NCBI GenBank assembly: GCA_027886975.1
Contig: JAPCJK010000002.1
Location: forward strand, 1 to 53,352
Length of the DNA stretch: 53,352 nucleotides
Direction of reading: 5' to 3'
From: Nitrososphaerota archaeon
GTDB taxonomy: Archaea > Thermoproteota > Nitrososphaeria > Nitrososphaerales > Gagatemarchaeaceae
Within the stretch, counting starts at the first letter, position 1, and each line of letters starts with the position of its first letter. The notes beneath the pieces were generated by a model. The model saw only the letters and a program-made list of their open reading frames with translations. It was not told where the DNA came from and searched no databases. Of the stretch, positions 1-53,352 are shown in pieces. A program made the translations under genes and the position numbers.

Positions 1-845
1 AGTACATCTTCGACGTCCCAGGATACTCGAAGATTCTGTCCAAGGACCTCGTAAAGTGCCTGGTCGAACAGGGGTTTCAGTACAAACCAACGGTTGTCCT
101 AGGCGAGCGTGTGGTCACCCTTCACAAGAGCGACGGCATGTTCGAACTGGGCACCGACAAAGGGACAGTTCATCATTCGAAGGCCATTCTCATCGCAGCC
201 GGGGTCGGGGCGTTCTCTCCCAACAGGCTGGACGCGAGCGGAGCTTCTGAGTATGAGGGGAAGGGAGTTTACTACTTCGTCAAGGACAAGAGCATCTTCA
301 AAGACAAGAACCTCCTGATCGTCGGGGGCGGAGATTCCGCCGTCGACTGGGCCATCAACATCAAAGACACTGCCAAGAAGATCACCCTCGTCCACAGGCG
401 AGACGTCTTCAGGGCGCACGAGGGGAGTGTCGCGGAGCTCATGAGTTCGTCTGTCGATGTCAAATTGTTTTTCGAAGTGAAAAAGGTGATGGGCGACGGG
501 TCAAAGGTCACCAAGGCCGTCATCTTTGACAACAGGTCCCAGGCGGAGACCACGCTCGACGTCGATGCGATCCTCGTTAACATAGGTTTCAGGGCCGACC
601 TTGGGCCGATCAAAGACTGGGGACTTCAGATAGACGGAAGGGAGATCCGTGTGAACGGCAAGATGGAGACGAACATACCTGGCGTTTACGTGGCAGGGGA
701 CATCGCAGGGCCTCTGGACGGGGTGAAGTTGAATCTCATCGCTACAGGATACGCCCAGGCAGCCCTTGCGGTCAACGTGGCCAAGGCCTACGTGGACCCG
801 AACTCGAAGATCTTCCCAGGCCACAGCAGTGAAATGAAGAGATAG
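1..845 (+). CDS. Ferredoxin-NADP reductase, TrxR-like type (5' partial)
   Basis: The reading frame is open from base 3 and the gene enters from outside the window, so only about 280 C-terminal residues are visible. It is a two-dinucleotide-domain flavoprotein: the second dinucleotide motif reads IVGGGDSAVDWA, followed by the NADP-type VHRRD segment, and the C-terminal FAD motif is VYVAGDIAG. Thioredoxin reductases carry a CxxC just before the second GxGxxA motif. Here that stretch (GKGVYYFVKDKSIF) has no cysteine, which matches the TrxR-like ferredoxin/flavodoxin-NADP reductases of the Bacillus YumC type. The expected role is electron transfer between reduced ferredoxin and NADP(H) in the cytoplasm. 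A zinc dicluster ferredoxin encoded at 32 kb is a possible partner (inference). The stop codon directly abuts the stop of the convergent eL15 gene. Confidence 0.85.
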   Translation, partial: YIFDVPGYSKILSKDLVKCLVEQGFQYKPTVVLGERVVTLHKSDGMFELGTDKGTVHHSKAILIAAGVGAFSPNRLDASGASEYEGKGVYYFVKDKSIFKDKNLLIVGGGDSAVDWAINIKDTAKKITLVHRRDVFRAHEGSVAELMSSSVDVKLFFEVKKVMGDGSKVTKAVIFDNRSQAETTLDVDAILVNIGFRADLGPIKDWGLQIDGREIRVNGKMETNIPGVYVAGDIAGPLDGVKLNLIATGYAQAALAVNVAKAYVDPNSKIFPGHSSEMKR

Positions 846-1301
846 CTAGTCCAGAATCCCAAGCGTTCTTCGATAATTGTAATCGTTCATCACCGCTGGG
901 TGCATCGGGTCGATGAGTATGCATTCGAACCATGCATGGATTCCGTCATGCCAGACGGGGTAGGACCCTAGGAGCTTCATGTTCGGGTGCCTTTCGATGG
1001 CCCTCCTTTCGGCCACCGATTGCGATGACACCGACGACTTGATCTTCAGGACACCCATGTGCTTTGGCCTTCTTCCTGATGTCGGCCGCTTTCTCCTCAT
1101 CCCTCCCCTGGAGACGCGCATCCGGATGACCACAACACCTTCCTTCGCTTTGTAACCGAGCGCCCTGGCCCGGTCTAGCCTCCACGGACGGTCGACCCTC
1201 ACCATGGCGGGCTGCTTTCTCAGCTCGACGGCCCTGGCCCTGATATCCCCTGCCTTCTCGTGGAAAATGTCCTGCCAAGTCTTCGAAATCTGTCTGTACA
1301 T
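846..1301 (-). CDS. rpl15e: Large ribosomal subunit protein eL15, short form
   Basis: This is a basic 151-residue protein carrying the family core, including ARALGYKAKEG, RVSRGGMRRKRP, SGRRPKHMGV and the ERHPNMKLLGSYPV segment. Euryarchaeal eL15 is about 190 residues. This copy ends shortly after the DPMHPA motif and lacks the long basic C-terminal tail, although the frame is clean and the stop is well defined. I believe thaumarchaeal eL15 is similarly short, so this is probably lineage-typical rather than a broken gene. A TATA-like element (TTTATTT on the minus strand, 1332-1338) lies 31-37 bases upstream of the ATG, suggesting its own promoter although the serA-like gene lies just upstream on the same strand. 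Confidence 0.9.
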   Translation of the reverse strand: MYRQISKTWQDIFHEKAGDIRARAVELRKQPAMVRVDRPWRLDRARALGYKAKEGVVVIRMRVSRGGMRRKRPTSGRRPKHMGVLKIKSSVSSQSVAERRAIERHPNMKLLGSYPVWHDGIHAWFECILIDPMHPAVMNDYNYRRTLGILD

Positions 1302-1355
1302 GGGTATTGGGCCGCCTCGACTTCGGTCGCCAAATAAACGTTCTTCAGAGAATCG

Positions 1356-2264
1356 TCACGTTGTAAGGAAGTTCCGTATCTTCTCTCCGATGACTTCGAT
1401 CGCATTGACTTGCGCCTCCTCGGTCTGGCCCCCAATGTGAGGCGTGAGGATTGTGAAGGGGGCCGAGAGAATCGCACCGGACGGAGGCTCCTTTTCGAAC
1501 ACGTCAAGGGCGGCGCCTCCAATGCGGCCCTCCGTGAGCGCGGCCGCTAGTGCATCTTCCTCGACCACCCCACCACGCGAGGTATTGACCAGATAGGCGG
1601 TCTTCTTCATCATGGAGATCCTGGACTTGTCTACCAAGTGGGTAGTTTCAACAGTCAAGGGGATATGAAGGGTGATGTAGTCGGAGGTTGCGAAGAGTTG
1701 GTCGATATCCACAACCCTCCCTCCGAAACCAGCCAGGACGTCCGCCGGGATATTGATTACGTCGTAGACGAGGACCGACATCCCGAGGGTCTTGCCGATC
1801 TCTGCGATTCTGCGGCCAATCCTCCCAAGGCCCACTATCCCTAGAGCCTTCCCTTTCAGCTCCGTCCCGACCAAGGAGTTCTTCTCCCACTTCCCTGCTT
1901 TGACTCCCTGGTCAGCCACAACCAAGTTTCTACTTAGCGCCAGCATCAACAGCACGACGTGTTCTGAGACGGCTTCCACGAGAGATTCGGGACTGTTCAC
2001 CACCGTCACGCCCCTCGATTTCGCGTAATCGACGTCGATGTTGTCCAAGCCCGTCCCGGGACGGGCAATGAGCTTCAAACGTGCGGCCTTGTCAATAACT
2101 TCGCGGTCGACCCTGGTCTTGCTTCGGACGACAATTATCTCGTAACCGTTCACTGTCTTCAGTAGCTCTTCTCTAGATATCGTCGGTTTGTAGTCCACAT
2201 CGACAGAGGCTCCGAGCGAGAGCTTCTCTACTTCCACGTGTTCACATATCAGGATCCTGACCAA
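1356..2264 (-). CDS. serA: D-3-phosphoglycerate dehydrogenase-type D-2-hydroxyacid dehydrogenase
   Basis: This 302-residue NAD-dependent D-2-hydroxyacid dehydrogenase has the Rossmann motif GIVGLGRIGRR near residue 145. The catalytic trio is visible: Arg in NTSRGGVV, Glu in DVFEKEPP and His in TPHIGGQT. The PGTGLDNIDV segment is typical of phosphoglycerate dehydrogenases. The short form lacks the C-terminal ACT/ASB regulatory domains of bacterial SerA, as in many archaea. The likely reaction is oxidation of 3-phosphoglycerate to 3-phosphohydroxypyruvate, the first step of serine synthesis; another 2-hydroxyacid substrate cannot be excluded. The start is a TTG at 2264 overlapping the last 16 bases of the upstream FAD oxidoreductase gene, so the two are probably co-transcribed. 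Confidence 0.8.
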   Translation of the reverse strand: MVRILICEHVEVEKLSLGASVDVDYKPTISREELLKTVNGYEIIVVRSKTRVDREVIDKAARLKLIARPGTGLDNIDVDYAKSRGVTVVNSPESLVEAVSEHVVLLMLALSRNLVVADQGVKAGKWEKNSLVGTELKGKALGIVGLGRIGRRIAEIGKTLGMSVLVYDVINIPADVLAGFGGRVVDIDQLFATSDYITLHIPLTVETTHLVDKSRISMMKKTAYLVNTSRGGVVEEDALAAALTEGRIGGAALDVFEKEPPSGAILSAPFTILTPHIGGQTEEAQVNAIEVIGEKIRNFLTT

Positions 2265-3475
2265 GCTTGCAGCCCCAGCCTGGCGGTGTCCGACACCAGC
2301 GATATATCGCTTGAACAGCCCGAGACTCCGTATGCTACGGCTCGAAGGCTGGTCGAGGAGTTTATTGCCATAAGGACTCCAAGCCGTTGATCTCCCTCTT
2401 CAATGACCAGTTCGACCCCGACCACCCTCCCGCTCGGCCGCTCGTATACAATGGAACATGCCGATTCGGGACTCCACCTGCGGCTGATTTCTGAGACCAT
2501 CAGCCCGTGGGCTCGAGCCTCCTCGAGCCTAGTTCCAGCCCTCGCCCACCTTAGGCCGAAGAACGAAGCCTCGGCGAAGTTCAGGGTTCGCATGGAAACT
2601 CTGTGTCCCGCTGCGTTTGCCCCTGCGACCCTCCCGGAGGTCGCTGCGGCCCCTTCCAGAGTGCCGAGATGGGGCCAGCAATAGCGGGGTTCAGCGCACC
2701 CGCCTGCAGCGTAGAGTAAGGGGGAACTCGACCTGAGGTTTTGGTCAACGAGTAGCCCCCCATTCGGACCTGTCTCTCCGAGTGTTTGAGGAAAGCAGGG
2801 GACGCGCCCGGGCAGAAAGACAAGCGCATCGCATGGAACGACCGTCCCCCCTGCAAGGACTGCTTCCACATGGCCACACCCCAACGCGCTCCGCAACGTC
2901 GAATCGAGGATTGAGACTCCCCTCCTGGCGGCCGCGTCCCTGACAGCGGTCCCGATTGTCTTGCTCGCGAACCGTTCGAGCCAGGGCGCAGTAAGTAGTG
3001 TGACTTTCCTCCCCGTCCCCCTGAGTCCATCCGCCACATGGAACGCCTGAACCCCCTCCCCGCGGATGACGACGTGAGCCATCGAAGACCTTTCGCGCCC
3101 CAATTCGGCGTATGCCTCGAGCCCATCTAGAATGATGACCCCTTGTTTTCTCCGACCATGAAATACTGCAGGAACGAATTCGCTGCCTGTCGCAAGCACA
3201 ACCGAATCGAACCTAACCTTCGTTCCATCGGTCGTGAGGACGAAGTCCCTACCGATAGAGGTCACATTGGCGCCGAGCGTCAATTCAACGTTGTCTGGAA
3301 GGGGGTGCGACCCCGCGGACTGCTCGGGCGAAAGAATCAAGTCAGGCCATACCTGCCACGAGGGTTCCCAGCCATCTAACCGCTCTAGGAGTATGACCTC
3401 CGCTCCGTTTCTTGACGCTTCAGCTGCGGCTTCAAAGCCCGCGGTCCCTCCCCCGACGACGGCGACACTGCTCAT
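2249..3475 (-). CDS. FAD-dependent pyridine nucleotide-disulfide oxidoreductase family protein
   Basis: This 408-residue flavoprotein has an N-terminal FAD motif (VAVVGGGTAGFEAA), the VLATGSE strand-turn and a second FAD-contact segment LLYAAGGCAE, the Pyr_redox_2 arrangement. The NAD(P)-binding glycine motif in the middle is weak (VVIRGEGVQAFHVADGL). There is no CxxxxC redox-active disulfide near the N-terminus, so this is not a lipoamide dehydrogenase or mercuric reductase. It may resemble NADH oxidases, CoA-disulfide reductases or rubredoxin-type reductases. The specific electron donor and acceptor cannot be read from the sequence. The ATG lies 25-30 bases from the palindromic TATA element shared with the divergent GTPase gene, so the mRNA is probably leaderless. 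It is followed by, and overlaps, the serA-like gene. Confidence 0.75.
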   Translation of the reverse strand: MSSVAVVGGGTAGFEAAAEASRNGAEVILLERLDGWEPSWQVWPDLILSPEQSAGSHPLPDNVELTLGANVTSIGRDFVLTTDGTKVRFDSVVLATGSEFVPAVFHGRRKQGVIILDGLEAYAELGRERSSMAHVVIRGEGVQAFHVADGLRGTGRKVTLLTAPWLERFASKTIGTAVRDAAARRGVSILDSTLRSALGCGHVEAVLAGGTVVPCDALVFLPGRVPCFPQTLGETGPNGGLLVDQNLRSSSPLLYAAGGCAEPRYCWPHLGTLEGAAATSGRVAGANAAGHRVSMRTLNFAEASFFGLRWARAGTRLEEARAHGLMVSEISRRWSPESACSIVYERPSGRVVGVELVIEEGDQRLGVLMAINSSTSLRAVAYGVSGCSSDISLVSDTARLGLQAWSGS

Positions 3476-3498
3476 CCGAAGGCTCGGTGCGTAAGACG

Positions 3499-3506
3499 GT
3501 TATAAC
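3499..3506. promoter_or_regulatory. Palindromic bidirectional TATA element (GTTATAAC)
   Basis: The 8-base perfect palindrome GTTATAAC sits almost exactly midway between two divergent ATG codons (3475 minus, 3529 plus). Its TTATAA core lies 25-30 bases from the minus-strand ATG and 24-29 bases from the plus-strand ATG, the usual archaeal spacing from TATA box to transcription start. Both transcripts are therefore predicted to start at or very near the start codon (leaderless). No other AT-rich element exists in the 53-base gap. Confidence 0.65.
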
Positions 3507-3528
3507 GGGCCGGGAATTTGGCGGGCCC

Positions 3529-4734
3529 ATGCTGGTGGGAGTCGTCGGTAAACCTAATGTGGGCAAGTCGACCTTATTCGCCGCGGCCACCCTCAAGGAC
3601 GTGCCGATCGCGGACTACCCGTTCACGACAATCCAACCGAACATAGGCATCGCTCATTTGCGGACCAAGTGCGTGTGTCGAGAGATGGGTGTCACAGACA
3701 GCCCTCGGAACTCGACCTGCATCGACGGAGTGAGGCTGATTCCCGTCAAGATTGTCGACGTCGCAGGTCTCGTAGAAGGTGCAGCACAGGGGAGGGGGCT
3801 GGGGAACAAGTTCCTCGACGAGATAAGGCAGGCGGACGCCCTGATTCACGTCGTGGACGCGTCCGGGTCCACGGACATCGAAGGGAGGAAGGTTCCCCCC
3901 GGGTCCCATGATCCCCTTGGCGACGTCGCCATGGTGGAACACGAGTTCGACCTGTGGGCGTTTGGATTGTTGAAAAAAGATTGGGAGAAGGTCTACCGGT
4001 CACTCGAGCAGTCGGGAGGAAAAATAATCGACCATCTCGCCGAAAGATTGTCAGGACTCTCAGTGACCCTTGCAGACGTGGAGCTCGTAATCCAGCGCCT
4101 TCACCTGCGGACAGAGAAGCCCAGCATGTGGACGGACGAACAATTGCTTCAGTTCGTGATTGAAATTCGGAAGCTAACGAAGCCGTCTCTCCTCGCAGCC
4201 AACAAGGCGGACCTCCCTGCGTCGCTGCCAAACATTGAGAAGCTCAAACGGACGGGAAGGAAGGTGATACCTTGCGCATCAGAGGCGGAGCTCCTCCTTA
4301 GGAGGGCAGCCGAGCATGGGCTGGTCGAGTATCTACCGGGGGATGGCAGATTTGCCGTGAAGAACCCCGAGAGGCTGAGCCAGGCTCAGTCGAACGCCCT
4401 CAAGATGGTCGACGAAAGGGTGATGCGCGTCTTTGGGGGTACTGGGGTGCAGGAGGCGATAAACCAAGCTTTCTTCGATCTTTTGAAAGCCATAGTCGTC
4501 TTCCCTGTCGAGGACGAGACCAAGCTCTCGGACAAGTTGGGGCGCATTCTCCCTGACGCCTTCATCATGAAGGGTGGTTCCACCGCCCTTGACCTGGCCA
4601 GAACAGTCCACAGCGAGCTTGCCGAAGGGTTCCTTTACGCGATTGACGCAAGGAATGGGAAGAGGCTAGGCGCGGACCACGTGTTGGGAAACAGAGACAT
4701 AGTCAAGATCGTATCAGGCGGCAAGAGGGGGTAG
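3529..4734 (+). CDS. YchF/Obg-family GTP-binding protein with C-terminal TGS domain
   Basis: This is a 401-residue P-loop GTPase. The G1 motif GKPNVGKST is at residues 7-15, the G3 motif is DVAGLVEGA, the G4 motif is NKAD, and a C-terminal TGS-like domain (VFPVEDETKLSD ... VLGNRDIVKIV) ends the protein. This layout matches the archaeal YchF/Obg-like ATPase-GTPases that bind ribosomes. The frame is open 39 codons further upstream, but the family N-terminus (MLVGVVGKPN) and the TATA element 24-29 bases upstream both fix the start at ATG 3529. An insertion around residues 40-65 contains three cysteines (CVCREMG...STC). The last 21 bases overlap the convergent eS1 gene. Confidence 0.88.
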   Translation: MLVGVVGKPNVGKSTLFAAATLKDVPIADYPFTTIQPNIGIAHLRTKCVCREMGVTDSPRNSTCIDGVRLIPVKIVDVAGLVEGAAQGRGLGNKFLDEIRQADALIHVVDASGSTDIEGRKVPPGSHDPLGDVAMVEHEFDLWAFGLLKKDWEKVYRSLEQSGGKIIDHLAERLSGLSVTLADVELVIQRLHLRTEKPSMWTDEQLLQFVIEIRKLTKPSLLAANKADLPASLPNIEKLKRTGRKVIPCASEAELLLRRAAEHGLVEYLPGDGRFAVKNPERLSQAQSNALKMVDERVMRVFGGTGVQEAINQAFFDLLKAIVVFPVEDETKLSDKLGRILPDAFIMKGGSTALDLARTVHSELAEGFLYAIDARNGKRLGADHVLGNRDIVKIVSGGKRG

Positions 4735-5337
4735 CAGCTCGGACTTCCTTTCCTCAGGCCTCGAGATCAGTTTGCTCTTCCTTACGCCCACGTGCCTAAG
4801 GTGCGTAACCTTCTTCGCCTCGTTGTAGACATCTGACGCTACCTTCTGAAGTACTAGCTCCTGGGCGAAGCCTTCGTAGTTCATGCCCGCGGCCTTCTCA
4901 GCAATCACTCTGTCCATAATCAGCCTGAGGTCATGCTTCTTGGAGCTGTTCATCTTGCCCTGGGAGAGGGCTGTGCAGTATACGCGTACTACATATCCAT
5001 CCTTGGTCGTGTAGTCGTGGATCAAGTCAGACATTGAAGAACCCCTTCTGATGAGGCTTCTAAGGAACTCCCGAGAATATTCGTGCCCTTTGAAAACTGT
5101 GTGGGCAGTATCCCCTTCGACTCGATCTACTTGGAAAAATAGTTTGAAGGCGTAGTGCTGGGGATCCTGCTTGAGGATGTCATACAGCGTGGTTTCAATC
5201 ACCCTCCCCGCGGGTTTCTGTATGTCAGTCAGGGGGACCCTGGCGATGGGGGCGTTGCCGAACGAAGGCGAGGCGGTAACAACGACCCATGATTTCAGCT
5301 TCCATTTGTCCCTCACCTTGGCGACTTTCTTTGGCAA
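4714..5337 (-). CDS. rps3ae: Small ribosomal subunit protein eS1 (S3Ae)
   Basis: This basic 207-residue protein has the archaeal/eukaryotic eS1 pattern: an N-terminal KVRDKWKLKSWV segment, GRVIETTLYDIL, the central FKGHEYSREFLRSLIRRGSS motif and DYTTKDGYVVRVYC. It is a small-subunit platform protein near the mRNA exit. The start is a TTG at 5337, with a minus-strand TATA box at 5363-5368, 26-31 bases upstream, consistent with leaderless expression from its own promoter in the short gap after serS. In many archaea eS1 lies close to the uS15/RecJ-like cluster, as here. Its 3' end overlaps the convergent GTPase gene by 21 bases. Confidence 0.9.
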   Translation of the reverse strand: MPKKVAKVRDKWKLKSWVVVTASPSFGNAPIARVPLTDIQKPAGRVIETTLYDILKQDPQHYAFKLFFQVDRVEGDTAHTVFKGHEYSREFLRSLIRRGSSMSDLIHDYTTKDGYVVRVYCTALSQGKMNSSKKHDLRLIMDRVIAEKAAGMNYEGFAQELVLQKVASDVYNEAKKVTHLRHVGVRKSKLISRPEERKSELLPPLAA

Positions 5338-5362
5338 ACGAAGGCGCCCCGTCTGATTCTGC

Positions 5363-5368
5363 TTATAA
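5363..5368 (-). promoter_or_regulatory. TATA box for eS1
   Basis: The sequence TTATAA lies in the 33-base gap between the end of serS and the TTG start of eS1, 26-31 bases upstream of that start. Position and sequence fit an archaeal TATA box driving a leaderless transcript, giving eS1 its own promoter at the end of the cluster. Confidence 0.5.
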
Positions 5369-5370
5369 CT

Positions 5371-6648
5371 TCACTGTCGTTTGAGCGTGTCCATCCCGCC
5401 CATGTATGGCCCGAGGACCTTCGGGATCCTTATCGACCCGTCCTTCTCTTGGAAGTTCTCCACCAAAGCAACTAGGGTCCTAGTCACGACGGCGCTCGAA
5501 TTCAGGGTATGGACGAGAACTGTAGGCTCGCTCTGCTTCTCCCTGTACCTGATGCGTAGCCTCCGCGATTGGAAGTCAGTGACGTTGCTCGCGGAGGCCA
5601 TCTCCCTAAACTTCTCCTGCCCGGGCAACCAGGCTTCGAGGTCGTAGGTCTTCGCTGACATGAAACCCGTGTCCCCGCTGCATAACGCCACCACCCGGTG
5701 TGGTATCCCCAGCTCCTGGTAAATCTCCTCGGCGTTGGAGATAAGCTCCTCGTGCAACTTCCAGCTGTCTTCAGGTCGGCTGAAGACCACTTGTTCGACC
5801 TTGTAAAACTGGTGGACCCTGAAAATCCCCTTGGTGTCCTTCCCGTGAGCCCCTGCCTCAACCCTGAAGCATGGGCTGAAGCCGCAGTACCTGGTTGGGA
5901 GGCGAGAAACCTCAAGGATTTCGTCCATGTGCATCGAGACCAGCGGATGCTCCGATGTTGCGATCAAATGGAGGTCCTCCCCTTCGACCTTGTAGATTAC
6001 GGGCCCAAAGTCGTCCAGGTTGACTACGCCCTCATAGGCGGCCCTGTTGAGCATGAAGGGAGGCTCGACTGGAGTGTACCCCCGGGAGCGCAAGAAATCG
6101 AGGGCATACTGCATGATGGCATGCTCGAGTTTGACTGCGCCCCCTTTGAGAAAGAAGAAACGGGCCCCTGCGACCTTAGCCCCCCTTTCGATGTCGACCA
6201 TTCCAAGGCCCGTGAGCAGGTCGATGTGATCCCTGGGTTCGAACCCGAACTCGGGAGGCTTCCCCCAAGTCCGAACCGTCACACTCTGAGTTTCGTCCTT
6301 TCCCGTCGGGACGGTTTCGTGGAGGATGTTGGGTAGGCTCAGAAGGATCTTCGTCAGCCTTGCGTTCTTTTCCTCGACCTCCGACTCTAGATTCTTGATC
6401 TTCTGGGGGATGTCCTTGACTTCCTTGAGCTTGGCTTCGATGGGAACCCCCTTCTTCTTCAGCTCAGCGACCTGAGCAGTAAGCTCGTTCTGCCTGTGCC
6501 TCAGTTTGTCGACTTCAGTCTTGAGCTTCCTCCATTCCGCGTCTGCCCTCGCCGCTTCCACGACTAGTGGAACTTTGTCGGCTGCGCCCCTTCTCTTCAG
6601 GCTTTGGACTATCGCGTCTGGATTGTCTCGAACGAGCTTGACATCCAT
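5371..6648 (-). CDS. serS: Seryl-tRNA synthetase
   Basis: This class II aminoacyl-tRNA synthetase has about 425 residues. The N-terminal coiled-coil arm (roughly residues 30-110, with the LKTEVDKLRHRQNELTAQ pattern) is the tRNA-binding arm of the common SerRS. Motif 2 appears in YCGFSPCFRVEAGAHGKDTKG and motif 3 at the C-terminus. It charges tRNA-Ser and is the common rather than the rare methanogen-type enzyme. I chose ATG 6648; a TTG one codon upstream is also possible. The gene follows pcc1 with an 11-base gap (8 bases from the TTG), as part of the minus-strand cluster. Confidence 0.95.
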   Translation of the reverse strand: MDVKLVRDNPDAIVQSLKRRGAADKVPLVVEAARADAEWRKLKTEVDKLRHRQNELTAQVAELKKKGVPIEAKLKEVKDIPQKIKNLESEVEEKNARLTKILLSLPNILHETVPTGKDETQSVTVRTWGKPPEFGFEPRDHIDLLTGLGMVDIERGAKVAGARFFFLKGGAVKLEHAIMQYALDFLRSRGYTPVEPPFMLNRAAYEGVVNLDDFGPVIYKVEGEDLHLIATSEHPLVSMHMDEILEVSRLPTRYCGFSPCFRVEAGAHGKDTKGIFRVHQFYKVEQVVFSRPEDSWKLHEELISNAEEIYQELGIPHRVVALCSGDTGFMSAKTYDLEAWLPGQEKFREMASASNVTDFQSRRLRIRYREKQSEPTVLVHTLNSSAVVTRTLVALVENFQEKDGSIRIPKVLGPYMGGMDTLKRQ

Positions 6649-6659
6649 CAATTAGACTG

Positions 6660-6926
6660 TCATCCGCGGACCTTGGCGTCGTCGCCATGCGATAAAAGCC
6701 ATACCTCCTCGAAGAGGGAAACATCGCGAAGGATGGCGAGGGCCGTCGAGACAGCTGTCTGCAGGGAGTCAGCTCCGACCCTGAATTTCAAAATGCTCCC
6801 CGCCCCGGTGGCCTTAAGCTTCAAGCTCCTCGGGCCTCCCTCATTGTCAGGCGAGAGCACCGCCTGGAGCCGTCTCCTCGCATCGGGGTCCTTGCAGGTT
6901 AGCGTGAGCAGGACCGAGAACGTCAA
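6660..6926 (-). CDS. pcc1: KEOPS complex subunit Pcc1
   Basis: This 88-residue protein has the Pcc1 pattern: an N-terminal beta strand (TFSVLLTLTC), the SPDNEGGP motif preceding a central strand, then an amphipathic helix with GADSLQTAVSTALAILRDV. Pcc1 is the small dimerisation subunit of KEOPS, which installs the t6A modification on ANN-decoding tRNAs. Its start is a TTG whose last base pairs overlap the stop of the RecJ-like gene (TTGA), implying translational coupling. Two other KEOPS subunits, Kae1 and Bud32, are encoded 2-4 kb upstream on the same strand. I see no Cgi121 gene in the window. Confidence 0.75.
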   Translation of the reverse strand: MTFSVLLTLTCKDPDARRRLQAVLSPDNEGGPRSLKLKATGAGSILKFRVGADSLQTAVSTALAILRDVSLFEEVWLLSHGDDAKVRG

Positions 6927-8467
6927 CTGGAGACTTTTTCCGAGACCGCCCTTGAGAAATCGACTGCCCTTGAGGAAGGAATCTTCGCGCCAGCCGCCAT
7001 GGAATGACCGCCGCCAACCCCGTCTACCGATTCGGCTGCTTCCTGCATTATCAGGCCAAGATTGACGTTCCCCTCATAATTGTCCCCGACCCTCGAGGAA
7101 ATCTTCAGGTCCGAGCCCCGGCTCGATGCGCTGCCGACGACCACCTTGTCCTTGAATTCCAACGAGGAGGTAAGTATGGAAATCACGGGGCCAAGGAGTT
7201 TCTCGTCCACCAATCCCTCCCCGTGCACCAATACGACCCTCCCATGGGGCTCAATCCTCGACGGTTCAGATGCAAGGCCTTCGAGGGCTTTGTTGATCCC
7301 GGTCCTATATTCGTGAAGGGTCTTCATCGCCGCCTTCAGCGCCTCCGACCTGTCCCCGAGACAGACCGAAACTCCGGTCCCCGCCGCTCCCATCCTCCCG
7401 CACGCGTTCAGCAGCGTCCCAAACTCCCTTGCGTCGCGGAGGGGGGTGAAGGCATCTTCAAACCGGAACGCGTATACCTCCCCCACAAGGCTCGCGAGGG
7501 CTTCGGTCGCGCCCTCGGAGGGGCCCAGAGTGCTCGCCAGCACCTCCGTCAACTTCATCTTTTCTTCCGCTGTGAGGGACGAGATGGTCCTCCACGTACC
7601 GCCATCTTTGAGCGTGAGCCCTGACTGGTGAAGAGCTGCAAGGACCGAGTCCTTGTTCCCAGTAAGGCCCTTGAGGAAGGGGGTCGAAGTCAGGGCGATG
7701 GCTTCGTGGATCGGCCTGGTCTCCCTCCCGGTGAACATGAGGTCGCGGGACGCCGCGAGCAGGCCGCCTGATTGCGCTTCTTGAACCGCAGTTTCGTTTA
7801 GACCGGAGAGCGACCTTCCAGGTCCAGCGTCCTGCCTGTCTGCGAGTGCTCCGACGACGGCAAGCGGGGAAAGGTCGCTGTTGGAAGGGTCAAAGGTCAC
7901 CGCGAAGAAATACGCCATGGAGGAAGAACATGCTTCCCTGCCCCCATCATATCCGAAGTTCCAGGCATTCACGACCTGAGCCTTCCCTATTTCCTCCGCG
8001 GGAATCTGATGGTGATCGATGACCAGGAACCTGCCCCCCAGGGCGGACTCGAGCTCGCCGATCAACGTGGAAGCGAGGTCTGTGAAGATGTAGAAATCGT
8101 ATTTCTCGGCCTCGAGCGCCGCTATCGTTCTCGGGTCCAAGTCAGGGACAGTCCTCAGGGTCACGTTCGCCCCCCTCCGCATGAGCGATGCGAAAATGAT
8201 AGACCCGCTGCAAATGCCGTCCGCATCGATGTGGGTAACTATGAGAATCCTCTTGCCTTTCTTCAGGGTTTTCGCAATCTCTGTCGCGATAGCTCTGTAC
8301 CTCGCCAGAAGACCGTCGAGGTCGGCCGTGGGCCTGCCCTCCTCCTTGCTACGCCAGCTGCGCGACCACTGCAGTGTACTTGAAGTCGCTTGGGAGAATG
8401 CCTCTCTCCTTGTAGTACTTTGAAAGCCTGTAGATCTTGGCCTCGACAAGCTCGAGGGAGTGCACAT
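6923..8467 (-). CDS. DHH-family phosphoesterase, RecJ-like (start uncertain)
   Basis: The protein has the DHH phosphoesterase core: VTHIDADGICSGSI (motif I), FYIFTDLAS, the VIDHHQIP motif III and the ADRQDAGPGR segment. The DHHA1 domain follows, with GGHSMAAGAKI near the C-terminus. Archaeal RecJ-like proteins are nucleases, or GINS-associated proteins like GAN/Cdc45. Coordinates run to the only ATG in frame, but the first 46 codons overlap uS15 in another frame and look non-native. After the uS15 stop there is a strong Shine-Dalgarno (AAGGAGGAGGG on the minus strand, about 8337-8347) but no ATG, GTG or TTG before the DHH motif. An in-frame ACG at 8329, about 11 bases after the first GGAGG, is the best-placed codon. 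The 3' end overlaps pcc1 by four bases. Confidence 0.82.
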   Translation of the reverse strand: MCTPSSLSRPRSTGFQSTTRREAFSQATSSTLQWSRSWRSKEEGRPTADLDGLLARYRAIATEIAKTLKKGKRILIVTHIDADGICSGSIIFASLMRRGANVTLRTVPDLDPRTIAALEAEKYDFYIFTDLASTLIGELESALGGRFLVIDHHQIPAEEIGKAQVVNAWNFGYDGGREACSSSMAYFFAVTFDPSNSDLSPLAVVGALADRQDAGPGRSLSGLNETAVQEAQSGGLLAASRDLMFTGRETRPIHEAIALTSTPFLKGLTGNKDSVLAALHQSGLTLKDGGTWRTISSLTAEEKMKLTEVLASTLGPSEGATEALASLVGEVYAFRFEDAFTPLRDAREFGTLLNACGRMGAAGTGVSVCLGDRSEALKAAMKTLHEYRTGINKALEGLASEPSRIEPHGRVVLVHGEGLVDEKLLGPVISILTSSLEFKDKVVVGSASSRGSDLKISSRVGDNYEGNVNLGLIMQEAAESVDGVGGGHSMAAGAKIPSSRAVDFSRAVSEKVSS

Positions 8468-8798
8468 TTTTCCTGTCGCTCTTGTGCGACTTAAGGTGCC
8501 TCTGCACCCTGAGCGCCCGGTCTATGAGATCTTGGAGGTCCTGGGGAAGCTTCGGGGCTGCCTTCCCTTCCGATAGGACTTCACCTACGGATTTTCCCAG
8601 AAGCATCTTCACGAGTGGGACCCCGTAGTCGTCGCGGAGGGTCTGGCCTATCCTACTCGGGGTGACGCCTTCCTTGGCCAGCTTCAGGATTGTGGTACGG
8701 GCCTCGTCGGGAGTTGTCGTGACCCAGCTCGGATTGGTTTTATTGGGAGGCCTCGTCTGATGAGATTTCCCGTGTCTATGAGAGTGAATCCTAGCCAT
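8349..8798 (-). CDS. rps15: Small ribosomal subunit protein uS15
   Basis: This 149-residue protein starts MARIHSHRHGKSH, matching the archaeal/eukaryotic uS15 N-terminal extension. It continues with the conserved core around the HLKSHKSDRKNVHSLELVE segment that contacts 16S rRNA and ends with KYYKERG. An ATG 15 bases upstream is in frame, but family alignment favours 8798. A minus-strand TATA element (TTTATCAG, 8833-8840) lies 35-42 bases upstream of that start. This is the first gene of the uS15, RecJ-like, pcc1, serS run. Confidence 0.93.
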   Translation of the reverse strand: MARIHSHRHGKSHQTRPPNKTNPSWVTTTPDEARTTILKLAKEGVTPSRIGQTLRDDYGVPLVKMLLGKSVGEVLSEGKAAPKLPQDLQDLIDRALRVQRHLKSHKSDRKNVHSLELVEAKIYRLSKYYKERGILPSDFKYTAVVAQLA

Positions 8799-8832
8799 GC
8801 CGCAGTCTTTCAAGCGAGTCCTAGGTATTCGG

Positions 8833-8840
8833 CTGATAAA
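8833..8840 (-). promoter_or_regulatory. TATA-like element upstream of uS15
   Basis: An AT-rich TTTATCAG element occurs in the 64-base gap between the end of bud32 and the uS15 start. Its spacing predicts transcription starting roughly 10 bases before ATG 8798, giving the ribosomal protein and its downstream genes a promoter separate from kae1-bud32. Confidence 0.4.
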
Positions 8841-8862
8841 TGTTGCCCGCCGGATTCGGACG

Positions 8863-9528
8863 TCATGCCACCCTCGCGTACCTCCCCCGTCTCTCGATGT
8901 TCTGAAGCTGCCTCATGACTTGGCGGAACCTGGTTTCCCCGACTAAGGTCGAGTATCCTTTGTAGAATGCTTCGAGGGCCTCCAATGCGAAGTCTGAGTG
9001 CGCCCCCACGACTGTTTCCTTGATTAGCCTAATGTCGACTGCGTGGTCTTCTAGCCTCTCCGAGCGCATTGAAAGGCCGAAGTCGATGAAGACAAGACTT
9101 TTCCCCCTCCTTACAACGTTGGCAGTGGTGAGGTCGCCGTGCATTATTCCCGATGCATGCAACCTTGCGACGTCTCTCCCGAACATGAAAAAGACCTGCG
9201 CCAGTTCAACAGTGGAAATCCTCCCGATCAAGTCCCTTAAGCGGTCACCCGAGACGAACTCCATGACCAATGTCGCAGAAGCAGGGTCGACGTGGTAGAG
9301 GCAGGGCGCTTCGACTCCCGCTTTCTTGGCCTGATGAATCATCTCGGCCTCTCGGAGAGTCCGGCGTTGCCTAATGGCACCGTCAAGGATGGGGAGCCTG
9401 TACTCTAGGGGCTTCCTGACTTTGTAGACGACATCCAGCCCCTGCCATTCCCCCTTGATGATGTCGGCTTCGGCACCTCTGTAGATGAGCCTCCCTGACG
9501 CGTAATCAGCTTCTCCAGGGGATTTCAA
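8863..9528 (-). CDS. bud32: KEOPS kinase/ATPase Bud32
   Basis: This is a compact RIO-like protein kinase of about 221 residues. It has the GAEADI glycine-strand motif, the VYKVRKPLEYR lysine segment, the TLREAEMI helix, the catalytic loop MHGDLTTANVV and the metal-binding DFGLS motif. Bud32 is the P-loop-less kinase/ATPase partner of Kae1 in the t6A-forming KEOPS complex. I chose the TTG at 9528 because GGAGG (9539-9543, minus strand) lies 10 bases upstream and the family motif follows within about 15 residues. TTG codons at 9537 and 9570 are alternatives. The gene overlaps the end of kae1. In some archaea the two are fused; here they are separate but overlapping. Confidence 0.9.
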   Translation of the reverse strand: MKSPGEADYASGRLIYRGAEADIIKGEWQGLDVVYKVRKPLEYRLPILDGAIRQRRTLREAEMIHQAKKAGVEAPCLYHVDPASATLVMEFVSGDRLRDLIGRISTVELAQVFFMFGRDVARLHASGIMHGDLTTANVVRRGKSLVFIDFGLSMRSERLEDHAVDIRLIKETVVGAHSDFALEALEAFYKGYSTLVGETRFRQVMRQLQNIERRGRYARVA

Positions 9529-10498
9529 CCGTGTCAAGCCTCCAGGACTGTCGAACCTTCGAGTCTTCAATTGGGATTTCTATGCCTCGTTCGATGGCCA
9601 GCCATCCGGTCCACGCTATCTGTGCCCCGCAATCCCCGCTGTATTCCAACGGTGTCATATACAGCTTGGACGAATGCCTCTTCGCCATTGCCGTCATCAT
9701 CGCCCCGAGCCTTCTGTTGGCGGCCACGCCGCCTACGATGATGACCTCCTTCTTCGAAGTGAATGCCAGGGCTCTCTCTGTCACCTCTGTTACCATAGCG
9801 AACGCGGTCTCCTGAATCGAATACGCCACATCGTAGAAGGTTTCACCCCCGTCAAGGAGAGCCTTCGATGCAGTCAGGAGACCTGAGAATGATACGTCGT
9901 TGCCTTTCACCGAATATGGGAGTTTGAGATAGTTGACTGACTTCAATGCTGCGTCCTCGATTGCCGCTCCGCACGGAGAAGCGAACCCATGGTGCCGTCC
10001 GAACTGGTCGAGAAGCTGGCCAAGGGTCAGGTCGAGGGACTCGCCTAGGATCCTCCATTTTCCTCCGGAGAACGAGATAATCATGGTGTGACCCCCGGAT
10101 ACGAGAAGGACTATCGGGTCTTTCGCCCCGGTCAGCAAACAACCGAGTTCTATGTGGCCGATCGCGTGGTTGACTGGGACAAGAGGAACGCCGAGGGACA
10201 GCGCCAGGGTTCTCGCAGCCACGGCCCCGACTCTCAGACAGGGCCCGAGGCCCGGCCCCATGGCGTAAGCCACAGCTCTGATCTCGTCTTGTGGAATTCC
10301 GGAATTGTGCAAGGCATCAGCCAAGACCCTGGCCGCCGAGGCGAGGTGGCTCTGCGACGCCTCGAACGGGTGAATCCCACTCCCTTCCGGGGATTTGTAT
10401 ACGGACTTCGAGTTGGAGAGTATCTCTCCATCCGAAGACACGACTGAAGCCGAGAAAGTATGGGCGGTGCTTTCGACTCCCAGGACGAAATCTTTCAT
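9506..10498 (-). CDS. kae1: tRNA N6-adenosine threonylcarbamoyltransferase Kae1
   Basis: This 330-residue ASKHA-fold protein has the metal-binding HAIGH motif at residues 111-115, the LLVSGGHTMI segment and the C-terminal VGGVAANRRLG and GDCGAQIAWTG motifs. It transfers the threonylcarbamoyl group to A37 of tRNAs as the catalytic KEOPS subunit. It starts at ATG 10498, six bases after the stop of an unrecognised 173-residue gene, and its 3' end overlaps bud32, so all three are probably one transcript. Confidence 0.95.
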   Translation of the reverse strand: MKDFVLGVESTAHTFSASVVSSDGEILSNSKSVYKSPEGSGIHPFEASQSHLASAARVLADALHNSGIPQDEIRAVAYAMGPGLGPCLRVGAVAARTLALSLGVPLVPVNHAIGHIELGCLLTGAKDPIVLLVSGGHTMIISFSGGKWRILGESLDLTLGQLLDQFGRHHGFASPCGAAIEDAALKSVNYLKLPYSVKGNDVSFSGLLTASKALLDGGETFYDVAYSIQETAFAMVTEVTERALAFTSKKEVIIVGGVAANRRLGAMMTAMAKRHSSKLYMTPLEYSGDCGAQIAWTGWLAIERGIEIPIEDSKVRQSWRLDTVEIPWRS

Positions 10499-10504
10499 TA
10501 TCAG

Positions 10505-11026
10505 CTACATCTTTCGGGTCTGCCGGTAGAGGTCTCCCAGGAGGTTGATGTAGGGTTTGACCTCGACGAGGAAGTCGTCGAACTTGCCCCGCTCGAAGGA
10601 GTCGAAGTGCTTGCCTCCGTCCACTACAATCTTGGCAGCCAGCACTATGCCACCGCTCCTTTCCGGCTTAGCCTTGAGCTTCGGGAAGTGGATCAGTGCC
10701 CCATAGCCCACCTTTCTCTTCCCCTTGGTAAAGACCACGTTGTAGTACATGCTGAGAGTCTTGGTGAACTGCGCCAATTGCTTCTTCCTGCTTTCGCTCC
10801 GCTTGACGCTGTCAAAATCGGAGGCCGCCAGTGAGTCTATCATTTCTTTAAGCAATTTCATTTCTCCCACCCTGTTGGTGTATCCCGCGTATTCGATGGG
10901 CATCTGGTAGACACTGTTCATTACCGAGTCCCAGTCGTCGATGACAGCGAAGGTGTCTGTGTCGAGGTTCATCTCCCTCTTTAGCTCGTCCGACAGAATG
11001 TCCTCGACTGTAAGCTTCTTCGGCAT
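10505..11026 (-). CDS. Conserved-looking protein of unknown function upstream of kae1
   Basis: I do not recognise this 173-residue soluble protein. The N-terminal third is acidic (LTVEDILSDELKREMNLDTD), followed by aromatic-rich VYQMPIEYAGYTNR, helical stretches and a basic patch (FTKGKRKVGYGALIHFPKLKAKPERSG). The C-terminal half is predicted mixed alpha/beta. There is no signal peptide, membrane segment or cysteine cluster. ATG 11026 is preferred over 11041 because an AT-rich element lies about 25-35 bases upstream. The gene is first in the likely transcript with kae1 and bud32 (six-base gap to kae1), which suggests, but does not prove, a link to translation or tRNA modification. Confidence 0.75.
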   Translation of the reverse strand: MPKKLTVEDILSDELKREMNLDTDTFAVIDDWDSVMNSVYQMPIEYAGYTNRVGEMKLLKEMIDSLAASDFDSVKRSESRKKQLAQFTKTLSMYYNVVFTKGKRKVGYGALIHFPKLKAKPERSGGIVLAAKIVVDGGKHFDSFERGKFDDFLVEVKPYINLLGDLYRQTRKM

Positions 11027-11049
11027 GTTGGGGCCGTGCAAGCCCCACG

Positions 11050-11068
11050 TAATTATTCTTAACTAATA
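11050..11068. promoter_or_regulatory. Shared AT-rich promoter region of a divergent pair
   Basis: The 48-base gap between the kae1-operon start (11026) and the COG1325 gene (11075) contains one AT-rich block (TAATTATTCTTAACTAATA). For the minus gene it sits 24-42 bases upstream and for the plus gene 7-25 bases upstream. Bidirectional initiation is likely. The exact TATA box for each direction is unclear. Confidence 0.4.
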
Positions 11069-11074
11069 TCACCT

Positions 11075-11530
11075 ATGCTAGAGGCTCCGAGAAGTAAGTT
11101 GAAAGGGCCCATCCAGTCGGTGGAGGTAACCTACCTGATCCACGCCACCGAGGACGAGAAGAAGGTCGAGGAGGCAGTTGGCCGGGTCCTGGCAGTCAAG
11201 GCTCAGCCCGTCATCGAGCGTCTCGAGGGGCACTATGGCAACGAAATCTTGAGTGTGAGGCTTCATCTCACTGGGGATGAAGCTGCCAGGGCCCTCGAGA
11301 GCTTGGTAGAGCGGCTCCCCAAAGACCTCAAGGCTGGATTCCTTACAAACATCGGGGCCTTCGTTGATGAGCACTCATCACTTTTTCTCAGGCTTGACAA
11401 GCAGAAACTGGTCTCAGGAACCCTGGCCCTTGGGTCTGGAGACTCGGTAAGATTGAAGGTGAAGCCGAGGCTGTTCCTTCTAAGAGGTAGAGCAGCTGAG
11501 CTCTATGCGAGCCTTATCGGGGGGTCCTAG
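11075..11530 (+). CDS. COG1325/DUF54-type RNA-binding (exosome-associated) protein
   Basis: This 151-residue protein carries the PF01877-type pattern: a beta strand leading to HATEDEKKVEEAV, the GHYGNEI signature, and LFLRLDKQKLVSG near the C-terminus. The family is predicted to bind RNA and is often encoded near exosome or RNase P genes. The exact RNA target is unknown. It starts at ATG 11075. The next gene, a Pop5-like RNase P protein, overlaps its 3' end by 26 bases, consistent with a small RNA-processing operon. Confidence 0.8.
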   Translation: MLEAPRSKLKGPIQSVEVTYLIHATEDEKKVEEAVGRVLAVKAQPVIERLEGHYGNEILSVRLHLTGDEAARALESLVERLPKDLKAGFLTNIGAFVDEHSSLFLRLDKQKLVSGTLALGSGDSVRLKVKPRLFLLRGRAAELYASLIGGS

Positions 11531-11828
11531 GACGGCAAAGAGGTATGTTCTACTTATGGCAGACGGCGACCTTTCATCGGAGGAGTTGATGAGCATCGGA
11601 AAAATATTGGAGACGAGGTACGGAAAAGTGAAAATGATACCCTTGAAAGAAAATCCCAATGCGGTCGTCGTTAAGACGGACAACGAAATCGCGCCGATAC
11701 TGAGGGAATCCGAATGGGGCCTTGTAATTGGAAGAAGGAGGATTAAGGCGATTTTGACATCTGGGGCCATAGGTAAACTCAAAAGGCGCGCGTCAGATGC
11801 GGCGGCCAATGGCGAAGTACATGAGTGA
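11505..11828 (+). CDS. rnp2: Probable RNase P protein component 2 (Pop5-like), diverged
   Basis: In this 107-residue protein the strand KRYVLLMADGD, a helix (EELMSIGKILETRYG), the central strand VVVKTD and the ending RRRIKAILTSGAIGKLKRR match the Pop5 layout: an RRM-like fold closing with a TSGT-type turn followed by basic residues. Pop5 pairs with Rpp30 as a protein cofactor of archaeal RNase P. The match is by pattern only and the protein is short. The neighbouring COG1325 gene supports the assignment, since that family is frequently linked to RNase P subunits. No Rpp30 gene is present here. Confidence 0.5.
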   Translation: MRALSGGPRTAKRYVLLMADGDLSSEELMSIGKILETRYGKVKMIPLKENPNAVVVKTDNEIAPILRESEWGLVIGRRRIKAILTSGAIGKLKRRASDAAANGEVHE

Positions 11829-12186
11829 CGAGTACTTCTCGCTGGTCCAGTCGGCACTGTCACAGGACCCGAAGTGGTCGGAGAGCACGAAGACTTTGAA
11901 GACGAGCGTCGCTTTCAGCGTCACTGATATCGGACAGAACTACGTTCTTGGAGTGGAGAACGGCGTGACCACGTTCCAGAAGGTCACCCCTGGTACCCCC
12001 GCGGAGTTCTCCCTCGATGGGAACTACGAATCCTGGTGCAAGGTGGCGAAGGGGGAAGTAGACCTTCAGTCAGCAGTCCTCAAGGGGCAACTCAGATTCA
12101 AGGGCTCCCTTACCAAGATCTTGATGTACAGAGACAGGTTCATCAGATTGGCCGAAGTCATGAGGGACGTACCAAAGGAATTCTAG
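11821..12186 (+). CDS. SCP-2 sterol-carrier-domain protein
   Basis: This 121-residue protein from ATG 11821 (MSDEYFSLVQ) has an SCP-2-type fold pattern: alternating strands such as VAFSVTDIGQNYVLGVENG, then EFSLDGNYESWCKVAKGEV and the conserved ending LKGQLRFKGSLTKILMYRDRF. SCP-2 domains bind lipids or acyl-CoA thioesters. Position next to the beta-oxidation genes (Zn-ribbon protein and thiolase immediately downstream on the other strand) fits an acyl-lipid role, though it is cotranscribed with RNA-related genes. The start overlaps the Pop5-like stop and the stop overlaps the DUF35 gene stop through a shared CTAG. Confidence 0.75.
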   Translation: MSDEYFSLVQSALSQDPKWSESTKTLKTSVAFSVTDIGQNYVLGVENGVTTFQKVTPGTPAEFSLDGNYESWCKVAKGEVDLQSAVLKGQLRFKGSLTKILMYRDRFIRLAEVMRDVPKEF

Positions 12187-12614
12187 TTGGGCAGGAATAC
12201 GTAGTATGGGTTTCCTTCTTTGCTCGCCCTTGCCTCGACCCTGAGCTTCATTCCCGGCTTGACCTTCTTAGGCTCCACGCCTTCGAGCCAGGCTAGCACC
12301 TTCAGACTTCCAGGGAACTCGCCGATGGCGATGATGTAGGAATCGTTGCTGGTGAAACTGGCCGGCGCCACCTGGACCTGGGTAAAGGTCAGGAGGGTGG
12401 CTTCGGGCCCGACGTTAACCCAGACGAACTCATTCTTCATGCACTTCGGACAGTCCGCCTGTGGAGGGAAGGAAACGTTGCCGCACTTGGAGCACTTCGT
12501 AGTGACGAATCTCCCCTCCTTGAGGGCGTTCCAGAACTCATGCGTCTTCGAGATGGGGATGTCGAACCTCAATGTAAGGGACCTCCTGGAATGCAGGACT
12601 GGCATCTCGGCCAT
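12183..12614 (-). CDS. DUF35-type Zn-ribbon/OB-fold acyl-CoA-associated protein
   Basis: This 143-residue protein has an N-terminal helix, a four-cysteine zinc ribbon (C41, C44, C55, C58) and a C-terminal OB-fold. Proteins of this type pair with thiolases or HMG-CoA synthase and position the acyl-CoA substrate; in archaea a thiolase/HMGCS/DUF35 complex is established. Here the partner is evidently the thiolase encoded directly upstream (three-base gap). No HMG-CoA synthase lies nearby, so the pair may act in beta-oxidation or a related acyl-CoA cleavage rather than the mevalonate pathway (inference). Confidence 0.85.
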   Translation of the reverse strand: MAEMPVLHSRRSLTLRFDIPISKTHEFWNALKEGRFVTTKCSKCGNVSFPPQADCPKCMKNEFVWVNVGPEATLLTFTQVQVAPASFTSNDSYIIAIGEFPGSLKVLAWLEGVEPKKVKPGMKLRVEARASKEGNPYYVFLPN

Positions 12615-12617
12615 GGC

Positions 12618-13778
12618 TCAGTTCCTCGAGAGTATGGTCACGTAGGCGTAGTGACCCGTCCCCCCAACGTTGTGGATCAGTCCCATCCCCTTCTTTATCG
12701 GGGCCTGGCGCCTCCCGGCTTCACCCCTTAGCTGCCTCGTGATTTCCACTGCCATGGACACACCTGTAGCTCCGATGGGGTGCCCCTTTGCCTTGAGGCC
12801 CCCGTCAAGGTTCACAGGTATCCTCCCTCCGAGTTCTGTCTGGCCTTCTCTGATCATCTTGGCGCCCTCCCCTTTCTTGCAGAACCCTAGGTCCTCGTAT
12901 GCCATAAGCTCCGCAATCGTGAAGCAATCGTGGACCGTCGCGACGTCGATGTCTTGGGGGGTCAACTTCGCAGCCGAGTACGCCCGTTTCGCGGCCTGAG
13001 CGGCAGCTTCCAAGCCCACGTAGTCGCTCCTTCTGCTCAGATTGGCTGAGTCCGACGAGTACCCAATCCCCTTGACCCAGACCGGAGTGTCGGTAAGCTT
13101 CTTCGCCACTTCTTCAGATGCGAGGATAACTGACGCAGAGCCGTCGGTCAGAGGGCAGGCATCATAGAGCTTCAAGGGCCAAGAGATTACCTGGGAGTTC
13201 AACGCATTTTCGAGGGTTATCTCCTTCTGGAACTGAGCATTCGAATTCATCGCCCCGTAATGGTGGGCCTTGACCGAAACCCTGGCCATGTCCTCCTCGG
13301 TTGTGCCGTATTTGTTCATGTGCGCCACCGCGTAGAGGGCGTAGTACGCGGGGAACGTCATGCCGTAGTTCTCAAACTCCCACATATATGAGCCGGCCCT
13401 CCCAATGAGTTCCACAGACGTCGGGGTGTCCACTTCACTCATTTTTTCAACTCCGACTGCCAACGCCACGTCTCCTTCTCCGCAGACGATGCTGTTGTAA
13501 GCCGACTTCAGGGCCGCGCTCCCGCTGGCGCATGCCGCCTCGACCCTCATCGTCCCGACTGAGTCCAGGCCCGCGTACTCGTTGACGATGACAGCAGGGA
13601 GAGATTCCTCGTTCCAGGTCCCGGCACTCCCCAAGAACACATTCTTGATATCCTTCTTGTCGACCCCCGCGTCGTCGACGGCCTGTTTGATAGATTCAAA
13701 TGCGAGCTCGGCAATGTTCACGTCCGTCCTCCTGCCGAACTTTGAATGCCCGACGCCTACGATGGCGACTCTGCTCAT
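12618..13778 (-). CDS. Thiolase family protein, SCPx/acetoacetyl-CoA type
   Basis: This is a 386-residue thiolase. The nucleophilic cysteine is C83 in EAACASGSAAL, the second active-site region reads VHDCFTIAELMAYEDLG and the third GLKAKGHPIGATG. The archaeal SCPx-like class lacks the CVGGG-type C-terminal cysteine of classical thiolases; here that region is HNVGGTGHY. The reaction is thiolytic cleavage or Claisen condensation of acyl-CoAs. The tight pairing with the DUF35 protein supports the complex-forming archaeal class. The classical thiolase at 17.2-18.4 kb differs in all these features. Confidence 0.88.
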   Translation of the reverse strand: MSRVAIVGVGHSKFGRRTDVNIAELAFESIKQAVDDAGVDKKDIKNVFLGSAGTWNEESLPAVIVNEYAGLDSVGTMRVEAACASGSAALKSAYNSIVCGEGDVALAVGVEKMSEVDTPTSVELIGRAGSYMWEFENYGMTFPAYYALYAVAHMNKYGTTEEDMARVSVKAHHYGAMNSNAQFQKEITLENALNSQVISWPLKLYDACPLTDGSASVILASEEVAKKLTDTPVWVKGIGYSSDSANLSRRSDYVGLEAAAQAAKRAYSAAKLTPQDIDVATVHDCFTIAELMAYEDLGFCKKGEGAKMIREGQTELGGRIPVNLDGGLKAKGHPIGATGVSMAVEITRQLRGEAGRRQAPIKKGMGLIHNVGGTGHYAYVTILSRN

Positions 13779-13838
13779 TTCCTGATAGCCGAAAGAAGCG
13801 CCGGCCCTATTTCAATTTCCCTGCGGATAACGGCAAGG

Positions 13839-15032
13839 CTAGCCGACAACCCCCATCTCCTTGGCCACCTCTTTCATTATGGTGAGGCGCTGAATGTCGT
13901 TGGTCCCCTCATAGGTCTTGATTATCTGAGAATCCCTGAGAATCCTCTCGACCTGCATGTCAGTCGAAACTCCGGCGGCCCCCATGATTAGCATGGCCAT
14001 GTGGGCGTTCTTCTCCGCAGCCTCGGTGGCCACTATCTTCGCTATGGAGGATGCCTTGATGAAATCCTTCCCCTTCTTGGTCAATGTGGCCGCCCAGTAG
14101 GTTAGAAGTCGCGCCGTGTGGACGGCAGCGGTCATCTCAGCTATCTTGAATTGTACCTGCTGATAGCTCAACAGATAGTTGTCGAAGGTTTGCCTCTGCG
14201 TTGAATAGTTCAAGGCCGCTTCAAGTGCGGCCTGCGCGAGGCCTGTCCCTTGGGCGGCGACCCCGACCCTGCCGTGGTCGTAGCAAGTGAGTGCGATGCG
14301 GACGCCTCTGCCAATCTCGCCGACGATGTTGGTCTCTGGCACCTCGAGGTTCTCCATCACCAGCTCGACCGGCTGGTCCCCTCTGAGGCCTATCACTTCC
14401 GTGCGCTGGCCGACTGTCAGGCCTGACATTCCCTTCTCGGCGATGAACGCCGTTACCCCGTGGTGCCTCTTGCTTCCTTCAATGGGGCTCGTCCGCGCAA
14501 AGATCAGGAAGACGTCCGCCTTGTCCCCGTTGGTGATGAACATCTTCTTGCCGTTGATCACGTACCTGTCCCCCTTCTTCTGAGCGTTGGTCTTGATCGC
14601 GGCGACGTCGGAGCCGGTCCCGGGCTCGGTCATGGCGTGGGCCGCGAGCTTCTCTCCTTTGGCTATCGGGACCAGGTATTTCCTCTTCTGCTCTTCGTTG
14701 CCGAATAGGAAGATGGGTGTTGATACCAGATAAGTGGCGCCCACCACGGCCGAAAACGCTGCGGAGAACCTGGCGATCTCCTCGGTTGCAAGAACCAGCG
14801 AAAGGTCGTCGCCGCTCCCTCCGCCGTACTCCTCAGGGAACGGGATCCCAAAGAGCCCGAGCTCCGCCGCCCTTTTGACCAGTCGCATGTCCATCTGGTT
14901 CTCCCTGTCGATCTTCTGGGCGACTGGGGCGACCTCTTTCTCGGCGAATTCCCTCACTGCCTTCCTGAATGCCTCGTGCTCTTCCGAAATCGCGATTGCG
15001 TAGTCAGAGGCGACAGGCGAGAGGGTGCTCAA
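13839..15032 (-). CDS. Acyl-CoA dehydrogenase
   Basis: This 397-residue FAD-dependent acyl-CoA dehydrogenase has the [13 protein letters not shown] flavin-contacting motif, [13 protein letters not shown], the helical C-terminal domain with [13 protein letters not shown], and the conserved ending [13 protein letters not shown] that carries the catalytic glutamate of most short/medium-chain enzymes. It performs the first step of beta-oxidation, formation of trans-2-enoyl-CoA. The start is a TTG at 15032. It lies upstream of the thiolase/DUF35 pair on the same strand with a 60-base gap. No electron-transfer flavoprotein genes are present in the window. Confidence 0.93.
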
Positions 15033-15187
15033 TTCAACTCACGCCCCAAATGCTTGATCCAGAACGAGAAACACAGATAACGTGAAGGCGCATTTTTCGA
15101 GTGAGAGATAACCTTTCGCCCCAATCATCCCGGGACATTCTTACAATGGCGCCGGTCCAGAACCTCGTTGGGTCCATTACCCCACAA

Positions 15188-15198
15188 AGGATTAAGCG
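15188..15198 (+). promoter_or_regulatory. TATA-like element upstream of the HCDH/ECH fusion
   Basis: The 196-base divergent gap 15033-15228 holds no gene. Its only well-placed AT-rich element for the plus strand is AGGATTAAGCG, 31-41 bases before the TTG start at 15229. A purine-rich AAGGAG lies at 15221-15226, only two bases before that TTG. Confidence 0.35.
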
Positions 15199-15228
15199 AC
15201 CTCTAGTCAGGGCCGAGACGAAGGAGCC

Positions 15229-17232
15229 TTGGAGGTCAGAAAGGTGGCAGTCGTGGGCGCAGGAGACATGGGGCACGGAATTGCAGAGCTCTTCGCCGTG
15301 AGCGGTTACGAGGTAAGCCTGACGGACAAATTCCCAGAGATGCTCGAAAAAGCGAAAGGGAAGATAGCGGCGAGTCTTGACAAGCTTGTCGAGAGAGGGA
15401 GGCTCACCAAGGACGACTCGCAATCAGCGCTTTCCCGCATCACCTACTCCGGCGATATGAAGAGCGCTGTTTCGGACGCCGACCTAGTCCTAGAGGCAGT
15501 GCCGGAGTCTCTCGATCTTAAGAAATCGGTCTTCAGGGCGGTGTCCGAGCACGCACCGCGGGAAGCCATCTTGGCCTCGAACACTTCGAACATCAAGATC
15601 TCAGACTTGGCTGTCGCGACCGACAGGCCCCAGAGAATGGTCGGGATGCATTTCTTCAACCCACCGATGGTAATGAAACTTGTCGAAGTGATCCCCGGCT
15701 CAAAGACTGACCCGGCCGTCGTGGAGCAGGTCGTCGACGTGTGCTCAAAGCTTGGAAGGACCGCGGTCAAGGTCCTGAAAGATAGCCCCGGCTTTATTGT
15801 CAACAGGATCAATGCGGCCGACACCCTGTTCTTTTGCCTCATACTCGACAAAGGAATCGCGACGCCACCGGAAGTCGATGTCTACGCGAAGAGCCAGGGA
15901 CTACCGATGGGACCCTACGAACTTCTCGATTTCGTTGGAGTTGACATAGGAGCCGACTCCCTGGCGTATTTCGCAAAGGCAGTCTCCTCGGAATATGGTA
16001 AGGGAGTCACATTCGCCAAGATGGTGGCGGCAGGGCAGCTCGGCAAGAAGACTGGGAAGGGCTTTTACGAGTGGTCGAACGGGAAGGCGCAGATCCCCAA
16101 AGTGTCGCCGACAGACAAGGTCTCGCTCATGGACATCTTCGCGCTAGAGATTAACGAGACAGTCAAGCTAATTGAAGAGGGGGTCGCCGGCCCCGGAGAT
16201 ATAGAAAAAGGGGTGACCCTGGGGATGAACAGGCCATTCGGTCCCATTTCAGTCGCAAAAGACCTCAGCAACGCCGAGGTCAAGGCGAAACTGGAGGAAC
16301 TGGCGGCGAGGTTCGACTGCGGGGTCTTCGCTCCGGCTCGTTCCATTGCCGAGGGGAGGATGCGCGACGCCGTGGAAGGAAGGCTTTCGCCCCCAGCGCG
16401 TGGCACGGTCGCGGTCGAAGGCGAAGATGGTAAACGAAACCAAGGAACGTCCAACGGAAAGGAATCCATCCGGCTGGAGAAACTCGCAGGTGGGGTCGCC
16501 CGGGTCACGCTGAACAGGCCGAGGCTCAACATGATCAACTCTGATGTTCTTGAAGGGCTCGACCGGATCGTGACCGAAATATCAGGCGACTCCGAAGTCC
16601 GAGTGGTGGTCTTGACTGGAGAAGGGCCCGTCTTCTCAGCCGGCGCAGACTTTTCTCAGTTCTTCAGCAGCCCTGTCGCGTTCATGGAATTCGCAAGGAA
16701 GGGAGCAAGGACGTTGAGGAGGCTTTCCGATTTGCCAAAGCTTACCATCGCCGTCCTCAAGGGCTACGCCCTCGGCGGGGGCCTCGAGCTCGCCATTTCT
16801 TGCGACGTCAGAATCGCGACCGAAGACGTTGAAATCGGCTTTCCTGAATTGACACGTGGGCTGGTCCCTGCGTGGTCTGGAACCCAGAGGCTGCCGCAGC
16901 TCCTGGGGCTATCCCACGCCAGCTCACTCATACTTACCTCTGAAAGGATAAAGGGTAAACGGGCCTACGAAATCGGCCTCGTAAACCACCTCGTGTCCGC
17001 TGCAGACCCCGATGAATATGCGGTGAAATACGCGACAGAGCTCGCGTCGGCCGAGGCCCCGGTGGCCGTGATGCTCGCCAAGAGGCTTCTGAACAAGGGA
17101 GCGGAGGCGCCTTCCGACGCCGGACTCGAGATGGAAGCGATGGCCGCCGGCGTCCTTTTCGGGACGGAGGACCTCAAGGAGGGGATTTCTGCGTTCCTGG
17201 GAAAGAGGAAAGCAGAATTCAAAGGAGAGTGA
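15229..17232 (+). CDS. Bifunctional 3-hydroxyacyl-CoA dehydrogenase / enoyl-CoA hydratase
   Basis: This 667-residue fusion has an N-terminal hydroxyacyl-CoA dehydrogenase with the NAD motif VVGAGDMGHGIAE near residue 8, ASNTSNI and the catalytic HFFNPP near residue 141, then a helical dimerisation domain to about 395. A linker leads to a C-terminal crotonase domain (about 410-667) with both catalytic glutamates: one in GGGLELA near 521, one in FPELTRG near 541. It performs hydration and NAD-dependent oxidation steps of beta-oxidation. The domain order is the reverse of bacterial FadB but like archaeal fusions such as the crotonyl-CoA hydratase/hydroxybutyryl-CoA dehydrogenase of Sulfolobales. 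The start is TTG 15229. The thiolase follows after seven bases. Confidence 0.93.
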   Translation: MEVRKVAVVGAGDMGHGIAELFAVSGYEVSLTDKFPEMLEKAKGKIAASLDKLVERGRLTKDDSQSALSRITYSGDMKSAVSDADLVLEAVPESLDLKKSVFRAVSEHAPREAILASNTSNIKISDLAVATDRPQRMVGMHFFNPPMVMKLVEVIPGSKTDPAVVEQVVDVCSKLGRTAVKVLKDSPGFIVNRINAADTLFFCLILDKGIATPPEVDVYAKSQGLPMGPYELLDFVGVDIGADSLAYFAKAVSSEYGKGVTFAKMVAAGQLGKKTGKGFYEWSNGKAQIPKVSPTDKVSLMDIFALEINETVKLIEEGVAGPGDIEKGVTLGMNRPFGPISVAKDLSNAEVKAKLEELAARFDCGVFAPARSIAEGRMRDAVEGRLSPPARGTVAVEGEDGKRNQGTSNGKESIRLEKLAGGVARVTLNRPRLNMINSDVLEGLDRIVTEISGDSEVRVVVLTGEGPVFSAGADFSQFFSSPVAFMEFARKGARTLRRLSDLPKLTIAVLKGYALGGGLELAISCDVRIATEDVEIGFPELTRGLVPAWSGTQRLPQLLGLSHASSLILTSERIKGKRAYEIGLVNHLVSAADPDEYAVKYATELASAEAPVAVMLAKRLLNKGAEAPSDAGLEMEAMAAGVLFGTEDLKEGISAFLGKRKAEFKGE

Positions 17233-17239
17233 ATAGGCT

Positions 17240-18433
17240 TTGGCAGAACTAAAGGACGTCTACGTCGCAGATTTTTTGCGAGTCCCATTTTCGAGGTCGA
17301 GGCCGACCCAGCCCGAGAGGGACGTGTACAATTCGCTCCGAATGGACCAGGCGCTAAGCCTCCTGATCAAAAGAGTCCTCGAGAGGACATCGTTCAATCC
17401 CGAAGAGATCGGGGATGTTATCACCGGATGTGCCTTCCAGACTGGCGAGAACTGGCTCTATGGAGGGAGGCATCCAGTTCTTCTCGCGGGACTCCCGGTC
17501 TCAGTCCCGACCATGGCAATAGACCGCGCATGCGCTTCTTCGATGAACGCCGCATCGGAGGGGGCCATGGAGATAATGACAGGCAACTCGGACATCGTAC
17601 TGGCCGGGGGAATGGAGCACCTGACGCATGTGCCCATGACTAACAACCCCGGGCTGGCTCCGAACACCAGGCTCCTGACGAGGCCCGAGTATGCGAGATA
17701 CCAGATGAACGTCGGGTACTCGATGGGGCTGACTGCGGAGAAACTCGCCGGGGAAGCGGGAATGACGAGGGAGGAGATGGACCGCTTCTCGCTTGAGTCG
17801 CACCAGAAGGCCTCGAAGTCCGTCGAGGAAGGGTGGTTCAAGGGAGAGCTGCTGGAACTGAGGGTTGAGGTTGAAGGTCAAGAGCGCGTGATAGACGTTG
17901 ACCAGAGCATCAGAAAGGACACGACCATGGATCAGCTCGCCAAGCTCCCGTCTTCGTTCAAGGCTGGGGGCCTAATCACGCCAGGCAACTCCTCGCCTTT
18001 GAACGCGGGCGCCTCCTTGGTCGCCCTGGCATCCAAGCAGAAGGTCGAGGAACGGGGGCTCAAGCCTCTGGCAAGGGTCGTGTCAATGGGGTGGGCGGGC
18101 GTGGACCCCAGCGTCATGGGGAAAGGTCCAGTCCCGGCCTCGAAGAAGGCCCTTGAAAGGGCGGGCCTGAGAATTGGCGACGTGGACCTTTGGGAGATCA
18201 ACGAGGCCTTCGCAGTTGTGGTGCTTTACGCAATAAGGGAACTTGGGCTCGACCCAAACAGGGTGAACATACACGGCGGCGCCATTTCAATTGGCCATCC
18301 GCTCGGGGCGTCGGGCGCACGTCTCGTAGGAACCCTCGCAAGGGAACTGCATGAGACAGGCAAGGAGTATGGAGTGGCGACCCTTTGCGTCGGCGGTGGG
18401 CAAGGGTTCGCTATGCTGTTGCAGCGCGCTTAG
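17240..18433 (+). CDS. Acetyl-CoA C-acyltransferase (classical thiolase)
   Basis: This 397-residue thiolase has the nucleophilic cysteine C98 in DRACASSM, GGMEHLTHVPM, NEAFAVV, the HGGAISIGHPLGASG histidine loop and the C-terminal catalytic cysteine in LCVGGGQG. This is the degradative/biosynthetic thiolase class and completes a beta-oxidation spiral with the upstream fusion enzyme, with which it is co-directional and separated by seven bases. The start is TTG 17240, giving MAELKDVYVADFLRVPF, the usual thiolase N-terminus. Confidence 0.93.
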   Translation: MAELKDVYVADFLRVPFSRSRPTQPERDVYNSLRMDQALSLLIKRVLERTSFNPEEIGDVITGCAFQTGENWLYGGRHPVLLAGLPVSVPTMAIDRACASSMNAASEGAMEIMTGNSDIVLAGGMEHLTHVPMTNNPGLAPNTRLLTRPEYARYQMNVGYSMGLTAEKLAGEAGMTREEMDRFSLESHQKASKSVEEGWFKGELLELRVEVEGQERVIDVDQSIRKDTTMDQLAKLPSSFKAGGLITPGNSSPLNAGASLVALASKQKVEERGLKPLARVVSMGWAGVDPSVMGKGPVPASKKALERAGLRIGDVDLWEINEAFAVVVLYAIRELGLDPNRVNIHGGAISIGHPLGASGARLVGTLARELHETGKEYGVATLCVGGGQGFAMLLQRA

Positions 18434-18486
18434 TCGCCAACGACAACGAGACTCTTGGATTCTGAGATTCAGATTCGGCCGTAAGG

Positions 18487-19632
18487 TCATTCGATTATGC
18501 CGCGGGCCTTGAGCGTTTCCACCTGCCTTCTTGTGTAGCCAAGGGAGGCCATCACTTTCCCAGTGTCTTCGCCGAGGGAGGGAGCCTTGGTGAAGGGCTT
18601 GCTCCTTGGAGGAGGCCGCGCTCTGAGGGGCCCATTCAGTACCGTCTCTCCCCTTGAGAGCTCGACGAGCATTTCGAGGTTCCTGGCCCAGTCGCTTGTC
18701 AGAGCCTCTTCGACCGTCAATACAGGAGTGGAGCACGTGTCCTTGTTCATCAAAAGCTCGGCCCATTCGTCCCTTGATTTGGCGGAGAAGACACGCTTGA
18801 GCTCGGAGGTGACCTCCCCTCTTTCTTCCATGGTCCCGAACCTCTTGTGTTCCAGCCCTGGAACTCCCAATGCGGTCACCAAGTTGCGCCAGAACTCAGG
18901 CTCGATGGCGGCCACGGCCATGGACTTTCTGTCCGAGGTCTCGTAGAGGTTGTAAAACGGAGTCGAACCGAAGACAAGGCTGTGCCCTTCCTCGGGGGGA
19001 TGCCCGGTCGCCAAGTATACTGAAGCGGGGATCACCATCCAGGAGAGGAGCGACGCAACTATGGGGACGTCGAGGTACACAGCCCCCCTCCGACGAACCA
19101 AGGCCCCAAGAATCGCAAGCGCAGCATACATACCTGAAGCCAAATCTCCCAGTTGCAACAACGGGACTTCCGGACTAGGGGAGTATCCGAGGGTGCCTGC
19201 CATCGCTTGGAAGTTTATGTCGTGCCCCGGCATCGAGCTGAGCCTGTTCTTCTGCCCGTAAGCTGAAATGGAACAGTAGACTATCCGAGGATTCACCTTC
19301 TTCACATCTGCAAATGAGAATCCAAGGCGGTCCATCGCCCCGGGCCTGAAGCCTTCAACAAAGACATCGGCCTCCTTCAAAAGGCGACGCATCACCGCCC
19401 TCCCCGACCGGGCTTTCAGGTCAATGCCAATGCTCTGCTTGTTTCTGTTCACCGTGGCGTGTACCGGGCTCCTGCCATCCTTGGTGGGAGGGGTCGCACG
19501 CATGTAGTCGCCGAGACCAGGCTGCTCGACCTTGACCACCTCGGCTCCCATGTCCGAGAGTAGCATCGTGCAGAATCCGCCGGGGAGCAGACGCGTGGCA
19601 TCCACGACTATCGTACCTTCTAAGAAACCCAC
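18487..19632 (-). CDS. Family III CoA-transferase (CaiB/BaiF type)
   Basis: This 381-residue protein starts (GTG 19632) with VVDATRLLPGGFCTMLLSDMGAEVVKVE-type family sequence, has the NRNKQSIGIDLK segment, and contains the catalytic aspartate in QLGDLASGMYA. These enzymes transfer CoA between organic acids through an aspartyl-CoA thioester. In this neighbourhood it could activate carboxylic acids for the adjacent beta-oxidation enzymes without an ATP-dependent ligase, and no acyl-CoA ligase gene is present in the window. The substrate cannot be read from the sequence. It is convergent with the thiolase, 53 bases away. Confidence 0.9.
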   Translation of the reverse strand: MGFLEGTIVVDATRLLPGGFCTMLLSDMGAEVVKVEQPGLGDYMRATPPTKDGRSPVHATVNRNKQSIGIDLKARSGRAVMRRLLKEADVFVEGFRPGAMDRLGFSFADVKKVNPRIVYCSISAYGQKNRLSSMPGHDINFQAMAGTLGYSPSPEVPLLQLGDLASGMYAALAILGALVRRRGAVYLDVPIVASLLSWMVIPASVYLATGHPPEEGHSLVFGSTPFYNLYETSDRKSMAVAAIEPEFWRNLVTALGVPGLEHKRFGTMEERGEVTSELKRVFSAKSRDEWAELLMNKDTCSTPVLTVEEALTSDWARNLEMLVELSRGETVLNGPLRARPPPRSKPFTKAPSLGEDTGKVMASLGYTRRQVETLKARGIIE

Positions 19633-19783
19633 GCCGCAAGGCCTGGAAACCGCAGATAAAGCCTAAATCGAAGCAAGAAGGTGAGGCGCCGACGATGAGG
19701 TGAACGCCGTCCCAGTCATAGCCCGGAGTAAGCTCCCGGGCAGATGATGAACTCGCGACGAAACTGAGTCAATCCTTCTATGT

Positions 19784-19790
19784 CTAAATA
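19784..19790 (+). promoter_or_regulatory. TATA box for the small ribbon-helix-helix gene
   Basis: CTAAATA lies 23-29 bases upstream of ATG 19813, the spacing expected for leaderless transcription. The rest of the 180-base gap 19633-19812 shows no other gene I can support. Confidence 0.5.
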
Positions 19791-19812
19791 GCGAGAGGCT
19801 CACGAGACGGTC

Positions 19813-19998
19813 ATGGGGAAGTCCGTGAAGGTGCACGATGACACGCACAGGGCCTTGAAGAGGCTGAAGTCAAAAACTAGGAGCGCAAGTTTTGACCAGG
19901 TAATCAGAGAGGCAATCAAGGCCTCCACCGGAACATCCGTCGAAGCGGGGATGTCCGATTCTAGGACGGACGAGCTCACGAAGTACCTAGAGGAATGA
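19813..19998 (+). CDS. Small ribbon-helix-helix, antitoxin-like protein
   Basis: This 61-residue protein starts with a beta strand (GKSVKVHDDTHRAL) followed by two helices (RALKRLKS and ASFDQVIREAIKAS), the arrangement of VapB/CopG-like ribbon-helix-helix DNA-binding proteins common in archaea. The C-terminal 25 residues are acidic and polar, as in the toxin-neutralising tail of antitoxins. No PIN-domain or other toxin gene is adjacent, so it may be an orphan regulator. The next gene downstream encodes a 48-residue protein of unknown function. A TATA box at minus 23-29 supports expression as a leaderless mRNA. Confidence 0.7.
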   Translation: MGKSVKVHDDTHRALKRLKSKTRSASFDQVIREAIKASTGTSVEAGMSDSRTDELTKYLEE

Positions 19999-20042
19999 AT
20001 CGGTAAAAACAAAAATACGGACCCCGAGGGGCGGAGTCGGCA

Positions 20043-20189
20043 TTGGCAAAGTTCGATAGCATAGTCGGCAAAGCGCTTCTAACCGTCGAGGAGAAGGAAA
20101 ACGAGCTCACTCTCGTCTTCGCAGACAACAGGTTCCTCTTCGTCAAGCTGGAGAACGGGAAGCTGAAGTCGGACAGCGTTCCCGAGTAG
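20043..20189 (+). CDS. Very small protein of unknown function (48 residues)
   Basis: A TTG-initiated frame of 48 codons starts MAKFDSIVGKALLTVEEKEN and continues with alternating hydrophobic residues (LTLVFADNRFLFVKLENGKL), predicting a small three- or four-strand beta protein. Support for a real gene: an AT-rich AAAAATA element at 20011-20017, 26-32 bases upstream, the same leaderless geometry as its neighbours; exact fit between the RHH gene and the convergent MBL gene, ending four bases before that gene's stop; and codon choice (GAG, AAG, CTC, GTC rich) like the surrounding genes. The family is not recognised. Confidence 0.55.
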   Translation: MAKFDSIVGKALLTVEEKENELTLVFADNRFLFVKLENGKLKSDSVPE

Positions 20190-20192
20190 CGC

Positions 20193-20846
20193 CTACTCCT
20201 TCTCGAGAATCTGCACCGTGCGGGCGCCGCCCAGGAGCTGCTTGAACCTCTCTGCGTCAGCCCTCGTTCCGACTATAGATTCGATGTGCATTGGGATCAC
20301 GACCTTCGCCTTCATGGCCTTGGCAGCCTCGGCAGCCTCCTCCGCCGTCATCACATAGGTCCCAGAAACCGGCAACAGAGCGACGTCCACGTCGAGGGCC
20401 TTCATCTCTGGGGTCGCGTCGCTGTCCCCTGCGTGATAGAACCTGACCCCGTCCAGAGTCACGATGTATCCGACTCTCCCGTCGGCCTTCGGATGGAAGA
20501 CCCTGCCAGGCTCCCTGAATTTGTTCAGGTTGTACGCGGGGACAGCTTCTACGTAGACCCCCTTCAATTCGAGCTTCGAGCCCGGCTCGACGAATCTCTT
20601 CTCCATAGAATACGGCATTAGTGGTCCCTCGCAAATCCTAGGAGCCACGACGATGGTCGACGGGCTCGTGAACTTTCTGATATCGTCGTCGCTAAGGTGG
20701 TCGGAGTGTTCGTGGCTGATAAGTAGGATGTCCGCTTTGTAATCCCCTTTAGCCTTGAAAGGGTCGAGAACAATCGTCCGTGAGCCCTGAAGAACGAATG
20801 AGTCATGCCCGAGCCAGTGGACCCCTATCCCTTTGTAAGTCCACAA
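20193..20846 (-). CDS. Metallo-beta-lactamase-fold hydrolase, UPF0173-like
   Basis: This 217-residue protein has the MBL zinc-binding motif HEHSDH at residues 45-50, a further ligand segment YHAGDSDATPEM, PVSGTYVMTAEEAAEAA and a C-terminal PMHIES. This pattern is that of the YtkL/UPF0173 group of metal-dependent hydrolases whose physiological substrate is unknown. It starts at TTG 20846, two bases after a GTAAGTCC leader, and lies 11 bases downstream of the degenerate proteasome beta gene on the same strand, so the two are probably co-transcribed. Confidence 0.85.
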   Translation of the reverse strand: MWTYKGIGVHWLGHDSFVLQGSRTIVLDPFKAKGDYKADILLISHEHSDHLSDDDIRKFTSPSTIVVAPRICEGPLMPYSMEKRFVEPGSKLELKGVYVEAVPAYNLNKFREPGRVFHPKADGRVGYIVTLDGVRFYHAGDSDATPEMKALDVDVALLPVSGTYVMTAEEAAEAAKAMKAKVVIPMHIESIVGTRADAERFKQLLGGARTVQILEKE

Positions 20847-20857
20847 TCTCGGCGCAC

Positions 20858-21457
20858 CTACAGGGTTAATCCTTCCTCTTTAATCCCTGTTTTGTCTATC
20901 ATCAGGATGTCGATGCCGTTGCCGCTCATCGCGTCCCTGGCCACGGCGGCCTTGATAGCCGCTACAAGAAGATCCCGAGCTTCCTTCTGGGTCATGGCAG
21001 GGTTGTATCCAGCTTCGACAACCCCAATCGCGGTCTCCTCTCCAGTCCCAACCGTGGCGTACTGGTCAGAGATCACGCTCCCAAGTGGGTCGAGGACGTA
21101 GACTATCGGCTTGTCACTCACTCCTCCCAAGATTACCTGAGTCAGAAGCGGGGCATATCTGTTCTGGAACATAAGCGTCGACATTAGCTTTGCAACTGAA
21201 TTCGGCTTGAGCGCCTTCCTTGCCTCCAGTTCCTTGAGCTTCGAGTATACCCCTACTTCCTTCACCAGGTTCTGCATGTCGGCCACCATCCCCGCGCACA
21301 CTGCCCCAACTGTCTCGGTGACCTTGAAGACTTTCTTCCCCGACTTGCTCCTCACGAAGCTGCCCAGGGTGATCCTTCTTTCCGCGCCCAGAACCACCCC
21401 GTCTTTGTACGCGATCCCCACAGCCGTGGCACCGGGCAAGTACTGCTCGTAAGACAT
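20858..21457 (-). CDS. psmB1: Proteasome beta subunit lacking the catalytic threonine
   Basis: This 199-residue protein has the full beta-type Ntn-hydrolase fold: the GVVLGAERR turn, SGKKVFKV with Lys33, AVCAGMVADMQNLV, and the C-terminal ARDAMSGNGIDILMI. At the maturation site it reads LPGATAVG where an active beta subunit has G-TTTVG, so Thr1 is replaced by Ala, and Asp17 is replaced by Glu (GAERR). Lys33 is kept. The N-terminal extension is only nine residues. Autocatalytic processing and peptidase activity are therefore not expected. Inactive beta subunits assembling with an active one are known from Sulfolobales 20S proteasomes. The active counterpart is encoded at 26.3-27.0 kb. ATG 21457 has a GGTGG Shine-Dalgarno-like sequence just upstream. 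Confidence 0.9.
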   Translation of the reverse strand: MSYEQYLPGATAVGIAYKDGVVLGAERRITLGSFVRSKSGKKVFKVTETVGAVCAGMVADMQNLVKEVGVYSKLKELEARKALKPNSVAKLMSTLMFQNRYAPLLTQVILGGVSDKPIVYVLDPLGSVISDQYATVGTGEETAIGVVEAGYNPAMTQKEARDLLVAAIKAAVARDAMSGNGIDILMIDKTGIKEEGLTL

Positions 21458-21514
21458 ATGAAATCCACCCGACCGAAAAGTCTCGCCTTTTTAGACGTTG
21501 TGCCGTCCAAGCGG

Positions 21515-22558
21515 TCACTTGGCCTTGGCCGGTGTTATCGTCACGAGGGAACTCTTTCCCTCGGGCTGCACCGAATAGACGCAAGAGGTGAACTGACTGG
21601 CAAGCCGAAGGCCCGACTCCAGATGTGCGGTGACTTCATGGATTTTCACCCTCGACGGTCTGGGCGCGAGTGAGAGCAGAGGGAGCAGCATATCCGCGAT
21701 GTTGGAATCGAGGCACGCCCCTGAATCCGCGACCGCGACGAACCTGTTTCCGGCGTCGGCGCCAACCGCCTCGGCAGGCTTCCCCCTCGCCCCAATCGCG
21801 TCCGACCCAAGGTAGAATCCCTCGCCCGTGGTGTAAACCAAGACTGACGACCCCGGCGAATCAGTCTGCTCGGTGGTGATTTCGCCCCCTCCGATTCTGA
21901 ATCCTGACTTCGAGAGCACCGTCGTGGCCGCGCTGAGCTGGCGCTCTGCTACGTGCCTCGGAAGAACCCCGCACCTGCTGCGAATCCTGACGTCCGACAG
22001 GCTCGGCCTGTCCAAAAGGTCGAGCGGGACCAATGACACGCAAGGCTCTACCGACGCCTTTACCCTCCCACCTCCACGTGGATAGTAGCCTCGCCTGATG
22101 GCCGAGACTTCGAACTTGACCCCGATCGCTCCGAACGCCATTCGGACAACCTCCCGGAAGTAGTCGAAGGTTGGACTCCATGGCACGTCGGTTCCCCCGA
22201 TCAGCTCGATTGACAGACTCGAGCCCGCGAGCGCGACCGCAGGAACGACTGCCTGGAGAAGAAGAGTAATGCTCGCCGCCGTCCCCATGTCAAAGGACAA
22301 CGAACCACTCCGCGGAGGTCCAGGAACGAATCTGACCTCCGAGGAGCCTTCCATTGCGCCGACAATCTCGGCTTCGAAGACCTTCGCAAGGACCTCGATG
22401 GCGGAGACGTGCTGTCTCTTGAGCCCCGGCGTCGGTCTCCCCGCCCGGATCTTGGTGACCCTGACTGGTCTTGACTGAATTCCAGAGAAAGCAAGCGCAG
22501 TCCTGAGAATCTGACCGCCTCCTTCTCCCTGCGAGCCGTCGACCTCTAAGAACTCCAT
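21515..22558 (-). CDS. rtcA: RNA 3'-terminal phosphate cyclase
   Basis: This 347-residue protein starts at ATG 22558 (MEFLEVDGSQGEGGGQILR), the RtcA signature, with AGRPTPGLKRQH and the GGTDVPWSPTFDY segment. The catalytic histidine that becomes adenylylated is retained as TAHLESGLRLASQF, His312 in this numbering, aligned with the CHLLTNI segment of the E. coli enzyme. RtcA converts RNA 3'-phosphates to 2',3'-cyclic phosphates, which the ligase RtcB (encoded at 34.8-36.3 kb) can use. The minus-strand TATA element at 22583-22589 is 25-31 bases upstream, so the mRNA is probably leaderless; an in-frame ATG at 22576 is less likely. Confidence 0.9.
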   Translation of the reverse strand: MEFLEVDGSQGEGGGQILRTALAFSGIQSRPVRVTKIRAGRPTPGLKRQHVSAIEVLAKVFEAEIVGAMEGSSEVRFVPGPPRSGSLSFDMGTAASITLLLQAVVPAVALAGSSLSIELIGGTDVPWSPTFDYFREVVRMAFGAIGVKFEVSAIRRGYYPRGGGRVKASVEPCVSLVPLDLLDRPSLSDVRIRSRCGVLPRHVAERQLSAATTVLSKSGFRIGGGEITTEQTDSPGSSVLVYTTGEGFYLGSDAIGARGKPAEAVGADAGNRFVAVADSGACLDSNIADMLLPLLSLAPRPSRVKIHEVTAHLESGLRLASQFTSCVYSVQPEGKSSLVTITPAKAK

Positions 22559-22582
22559 GGCCCCGCGTGAATGCATGTTTTC

Positions 22583-22589
22583 TTAAATA
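22583..22589. promoter_or_regulatory. Shared TATA element between rtcA and nadM
   Basis: TTAAATA in the 62-base divergent gap reads as TATTTAA on the other strand. It is 25-31 bases from the rtcA ATG and 32-38 bases from the nadM ATG, so it could drive a leaderless rtcA mRNA and a short-leader nadM mRNA. Confidence 0.5.
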
Positions 22590-22620
22590 GGTCTCACCGG
22601 GTCGGCGAGGCGAAAAGGGA

Positions 22621-23157
22621 ATGCGAGTCGGTCTCTTCGTAGGCCGCTTCCAACCGTTCCACCTTGGGCACCTCGCTGCCGTGAAATACGCCCTCAAGCA
22701 GGTCCAATACCTCTACGTCGTCGTCGGCTCTGCCCAGAGGAGCCACGAAAGGGACAACCCCTTCACTGCGGGGGAGAGGATTACGATGATCAAGAGCGCC
22801 TTGGACAGCAACGGGGTCGACCCTTCGAAGTGGATGGCTATCCCAATCGTGGACGCCGATTCCCATTCGCTCTGGGTATCGTCGGTCGAATCTATGGTCC
22901 CGAAGTTCGACATCGTGTTCACGAACGATGCCCTCACCTTTCTCTTGTTCAACGAAGATGGGATTGAAGTCAAGGCCGTCCCGTACCTAAACAGGCGCCA
23001 GTATTCTGCCACGAACGTAAGGGACAGAATCCTGGAGAGGAAGGACTGGGAGAGCCTGGTGCCGCCCCAGGTGGCGAAACTCGTCAAGCGCTTCGGCGGT
23101 GTACAGAGGGTGCAGGCTCTAATGCGGAAGGACCTCAAAGGTGGAGAGAGTGGATAG
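22621..23157 (+). CDS. nadM: Archaeal nicotinamide-nucleotide adenylyltransferase
   Basis: This 178-residue nucleotidyltransferase has the N-terminal motif GRFQPFHLGHL (HLGH at residues 14-17), NPFTAGERI and the C-terminal YSATNVRDRIL that replaces the ISSTxxR motif. It forms NAD from NMN and ATP. The length and motifs match the archaeal NadM class. The last 17 bases overlap the GTG-initiated aminotransferase gene, indicating coupling. Confidence 0.93.
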   Translation: MRVGLFVGRFQPFHLGHLAAVKYALKQVQYLYVVVGSAQRSHERDNPFTAGERITMIKSALDSNGVDPSKWMAIPIVDADSHSLWVSSVESMVPKFDIVFTNDALTFLLFNEDGIEVKAVPYLNRRQYSATNVRDRILERKDWESLVPPQVAKLVKRFGGVQRVQALMRKDLKGGESG

Positions 23158-24250
23158 CCGGCAGAAGCTGATCATGCTCCCGGGTCCGACGAACGTCTCC
23201 GAGAGGGTCATGCACGCGATGCAGGGGCCGATTATCAACCACAGAGGGGACACATTCCGTGAACTCAACAAGAGAGTCCTCGACAAGACCAGACACCTCT
23301 TTCAGACAAATGGGGAGGTCGTCGTGTTTTCATCTTCGGGGTCCGGAGGGGTCGAAGCGGCCGTCCTGAACCTGATAAGACCCGGAGACGTCACCCTGGT
23401 CCCGGTCTTCGGTGAGTTCAGCGCCAGGCTCGCCGAGACCGTAGAGATGGCAGGGGGCGAAGCCATTCGAGTACCTTCTGACTACGGCAAGGCGCCGACC
23501 CTCGACCAATTGAAGGAAACCATGGAACACCATAGGGGGTTCAAAGCTCTCTTCCTCGTTCACAACGAGACAAGCACAGGGGTGGCGGCGCCATACGTGG
23601 AGGAAGCCACGAAGCTGGCGCGGGACAACGGAGCCTTCGCAGTGGTCGACGCCATATCAAGCCTTGGAGGGTACTCGATCCCTGTCGACCGCTGGGGGGT
23701 CGATATGTGCATCACCGGGAGCCAGAAGTGCATAGCAGCTCCTCCTGGACTGGCACTTGTTTCGGTCAGCGACAGAGTGGTCGAGTTCCTCAAAAAGTCC
23801 CCGCCGAAGACAAGGTACTTCGAGATCCCCAGATATCTGGAATACGCCGCAAGGGGGGAGACCCCCTTCACCCCGGCGCTTCCCCTCTATTACGCGCTCG
23901 ACGAAGCCCTAAGCGAGCTACTGGAGGAAGGCCTGACGAAGAGGGTCGAGAGGCACGACAAGATGTCAGCCCTCCTCTACGACGGCCTTGCGAATCTGGG
24001 CCTGAACCCCGTTGCTGAAAAATCGGTCAGATCCAAGACCGTAATCGCTTCCTACTACCCCCAAGGTTTTGACGATGTTGCGTTCAGGAAGTCTCTGGCC
24101 CACGACAGGGGCGTTGTGATAGCCGGAGGGTTCGGGCCGTTCGCCGGAAAAGTATTCAGGGTAGGGTGCATGGGGAACATCAGCTACGACCATGTCGATA
24201 CGACGTTGAAGGCCATAGGTGAAACGATGTCTGCCTTCCGGAAGGCTTGA
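23141..24250 (+). CDS. Class V aminotransferase, serine/alanine-glyoxylate type
   Basis: This 369-residue PLP enzyme begins with LIMLPGPTNVSERVMHAM and NHRG, has the SSSGSGGVEAAV phosphate-binding segment, the aspartate in AVVDAISSLGG and the PLP-binding Lys196 in TGSQKCIAAPPG. Enzymes with this sequence include serine-glyoxylate, alanine-glyoxylate and phosphoserine-type aminotransferases. In archaea a related enzyme supplies serine or glycine. A link with the serA-like gene at 1.4 kb is possible but unproven. The start is GTG 23141 or GTG 23150, both overlapping nadM. Confidence 0.88.
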   Translation: MERVDSRQKLIMLPGPTNVSERVMHAMQGPIINHRGDTFRELNKRVLDKTRHLFQTNGEVVVFSSSGSGGVEAAVLNLIRPGDVTLVPVFGEFSARLAETVEMAGGEAIRVPSDYGKAPTLDQLKETMEHHRGFKALFLVHNETSTGVAAPYVEEATKLARDNGAFAVVDAISSLGGYSIPVDRWGVDMCITGSQKCIAAPPGLALVSVSDRVVEFLKKSPPKTRYFEIPRYLEYAARGETPFTPALPLYYALDEALSELLEEGLTKRVERHDKMSALLYDGLANLGLNPVAEKSVRSKTVIASYYPQGFDDVAFRKSLAHDRGVVIAGGFGPFAGKVFRVGCMGNISYDHVDTTLKAIGETMSAFRKA

Positions 24251-24253
24251 AAG

Positions 24254-24261
24254 TCTATAAA
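24254..24261 (+). promoter_or_regulatory. TATA box for the FKBP gene
   Basis: TCTATAAA lies 27-34 bases upstream of ATG 24288 in the 37-base gap after the aminotransferase, consistent with an independent, nearly leaderless transcript. Confidence 0.55.
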
Positions 24262-24287
24262 CCCAACGCGAGGGCTGGTCGAATCCT

Positions 24288-25073
24288 ATGGCTTTTGAAA
24301 AAGGAACTCTGATCTTCGCCAACTACACCGCCCGGGTAAAGGACACCGGGGAGGGGATCGAGTCCACAATTGAGGAGGAAGCGAAGAAGCTCAAGATCCA
24401 CGACGATTCGAGGAAGTACGAGCCCAGGCTCGTCGGGGTGGGAGAAGGATGGCTCATCGCCGGTCTCGACGCCGAAGTTGCTAAGATGAATGTGGGCGAG
24501 AAGAAGGAGATAGAACTCCCGCCGGAGAAGGCGTTCGGAGTCAGGGACCCTACTCAAGTCCGAATGGTCCCGCTTCGGAAGTTCGGCGAGAGGGAGCACG
24601 AAATCGCCGTCGGGGACTCAGTGGAGATTGACAACCGAGTGGGAATTGTAAGGTTCATCGGGTCGGGGAGGGCCCAGATGGACTTCAACCACAGGCTCGC
24701 GGGTAAGTCCATCGTCTACGACATCAAGGTCTTAACTAAGGTCGAGGGAGGCGAGGACAAGGTTAGGGCCCTCATCGACAGGAGGCTGGGGGGAGAGGGG
24801 AAGAAGGCTTCCTTCGACCTCGCCAAAAGCGAGCTTACGGTGACCATCCCCGACGATCTATTCTTACTCGAGGGGCTACAAATAATCAAAAGAGGAATTG
24901 CAAATGACATCTTCAAGTTCGTCCCCGCAGTGACAAAGCTGACTTACATCGAGAAGTTCCTCAACGAAAAAGCGCAGCCCAAGAAGGAAGAGCCGAAGGC
25001 CGAGAAACCCATGGAACCCGCGGGTCCGCCGAAGACTAGACGGAAGAAGGCCGCCCCCGCGCAGACTGCCTAG
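24288..25073 (+). CDS. FKBP-type peptidyl-prolyl isomerase, SlyD-like long form
   Basis: This 261-residue protein has an N-terminal FKBP domain opening with LIFANYTARVKDTGEGIEST, GEGWLIAGLDAEVAKMNVGEKKEIELPPEKAFG, and an inserted IF (chaperone) domain containing DNRVGIVRFIGSGRAQMDFNHRLAGKSIVYDIKV. A C-terminal domain of about 100 residues and a lysine/proline/alanine-rich tail (KPMEPAGPPKTRRKKAAPAQ) follow, as in archaeal long FKBPs. It catalyses proline isomerisation and acts as a folding chaperone in the cytoplasm. Its stop shares a CTAG with the stop of the convergent egsA gene. Confidence 0.92.
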   Translation: MAFEKGTLIFANYTARVKDTGEGIESTIEEEAKKLKIHDDSRKYEPRLVGVGEGWLIAGLDAEVAKMNVGEKKEIELPPEKAFGVRDPTQVRMVPLRKFGEREHEIAVGDSVEIDNRVGIVRFIGSGRAQMDFNHRLAGKSIVYDIKVLTKVEGGEDKVRALIDRRLGGEGKKASFDLAKSELTVTIPDDLFLLEGLQIIKRGIANDIFKFVPAVTKLTYIEKFLNEKAQPKKEEPKAEKPMEPAGPPKTRRKKAAPAQTA

Positions 25074-26110
25074 ATCACGCCGGTCGACTTCGCCAGAGTC
25101 TTTGCAGTCCGGCTGTTCAGCTTCTTCCTCGAAAGGATTGTGTACCGCTCCGGGCGGATGGAAGAGGCCTTGACCAAAGATTCGACGACCATTGAATCGT
25201 CTACCCCGAGCTGGGAGGCTTCCACTGGAGCCCCCACATTCTTCAGGGCCGAACGTACCCGCCTCCAGTCGATTCCTTGGAGCTTGGACATCATGATCGT
25301 CCCGATGCCGCACTTCTCCCCGTGGAGCCCGGAGTCCGGCGCTACCAGGTCCAGGTAATGGCTGAACAGATGCTCCGACCCGCTGCAGGGCCTCGAGCTC
25401 CCGGCGATCCCCGCTGCGACCCCCGTGCTGATGAGCGCCTCGACAAGATCCCTAACGCTCTCCAACCCGAACTTCCCGATCATCCTGGACCGCCCGAGGA
25501 CCACGTCGGCGCTCATGAGGGCGAGGCTGGCCGAATACCCGCCATAGTATTCCCCGGTCACCCTGTGAGCCAGCTGCCAGTCATTTACCGCGGTCAGCTT
25601 CGACACGAGGTCCCCGCAACCCGATGCGAGCAGGCGCCTGGGGGCTGACGCTATCACATCGATGTCGGCGAGTATCCCGACCGGGGGCTTGGCCATAATC
25701 GAGTACGGCCTGTCGAGTCCCTTCAAAGAGGCGAAGGGGCTAGCAATGCCATCGTGGGATGCGCTTGTAGGGACTGAGTAAAACGGAAGGCGCATCTTGA
25801 ACGCTGCCAGCTTGCCCACGTCGACGCTCTTCCCTCCACCGACCCCCACGATGCACCCTGAATCCGCACCGGCCCGAATCACACTTTCCACGTTCTTTGT
25901 GTCGGCGGCCTGGACCTCCACCCAGGTCCTTTCGTTTTTGAGCGCCGAGTCGACGGCCTCCTTCACTTTGGCAGCAACGTTTGCGCCTGCTGCGATGACT
26001 ACCTTCTTGCTCCCCGAAGATTCTTCCATGAAATCTCCGAGCTTGGCGAGGACGCCCTGGCCAATGAGGATCTTCGTCGGGAGCTCCATGAGGTGGTAGC
26101 CTTGGTCCAC
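25070..26110 (-). CDS. egsA: sn-glycerol-1-phosphate dehydrogenase
   Basis: This enzyme reduces dihydroxyacetone phosphate to sn-glycerol-1-phosphate, the stereochemistry-defining step of archaeal ether lipids. The visible motifs are LPTKILIGQGVL at the N-terminus, the nucleotide-binding VGVGGGKSVDVGKL, SVPTSASHDGIASP, and the zinc-ligand histidines in GSEHLFSHYLD and LHGEKCGIG. The frame is open to an ATG at 26218. I chose GTG 26110 (346 residues) because a minus-strand TATA element (CTTAAATC, 26132-26139) lies 22-29 bases upstream and the family length is about 340-350. ATG 26089 is the main alternative. Confidence 0.93.
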   Translation of the reverse strand: MDQGYHLMELPTKILIGQGVLAKLGDFMEESSGSKKVVIAAGANVAAKVKEAVDSALKNERTWVEVQAADTKNVESVIRAGADSGCIVGVGGGKSVDVGKLAAFKMRLPFYSVPTSASHDGIASPFASLKGLDRPYSIMAKPPVGILADIDVIASAPRRLLASGCGDLVSKLTAVNDWQLAHRVTGEYYGGYSASLALMSADVVLGRSRMIGKFGLESVRDLVEALISTGVAAGIAGSSRPCSGSEHLFSHYLDLVAPDSGLHGEKCGIGTIMMSKLQGIDWRRVRSALKNVGAPVEASQLGVDDSMVVESLVKASSIRPERYTILSRKKLNSRTAKTLAKSTGVI

Positions 26111-26131
26111 GTTGGGCGACGACCGTGCTAC

Positions 26132-26139
26132 CGATTTAA
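26132..26139 (-). promoter_or_regulatory. TATA element for egsA
   Basis: The minus-strand sequence CTTAAATC lies 22-29 bases before GTG 26110. This spacing decides in favour of a leaderless GTG start rather than the far-upstream ATG 26218, which lies upstream of the element itself. Confidence 0.45.
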
Positions 26140-26279
26140 GCGCACCCGTGGACTCTCGGTCGATTCCAGTTCTTTTCAACGAGTGCGGTCCGCGACGGAG
26201 TCCCGTTCCTCTCTCCACAAGATTAAATAAGCGACCGGCTCATGCGGTTTTTGCCGTTCTGAAGAGGTTTGTGGACTAC

Positions 26280-26951
26280 ATGTCAAGAGAATTCAACACA
26301 GTGGGTCGGAAGACAGTAGGCTCTGCCGTATACCACGGGACCACGACAGTGGGGCTCGTGTGCTCGGACGGAGTCGTCCTGGCCACCGACACGCGAGTGA
26401 CCGCCGGGGGCTTCATCGCGCACAAGAGGGGGAAGAAGCTCCTGAGAATCGATAACAACTTGGCCATGACGATTTCAGGTGGAGTGGCCGATGCACAGAA
26501 CGTAGTCGACACGCTGAAGTACTATACGAACCTCTACAGGATTGAAAAAAGCCGGCCCATGCCGGTGAAGGCGGCGGCACAGGTCGTTTCAAACGTCCTG
26601 TTTTCGTCAAGGCTGTATCCGTTCATCGCCGACGTCCTCGTCGGTGGAGTAGACAGCAGCGGAGGCTCGATCTTCAACGTGGACTTCTTCGGGTCCATGA
26701 ACAAGGAGAAGGTCGTCGCGACCGGGAGCGGCTCGCCGGTAGCGTATGGTATCCTGGAGTCGGAGTTCAAGGAAGGCATGCCGACGTCCAAGGCATACCC
26801 GCTTGCTGCGAAGGCGATCATAGCAGCCACGCGGAGGAACGTCGCCACGGGGGACCACTTCGACGTGGCCGTCCTGGACAAGGAAGGTTTCAGGGAGATA
26901 TCCGAACAGGAGAAGGACAAACTCCTGGCCCAGTTCACAACTAACAATTAG
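26280..26951 (+). CDS. psmB2: Proteasome beta subunit, canonical catalytic type
   Basis: The 223-residue precursor has a 20-residue propeptide ending in YHG before the mature TTTVGLVCSDG. Counting from Thr1, Asp17 (ATD) and Lys33 (RGKK) are present, so this subunit should self-process and be catalytically active. Two other active-site positions differ from the usual RDxxSG: the segment reads RNVATG, that is Asn for Asp166 and Thr for Ser169. The frame is open upstream to 26112, but ATG 26280, preceded by GAAGAGG at 26261-26267, gives a normal propeptide. A TTAAATAA element at 26223-26230 predicts a transcript with a leader of about 25-30 bases. aCPSF1 follows after two bases. Confidence 0.93.
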   Translation: MSREFNTVGRKTVGSAVYHGTTTVGLVCSDGVVLATDTRVTAGGFIAHKRGKKLLRIDNNLAMTISGGVADAQNVVDTLKYYTNLYRIEKSRPMPVKAAAQVVSNVLFSSRLYPFIADVLVGGVDSSGGSIFNVDFFGSMNKEKVVATGSGSPVAYGILESEFKEGMPTSKAYPLAAKAIIAATRRNVATGDHFDVAVLDKEGFREISEQEKDKLLAQFTTNN

Positions 26952-26953
26952 TC

Positions 26954-28867
26954 TTGGAGCAGAAAACGAACGGCGTAAGCCTAATGAGCGCCATTCTGAA
27001 CAACATCCCAGCGGAAGCTCAGATAACAAGGATCGAGTATGAAGGCCCGAGGATCGCTCTCTACACGAAGAACCCGGCCTTCCTCCACAAGAACAGCTAC
27101 GTAATCTCTGAGATCGTGAACACTCTGAAGAAGAGGGTGGTCACGAGGACTGAGAAGTCGATCAGGAAGCCAGAGAACGAAGCGAGGCAGACTCTGGAAA
27201 AGACCCTCCCCATCGAGGCCGAAGTCTCGAACTACTTCTTCGACGACGCCTTGGGGGAGATAACGGTCGAGGCGGGGAACCCAAGGCTCCTCTCCCAGGA
27301 GGCTGGCTTCGACCTAGGGGCGGCGATGGAGCAGACGGGATGGAAGGTGAAGGTGAGGAAGGCACCGCACATCAAGTCGACGGCGATCCAGAACGTGTAC
27401 TACGCCTTGAAAGTGGGAAGCGACGCCCGGGAGAAGTTCTACCGGGAGCTGGGAGAAGCGATATTCAGACCGCGAATCGCAGCCACCGAACATGTGACGA
27501 TCAAGACCCTAGGCGCATTCCAAGAGGTCGGGAGGTCGTGCATGCTAGTCGAGACCGCCGAGAGCAAGGTCCTCCTCGACTGCGGCATCCACCCGGGCTC
27601 AAGGAACACCTGGGACGCCTACCCGAGGCTGGACTGGGCAGATATCTCTCCGAATGACCTCGATGCGATAGTGATCAGCCACGCCCACCTGGACCACATG
27701 GGCTTCCTTCCTGCGATGTACAAGTTCGGCTATGACGGTCCGGTCTATTGCACAGAGCCGACCCTCCCTCTGATGACCTTACTTCAGAATGACTTCGTGA
27801 AGATTGCACAGATAGAGGGTGGGAGGCTGGTCTACGACCAAAAGGACATCAGGAACACAATCCAGCACTCCATCACCCTACCCTACGGGATGGTGACCGA
27901 CATCTCTCCCGACATCAAGCTCGTGTTCAACAACGCAGGTCATATCCTCGGCTCGGCGACCGTCCACCTGCACATCGGCGAGGGGGCCCACAACATCGTC
28001 TACACCGGGGACTACAAGTATGGCAGGACTCAGCTCTTCGACTCCGCGACCTGGAACTACCCGAGGGTCGAGACACTCATCACCGAAAGCACCTACGGGG
28101 CGAAGGAAGACATCATGCCGGTCCGAGAGGAAGTGGAGATGAACTTCGTCAACGCTATCAACGGGATTCTGAAGGGGGGCGGGAAAGTTTTGATCCCGAT
28201 CCCGGCAGTTGGGAGGGCACAGGAGATCCTTCTCGTGATAGACCAGTACATGAGGAACAAAATCTTGGTCGAGGCGCCGGTCTTCACTGAAGGGATGATC
28301 TCGGAGGCTACGGCCATCCACGTATCATATGCGGACTACCTTTCGAGGGAGCTGAGGACGAAAATACTCGAAGAAGGGGTCAATCCGTTCAAGTCCGAGT
28401 ACTTCACCGAGGTCGAGCACCCGACAGACAGGGAGGAGGCCTACCGCGAAGGGCCGGCCATAATCATGGCGACATCAGGCATGCTCGAAGGGGGGCCGGT
28501 GCTGGATTACTTCGAGAACCTTGCGCCCTCCGACAAGAACAAGATCCTGTTCGTTTCATACCAGGTCCAGGGGACCATAGGCCGCAGAGTCCTCGACGGT
28601 GGGAGCCAGGCGAGCCTGATGGAGCAGAACGGGAAGATCAAGATCGTCGACGTAAAGTGCGCCGTCCAGAAGATCGAGGGGTTCAGCGGCCACAGCGACT
28701 ATAACCAGATCATAAGGTTCGTCGGCAAGGTGAGGCCCAAGCTCCAACTTGTCCTGGTCAACCATGGAGATAAGCGAAAGACTGAGAACCTCGCCTACGC
28801 AATCCAGAGGATATACCGCATCCCTACCATCCATCCCGCCGTCCAGGAAGCGATCAGAGTCTACTGA
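26954..28867 (+). CDS. aCPSF1/FttA-type beta-CASP ribonuclease with KH domains
   Basis: This 637-residue protein has N-terminal KH-like domains (about residues 1-170), a metallo-beta-lactamase domain with HAHLDH near residue 242, GHILGSA and YTGDYKYG, and a beta-CASP insertion with STYGAKED and PAVGRAQE. The C-terminal motifs are MLEGGPV, FSGHSDY and NHGD. This is the conserved archaeal CPSF73-like nuclease that binds U-rich RNA 3' ends and acts in factor-dependent transcription termination. It starts at TTG 26954, two bases after the proteasome beta stop, so the two form an operon. A shorter ATG start ten codons later is possible. Confidence 0.95.
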   Translation: MEQKTNGVSLMSAILNNIPAEAQITRIEYEGPRIALYTKNPAFLHKNSYVISEIVNTLKKRVVTRTEKSIRKPENEARQTLEKTLPIEAEVSNYFFDDALGEITVEAGNPRLLSQEAGFDLGAAMEQTGWKVKVRKAPHIKSTAIQNVYYALKVGSDAREKFYRELGEAIFRPRIAATEHVTIKTLGAFQEVGRSCMLVETAESKVLLDCGIHPGSRNTWDAYPRLDWADISPNDLDAIVISHAHLDHMGFLPAMYKFGYDGPVYCTEPTLPLMTLLQNDFVKIAQIEGGRLVYDQKDIRNTIQHSITLPYGMVTDISPDIKLVFNNAGHILGSATVHLHIGEGAHNIVYTGDYKYGRTQLFDSATWNYPRVETLITESTYGAKEDIMPVREEVEMNFVNAINGILKGGGKVLIPIPAVGRAQEILLVIDQYMRNKILVEAPVFTEGMISEATAIHVSYADYLSRELRTKILEEGVNPFKSEYFTEVEHPTDREEAYREGPAIIMATSGMLEGGPVLDYFENLAPSDKNKILFVSYQVQGTIGRRVLDGGSQASLMEQNGKIKIVDVKCAVQKIEGFSGHSDYNQIIRFVGKVRPKLQLVLVNHGDKRKTENLAYAIQRIYRIPTIHPAVQEAIRVY

Positions 28868-28870
28868 GAG

Positions 28871-28888
28871 GCCTGCGGCGCAGCAGGC
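28871..28888 (+). terminator. Possible stem-loop after aCPSF1
   Basis: Inverted repeat GCCTGC / GCAGGC with a six-base loop (GGCGCA) begins four bases after the aCPSF1 stop codon. It lacks a following T-tract, so it is more likely a 3'-end RNA structure than an intrinsic terminator. Confidence 0.3.
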
Positions 28889-28949
28889 TTAGTGGAAGTA
28901 CCCAAACGGCAGCCCATTTCCGGGAGAGCATTGTCCCTTTGCAGCAATG

Positions 28950-29243
28950 TTAGGAATCGAAAGTCGATGGAGGCACCAAGAACAACTCGGGCTTGCAGAC
29001 CTTGCAGCGCTTTGCACCAAATGCATGCGAGGCCGTGGCGACGCTTTCAGCCCAGAAGTAGCTCCCCTGCTTGCGCCCGTTGATTACAACTTTGAGGTTG
29101 AAACTGTCCGCCGTGATGCATCTCGCGTTCACCCGGTGGACAATCGCAGGGCGGGCTGTGTCAGTGATCACAAGGTAACCCTCATCGGCTAGTCTGAGCT
29201 TACGCAGCTCATCGAAATCAGAAATCTCCTTTGTCTCCGCCAT
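28950..29243 (-). CDS. Small Ada-type zinc-binding domain protein (unknown function)
   Basis: In this 97-residue protein the central part places H36, C42, C80 and C83 in a pattern (VHRVNARC ... GSYFWAES ... GAKRCKVCKPE) resembling the Ada/YbaB-type metal-binding domain, where a surface loop reads yHxxxC and the end reads GxrxCkvCkP. Unlike Ada there is no methyltransferase or AraC domain attached. A zinc-bound DNA- or protein-binding role is plausible. A minus-strand AT-rich element (GTTAATATTT, about 29268-29278) lies 25-35 bases upstream of ATG 29243. Confidence 0.6.
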   Translation of the reverse strand: MAETKEISDFDELRKLRLADEGYLVITDTARPAIVHRVNARCITADSFNLKVVINGRKQGSYFWAESVATASHAFGAKRCKVCKPELFLVPPSTFDS

Positions 29244-29320
29244 GCCGAGGTCTCGCGTGCTCTCTTCGAAATATTAACAGTACGGAAGAGTCTCGCTCCG
29301 TAGGCCATAGGGTCCCGTCG

Positions 29321-29617
29321 CTACTGGAGTCCGCGCCAGATCTTTACGCCAGGGGGCGTTATCACGACCCTCTCGTCCCCGAGCCTCGCGATGTCCCCGC
29401 CCACCGACGTAGCGAATTCATAGAGCTGCTCCACGGACGACTTCAGCTCCTCCAGGCTCTTCTGGGCCAAGGGAGTAACCTTCAGTATCACAATGGTCTT
29501 GTTGGCGATATCCTCCTGAATCTTTGGAATGTCTTCAATGGTTCGGAGCGCTAGGGCCTTCAGCAGGATCTCCTTGCTTTTCCCCTCCATCTTCCTTTCC
29601 TGCATTACTCCAGACAT
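29321..29617 (-). CDS. SepF-like cell-division protein
   Basis: This 98-residue protein has a short polar, possibly membrane-targeting N-terminus (MSGVMQERKMEGKSKEIL), then the SepF core: KTIVILKVTPLAQKSLEEL, LYEFATSVGGDIARLG and the ending DERVVITPPGVKIW. In archaea, SepF anchors FtsZ to the membrane. Its presence implies an FtsZ-type division system in this organism, which cannot be checked here. AGGAG (29631-29635, minus strand) is 13 bases before ATG 29617 and an AT-rich element lies further upstream; internal ATGs at 29605 and 29590 are alternatives. Confidence 0.75.
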   Translation of the reverse strand: MSGVMQERKMEGKSKEILLKALALRTIEDIPKIQEDIANKTIVILKVTPLAQKSLEELKSSVEQLYEFATSVGGDIARLGDERVVITPPGVKIWRGLQ

Positions 29618-29794
29618 TTGTTTGTTGTAACTCCTTTTCCCGCGGCCTATTATTAAGCATAGGGCGCCTCAGCAATTCTATGATAGATGTGAATTAGTTA
29701 GACCGAGTTGTAGAGTTTTGTTCAGATATCAGGGATTTCGTTCTCAGCATATAAGGGGAGGGTACCATGAAACTAATGGCGCAGTAGCACCTCT

Positions 29795-30274
29795 CTAGAG
29801 GGCTTTGTGGAGGTTCCAGTACTTGTCCCCCAGATGGTGGAGGTTCTTGATACAGCTCCCCTTGGTCATCGTCCGAGCATCGGAGCTGGCCACCACCGCC
29901 GGGCCCTCCGCGATGGCCCTCCCTTTCTTCTCCTCCCTGACTACGACCATCCTCCCGGCCTCTCCCCATTCGTCGAACTTCCTGATACCCGGACGCATCA
30001 CGTCAGCGCCGTTCAGCAGGAACTTGATCGCCCCCTCGTCTACGAACGCCTGAGGGAAGCGCCCCAGGGCCTCCTGGGACCCGAGGAATGGGAAGAACGC
30101 TTCCCCCGACTGGACGAACTCGTACCCGTCCAGGACGACGAACACGACCCCGGACTCGGGCTCGGCGCACTGCGCCTGGGCCGACTTTGGGAGGTCAAGG
30201 CCGAGGCCGAGAGCGGACTCTATCTTAGCTATCATTTCGACGGAATCGCGCCGAGATAGAACCCACTTTTTCAA
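29795..30274 (-). CDS. PUA-domain RNA-binding protein, MCT-1-like
   Basis: This 159-residue protein has an N-terminal DUF1947-like domain (about 1-75) and a C-terminal PUA domain with FVDEGAIKFLLNGADVMRPGIRKF, VVVREEKKGRAIAEGPAVVASSD and the ending LHHLGDKYW. It is the archaeal relative of MCT-1/Tma20, which in eukaryotes works in ribosome recycling and re-initiation; in archaea the role is inferred. The start is TTG 30274, with the AT-rich element at 30296-30306 located 22-32 bases upstream. That element is probably shared with the divergent LSm gene. Confidence 0.85.
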   Translation of the reverse strand: MKKWVLSRRDSVEMIAKIESALGLGLDLPKSAQAQCAEPESGVVFVVLDGYEFVQSGEAFFPFLGSQEALGRFPQAFVDEGAIKFLLNGADVMRPGIRKFDEWGEAGRMVVVREEKKGRAIAEGPAVVASSDARTMTKGSCIKNLHHLGDKYWNLHKAL

Positions 30275-30295
30275 CTGCCCCGCGACTAATTACTG

Positions 30296-30306
30296 CTTAA
30301 ATAAAT
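30296..30306. promoter_or_regulatory. Shared promoter element between the PUA and LSm genes
   Basis: CTTAAATAAAT is the only AT-rich box in the 75-base divergent gap. It lies 22-32 bases from the PUA TTG start and 32-54 bases from the two LSm start candidates. Confidence 0.45.
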
Positions 30307-30349
30307 GAATTCGAGACGGCCGGAATAAGGGAAGCATTTGTCCGTAGAC

Positions 30350-30568
30350 ATGGCTGTCAAAGAGCTCGAAACCAGCATGGGGAAGGTCGTGCTCATCAAG
30401 CTCAAGGGAGGGAAGGTAATCAGAGGAACCCTCCAAGGTTTCGACCAGCACATGAACCTGTCCCTCGAGAATGCCGAGGAAGTCGCAGAGGACGGACAGT
30501 CAAATTCTCTCGGAACACTAATCGTAAGGGGGGACAATATCATCATGATCTCCCCGCCGCCAAACTGA
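30350..30568 (+). CDS. Sm-like (LSm) RNA-binding protein
   Basis: This protein of about 72 residues has the Sm1 motif (GKVVLIKLKGGKVIRGTLQGFDQHMNLSLENA) and the Sm2 motif (GTLIVRGDNIIMISPP). Archaeal LSm proteins form heptameric rings that bind U-rich RNA. ATG 30350 gives MAVKELETSMG; a TTG at 30338 would add four residues. The PUA gene is divergent, and a membrane coiled-coil gene follows after about 110 bases. Confidence 0.93.
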   Translation: MAVKELETSMGKVVLIKLKGGKVIRGTLQGFDQHMNLSLENAEEVAEDGQSNSLGTLIVRGDNIIMISPPPN

Positions 30569-30681
30569 TTTCCTAACCCTGAGCTCGTCAGGATCGAAGA
30601 CGCTCAGCTGATTCTGCAACGCATGTCCTCGATTCTACTTTTATACCGACGGCGCAATAGCACAGGGAAGGAAAAACCTGT

Positions 30682-31347
30682 ATGGTCGATGTTCTTACTG
30701 CCGTAATCGCTGCAGCAGCCGGGCTCGGCCTCGGTGGCGTCGTTTCCTATTACGTGTTTTATTCTCGGGCCAAACCGACTAAGGTCGTCGCCGCAGCCAG
30801 AGACGAACCGGGGACAAGGGTGATGGCTACCACCTTCGATAAGGCGGACCTAGACCGCTCGAGGAGAGAGATGAGGACGATTATGGTGGAAAGGGACCTC
30901 CTTTCCTCGGCGATGATGAAGCTCTACGAGGCGGAAACCGAAGGGAGAATCACAAGGGAGGAGAGGGAGATGATCTCTAAGCGCTACAGCGACCAGATCA
31001 AGGACCTACAGTCGAAGCTGAAAGACGTCGAACTCGTTGTTGAAGTGGGGGAGCTGGAGGGGCTCAGGAACGACCTCGTCTCCCTCTTCGAGGGAAGGAT
31101 ACAAAACATCGAGGCCAGGCTGGATGTCGCAAGGCAGAGGCTCGGAGCCGCGGCCCCTGAGCAGGTGAAGAAGGAACCCACCCCGAGGGTGGACCGGGAG
31201 GTCGAGCTCGAGAAAGTCGTCGAGAAGCGGGCCAGGCCCGAGATGACTGAGGCCGAAAGAAGGCGGAAAGAGATAATGAACGACGTGATGGGGGAGCTCG
31301 CCCGCCTGGAACAGATCGACATAGAGAAGAAGCAGCAGGAAAACTGA
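30682..31347 (+). CDS. Membrane-anchored coiled-coil protein of unknown function
   Basis: This 221-residue protein has an N-terminal hydrophobic helix (about residues 4-28, rich in Ala/Gly/Val, ending YYVFYSRAKP), then a long charged helical region (about 50-160) with heptad-like spacing (DLDRSRREMRTIMVERDL, DQIKDLQSKLKDVEL). A proline-containing hinge and a second highly charged helix (EAERRRKEIMNDVMGELARLEQ) follow. It is probably a single-pass membrane protein with a cytoplasmic coiled coil. The family is not recognised; scaffold or division-related roles are possible but unsupported. ATG 30682 has GGAAGGA about 10 bases upstream and a TATA-like TTTATACC near 30640-30647. The stop overlaps the RpiA start by one base. 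Confidence 0.7.
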   Translation: MVDVLTAVIAAAAGLGLGGVVSYYVFYSRAKPTKVVAAARDEPGTRVMATTFDKADLDRSRREMRTIMVERDLLSSAMMKLYEAETEGRITREEREMISKRYSDQIKDLQSKLKDVELVVEVGELEGLRNDLVSLFEGRIQNIEARLDVARQRLGAAAPEQVKKEPTPRVDREVELEKVVEKRARPEMTEAERRRKEIMNDVMGELARLEQIDIEKKQQEN

Positions 31348-32039
31348 TGGATTTACCCAAGGACGCTCTGCAGGGGGTTGCCAAGGAAATCGCAAAGAAC
31401 ATACGTCCTGGCGCAACCCTGGGACTTGGAAGCGGCTCGACCGTGGCCGCCTTGCTTCAGGAGCTGTCTCCCATCCTAGTCGGGAAGGCCAAAGCCGTCA
31501 GAGGAGTCCCAACCTCTACCCAGATCGAACTAGTCGCCTCCATGTCTGGGTTCAACATCGTCCCCTTCCGCGGGTCGGTCGACATGGTAATCGACGGGGC
31601 GGACCAAGTCGACGAACACCTCAATCTAGTGAAGGGGGGCGGCGGAGCCCTGCTCAGGGAGAAGGTGGTCATGGGGAGCGCGGACAGCATTGTGGTGGTG
31701 GCGTCGGAGGACAAGTTCACGCAAAGGCTCGGCGAGAACGGTGTGAAGATTCCCGTCGAGGTCTTCCCCATGGCAAGGGAGAGCGCCAAGGTCAAGCTCT
31801 CCAAGCTCGGCGGAGTCCCCGACCAACGACTACTCCCAAAGGGGTACCCGTTCTACACGGAGAACGGGAACATAATCCTCGACACGAAGTTCGACCCCGT
31901 AGACAACCCGCGGGACCTGGAAGTCAGGGTCAGATCTACCCCGGGGGTGGCCGAGGTAGGAGTCTTCACATTCAAACCAATCACGGTTTATAGGTTGAAG
32001 GCCGACGGAACATTCAAAGTCCTAAAAAGTAGCAACTAA
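31347..32039 (+). CDS. rpiA: Ribose-5-phosphate isomerase A
   Basis: This 230-residue protein has the RpiA motifs LGLGSGSTVAALL (GSGST at 27-31), GADQVDEHLNLVKGGGGALLREK and KFTQRLGENGVKIPVEV. It interconverts ribose-5-phosphate and ribulose-5-phosphate for nucleotide precursor supply. The ATG overlaps the stop of the upstream coiled-coil gene (TGATG), implying translational coupling. The combination of the two is unusual. Confidence 0.95.
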   Translation: MDLPKDALQGVAKEIAKNIRPGATLGLGSGSTVAALLQELSPILVGKAKAVRGVPTSTQIELVASMSGFNIVPFRGSVDMVIDGADQVDEHLNLVKGGGGALLREKVVMGSADSIVVVASEDKFTQRLGENGVKIPVEVFPMARESAKVKLSKLGGVPDQRLLPKGYPFYTENGNIILDTKFDPVDNPRDLEVRVRSTPGVAEVGVFTFKPITVYRLKADGTFKVLKSSN

Positions 32040-32077
32040 CCTTATAACCACCTGACAGGGACGAGCTCTGTTCGACA

Positions 32078-32506
32078 TTGACGCGTGACGTAGGCTACAA
32101 GTCGGCGCCGATCGACCCGAACTTTTTGTCAAAGCCCGACCAGTTCCCGGTGACTGGCGAGCACAACGGCCACAAGGTCAGGGCCGATGGCATCTCAAGG
32201 ATGGACGGGGAGGGGAAGCCCTACCCGACGACCTTCGGGATCCACGGGACACCAGTGGCGGTCGACTGGGACTCCTGCATAGCCGACGGGGTGTGCATGG
32301 ACGTCTGCCCCGTCTTCGTCTTCGAATGGAACCTCAACCCCGGGCAGGCCGGGACTGGGAAGGACAAAGTTATCGAGAAGGGAACACCGGAGTGGGACCA
32401 GTTCAGAAGCGACAAGTCAGAGCCCATCAGGGAGATGGACTGCATTTTCTGCATGGCGTGTGAAACGTCCTGCCCAACTCTATCCATCAAGATTACGCAG
32501 CCATAG
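32078..32506 (+). CDS. zfx: Zinc-containing dicluster ferredoxin
   Basis: In this 142-residue protein the N-terminal extension contains the zinc-ligand pattern GEHNGHK (H29, H32) and GIHG (H56), as in the Sulfolobus zinc ferredoxin. Cluster motifs are C67xxDxxC73xxxC77P, typical of a 3Fe-4S/4Fe-4S site with Asp replacing one Cys, and C122xxC125xxC128xxxC132P. It is the low-potential electron carrier for 2-oxoacid oxidoreductases and related enzymes. The start is TTG 32078, with a CTTATAAC box at 32041-32048 positioned 30-37 bases upstream. A roughly 25-residue acidic insertion separates the two cluster motifs. Confidence 0.93.
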   Translation: MTRDVGYKSAPIDPNFLSKPDQFPVTGEHNGHKVRADGISRMDGEGKPYPTTFGIHGTPVAVDWDSCIADGVCMDVCPVFVFEWNLNPGQAGTGKDKVIEKGTPEWDQFRSDKSEPIREMDCIFCMACETSCPTLSIKITQP

Positions 32507-32711
32507 AGAAGACCTGACTAGGTTTCCTTGCCATGGGTCGAAAAGCCGCAGGGTGGATTCAGAATTTTTCTAGGCCATTTTGACGAATTCCGAAAACATC
32601 CGTTTTGAGGTCTGTCCTAGCCGTGACCTCTGCAACCGATGAAAAGAAATTGTGCGTCCCCGGGACATAGGAATACCATCCCCAGACAAACGAGTCGCTT
32701 AAAGCGGATGA
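32507..32711. other. Noncoding gap between the zinc ferredoxin and EamA genes
   Basis: About 205-220 bases with no open frame I can support. It includes T-rich stretches (TTTTTC near 32565 and TTTTGA near 32578) that could serve as U-tract termination signals for the ferredoxin transcript, and a palindromic GCTTAAAGC at about 32698-32706 that is probably the promoter of the transporter gene. No tRNA or RNA fold with recognisable consensus is seen. Confidence 0.4.
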
Positions 32712-33602
32712 ATGGTAGCGGGCCGAAGGTTGGCAGGCGCGCGGGGCTACGTCCTCATCGTGGTCCTCTCCATTATCTGGGGGCTGGCGTTCGTGGCAAT
32801 CAGGCGAGCGGACTTCGAGCTCAGCTCAGTGAACCTGACACTGCTTAGATGGTTCATTGTTAGCGCAGGGTTCCTTGTAATCTATCCGCTGGTCATCAAG
32901 CCGAAGGTGAAGTTCGAGAGGAAGGACTTCCCTCGCCTCCTGCTCGTCGCCCTCACAAGCGTGGTAATCTATCATCTCGCCCTGAATACCGCGGAGAAGC
33001 AGGTGGATGCGTCCCTAGCGGGCCTCCTCATCTCCCTTGCGCCAATGACCACCGTGCTCCTCTCTTCGGTCGTCCTGCACGAGAAGCTCAGGGCGAGGCT
33101 CTGGTTCGCCCTCGTCCTAGCAATCGCAGGGTCTGTGGCGATCTCGAGCCCGGACCTGTCGTCGTCGTCGACTACCGTGACTGGGCCCCTCCTCGTGGTT
33201 TTGGCAGCTGTGTCGAGCGGGATCGTCGCCGTATCGTCCAAGCCCCTGACGACGAAGTATGGTCCTTTCCCCGTGGCGGCGTGGTCGGCGTTCCTCGGGA
33301 CCGCGATACTCCTCCCGCTGGCTACCCAGGGCCTCGTCTCCCAGGCGGAGACATTGTCAGCCTACGGCTGGGCGTCCGTCATCTACCTCGCGATCCTAAG
33401 CACCGTGCTGGCGAACCTGATCTACTTCACCCTGGTGTCCAGGCAGCAGCTGTCAAGACTTGGGATACAGCTGTACCTCGTCCCTGCAGTGAGCGCTGTC
33501 GGCGGCGTCCTGATACTCGGGGAGAGACTGGGACTGGCGACGGTGGTCGGCGGAGCGTTCCTTCTGTTGGCAGTCGGGCTGGCCACAGCCGGCAGGCAGT
33601 AG
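32712..33602 (+). CDS. EamA/DMT-family transporter
   Basis: This integral membrane protein of about 290-296 residues has ten hydrophobic helices arranged as two EamA repeats (first ending near residue 145 after GSVAISSPDL; second with the GVLILGERLG signature preceding the final helix). Such proteins export metabolites or amino acids, or import nucleotide sugars; the substrate is unknown. The frame starts at ATG 32712, but the TTAAAG box at about 32699-32705 lies too close to it. TTG 32730 (MAGARGYVLIVVLS) sits 25-31 bases from the box and would be leaderless, so it is a good alternative start. Confidence 0.88.
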   Translation: MVAGRRLAGARGYVLIVVLSIIWGLAFVAIRRADFELSSVNLTLLRWFIVSAGFLVIYPLVIKPKVKFERKDFPRLLLVALTSVVIYHLALNTAEKQVDASLAGLLISLAPMTTVLLSSVVLHEKLRARLWFALVLAIAGSVAISSPDLSSSSTTVTGPLLVVLAAVSSGIVAVSSKPLTTKYGPFPVAAWSAFLGTAILLPLATQGLVSQAETLSAYGWASVIYLAILSTVLANLIYFTLVSRQQLSRLGIQLYLVPAVSAVGGVLILGERLGLATVVGGAFLLLAVGLATAGRQ

Positions 33603-33645
33603 TCAGCAAGCGTTTTATGGAGAAAAATACGGTGTCCTAAAACAC

Positions 33646-34026
33646 ATGGAAGAAGACGCAGACCTGAAGCTCATAGAACACCGAAAGCTGGAGGAAATGA
33701 GGAAGAGGCTCAAGGCCGCGACTCCTGCTCCTGTCAAAGCCGAGAAGACCGACAGGGAGGTTGTCGAGGGGATGCTTTACGACCGGGGGGACGAGGTCCT
33801 CGAGGCAGCGTATTCGTTCTATCCGCGCGAGACGGATAGGCTCGTAAGGGAGATCGCCGGGATGGTCAGGGACGGGAGGCTAAAGGAGAAAGTGGCTGGA
33901 GGGGAGCTCCTTTCGATATTCAGGCAGCTTGGATTGAGGTTCAGGCTCAAAACATCGATCAGGGTGATGGACAAGGGGAAGCTCGTCGAACTGGGCGAGA
34001 AGCTTAGGAGGAAAGAGAAGGAGTGA
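33646..34026 (+). CDS. Diverged PDCD5/TFAR19-like DNA-binding protein
   Basis: This 126-residue highly charged protein has an N-terminal helix LKLIEHRKLEEMRKRL that resembles the archaeal PDCD5 start (eleeiRrkkLaelq). The core YPRETDRLVREIAGMVRDGRLKEKVAGGELLSIF parallels the PDCD5 helix bundle (RpelveqielqLiqLaqsGri). A C-terminal basic helix follows. The identity is by pattern only, and the middle is clearly diverged. A TTTTAT box at about 33612-33617 lies 29-34 bases upstream of ATG 33646. The PAC2 gene overlaps its stop codon (GTGA), so the two are co-expressed. Confidence 0.5.
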   Translation: MEEDADLKLIEHRKLEEMRKRLKAATPAPVKAEKTDREVVEGMLYDRGDEVLEAAYSFYPRETDRLVREIAGMVRDGRLKEKVAGGELLSIFRQLGLRFRLKTSIRVMDKGKLVELGEKLRRKEKE

Positions 34027-34811
34027 GGACCTCCAAGTCGGAGAAAGCCCCGCTGATCAGCGAGCGGGTCATGTCGACACCGAAAGCCTCCGGCCCGGTC
34101 CTCGTCTGTGGACTACCCGGGAGCGGGTATGTCGGGAAGCTCGCAGCCGACCATCTCGTAGACTCATTCAAGCTCAAGAAGGTGGCGGAGTACACGAGCG
34201 AGACATTTCCACCCCAGGTTAACGTGAAGGCGGACGGGACGGTCGAACAGCCGAGGGCTGAGGTCTACTTCGCCTCGACGAGGAAGGGAAAGAGCCTCTT
34301 CGTGTTCACAGCAGACGCACAGCCGACCACGTCAGAGGGGGAGTACGCCCTGGCCGACGCAGTCGTGAAGTTCGCCAAAAAGTGCGGCGTGAAGAGGGTG
34401 TACACCCTGGCAGCCTACATCACGGGCTCGTTCACCAAGGCTCCGAAGGTCTATGGGGCCGGAACGTCGAAGGGGATGATAGAGTCGCTGTCCGAGAAGG
34501 GGGTGACCCTCATGAAGGACGGGGGGATCAGCGGGATGAACGGACTGCTCATCGGGGTCGCTGCTCTGCGTGGTCTAGAAGGGGCGTGCCTACTTGGGGA
34601 GACTTCGGGGTACGTCGTGGACGCAGGTGCCTCCAAGGCCGTCCTCGAGATGCTTTCGAAGGTGGTCGGCATCCCCATAGACACTTCGAAGCTGGAGGAG
34701 AAGGCGGAGGAGACGCAGAAGGTAATCAGCCAGCTACAAGCCATGGCCGAGCAGGCCCGGGAGGCTGCGCCTCAAAAAGAGCGCGAGTCAAGGCCCGGCT
34801 ACATCGGCTAG
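34023..34811 (+). CDS. PAC2-family protein (proteasome assembly chaperone type)
   Basis: This 262-residue protein has the PAC2 pattern: VLVCGLPGSGYVGKLAADHLVD at the start, PPQVNV, FTADAQPTTSEGEYALADAVVKFA, YTLAAYITGSF, ISGMNGLLIGVAALRG and a C-terminal helix. It ends in RPGYIG. Archaeal PAC2 homologues (PbaA/PbaB-like) can bind the 20S core through hydrophobic-Tyr-X tails; here the tyrosine is third from last, so the tail is only similar. The start is GTG 34023, four bases overlapping the PDCD5-like gene. Its stop shares CTAG with the convergent rtcB stop. Two proteasome beta genes elsewhere in the window make a role in proteasome assembly plausible. Confidence 0.85.
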   Translation: MRTSKSEKAPLISERVMSTPKASGPVLVCGLPGSGYVGKLAADHLVDSFKLKKVAEYTSETFPPQVNVKADGTVEQPRAEVYFASTRKGKSLFVFTADAQPTTSEGEYALADAVVKFAKKCGVKRVYTLAAYITGSFTKAPKVYGAGTSKGMIESLSEKGVTLMKDGGISGMNGLLIGVAALRGLEGACLLGETSGYVVDAGASKAVLEMLSKVVGIPIDTSKLEEKAEETQKVISQLQAMAEQAREAAPQKERESRPGYIG

Positions 34812-36295
34812 CCCTTGATGTTCCCCACTGGCCTGAGGGCGACGACCTTCTTAGATATCCCAGCCCGGTCCATGGTGTCGACGACTTCGGATATGTCCTT
34901 GTAGGCCATCCCTGCTTCTTCCGCGAGGCCGTCCATCGTGGCGGCCTTGACGTAGATCCCTCTTTCCTGCATCTTCCTCTGCAGTTCTGCCCCCCTCACC
35001 TCCCTCTTCGCCGCGGTCCGCGACATGGTCCGTCCGGAGCCGTGGGCCGTCGACCCGAAGGTGTCCTCCATGGCCTTCTGAGTCCCAAGGAGGAGGTAGG
35101 AGCCGGTCTCCATGGAGCCTCCGATGATCACGGGCTGGCCGATGTCCCGGTAGGGGGCAGGGATGTCGGGGTGGCCGGGGCCGAAGCTCCGGGTCGCCCC
35201 TTTCCTGTGGACCAAGAGGTCTGCGCTCTTCCCGTCGTAGGAGTGCCTCTCCACCTTGGCGACGTTGTGGCAGACGTCGTAGATCAGGTGCATGTCCATG
35301 GCCTCGGCGTCCCGGTGGAAGACCTTGGAGAACGCGTCCCTCACCTGCTGGACTATGATCTGTCTGTTCGTGAAGGCCATGTTGGCCGCGCAGACCATCG
35401 CGCCGTAGTAGTCCTTCCCTTCCTTGGAGGAGAAGGGGGCACAGGCGAGCTCCCTGTCCCGGACGGAGAGCCCGTACTTCCGCATTGCCCCGTCGAATAT
35501 CCTCAGGTAGTCGCTCCCGATTTGGTGGCCGAAGCCCCTGCTCCCGCAGTGGACCATGACGACCACCTGTTCGGGGTCGGTGATCCCGAAGTGCTTCGCG
35601 AGGTCTTTGTCGAAGAACCTTGACTGGTCCACGACCTGGATTTCTAGGTAGTGGTTCCCAGAGCCCAGGGTCCCGAGCTGCTGGATTCCGCGACTCCTAG
35701 CCTGGCGGCTGACCTTGGACGGGTCGGCCCCCTTGATGAAGCCCCCTTCCTCTACGTGTGAGGGGTCGTCTTCCCAGGCCTGGCCGTTCTCGGCGCACCA
35801 CTTGACCCCGTACTTCATTATCTCGTCGAATTGTGAGTCGCTGACCCTCAGAAACCCCTTCACACCCACCCCTGCGGGGACGAGCCTGAAAATGAGGTCT
35901 ACAAGCTCCTTCACCTTTGGTTTTACCTCAGAAAAGCGCAAATTAGTCCTTATTAGGCGCATTCCGCAGTTGATATCAAATCCAATCCCGCCGGGGGAAA
36001 TGACGCCTTTTTCGAGGTCGAATGCTGCGACGCCGCCGATGGGGAAGCCATACCCCCAGTGGGCGTCGGCCATGGCATAGGACTGTCGAACGATTCCTGG
36101 GAGGCAGGCGACGTTGGTCACTTGTTCGATTACCCCTGAGTCCATGGCGTCAAGGAGCTTTCTAGTTGCGTAGATTTTTGCTGGGACGAGCATTCCCTGT
36201 TTGTACGTCGTGGGGATCTCCCAGGATACGTCTGACACCTGCTTTATCGAATCGATGTGCGCCACGCCGAGACCGGACCTCTTGTTCGGCAGCAT
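34808..36295 (-). CDS. rtcB: RNA ligase RtcB (tRNA-splicing ligase)
   Basis: This 495-residue protein has the RtcB manganese-site and guanylylation motifs: DAHWGYGFPIGG, GGIGFDINCGMRL (Cys metal ligand), GSGNHYLEIQVV, MVHCGSRGFGHQ and the STAHGSGRTMSR segment with the active histidine. It joins 2',3'-cyclic-phosphate and 5'-OH ends, needed for splicing of intron-containing tRNAs and for RNA repair. The start is ATG 36295; a GTG at 36265 is possible because a TTAAAG box lies only 12-18 bases upstream of the ATG. It is just downstream of archease (32-base gap), its known activator. Confidence 0.95.
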   Translation of the reverse strand: MLPNKRSGLGVAHIDSIKQVSDVSWEIPTTYKQGMLVPAKIYATRKLLDAMDSGVIEQVTNVACLPGIVRQSYAMADAHWGYGFPIGGVAAFDLEKGVISPGGIGFDINCGMRLIRTNLRFSEVKPKVKELVDLIFRLVPAGVGVKGFLRVSDSQFDEIMKYGVKWCAENGQAWEDDPSHVEEGGFIKGADPSKVSRQARSRGIQQLGTLGSGNHYLEIQVVDQSRFFDKDLAKHFGITDPEQVVVMVHCGSRGFGHQIGSDYLRIFDGAMRKYGLSVRDRELACAPFSSKEGKDYYGAMVCAANMAFTNRQIIVQQVRDAFSKVFHRDAEAMDMHLIYDVCHNVAKVERHSYDGKSADLLVHRKGATRSFGPGHPDIPAPYRDIGQPVIIGGSMETGSYLLLGTQKAMEDTFGSTAHGSGRTMSRTAAKREVRGAELQRKMQERGIYVKAATMDGLAEEAGMAYKDISEVVDTMDRAGISKKVVALRPVGNIKG

Positions 36296-36327
36296 TCGAG
36301 TTGATTCTTTAAGCGTTTGGCGCTAGT

Positions 36328-36750
36328 CTAGATGTCCACGACAACGGTCGCCTTCCATTTGCCTCGCTCCTCCCAGACGCCGAACATGTGCATAGTTACT
36401 GCCTTGACGTCGTTGCGGAGGGCGTGGCGGACTCTGTCGATGGGTTCACCCTTTGCCACAGCGGCGAGTTCTGAGCCTGCGCCGCTCACTTCGACATGGA
36501 ATTCCGAGAACAGGAGAGATTCCACGTCCTTCATCACGATGAGCTCGGTCAGGAAGTCGTAGAGGAGCCTGTCAAGGGCGTCGGACTTCAGAGAAATTTC
36601 CTTTGTCATCCTTCCTCGGAGCGTCTTCTGGTCGACCATTATGTCAGTCAGAGCCATGGCGCAGGATTCGAAGAGACCGTTCACCGTGTTCGATTCGGCT
36701 TCGAAGGCGATGTCGGCGAGGGCGACGTCTGGGAGGAACTTGTAAGTCAT
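36328..36750 (-). CDS. Archease (RtcB cofactor)
   Basis: This 140-residue protein has the archease layout: acidic metal-binding residues around ADIAFEAES, SCAMALTDIMVD, LLYDFLTELIVMKDVESLLFSEF and the C-terminal KWKATVVVDI. It accelerates RtcB guanylylation and turnover. The usual HTAD motif near the N-terminus is here ALAD (FLPDVALADI), so the histidine is missing while the aspartate is kept. Placement directly upstream of rtcB on the same strand strongly supports the assignment. Confidence 0.88.
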   Translation of the reverse strand: MTYKFLPDVALADIAFEAESNTVNGLFESCAMALTDIMVDQKTLRGRMTKEISLKSDALDRLLYDFLTELIVMKDVESLLFSEFHVEVSGAGSELAAVAKGEPIDRVRHALRNDVKAVTMHMFGVWEERGKWKATVVVDI

Positions 36751-36790
36751 GGCCAGGTTTCTGCTGCCCGTGGCCGAAAGCTCTTAACCT

Positions 36791-37549
36791 ATGCGCAAGT
36801 CGAAGAGATTGTTGAAGGGAAAGCTGCTGGACCTTGTCCTCGCAGACCCCTACTCCAATCTTGCGCTCGAAGAAGAGCTCTTCTTGGAGGCCCGGATGCC
36901 TACCCTGAGGGTCTGGGAGAACCAGAAGTCAGTCGTGATCGGGAGAGCTCAGCTCGCGAAGTACGAGACTGATCTTGAATATTGCCGAAGCCGGTCGATC
37001 CCTGTGGTGAGGAGGATGAGCGCCGGGGGAGCGGTGTTCAACGGACCAGGGAACCTGAACTGGTCTTTCTACGTGCCTCGAAACGGACGCTCGCCATGGC
37101 CCATGGGCGATGCAAAATCGGTTTTCAATTCGTTTGCAGCTATGGTCAACGAGGCTCTGAGGAAGTGCGGAGTCAGGTGCGAGTTCGTCCCACCGAACAC
37201 GTTGGTCGATAATGGGGGAAAGGTCTGCGGAATGGCGGCCTACTTGTCGAAGGAGACGGTGCTGTGCCACGGGACGCTGCTCATCGACGCCGACCTCGAT
37301 GAGGTCCAGAGGCTCACAAGGCCCTCTGCGACGAAAATTGGCCGACGGTACCCGAGGAGCAGATTCGCAGAGGTATCGAATTGCGGTGTCAAGCGGTCAG
37401 ATTTTGTTTCCGAATTGGCTGAGTCCTGGGTAGGGTTCGAGGAGGGGGAGTGGTCACCTGCGGAGAAGGATACCTGGTCCAGGCTGGTCGGGAAGTACAG
37501 GAGCGACGAATGGAATCTAGGCGACCCTTTCGGCGGGGAGAATCTCTAG
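36791..37549 (+). CDS. lplA: Lipoate-protein ligase A family protein
   Basis: This 252-residue BPL/LplA/LipB-fold protein has the RRMSAGGAVFNGPGNLNWSFY motif, the lysine-bearing GGKVCGMAAYL and HGTLLIDADL. A short C-terminal region ending KYRSDEWNLG resembles the end of the LplA accessory domain. It attaches lipoate to carrier proteins such as glycine cleavage H protein or 2-oxoacid dehydrogenase E2. ATG 36791 lies 40 bases from the divergent archease gene, with CTTAACC between them. Its last 33 bases overlap the convergent kbl gene, whose pathway produces glycine. Confidence 0.88.
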   Translation: MRKSKRLLKGKLLDLVLADPYSNLALEEELFLEARMPTLRVWENQKSVVIGRAQLAKYETDLEYCRSRSIPVVRRMSAGGAVFNGPGNLNWSFYVPRNGRSPWPMGDAKSVFNSFAAMVNEALRKCGVRCEFVPPNTLVDNGGKVCGMAAYLSKETVLCHGTLLIDADLDEVQRLTRPSATKIGRRYPRSRFAEVSNCGVKRSDFVSELAESWVGFEEGEWSPAEKDTWSRLVGKYRSDEWNLGDPFGGENL

Positions 37550-38728
37550 TTCCTTCCCCGCTTTTTCGAAGGCACCGATGGCGAAGTCGAGGTCCTCTCT
37601 TGTCAGTGCCGCGTTCATGATAGTCCGTATTCTTGCTTTCCCTTGCGCAACCATGGGGTAGACGATAGGGAGTGCGAATACTCCGATTTCGAAGAGCCGG
37701 GAGCTCAGCCTCTTGGCCTTTCCGCTGTCTCCGACCATGACCGGCGTGATGGGGGTCTCGCTCTTGCCGATGTCGAAGCCCAGGTCGCGCATCGCCTTCT
37801 TGAAATATCGGGTGTTCTCCCAGAGTCTCCGCACATGCTCGGGCTCGTCCTCAAGGACGTCGATGGCCGCGAGGCAGGCGGCTACGACTGCAGGGGGGTG
37901 CGAGCCGCTTAGGAGCCAGGTCCGAGACTTGTTGTACGCGAAGTTGACGAGGTCGCGAGAGCCAGAGACGTGGCCCCCTACTACCCCGAAGGCCTTCGAG
38001 AATGTTCCCATCTCGACTTGGACCTTCTCCCTCGGAAGCTTGAAGTGAGAAACTATGCCCCTCCCCCCATCCCCGAGGACCCCTTCGCCGTGGGCATCGT
38101 CGACGTAGACCATGGCCCCGTGTTCCGCCCCGATGGCTGCTACCTTATCGAGCGGCGCGATGTCCCCGTCCATGGAGAACACCCCGTCTGTAATGACTAG
38201 AATTCTTCGAAAGGCGGGGGAGGCCTTCTCAGATTCGTCGAGGACCCTCCCAAGGTCTTCAGGGTCGGCGTGCTTGTAGACCTTCCTTTCAGCCTGGGAG
38301 AGCCTGACCCCGTCTATGATGCTCCCGTGGTTCAATTCGTCACTTACGATGAGGTCCCCCTTGCCAACGAGCTGAGGGATCAGCCCCGCGTTGGCGGCGA
38401 ACCCGGTCTGGTAGACGAGAGACGCCTCTGCGCCTTTGAACTTGGCAAGACGCCTTTCGAGTTCCGTATGAAGGTCCATGTTCCCCGCTATTGGACGCAC
38501 CGAGCCGGACCCTGCGCCGTGGGTCTCCACCGCCCTGATTGCGGCCTCCTTCAGCTTGGGGTGGTTGCTGAGCCCGAGATAGTTGTTAGAACAGAACATG
38601 AGGACCCTCTTCCCATCGACAATGCACCAGGTTGTGCTGGGGCCTCCGAGGACCCTCAGCCTCCAATCCAGCTCCTGCCTAACTAGGTCGTCGTATTCCT
38701 GCCGAAGGAAGGATGTCGGGTCTCTCAC
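37517..38728 (-). CDS. kbl: Glycine C-acetyltransferase (2-amino-3-ketobutyrate CoA ligase)
   Basis: This 403-residue PLP-dependent alpha-oxoamine synthase has MFCSNNYLGLSNHPKL, GAGSGSVRPIAGN, SDELNHGSIIDGVR, VDDAHGEGVLGDGGRGI and the PLP lysine in GTFSKAFGVVGG. The directly upstream threonine 3-dehydrogenase (30-base gap) identifies it as Kbl, cleaving 2-amino-3-ketobutyrate with CoA to glycine and acetyl-CoA, rather than a biotin-type synthase. The start is GTG 38728. Its 3' end overlaps the convergent lipoate ligase by 33 bases. Confidence 0.93.
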   Translation of the reverse strand: MRDPTSFLRQEYDDLVRQELDWRLRVLGGPSTTWCIVDGKRVLMFCSNNYLGLSNHPKLKEAAIRAVETHGAGSGSVRPIAGNMDLHTELERRLAKFKGAEASLVYQTGFAANAGLIPQLVGKGDLIVSDELNHGSIIDGVRLSQAERKVYKHADPEDLGRVLDESEKASPAFRRILVITDGVFSMDGDIAPLDKVAAIGAEHGAMVYVDDAHGEGVLGDGGRGIVSHFKLPREKVQVEMGTFSKAFGVVGGHVSGSRDLVNFAYNKSRTWLLSGSHPPAVVAACLAAIDVLEDEPEHVRRLWENTRYFKKAMRDLGFDIGKSETPITPVMVGDSGKAKRLSSRLFEIGVFALPIVYPMVAQGKARIRTIMNAALTREDLDFAIGAFEKAGKELEILPAERVA

Positions 38729-38758
38729 GATCTCACTGCCAGAAGCCGCGGCAAGGTG

Positions 38759-39727
38759 TTAAACGCCTTTCCCCTCAGAGGTTAGTCGCGGACGGAGTTT
38801 GGCGAGCATGTCGGCTACCATCCTCTGCAGGTCGTAGTCGTGCTTCCATCCCCAGTCGCGCCTCGCCTCCGAGTCGTCGATGGACATCGGCCAGGAATCG
38901 GCTATTTTCTGTCGTTGGTCGGGGGAGTAAGTGACTGTGAACCCGGGGATGTGCGTCCGGATTTCGGCGGCGAGCTCGCCGGCCGAGAAGCTGATGGCAG
39001 CGAGGTTGTATCCGAGATGACGAGGCGCCTTTTTCGGCTCGGCCTCCATTAACATCACCGTAGCCTTCAACGCGTCGGGCATGTACATCATGGGAAGGAC
39101 GGTGTCCTCCCTGAGGAAGCAGACATAGGAGCCCTTCTGAAGAACAGCGTAGAAGATCTCGACGGCGTAGTCCGTCGTCCCTCCCCCAGGGGGCGCGACA
39201 TTGCTTATCAGGCCCGGGTACCTGAGGATTCTGACGTCGAGGCCGTACTTGACGAAATAATAGTTGCAGAGGAGCTCTCCCGCGACCTTGGTCACTCCGT
39301 ACATGGTGGTCGGGTTCAGGGGTGAATTCTGCGGAGCGTTGGTCCGTGGGGCGTCAGGGCCGAAAGCTCCGATGGAACTCGGCCAGAAGAGTTTGCGCAC
39401 CCCGTTCTTCCTCGCCGCCTCGAGGACATTCCTTAGTCCGTCAATATTCACTCGCCAGGCGAGTTGGGGGTCATTCTCCCCGGTCGCAGAAAGCAGGGCG
39501 GCCAGGTGGTAGATAGTGTCGACATTGAACTCCCGGATCGCGCCGTCGATGGCGGCGCTGTCCCCGGTGTCGAGAGTTACAAGTGGACCGTCTCTGAGCG
39601 AGGGGCCTCCTGAGGCTTTGTGGATTGCCGCTACCACGTTGTCCTTGCCGTAGAGGGAACGCAGGTGGGGCACGAGTTCTGTGCCTATCTGCCCTGCAGA
39701 ACCTGTCACGAGGACTCTGGGCAACAA
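38759..39727 (-). CDS. tdh: L-threonine 3-dehydrogenase, SDR type
   Basis: This 322-residue NAD-dependent epimerase/SDR-fold enzyme starts with VLVTGSAGQIGTELV and has YHLAALLSATGENDP, PSSIGAFGP, the YGVTK catalytic pair and RYPGLIS. These features match the short-chain-type threonine dehydrogenase found in archaea and bacteria, distinct from the zinc-dependent enzyme. It oxidises threonine to 2-amino-3-ketobutyrate for Kbl. The start is TTG 39727. A TTTAAGG box (39750-39756, minus strand) lies 23-29 bases upstream, so the tdh-kbl mRNA is probably leaderless. Confidence 0.93.
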   Translation of the reverse strand: MLPRVLVTGSAGQIGTELVPHLRSLYGKDNVVAAIHKASGGPSLRDGPLVTLDTGDSAAIDGAIREFNVDTIYHLAALLSATGENDPQLAWRVNIDGLRNVLEAARKNGVRKLFWPSSIGAFGPDAPRTNAPQNSPLNPTTMYGVTKVAGELLCNYYFVKYGLDVRILRYPGLISNVAPPGGGTTDYAVEIFYAVLQKGSYVCFLREDTVLPMMYMPDALKATVMLMEAEPKKAPRHLGYNLAAISFSAGELAAEIRTHIPGFTVTYSPDQRQKIADSWPMSIDDSEARRDWGWKHDYDLQRMVADMLAKLRPRLTSEGKGV

Positions 39728-39768
39728 ATCGACCCCCCTATGTACGATGTTTAAGGATTCGAAGATTC

Positions 39769-39999
39769 CTACGAAATTATCTTCATCGTGATGGTGGAGA
39801 CGACACCGGGCTTCGACCTAAGGTTCTCAGCGATAATCGATTTGACTGCCTGGTCGTCGGCCCCTTCTACCATGACCAGGAGGTCGTAAAGGCCGTAGAG
39901 CTGGTAGACTGACGTAATTCCTGCCATGCCCTTGAGGGCGGAGATGCTCTCCTCCTCAGAGCCCGGGCTGAGGTTTACGAGGACTATCGCCTTTTCCAT
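39769..39999 (-). CDS. Stand-alone Lrp/AsnC ligand-binding (RAM) domain protein
   Basis: This 76-residue protein consists of only the RAM/ACT-like regulatory domain: KAIVLVNLSPGSEEESI, VYQLYGLYDLLVMVEGAD and GVVSTITMKI. There is no helix-turn-helix. Such single-domain proteins bind amino acids and may modulate full-length Lrp regulators. It lies immediately upstream of tdh-kbl on the same strand, which suggests amino-acid sensing (inference). A CTTTAATC box (40030-40037, minus strand) is 31-38 bases before ATG 39999. Confidence 0.88.
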   Translation of the reverse strand: MEKAIVLVNLSPGSEEESISALKGMAGITSVYQLYGLYDLLVMVEGADDQAVKSIIAENLRSKPGVVSTITMKIIS

Positions 40000-40051
40000 G
40001 CCGGTGCGTGGGAAATAGTTAGGCCTTTGATTAAAGATTGCGCCGGCTCGG

Positions 40052-41323
40052 TCAGGGGTGCGTCATCCGCCGAATCGCTTGGTCCAGGGGAAGAAGCTCC
40101 TCCTCGCCGCTCCTCATGTCTCTGAGGGTCACCCCACCGGCCTTCAGCTCCTTTTCCCCCAGAATGACGGTCCAGGTCGTTCCTAGGCGGCTGGCGTCCT
40201 CGAGCTGCTTTGAGAGTGACCTCTGCTGCAGCGGGGACTCGCACGGTATCCCGCTGTCCCTGATCTTCCTCACCACGCGTTGGGCCTCTTGAGAAACTTC
40301 CCTTCCGGCAACGGCGACATAGGCCAGATTCCGCGGAGAACTTGGCTGTGCGGAGAGGGACATGGCCATGCGTTCGACCCCTCCGGCTGCCCCCGTGGCG
40401 GACAGGTCTTGCCTTCTGAGAAGTTTGGGGAGGGCGTCGTACCTCCCGCCCCCGAAGAGGGAGCCGAGTCTTGGGTTCCTGTTGTCCGAGGCTTCGAAGA
40501 CGATCCCAGTGTAGTAATCGATACCCCGTACGATACTCATGTTGTACTCAACGTTCTTCAAGGCCCTTGAATCGAGCATGTCCGCCAGAGATCGTAGTTC
40601 ACTCACCGACTCGAGTTTTAGCTCAGAAGCACGAGCGAGGACGTCGTCCGGAGTCCCGCGCAGCCGTCCGAACTCCAGCAGCGCCTCGACCTCCTTCTCC
40701 TTGAATCCCTTCGCGGTGTACTCTGTACTGAGCTCCTTCGCGGACTTCTTCTCCACCTTGTCGAGGGCGCGCATCAGCTCGGCGAGTCTTGGCTCCTCTG
40801 AGATTCCGATTCTCTTTCGTATGAAATCCTCGACGACCCTCCTGTCCCCCACTTTGATTGTGATGTCCGGAATCCCTGCCCGATCGAGTATGGCAGAGCT
40901 GGCGTCTATGACCTCGGCGTCGGCCTCGGTCGAAGGGGGGCCGAAGATTTCAAGGTCCCATTGGTGAGACCACCTGTACCTGCCGTATTGAGGCTCGTCG
41001 TAGCGCCAGATGCCGCCGAACGCGCCGAGCTTTGCAGGGAGGCGTAGGTCCTTGCGGGAGCAGACGTAGCGGGTGATCCCCACGGTCAGGTCGAAGCGGA
41101 GGCCTATGTCCCGTCCTCCTTTGTCCTTGAAAGCGTAGATCTCTTTGTCGATGTCCTCGCCGCTCTTGGCCCTGAGGATGCTGAGATGCTCCAGAGTGGC
41201 GGGCTCCATGACCTGGAAATTGTAAAGGCGGCAGACCTCCTCGAACGCTGCTCTTACTTTAGACTGGAGGGAGTATCGCTCCGGTTCCACGTCGTCGACG
41301 CCCCTCGGGAGGGAGAGGTCCAA
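40052..41323 (-). CDS. hisS: Histidyl-tRNA synthetase
   Basis: This 423-residue class II synthetase begins SLPRGVDDVEPERY and has motif 2 within GLRFDLTVGITRYV...GGIWRYDEPQYGRYR, the histidine-binding VRGIDYYTGIVFEA and GGGRYD, followed by an anticodon-binding domain. The open frame extends 34 codons upstream into the RFC gene, but those residues are atypical. TTG 41323, one base after the RFC stop codon, gives a normal HisRS N-terminus. The RFC small-subunit gene is directly upstream on the same strand. Confidence 0.93.
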   Translation of the reverse strand: MDLSLPRGVDDVEPERYSLQSKVRAAFEEVCRLYNFQVMEPATLEHLSILRAKSGEDIDKEIYAFKDKGGRDIGLRFDLTVGITRYVCSRKDLRLPAKLGAFGGIWRYDEPQYGRYRWSHQWDLEIFGPPSTEADAEVIDASSAILDRAGIPDITIKVGDRRVVEDFIRKRIGISEEPRLAELMRALDKVEKKSAKELSTEYTAKGFKEKEVEALLEFGRLRGTPDDVLARASELKLESVSELRSLADMLDSRALKNVEYNMSIVRGIDYYTGIVFEASDNRNPRLGSLFGGGRYDALPKLLRRQDLSATGAAGGVERMAMSLSAQPSSPRNLAYVAVAGREVSQEAQRVVRKIRDSGIPCESPLQQRSLSKQLEDASRLGTTWTVILGEKELKAGGVTLRDMRSGEEELLPLDQAIRRMTHP

Positions 41324-41324
41324 G

Positions 41325-42293
41325 CTACTCGGCCTTCTTGCCAATGGCGGAGAGCTGTGCGAGCATGGCGGTGAGCTGCAGTTCGGGCTGGGAGCCTTGG
41401 ACAAGGCGGTAGTCGTATTCAGCAAGAATCGAAATTGCCTTTGCCATGTCGGGGACTTTCAACGACCCGAGTGCCTCGTTTGCGAACCGCAGGAAGTCCC
41501 GCTCGGGGATCCCGTAGACGCGGGTGAGCTCCACCATCTTCGTCCTCGCCGCGTCGAAATCCCCGTCAAGGGCGAGTCCGATGATTTCGAATACCCTCGC
41601 TTTGACGCTGGCGCCTGAGACAGAATTCACTGATTCTGATGTAATTTCCCCCGAGGCCGACGCAGCCTGCATGAGGTTGATTGCTTGCCTAAGGTCCCCC
41701 TGGGTGGCCTCGTAAATGGCCCCGAAGGCTGCGTCCCCGGAATGCTTTAGTTTCTCCTTCTTGGCAATTGACGCCAGGTGCTCGGTGACCGAGGCCTCGT
41801 CGAGGCGCTTGAAACGGAAGATGACGCATCTGCTCTGGAGAGGTTCGATTATCCCTGACGAGTAGTTGCAAATGAGTACGAATCTGGTGTGCTCCGAATT
41901 TTCTTCCATGATCCGCCTTAGTGCTGTCTGCCCGTCATTGGTCATCTCGTCACATTCGTCCAAGATGGCCAGCCTGAAAGGGATGCCTACCCTCCTATCG
42001 GCAAACCGGGCGAAGGTCTTGATCCTCTCGCGGACGACATCGATTCCACGCTCGTCTGACGCGTTCAACGATAAGGTGTAGTCTCGCCAGTGCTCTCCCA
42101 ATATCTGCTTGGCGAGGATCATGGCAGTCGTCGTCTTTCCTGAGCCCGGCGGGCCGGCGAAGAGGAGATGTGGGAGCTGCTCTTTCTTCTCCATTAGTTG
42201 CTTGAGCTTTTGCCTTATCGTAACTTGGTCGACGAGCTCCGAGAGGTCCGAAGGCCTGTATTTCTCGACCCACATAAGGTCCTCGATGGGCAA
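41325..42293 (-). CDS. rfcS: Replication factor C small subunit
   Basis: This 322-residue AAA+ clamp-loader subunit has WVEKYRPSDLSELV (RFC box II), the Walker A GPPGSGKT at 47-54, the Walker B DECDEMT, sensor NYSSGIIEPLQSRC with the SRC arginine finger, and a C-terminal collar domain. It loads the PCNA clamp. The start is TTG 42293; ATG 42275 is an alternative. The 92-base gap before it holds an AT-rich block (ATATTTAT near 42356) too distant to be a leaderless promoter. The large subunit is not in the window. Confidence 0.95.
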   Translation of the reverse strand: MPIEDLMWVEKYRPSDLSELVDQVTIRQKLKQLMEKKEQLPHLLFAGPPGSGKTTTAMILAKQILGEHWRDYTLSLNASDERGIDVVRERIKTFARFADRRVGIPFRLAILDECDEMTNDGQTALRRIMEENSEHTRFVLICNYSSGIIEPLQSRCVIFRFKRLDEASVTEHLASIAKKEKLKHSGDAAFGAIYEATQGDLRQAINLMQAASASGEITSESVNSVSGASVKARVFEIIGLALDGDFDAARTKMVELTRVYGIPERDFLRFANEALGSLKVPDMAKAISILAEYDYRLVQGSQPELQLTAMLAQLSAIGKKAE

Positions 42294-42385
42294 TTAGCCT
42301 GACCTCTGGGGAGTTGAACGTCTCGACAATTTGGAGTGCGTCTCAACTGTCCTTCATATTTATTCGTTGGTAGGGTAAAACGTTG

Positions 42386-43105
42386 TCATAGGCCCGCTAC
42401 CTTTACTCCAAGGTATAGCTTGGCGAGTTCCTGGTGGGAAAGCAACTCCTTCGCCGTCCCCTTGAAGGCGTTCCTCCCGCCGACGAGAAGGTAGGCCCCG
42501 TCTCCTATCTCGAGGGCCCTCCTCGCGTTCTGCTCGACGAGGATTATGGAGAGGCCCCTCTCCTTGGCGAGGCTCTGGATTGTCTTGAGGACTTGGGTCG
42601 CATACTTCGGGGAGAGGTTCGCGGTCGGCTCGTCGAACATTATCAGTTGAGGATTCCTCAGCAGGGCCATCGTCATCGCCACCATTTGTCTCTCACCCCC
42701 GCTCAGGTTGACCACTTTGGACCCGAGGTAGGAGTTTAGCTGGGGGAAGATCTCTAGCGAGTCCTTCAACCTGGTCTCGAAGTCCCCCTTCGAAACAGTG
42801 TATGCGGCCATCTTGAAGTTCTCTGTCACGCTAAGTTGGGTGAAGACGCTGTCGGTCTGCGGGAGGTAGGCGAGTCCCGACCGGGCGATCACGTTCGGCG
42901 GGAGTCCGCTGAGGGTCTTCCCTTCGAATGTGACGGTCCCCTTGTAGATGTTCGTGAGTCCTGTAATTGTCTTGAGGAGGGTGCTCTTCCCCGACCCGTT
43001 GGGCCCGACGACGACTGTGAGTTCCCCAGGAGAAGCTTCTAGGGAAATGTCAGTCAATATCTGCAGCTTGCCGTAGCCGGCGGAGACTGCGTCGACCTTC
43101 AGCAA
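42386..43105 (-). CDS. livF: Branched-chain amino-acid-type ABC transporter ATPase (LivF)
   Basis: This 239-residue ABC ATPase has Walker A GPNGSGKS, the YLPQTDSVF Q-loop region, the LSGGERQMVAM signature, Walker B MFDEPTANLSP and the LVEQNARRAL switch typical of LivF. It powers uptake with LivG. It starts at TTG 43105, three bases after the LivG stop. Confidence 0.92.
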   Translation of the reverse strand: MLKVDAVSAGYGKLQILTDISLEASPGELTVVVGPNGSGKSTLLKTITGLTNIYKGTVTFEGKTLSGLPPNVIARSGLAYLPQTDSVFTQLSVTENFKMAAYTVSKGDFETRLKDSLEIFPQLNSYLGSKVVNLSGGERQMVAMTMALLRNPQLIMFDEPTANLSPKYATQVLKTIQSLAKERGLSIILVEQNARRALEIGDGAYLLVGGRNAFKGTAKELLSHQELAKLYLGVKVAGL

Positions 43106-43108
43106 GCG

Positions 43109-43867
43109 CTATGCACCCAGATAGGCCTCGATGACCTTGGGGTCGGCCATCACGAGCTCAGGCTTCCCGCCGGCGACGACCTTGCCGAATGCCATGGCGG
43201 TGACAGTGTCCACGTATGTGAGCGCGATGTCGAGCCTGTGCTCCACAATCAGGAACGTCACACCAAGCTCGTCCCTGAGCTTGAGGATTCTTCCGAATAT
43301 CTCGTGAGCTAGCGTCGGATTGACGCCCGAAATTGGCTCGTCGAGCAGAACGAGCTTTGCGCCGCTCATGAGGACCCTTCCCAGTTCAAGGAGCTTCATC
43401 TGCCCACCGCTCAATGTGACTGCCTGTTTGTCCCACACCCGGCTCAGGCCAAGTAGATTCAGAAGTCTGAAAGCCTTCTCCGTAGCCCGCGCCTCCTCCT
43501 TGGCCCAGGACCTTCGGAGGAGTGTTCTTATGAACGACTCCCCGGGATTTCCCTTCTCGGCTACCTGAACATTTTCGAGTGCTGTTAGCTTCCAGAAGAG
43601 GTTTGGAATTTGAAAAGTACGTGCAATCCCCGTGTCGTAGAGTTCGTAGGGGGGGAGGCCAGTGATTTCCTTCCCGTCGAATATGACCCTGCCTGAATCC
43701 GGGGTGTAGAAGCCACTTATCACGTTGATCAACGTCGTTTTTCCCGACCCATTCGGCCCAATTAGGATGCTCACCTTCTTGCTTTCGACACTGAGTGTTA
43801 CACCGTCTAGAGCCCTGAGGCTCCCAAAAGATTTCTTAATGTCTATTACTTCGAGGAGCGGTGCCAT
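43109..43867 (-). CDS. livG: Branched-chain amino-acid-type ABC transporter ATPase (LivG)
   Basis: This 252-residue ABC ATPase has Walker A GPNGSGKTTLINVISG, the LivG-typical long segment after ARTFQIPNLFWKLTALENV, the LSGGQMKLLELGR signature and Walker B LLDEPISGVNP. It is the partner of LivF. A T8 tract on the minus strand lies just upstream of its ATG, after the solute-binding protein gene, which may reduce read-through into livGF. Confidence 0.92.
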   Translation of the reverse strand: MAPLLEVIDIKKSFGSLRALDGVTLSVESKKVSILIGPNGSGKTTLINVISGFYTPDSGRVIFDGKEITGLPPYELYDTGIARTFQIPNLFWKLTALENVQVAEKGNPGESFIRTLLRRSWAKEEARATEKAFRLLNLLGLSRVWDKQAVTLSGGQMKLLELGRVLMSGAKLVLLDEPISGVNPTLAHEIFGRILKLRDELGVTFLIVEHRLDIALTYVDTVTAMAFGKVVAGGKPELVMADPKVIEAYLGA

Positions 43868-43875
43868 ACGATTCC

Positions 43876-43883
43876 AAAAAAAA
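43876..43883 (-). terminator. U-tract termination site after the solute-binding protein gene
   Basis: Eight consecutive A on the plus strand, that is T8 in the transcript direction, lie 20 bases past the binding-protein stop codon and before livG. Archaeal RNA polymerase terminates at U-rich tracts without a hairpin, so this could give partial termination between the highly expressed binding protein and the ATPases. Confidence 0.45.
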
Positions 43884-43903
43884 GAGATTTGGGGACCTAT
43901 TGG

Positions 43904-45328
43904 TTACGGAGGATTCGTCCAGGAAACTTTGTCGGTGTCGTATGACCAGGTTCCCGCTAGGACCCAGTCGTACTTAGACCCGCTTTGTACTACTTTCCAG
44001 ACCTGGTAGGAACCAGGTATTCTATCCTGGCTACTCTGCAAGCCTTCCCAGCCCGTTAGACCGAAGAAACTGTTTGCAACGCTAGCCATGACGCTATGAA
44101 TCGCTGTTCCATCGTACTTCCCAGCCGAAAGTACCGCAAGTGCTGCCAGCCAAGTGTCGTCGTAACCCTCCAGCGTGTAGAAGAAATTGCTCGCTGCGAT
44201 TGCTTTCTCGCTCGGCGTGAGCGAAGCGACAAAGGCCGCGGTCCTTGTGTTGTTTATCACATTGAAGAGTGTCGAAGGCAGCCTGACCTGGGCCATTTGA
44301 GCTCCTGATCCTGTCGCATTGGTCAGGACGGTGTTTTGCGCCTGACCGTCAGTCCCGAACCACGGTAGCGTGGTGGCCAGGAGCGATGGGTTGCTGTTGT
44401 GCGCCTGGATCAGAAGTGTACCAAGCTCCTGGAATGTTACTGCATAGATTGCCACGTGGGCGGCTCCGACAGCACTTGAAAGTGTCGTGTAGTCGCTGGC
44501 AATCTGTGAAATCAGGGAGCTAAAGTCAGACGTGGTGGTGTCGTACTTGTACGGCCCCTTTATGTTAGCTGCCGAAACCCCATCCCTTATCAGGTCGATC
44601 TTGGTCGAGTTGGCAAGCCCATTACCGTAGGTGTCATCCCTGTTTATGATGATTGCACCCTGGACCCCTCTGTCGACCATTATCCTGGCGTCCGCCAGAC
44701 CTTGCGCGGTGTCAGCCGGCGCCGTCCTGAACAGATACTTTGGCGCCGATGCCGATGGCTCGAATGCGAGGGCCGCAGAAGTTGAGGATGGACTGATGAG
44801 CACAACATGGTTTGAGTTAGCGGTTGGAAGAATGAACTGCGCTGTGCCGCTGTTCAGAGGTCCAATCACGACCTGTACCCCAGCAGCTATCATTGCCTGA
44901 AATTGCGAAAGCGCCAACGCGTTCTTCAGCTGGTAGTCTTGGCTGTTCAGCGCAAATTTCAGGTTGCAACCTGAACTCTGCAAGTAAGCATTGATGTCCG
45001 TAATGGCATGGTTCTCAGCCAACAGGTCTCCCTTCCCTTGGCTGGACAAGTCTCCGCTAAGGTCGTTCAGAGCCCCGATGGTGAGTGTTTGTCCGTTGCA
45101 CAGACCAGATCCGCCTCCCGAAACTGTGCTCACAACAGTTGTAGTTGCTGTACCACCTTGGAGCGTCGTGGTGGCTGTGCCAACTTGGACTGTCGTGGTG
45201 GCTGTCCTAGTTGTTCCTGAGCTGAGGCCAAGTGAAGGCGCTGCGGCATAGATGATTCCTGCACCAATAAGAAGTCCCACAATCAATGATCCGATTACAG
45301 TTGATGTAGATGCCCCTCTCTTTTTCAA
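43904..45328 (-). CDS. livK: ABC transporter solute-binding protein, LivK-type, membrane-anchored
   Basis: This 474-residue protein has an N-terminal membrane anchor at about residues 9-30 (IGSLIVGLLIGAGIIYAAA). A Thr/Gly-rich linker built of nine-residue repeats (TATTTVQVG, TATTTLQGG, TATTTVVST) spans about residues 37-65. A periplasmic-binding-protein type I domain follows (TIGALNDLSGDLSSQGKGDL, GVQVVIGPLNSGTAQ, SPSSTSAAL, FRTAPADTAQG). It captures branched-chain amino acids or a related solute at the cell surface. The TTG start at 45328 lies 27-34 bases from the AT-rich box shared with livH. Asn/Thr-rich composition and the linker suggest glycosylation (inference). Confidence 0.9.
   Translation of the reverse strand: MKKRGASTSTVIGSLIVGLLIGAGIIYAAAPSLGLSSGTTRTATTTVQVGTATTTLQGGTATTTVVSTVSGGGSGLCNGQTLTIGALNDLSGDLSSQGKGDLLAENHAITDINAYLQSSGCNLKFALNSQDYQLKNALALSQFQAMIAAGVQVVIGPLNSGTAQFILPTANSNHVVLISPSSTSAALAFEPSASAPKYLFRTAPADTAQGLADARIMVDRGVQGAIIINRDDTYGNGLANSTKIDLIRDGVSAANIKGPYKYDTTTSDFSSLISQIASDYTTLSSAVGAAHVAIYAVTFQELGTLLIQAHNSNPSLLATTLPWFGTDGQAQNTVLTNATGSGAQMAQVRLPSTLFNVINNTRTAAFVASLTPSEKAIAASNFFYTLEGYDDTWLAALAVLSAGKYDGTAIHSVMASVANSFFGLTGWEGLQSSQDRIPGSYQVWKVVQSGSKYDWVLAGTWSYDTDKVSWTNPP
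45138..45218 (-). repeat. Three tandem 27-bp repeats coding a Thr-rich linker
   Basis: Units occupy 45138-45164, 45165-45191 and 45192-45218 and each encodes nine residues beginning TATTT or a close variant. The second and third units share a 15-base exact prefix (GTCGTGGTGGCTGTG/C on the plus strand), indicating recent duplication. The number of units could vary between strains. Confidence 0.75.
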
Positions 45329-45354
45329 CGGAGAGCCGAGGAGCTACGGGAAAG

Positions 45355-45362
45355 TATTTTAA
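45355..45362. promoter_or_regulatory. Shared AT-rich promoter element of livK and livH
   Basis: TATTTTAA in the 69-base divergent gap lies 27-34 bases from the binding-protein TTG start and 36-43 bases from the livH TTG start. It could coordinate both halves of the transporter locus. Confidence 0.5.
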
Positions 45363-45397
45363 CTCTTCTACTCTTTCTCGCGGTAGTTCTCCAGAGT

Positions 45398-46507
45398 TTG
45401 GTTCCTCCGTTCGTCTACTCTTCAATCGTTTATGCATCACTTTTCGCTTTTATGGCCTTGGGTTTGACTCTCACCTACATTACCACCAAGGTCCCGAATT
45501 TTGCGTATGGATCTTTCGTTACGGTCGGACTTTACACGGCCTACACGCTCATCAAGGTCTACAAAATTAACCCTTACGAAGCCAGCCCACTTGCTTTCGT
45601 TCTAGGAAGTGCTGTCGCCGTCGCGATGTACCTGGGGATTCTGCGCCCCCTCGCACGGAGAGGGTCAAGTCTGGTATCGCTCATGATAGCGACTTTCGGA
45701 GTGGATGTGGGTTTCATCGGGATATTAGGAATATACACGGATTACCTCCAGAACAAGTTCGGACTCCCAGACGCCAAACAGTTCTTCCAATTCCAAGCTG
45801 ATTTCAGTATCTTTGGCCTAAGAGGCATGGTCCTGGTTGCTCCTCTTGCCCTCGCCATCACGACGTTGGTTCTCTACCTTCTCCTTACCAGAACGAAATT
45901 CGGAGTGGCCATGCGGGCTTCAGTGGAGAATCCACCCCTAGCCAAGATTCTGGGAATCAACGTCGAAAGGGTCTACGTCACGTCTTGGTTCCTCGCGGGA
46001 GGGTTCGCAGGTTTTTCGGGATGCCTTTACACTCTGTGGCTCCCGGGAGGGACGAGCACTGGTTCCAACCTGATAGTGGAGATCTTCGCTTCCAGCATAC
46101 TCGGAGGTCTCACAAGCATCTTTGGGGCTGTTTTAGGCGGGCTTGCTATTGGCGGAAGTGAGGTAGGTCTAGGGACCGACTTGACTACAGGATTCGGTCT
46201 GCCGGGAGCCATGGTTATCGCAGGACTTTCTGTGCTAGCAGGGCTCTATGTCTGGCGCCGGAAAGGGACCACCAAGAAGCTTCTGTCGCTCTTCCTCCTT
46301 GGCTTCGGAGTGTACATCATTCTCGACGCGGCGCTCGGATATCCATTAGACTTCCTCGCGCCAAGCCTGGTCAATGGCTTCGGGGCCGAGGCGATTGAAT
46401 ACCAAAAGGGAATTCCACTCCTAATAATGGTGGTGACCTTGTTGGTGCTGCCCAAAGGGCTCGTGTCACTGGGCTGGGGGAGACTCATCAGAAGAAGAAA
46501 GGCGTAG
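45398..46507 (+). CDS. livH: Branched-chain amino-acid-type ABC transporter permease (LivH)
   Basis: This 369-residue membrane protein has about nine to ten hydrophobic helices. It contains the LivH/LivM family motif RASVENPPLAKILGINVERVY (EAA-like cytoplasmic loop) and AGGFAGFSGCLYTLWLPGG. It forms the membrane channel with LivM. The start is TTG 45398. LivM follows after one base. Confidence 0.92.
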   Translation: MVPPFVYSSIVYASLFAFMALGLTLTYITTKVPNFAYGSFVTVGLYTAYTLIKVYKINPYEASPLAFVLGSAVAVAMYLGILRPLARRGSSLVSLMIATFGVDVGFIGILGIYTDYLQNKFGLPDAKQFFQFQADFSIFGLRGMVLVAPLALAITTLVLYLLLTRTKFGVAMRASVENPPLAKILGINVERVYVTSWFLAGGFAGFSGCLYTLWLPGGTSTGSNLIVEIFASSILGGLTSIFGAVLGGLAIGGSEVGLGTDLTTGFGLPGAMVIAGLSVLAGLYVWRRKGTTKKLLSLFLLGFGVYIILDAALGYPLDFLAPSLVNGFGAEAIEYQKGIPLLIMVVTLLVLPKGLVSLGWGRLIRRRKA

Positions 46508-46508
46508 A

Positions 46509-47726
46509 ATGTCCCTTCCACATCTGATTCTGTTCGGCATCGATTGGATCAGCTTCGGAATCAATTTCGCTAACTTCTACGCCCTCTACTTCGCGATAAG
46601 CCTAACGCTTAACCTAGAGGCCGGATTCACGGGAATTCCAAATTTCGGAAAGGTCCTTTTCATCGCCGGAGGGGCGGCCTTCGCAGGATCGGTTTCGGGC
46701 CGAGTGGCCGCATATTTCTGCGCACTAAACGCGCCCACCATTTGCACCAAGGGCGGCGACTTCATCACTTTCAACGCGGACATAATAAGTCAGGTGAACG
46801 GCTACATGACAACCAATCCGATTTTCACGATCGAAATCGTAGTACTTGCTTTGGCTACCGCAGCATCTGTCGGAGCTTTCTTGGGGTTTCTTGTATCTTA
46901 TCCCGCCATACGCCTTCGAGAGGATTACCTTGGCATGTTGCTCCTGGCATCCGCTCAGTTCTTCCAAATCTTCCTAAGGGCATACGGACCCATAGTGGGG
47001 GGCACTCAGGGTATCTTCGCTCCCGACCCCTTCCTTTACTTCTCCGGATTGGGGATAGGATATCGAGACCTCGCGGCAGCGGTGGCCGTTTCTGGTTTCG
47101 CAGTACTTGTGTATCTCTACGCGGAGAGGATTGCGAGATCGCCCCTCGGAAGGATGCTGAAGGCGGTGAGGGACAACGAGGACGCATCGAGAGCCTTGGG
47201 CAAGAACGATGTGGCGATAAGACGCAAAGTCCTCATTGTCGCTTCAGCCATTGCTGGACTGGCGGGGGCGTTCGTGACATTCTATTCAGGGTCAGTGGGG
47301 GCGGACACCTGGGACCGCTTCGCTTGGACTTTCTGGCCATGGTTGATAATCATAATCGGGGGAATGGGAAACAATTTGGGGGTCGCCTTGGGAGCACTTT
47401 TCTTCACTCTTGTCACCAGGGGTCTCCAACAGGCGCAACCTTTCTTCCAACCCTACCTTCCTTTCGACCCCAACTGGCTAACGTACCTGGTTTTCGCCAC
47501 CCTTCTGATTCTCGTGTTAATGACAAGGCCTGAAGGAATTCTCAGAGAAAAACCAGCTCCCACACTCCCCCAAAAAACGCTGAGGTCGATTTTCGCCTCG
47601 GCAGGGTTGGAACCGGGCGTAGCATTTCCATCCGACAAGGACGGTGGGAGAGCGAAGCGAGCCCTGTCCAGACTGCGCACGGTCTTGCGCAGGAAAACAA
47701 CTTCCTCGGGGCCTCCTTCAAACTAG
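46509..47726 (+). CDS. livM: Branched-chain amino-acid-type ABC transporter permease (LivM)
   Basis: This 405-residue membrane protein has the LivM pattern: INFANFYALYFAISLTLNLEAGFTGIPNFGKVLF, LREDYLGMLLLASAQFFQIFLRA, the EAA loop PLGRMLKAVRDNEDASRALGKN and the final periplasm-side glycine-rich GGMGNNLGVALGALFF. A basic hydrophilic C-terminal tail of about 55 residues follows the last helix. An extra N-terminal insertion of about 35 residues holds two cysteines (YFCALNAPTICTKGG) that could form an extracellular disulfide (inference). Confidence 0.92.
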   Translation: MSLPHLILFGIDWISFGINFANFYALYFAISLTLNLEAGFTGIPNFGKVLFIAGGAAFAGSVSGRVAAYFCALNAPTICTKGGDFITFNADIISQVNGYMTTNPIFTIEIVVLALATAASVGAFLGFLVSYPAIRLREDYLGMLLLASAQFFQIFLRAYGPIVGGTQGIFAPDPFLYFSGLGIGYRDLAAAVAVSGFAVLVYLYAERIARSPLGRMLKAVRDNEDASRALGKNDVAIRRKVLIVASAIAGLAGAFVTFYSGSVGADTWDRFAWTFWPWLIIIIGGMGNNLGVALGALFFTLVTRGLQQAQPFFQPYLPFDPNWLTYLVFATLLILVLMTRPEGILREKPAPTLPQKTLRSIFASAGLEPGVAFPSDKDGGRAKRALSRLRTVLRRKTTSSGPPSN

Positions 47727-47764
47727 CCTGACATCGCCCAAGGTTTATTATCGACACGGGGTCT

Positions 47765-48340
47765 ATGGGACCTGATTTGTCGGAAGAGCAAATTGCCCTA
47801 AGGCAGATGCTCGAACGGAGAGAGAGGGAATATATGCTCGGAAAGGCGCTGGTCAAGATGCGCTCGGCCGTCGAAAATCTTGATGTCGGCGATTTCAGGA
47901 TTGAGCAATTGTCTGAGGGGGAGTCCATCGAGCTTCCAAGATGGGTCGCGGACGAATTGATTGGGCAGGGAATGGCAGAAGCGGTCGAAGGGCCGTTCGA
48001 GAACGAGATATTCAGGACCCTGGGCAAAGAGAAGATGATGGGGCCCTTGCAGCTTTCGCCGCTTCCAGGGGACTTCTATGTCAAAATGAGGAGGAGGCTG
48101 GGCCAGCTGAACGGAGGGGTTGAAGAGGGAAACGTGAAGAAGGAGGAGCTTGAAAGGCTGAGGGCCGTCTGCTACGACCTGGTGGGCATGAGGCTCAGCA
48201 AGCTGCTGTCTCTCTCGAGCTCGTCGACCCCCGCATCGTCCCTGGGGGACAAGCTAACACCCGAGGAGTCGGCGTTCTTCGCTGTTTCCCAGTCCCTCTC
48301 CAAGGAGTGGAAGGGGGGCCTGCTGGGTGGGACCGAGTAG
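47765..48340 (+). CDS. GINS complex subunit (Gins23-like)
   Basis: This 191-residue protein has an N-terminal helix, a small beta module with DFRIEQLSEGESIELPRWVADELIGQGMAE (the ELP-W-A pattern of GINS B-domains), then a helical A-domain. The order and the gene directly preceding MCM resemble Sulfolobus gins23-mcm. GINS stimulates MCM helicase as part of the CMG-like complex. A TTTATTA box at 47743-47749 lies only 16-22 bases before ATG 47765, so the transcript start is close to or just inside the start codon. An in-frame ATG at 47807 is possible but would remove the first helix. Confidence 0.75.
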   Translation: MGPDLSEEQIALRQMLERREREYMLGKALVKMRSAVENLDVGDFRIEQLSEGESIELPRWVADELIGQGMAEAVEGPFENEIFRTLGKEKMMGPLQLSPLPGDFYVKMRRRLGQLNGGVEEGNVKKEELERLRAVCYDLVGMRLSKLLSLSSSSTPASSLGDKLTPEESAFFAVSQSLSKEWKGGLLGGTE

Positions 48341-50389
48341 ATGGCGACCCTCGCCAGCGGCAAGCTCTCCGAGATGTTCGAGGACTTCCTGAAGTCCGTG
48401 ACTGACAGGTCTGGGAGCCATGTCTACCGAGACAAGATATCGCAGCTCGTCTCTAACGAGGGCAAATCGCTGGTCGTCGACTTCGGGGACCTTCTGAAGT
48501 ACAACAACGACCTCGCCAACAGGGTCCTCCTGGAACCGGACTCTTCTCTTGCCTCCTTCAAGATCGCCGCCTTCGAGACCTTGAGGAGCGAGAACGCACT
48601 CTACGCTGACAGGGTCAAGAGGGAGCTGGTGGTCAGGCTGAGGGGCATCAGCGACCTGGTGCCTCTGAGACTTGTGGACACCTCCTACATCGACAAGATG
48701 ATAGCGGTGTCGGGGATGGTGGTCAGGACCTCAGAACTAAGGCCGCTGATGACCGAAGCCGCCTGGGTCTGTCCCAGCGGGCACCTCACGTACGAACAAC
48801 AAGATGACCTTGCGCTGAAGAAGCCTGCAAAGTGTGAGCTCTGTGGGGAGGCGAGGAACTTCGAGCTCGACAAGAGACACAGCAGGTTCATCGACTTCCA
48901 AGTGTTCAGGATCCAGGAGCTCCCCGAGGAGCTGCCTCCAGGGCAGCTTCCGCAATTCTTCGACGTCAACGTAGAAGGGGACATTGTTAACACTGCAAGG
49001 CCAGGGGACAGGGTCGTCCTGACCGGAGTGGTGAGGGCGGTCCCGGACTACGCTCTGGGGCAGGTGAGGACGAGGCTCTTCAGGTCTCAGATCGACTGCA
49101 ACCAGGTCGAGGTGAAGGGGAAGGAGCCGATGACCGTGCTCGTCACAAAGGAGGACGAGGAGCTGATCAGGAAGATCGCGGGGGCGCCGGACGCCTACGA
49201 CAGGCTGGTGAGCTCCATAGCCCCGGTGATACTCGGACACCAATCAGAGAAGGAAGCCATACTCCTGCTGCTCGCCGGGGGGAACGCCACCGTGCTTCCC
49301 GACGGGACGAAGCTGAGAGGGGACATCAACGCATTATTCGTGGGTGATCCTGGAACGGGGAAGTCAGAGATGCTGAAGTTCGCTTCCCAGGTCGCTCCTC
49401 GCGGGCTCTATGCGAGCGGGAGGGGGACGACCGCGGCGGGGCTCTCCGCTGCCGTTATCAGGGAAAAGAACGTGCTCATGCTGGAGGCAGGAGTCGTCGT
49501 TTTGGCTGACCAAGGGATCGCCTGCATCGATGAGTTCGAGAAGATGAAGCCTGAGGACAGGACGGCTTTGCACGAGATGATGGAGCAGCATACTGTGACC
49601 ATCGCCAAAGGAGGGATCTACGCGACCCTCAATGCCAGGACAGCCATATTGGCGGCGTGCAACCCGGTCCTCGGGAGGTATAACCCGTTTCAGAATCTGA
49701 TAGAGAACATCGGGACTTTGCCGATTCCGCTCTTGACAAGGTTCGATTTGATATTCGTGTTCAGGGACCAGCCGACCCCCGCGGAAGACGAAAGGCTCGC
49801 GACCCACATTCTGGCTGTCCATGCGAGGAAGTCCTACGCATCCCCGCCCCCGATCGAATTCGCCCTGCTCAAGAAGTACCTGGCCTACGCCAAGCGGATA
49901 GCCCCAGACCTGACCAAGGAGGCCATGGGCAGGCTGAAGGACTACTACCTGCAGCTCAGGAGAGAGGGAGGGACTGACGAGTCCATTCCGCCCACCCCAA
50001 GGACCCTCGAAGCTCTGATCAGAATCGCGACGGCCAGGGCGAGGGTGTTGCTAAGAAACGAGGTTACCGAAGAGGACGCGCTGGCGGCCATCGCCCTGAT
50101 GAACAGGATGGTGGAAGAGGTCCTGACTGACACCACCACAAAGAAGACTGACTTCGGGATACAGCTCGGGAAGCCGGTCGGTGAGACGAAGAACCTCAGG
50201 GCGGCCATGGAGGTTTTCAAGTCTCTTGAGGGGACGGAAAAGAAACCGGTAGAACGAAAGATGTTCAAAGAGGAGCTGGTGAAGGCGAGGTTCTCAGACG
50301 AGGACGCCGAGAAGATGATTAGGACGATGTTCAGGGAAGGCATGGTATACGAGTCCAAGCCTGGATTCATCCGGCGGCTCGGCAGCTAA
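48341..50389 (+). CDS. mcm: Replicative DNA helicase MCM
   Basis: This 682-residue protein has an N-terminal MCM domain with a zinc-binding region (CPSGH ... CELCG, about residues 145-165), a hairpin-rich OB domain, then an AAA+ core: Walker A GDPGTGKSE around residue 335, Walker B CIDEFEKMKPEDR and arginine finger LLTRFDLIFVF. A C-terminal winged-helix module follows. It unwinds DNA at the replication fork. The ATG immediately follows the GINS stop (TAGATG). The first zinc pair is C-x3-H rather than Cys-Cys. Confidence 0.96.
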   Translation: MATLASGKLSEMFEDFLKSVTDRSGSHVYRDKISQLVSNEGKSLVVDFGDLLKYNNDLANRVLLEPDSSLASFKIAAFETLRSENALYADRVKRELVVRLRGISDLVPLRLVDTSYIDKMIAVSGMVVRTSELRPLMTEAAWVCPSGHLTYEQQDDLALKKPAKCELCGEARNFELDKRHSRFIDFQVFRIQELPEELPPGQLPQFFDVNVEGDIVNTARPGDRVVLTGVVRAVPDYALGQVRTRLFRSQIDCNQVEVKGKEPMTVLVTKEDEELIRKIAGAPDAYDRLVSSIAPVILGHQSEKEAILLLLAGGNATVLPDGTKLRGDINALFVGDPGTGKSEMLKFASQVAPRGLYASGRGTTAAGLSAAVIREKNVLMLEAGVVVLADQGIACIDEFEKMKPEDRTALHEMMEQHTVTIAKGGIYATLNARTAILAACNPVLGRYNPFQNLIENIGTLPIPLLTRFDLIFVFRDQPTPAEDERLATHILAVHARKSYASPPPIEFALLKKYLAYAKRIAPDLTKEAMGRLKDYYLQLRREGGTDESIPPTPRTLEALIRIATARARVLLRNEVTEEDALAAIALMNRMVEEVLTDTTTKKTDFGIQLGKPVGETKNLRAAMEVFKSLEGTEKKPVERKMFKEELVKARFSDEDAEKMIRTMFREGMVYESKPGFIRRLGS

Positions 50390-50394
50390 ACTGA

Positions 50395-50400
50395 AGGAGG
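50395..50400 (+). promoter_or_regulatory. Strong Shine-Dalgarno before hel308
   Basis: AGGAGG lies 7 bases before ATG 50408, in the 18-base gap after mcm. It indicates internal ribosome entry on an mcm-hel308 transcript, in contrast to the many leaderless genes in the window. Confidence 0.7.
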
Positions 50401-50407
50401 CATACCG

Positions 50408-52552
50408 ATGAGGCTCGAAGAGGTCAGGGTTCCAGAGGAGCTGCTCGAATACTTCAGGAGCAAAGGAATTGACGCACTCTATCCGCCGCAGGAGCAGGCA
50501 ATCCTTGCCGGGCTGCTCGAGGGTAAGAGCCTCGTGGTGTCGTCACCCACGGCCAGTGGGAAAACGCTCTTGGCACTCATCGCGGCCTACCTCAAAGTCA
50601 AGGAGAAGCACAAGAAGGTAGTGTACCTCGCCCCTCTAAGGGCTCTTGCCTCGGAAAAGTATGCAGAGTTCTTAGAGTTCGCCAGGTTCGGGATAAGAAC
50701 GAGCATCTCGACCGGGGACTACGATTCCACAGGCGAAAGGCTGGGGAGGTCGGACATCATAGTGCTAACAAACGAAAGATTCGATTCGGTGATGAGGCAC
50801 AAAGCATCATGGATCAACTCCGTTGGCCTGTTCATAGCCGACGAAGTCCACCTGGCCGGTAACGACAGCAGGGGGCCCACTCTGGAGATGATATTAACAA
50901 AGGTCATGCATTTGGGCCTCGATGCGCAGCTGCTCGCTCTCTCCGCCACCATCAGCAACGTAAAGACAATCGCAGAATGGCTTCGGGCCGGTACGGTGGA
51001 GCTGGACTGGAGACCCGTCCCGCTCAGGCAGGGGGTCTACGACTACGGAAGGATACTCTTCACAGACGGCGAGGAGAGGAGTGTCCCCAGGTCGACCTAT
51101 GGCCCCCCCATCGACGTGGCGATGGACACAGTGAAGGGGGGCGGTCAAGCCCTTGTGTTCGCGAGTACGAGACGGAGAGCGGTGAGCCTAGCGACGCGCG
51201 CGGCAGAGCTGACCCAGAGGCAGCTCAGCGCGGAGGAAAGGAAGGCGGTATCCGAGGCTTCCAGGAGGATTCTGACCTCCGGGGAGGAGACGAGCCTCAG
51301 CAGGCTACTTGCGGAGGTAGTTGCCAAGGGGTCGGCGTTCCATCATGCGGGGCTCGAAGCGGAGCACAGGAAGATAGTCGAGGAATACTACAGGGGGCGA
51401 GCGATCAAGGTCCTAGCGGCAACCCCTACCCTGGCACTTGGAGTGAACCTGCCCGCGAGGCGTGTGATTGTAGCAGACATGACCAGGTACGACGCGGAGC
51501 ATGGGGGAAACACAGAGATCTCGGTTCAGGAGTACAAGCAGATGGCCGGGAGGGCTGGTAGGCCACAATACGACGACCATGGAGAGACCGTGATGATACC
51601 ACCACCCTCTCAGACCTCGGCGGACTTCCTGGAGCACTACGCCAAGGGGCCGCCGGAGCCCATCGAATCCAGGCTTTCGGACGAATCGGCGATGCGCTCC
51701 CATACCCTGGCCACCATAGCCACCGCGGCAGGGTTGTCAAAGAAGGACCTGGACAGCCTTTTCGGGGCGACGCTGCTCGCAAAGCAAGTAGGGGCAGAGA
51801 GGGTTGGTAGGCACACCGAGAAGGCCCTAGGCTACTTGCTAAGCGAGAGACTGGTGGAGTCCCACGGCGAATTGTTCTATGCGACTGACTTTGGTAGGCG
51901 CGTGTCGATGCTCTACATCGACCCGGTCACGGGGGTGATGTTCAGGAACGCGATTCGACGGGCAGAGCCGGGGAGGAATTACACGGCAGGCATACTGCAG
52001 GCAGTCGCATCTACGCCGGACTTCGAGCCCAAGTTCCCTCTAAGGAGCAAGGACTACGACCAGGCCATGGCTTTCATGGAAGAGCACGCCCCCGAGATGT
52101 TGGAGAGACACAGCACCAAGGCCTTCTCGGACTACGACAGGGTCCTGCAAGACATGAGGAGTGTGATGGCGCTCCACGGATGGATAGACGAATGGAGGGA
52201 GGAGCAGCTGCTGACCAGGCTGGGGGTCGAGCCCGGGGACGTGCACAGGGCCGTGGACAACGCGGACTGGCTCCTTCACGCGCTGGAGGAGCTGGCGAAG
52301 CTGTACAAAACCCCCGAGATGGTAAGGCAGGCCAACATTTTGAGGAGGAGGGTGGTGAGCGGGGTTAGTGAGGAGCTGGTGGAGCTGACAGTACTCCAGG
52401 GTGTCGGGAGGGTCAGGGCTAGAGCCCTCTATACTGCCGGGTTCAAGACGATCGAGGACATCAAGGAGGCGCCTGCAGACAGGCTGGCCATGGTCGATAA
52501 AGTGGGGACTGCGGTGGCGCGCAAGATCAAAGAGCAGGTGACGAAATACTGA
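50408..52552 (+). CDS. hel308: ATP-dependent DNA helicase Hel308
   Basis: This 714-residue SF2 helicase has the Q-motif YPPQEQA, Walker A SSPTASGKT at 45-53, the DEVH box, motif VI QMAGRAGRP, a ratchet domain and a C-terminal HhH-like region (LQGVGRVRARALYTAGF, VGTAVARKIKEQV). Hel308 works on stalled forks and in recombination. It follows mcm and probably shares its transcript. The last codon overlaps the start region of the asparagine-synthase-like gene. Confidence 0.95.
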   Translation: MRLEEVRVPEELLEYFRSKGIDALYPPQEQAILAGLLEGKSLVVSSPTASGKTLLALIAAYLKVKEKHKKVVYLAPLRALASEKYAEFLEFARFGIRTSISTGDYDSTGERLGRSDIIVLTNERFDSVMRHKASWINSVGLFIADEVHLAGNDSRGPTLEMILTKVMHLGLDAQLLALSATISNVKTIAEWLRAGTVELDWRPVPLRQGVYDYGRILFTDGEERSVPRSTYGPPIDVAMDTVKGGGQALVFASTRRRAVSLATRAAELTQRQLSAEERKAVSEASRRILTSGEETSLSRLLAEVVAKGSAFHHAGLEAEHRKIVEEYYRGRAIKVLAATPTLALGVNLPARRVIVADMTRYDAEHGGNTEISVQEYKQMAGRAGRPQYDDHGETVMIPPPSQTSADFLEHYAKGPPEPIESRLSDESAMRSHTLATIATAAGLSKKDLDSLFGATLLAKQVGAERVGRHTEKALGYLLSERLVESHGELFYATDFGRRVSMLYIDPVTGVMFRNAIRRAEPGRNYTAGILQAVASTPDFEPKFPLRSKDYDQAMAFMEEHAPEMLERHSTKAFSDYDRVLQDMRSVMALHGWIDEWREEQLLTRLGVEPGDVHRAVDNADWLLHALEELAKLYKTPEMVRQANILRRRVVSGVSEELVELTVLQGVGRVRARALYTAGFKTIEDIKEAPADRLAMVDKVGTAVARKIKEQVTKY

Positions 52553-53319
52553 GCAACCCTCCGCTCGGGTTCGAGGAGGCGGCGCAGAAACTCGCCGTCC
52601 TTGTCGAGCGGTCGGTCAAGAATGCTGTCGACGGGGAGGAGAAGGTAGCTCTAGCATTCTCGGGGGGACTCGACAGCTCAGTTGTGGCGGCCTGCGCGAA
52701 GAAGCATGTCAGGACTGTCGGTTGTGCCGCCTTTTCTAGAGGCTCGGGTGACGAGACGAGAGCCCGGGATGCGGCGCTCGCTCTCGACATCGAACTTGTG
52801 ACTACGAATATCGCGGCCGAGAATGTTTCGAAGGAGCTTGCAGGAATTCAACTCCCATTCGAACCGACGTTGATGGACAGAAGCCTATGGGTTCTCTACT
52901 CTCTCGTTTCGAAGAGCGCGAAAGATGCCGGAGCAAGAGTCGTCTTGTTGGGGCAGCTTGCCGATGAACTGTTCGGAGGGTACGCGAAATACGAGGAGGC
53001 TTTACTTTTGATGGGAGAAGACACAGCAAGGAACATGATGGAGGAGGACGTGGAGGAATACGCCCGGCGGGGAAGGATTCGCGACTTTGCGGCATGCTGC
53101 CCTTGGGTGCAGCCCAGACTTCCATTCGAAGATACGCAGGTCGTAGATTTCGGGCTAACGTTGCCTGTGTCGTTCAAATTACGGGGGGGAGTTCGAAAGG
53201 CCATCCTGAGGAGGACAGCACTCATGGTCGGGGTCCCCGAGGCGCTTGCGTCGACGGCTAAGAAGGCTGCCCAGTACAGCTCGGGCGTCCAGAAGTTGGT
53301 CGCTAACTCACCCTTTTAA
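52549..53319 (+). CDS. Asparagine-synthase-like ATP pyrophosphatase domain protein
   Basis: This protein of about 256 residues lacks the N-terminal glutaminase domain of AsnB. The PP-loop is AFSGGLDSSVV near residue 38, followed by LLGQLADELFGGYAKYEEA and PRLPFEDTQVV, and a C-terminal AKKAAQYSSGVQ. It could be an ammonia-dependent amide-forming or other adenylating enzyme; the substrate is unknown. The frame is open from 52501 but contains no ATG, GTG or TTG before 52684, which would cut off the PP-loop. The best start is CTG 52549, overlapping the Hel308 stop as CTGA. After the stop, an ATG at 53341 may begin another gene cut by the window end. Confidence 0.8.
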   Translation: MSNPPLGFEEAAQKLAVLVERSVKNAVDGEEKVALAFSGGLDSSVVAACAKKHVRTVGCAAFSRGSGDETRARDAALALDIELVTTNIAAENVSKELAGIQLPFEPTLMDRSLWVLYSLVSKSAKDAGARVVLLGQLADELFGGYAKYEEALLLMGEDTARNMMEEDVEEYARRGRIRDFAACCPWVQPRLPFEDTQVVDFGLTLPVSFKLRGGVRKAILRRTALMVGVPEALASTAKKAAQYSSGVQKLVANSPF

Positions 53320-53352
53320 CGCCCCTGGACGACGGCTGGCTATGATACCTTC

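Follow-up and report, generated by a model that had tools for sequence, protein, structure and literature searches.

The window, the whole 53,352-nucleotide stretch of Nitrososphaerota DNA analyzed here, contains two proteasome beta subunit genes, one of which lacks the threonine nucleophile (Thr1). This raises the question of whether the altered gene is a decaying copy or encodes a noncatalytic part of a working proteasome, and of which subunit would then supply the active sites.

Catalytic residues of the Ala1 subunit

The open reading frame (ORF) at positions 20858 to 21457 (minus strand) is intact and stop-free and encodes 199 amino acids, with a 9-residue propeptide, MSYEQYLPG; its translation reads MSYEQYLPG/ATAVGIAYKDGVVLGAERR...KSGKKVF...RDAMSG. 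The Pfam Proteasome family (PF00227) matched the protein (E = 2.7e-45), as did TIGR03634 (E = 6.3e-60, yet at 201.9 bits, below the cutoff of 224), and this family membership, together with the Ntn-hydrolase fold, places it among archaeal proteasome beta subunits. The maturation region reads MSYEQYLPG/ATAVG, so that position 1 is Ala, encoded by GCC (21428 to 21430, minus strand; sequence and alignment). An earlier note on this DNA had reported this replacement, and translation and alignment bear it out. Ala1 is encoded by codon 10, counted from the ATG, which makes the choice of start codon irrelevant, and an alternative start that would place Thr at the site was rejected, the site being internal.

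Alignment with Thermoplasma PsmB gave Ala1, Glu17, Lys33, and Asp166, with segment 165 to 170 reading RDAMSG, and Lys33 and this segment are thus kept, as had been stated. The claim that Glu17 (GAA codon at 21380 to 21382, minus strand) is a second catalytic loss fails. Glu is a normal catalytic-triad residue at this position in other archaea, including the active subunits of Thermoplasma acidophilum (ATERR) and Archaeoglobus fulgidus (ATEKR), and the triad described by Huber et al. consists of Thr1, Lys33, and Asp/Glu17 (PMC4792962); Glu17 was therefore rejected as an inactivating change. It was found in 42 of 50 members of the clade of dead subunits described below versus 2 of 83 members of the live clade and is thus a clade marker, not a lesion. 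The subunit has the residues of active subunits at positions 17 and 33 and, like its orthologs, Ala instead of Thr at position 1. Judged from these residues, it would be inert through the replacement of Thr1 alone, and since the nucleophile is Ala, it is predicted to be unable to self-process or to cleave peptides. T. acidophilum PsmB (PDB 1pma) resembles it in Glu17, Lys33, Asp166, and fold and differs in having Thr1 and a homomeric active ring.

Selection, distribution, and origin of the dead subunit

The dead subunit is under strong purifying selection (median dN/dS, 0.067 over 521 pairs, versus 0.095 over 243 pairs for the active paralog; with dS of >1, the values for both are rough). Its AlphaFold model (pLDDT, 89.8) has the usual order of strands and helices, and the best PDB match of the model was 6z46 (Saci0613/Saci0662; TM score, 0.86), followed by T. 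acidophilum 1pma. The earlier note's view of an intact fold is confirmed by the model and its match to 6z46, and that of a gene that is not decaying is confirmed by the dN/dS, the lack of stops, and the conserved orthologs.

Every ortholog within the family has Ala1, and the versions of the site seen in the class are ATAVG, ATVVG, and ATALG. The site Pro-Gly-Ala-Thr-[Ala/Val], searched for as a degenerate DNA pattern, was detected in 332 of 400 class genomes, in 205 of the 220 good class genomes, and in 66 of 82 genera; these counts are lower bounds, as family f6 has Ala1 but escapes the pattern and some members of f7 have Gly1. The presence of Ala1 in the family orthologs and in these class genomes excludes chance or sequencing error. 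Beyond the class, the comparison covered 20 other families of the phylum, represented by 34 genomes and two betas per genome; each genome had one Thr1 beta and one Ala1 or Gly1 beta, and some contain further proteasome genes.

In a beta tree built without columns 1 to 3, 17, 129, 166, and 169, all 50 dead subunits, including PDB 6z46_H, formed a single clade (SH-aLRT, 99); the tree is a quick one with no bootstrap, and its root depends on two long alpha rows. Given this single clade, one loss of Thr1 suffices to explain the dead subunits. The loss in this paralog would date to the base of the Thermoproteota or earlier and would have persisted ever since. No paper stating such a single-origin, phylum-wide pattern was found in the open-licence literature searched. 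A half-dead beta ring would thereby be general throughout an archaeal phylum and no peculiarity of Sulfolobus, and the division of labor within the ring would be an old archaeal trait, parallel to the eukaryotic one. The eukaryotic noncatalytic subunits beta3, beta4, beta6, and beta7 are inactive members inside the beta ring and share with the dead subunit the fold and the idea of inactive ring members. A profile of the dead clade gave similar scores for active (beta5 and beta2) and inactive (beta3 and beta6) eukaryotic subunits and therefore supports no specific orthology to any of them. Descent of the eukaryotic inactive subunits from the dead clade, with genomes sampled within the phylum, is unsupported by these scores.

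Mixed beta ring and alternative readings

The dead subunit falls within the clade of Saci0662 of Sulfolobus acidocaldarius (PDB 6z46; PMC4569737), its top PDB match in both sequence and fold, and has a single Thr1-bearing partner in the same genome. The two proteins belong to different classes and are about 45% identical; they share Glu17, Lys33, and Asp166, and Ala1 is present in L193, a near-identical relative of Saci0662. The systems differ in that the partner beta in the window carries Asn166. In vitro, truncated Saci0662 and alpha formed a complete yet inert 20S barrel, Saci0909 alone with alpha formed no stable complex, and alpha (Saci0613), Saci0662, and Saci0909 together were active, with Saci0909 the minority beta and the three-subunit complex a single 658-kDa species (PMC4569737). 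The same study names an equivalent Thr1 in both betas, Saci0662 included. The 6z46 chain begins Met-Thr-Ala-Ile-Gly, and the natural L193 protein reads Leu-Pro-Ala-Thr-Ala-Ile-Gly; by alignment, the Thr called Thr1 in Saci0662 would be at position 2, which would account for the inactivity of the barrel with alpha. A swap of paralogs, in which the subunit that is dead here would be the active one in Sulfolobus, was suspected from 6z46_H as the best PDB match and was discarded once 6z46 was recognized as the inert barrel of Saci0613 and Saci0662.

The dead gene very probably encodes the structural, noncatalytic member of a mixed beta ring in a 20S proteasome. Such an arrangement, proposed in the earlier note by comparison with Sulfolobales, appears to be the best reading and is well supported by orthology, and by analogy we infer that the architecture and stoichiometry in this organism would be those of S. 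acidocaldarius. The dead subunit would most likely make up the greater part of the beta ring and contact the alpha ring, with Thr1-bearing betas interspersed among the dead subunits to supply the active sites. The finding is genuine, but as the phenomenon has already been described in S. acidocaldarius, it is largely known; what is added here is the single origin across the phylum and the altered active partner.

Only three proteasome genes, two beta and one alpha-type, are present in the whole genome (94.8% complete), and a third beta gene, which the earlier note had named as a possible refutation, is not among them. The alpha-type gene is on contig 76 and was assigned because of its N-terminal motif and because it groups with an alpha outgroup. 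The two beta genes are on opposite strands, with about 4.8 kb between them, and are therefore not cotranscribed, a point that counts against the mixed ring.

Alternatives to the mixed ring fit these observations less readily. The loss of the nucleophile could indicate a decaying or unused duplicate, a reading given almost no weight by the low dN/dS, the stop-free frame, the class-wide orthologs, and their position in one ancient clade; dN/dS and conservation likewise led to the rejection of a pseudogene. Separate homogeneous barrels, one active and the other an inert decoy or storage form, would involve no mixed ring and would agree with the complete, stable, and inert 20S particle formed by alpha and truncated Saci0662 alone (6z46), but they are improbable given that Saci0909 with alpha is unstable without Saci0662 and that the three subunits yield one species. 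The Ala1 subunit might instead be active through a shift in register, with processing that exposes Thr2 as the nucleophile. Thr2 is invariant across the dead clade, and some members read G-T, resembling a normal Gly-Thr cleavage site; however, active subunits conserve Thr2 just as strongly, which points to another role. In addition, the 6z46 construct begins with Met-Thr2, and the barrel that truncated Saci0662 formed with alpha was inert, so that such a shift is very improbable.

The Thr1-bearing partner and other proteasome variants

The partner gene (26280 to 26951, plus strand) encodes a Thr1-bearing, predicted active beta subunit with a 20-residue propeptide. It had been described as canonical, which holds for Thr1, Asp17, and Lys33 but not for positions 166 and 169, where the aligned segment RRNVATG has Asn and Thr in place of Asp and Ser (codons N166-V-A-T169 at 26838 to 26849, plus strand, counted from translation and alignment). 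The D166N and S169T pair was found in 15 of the 16 sampled families of the order with a Thr1 gene found, f37 retaining Asp and Ser; it is absent from the other class families f6 to f10 and f46 and arose once independently in f18. Thr169 probably preceded Asn166, because Asn166 is always accompanied by Thr169 (28 of 28 cases) and Thr169 also occurs with Asp166 (12 cases). Three changes at position 166 are required on the beta tree, and Asp166 is kept without exception in the dead subunit.

The change in the partner is the more interesting of the two subunits' residue changes. D166N in yeast beta5 left processing intact and lowered activity by ~60% (PMC4792962). The natural Asn166 site may be slow, or it may be compensated; either may hold. 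It is tentatively proposed that in Nitrososphaerales the sole Thr1 subunit of a mixed-ring proteasome, with its proton-shuttle pair Asp166/Ser169 changed to Asn/Thr, could have a slower or chemically different site, maybe dependent on its dead neighbors. The open-licence literature searched yielded no paper stating such an altered Asn166/Thr169 partner, and this order, with D166N occurring naturally in its active beta, lends itself to testing how essential the second catalytic triad is.

An aCPSF1-like ribonuclease gene (26954 to 28867) directly follows the active beta gene after a gap of 2 bp. Several relatives in the order (L262 to L270) have a third beta that starts Met-Thr-Thr-Ile-Val-Gly without a propeptide, has Asp17, Asp166, and Ser169, and has a divergent alpha gene immediately after it (for example, L264:2756-3337 with 3190-4011 and L270:2613-3227 with 3240-3920). 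This pair is apparently a second proteasome operon, absent from the genome of the window. Genome G140 (family f5; 97% complete) has the dead beta and a propeptide-less beta/alpha pair, and the ordinary Thr1 beta was not found in it, possibly through replacement or an assembly gap. In the active beta of family f17 (L168, L171, L218, and L220), Met immediately precedes Thr1 in the reading frame, which suggests that Thr1 would be exposed there by Met removal and not by autolysis.
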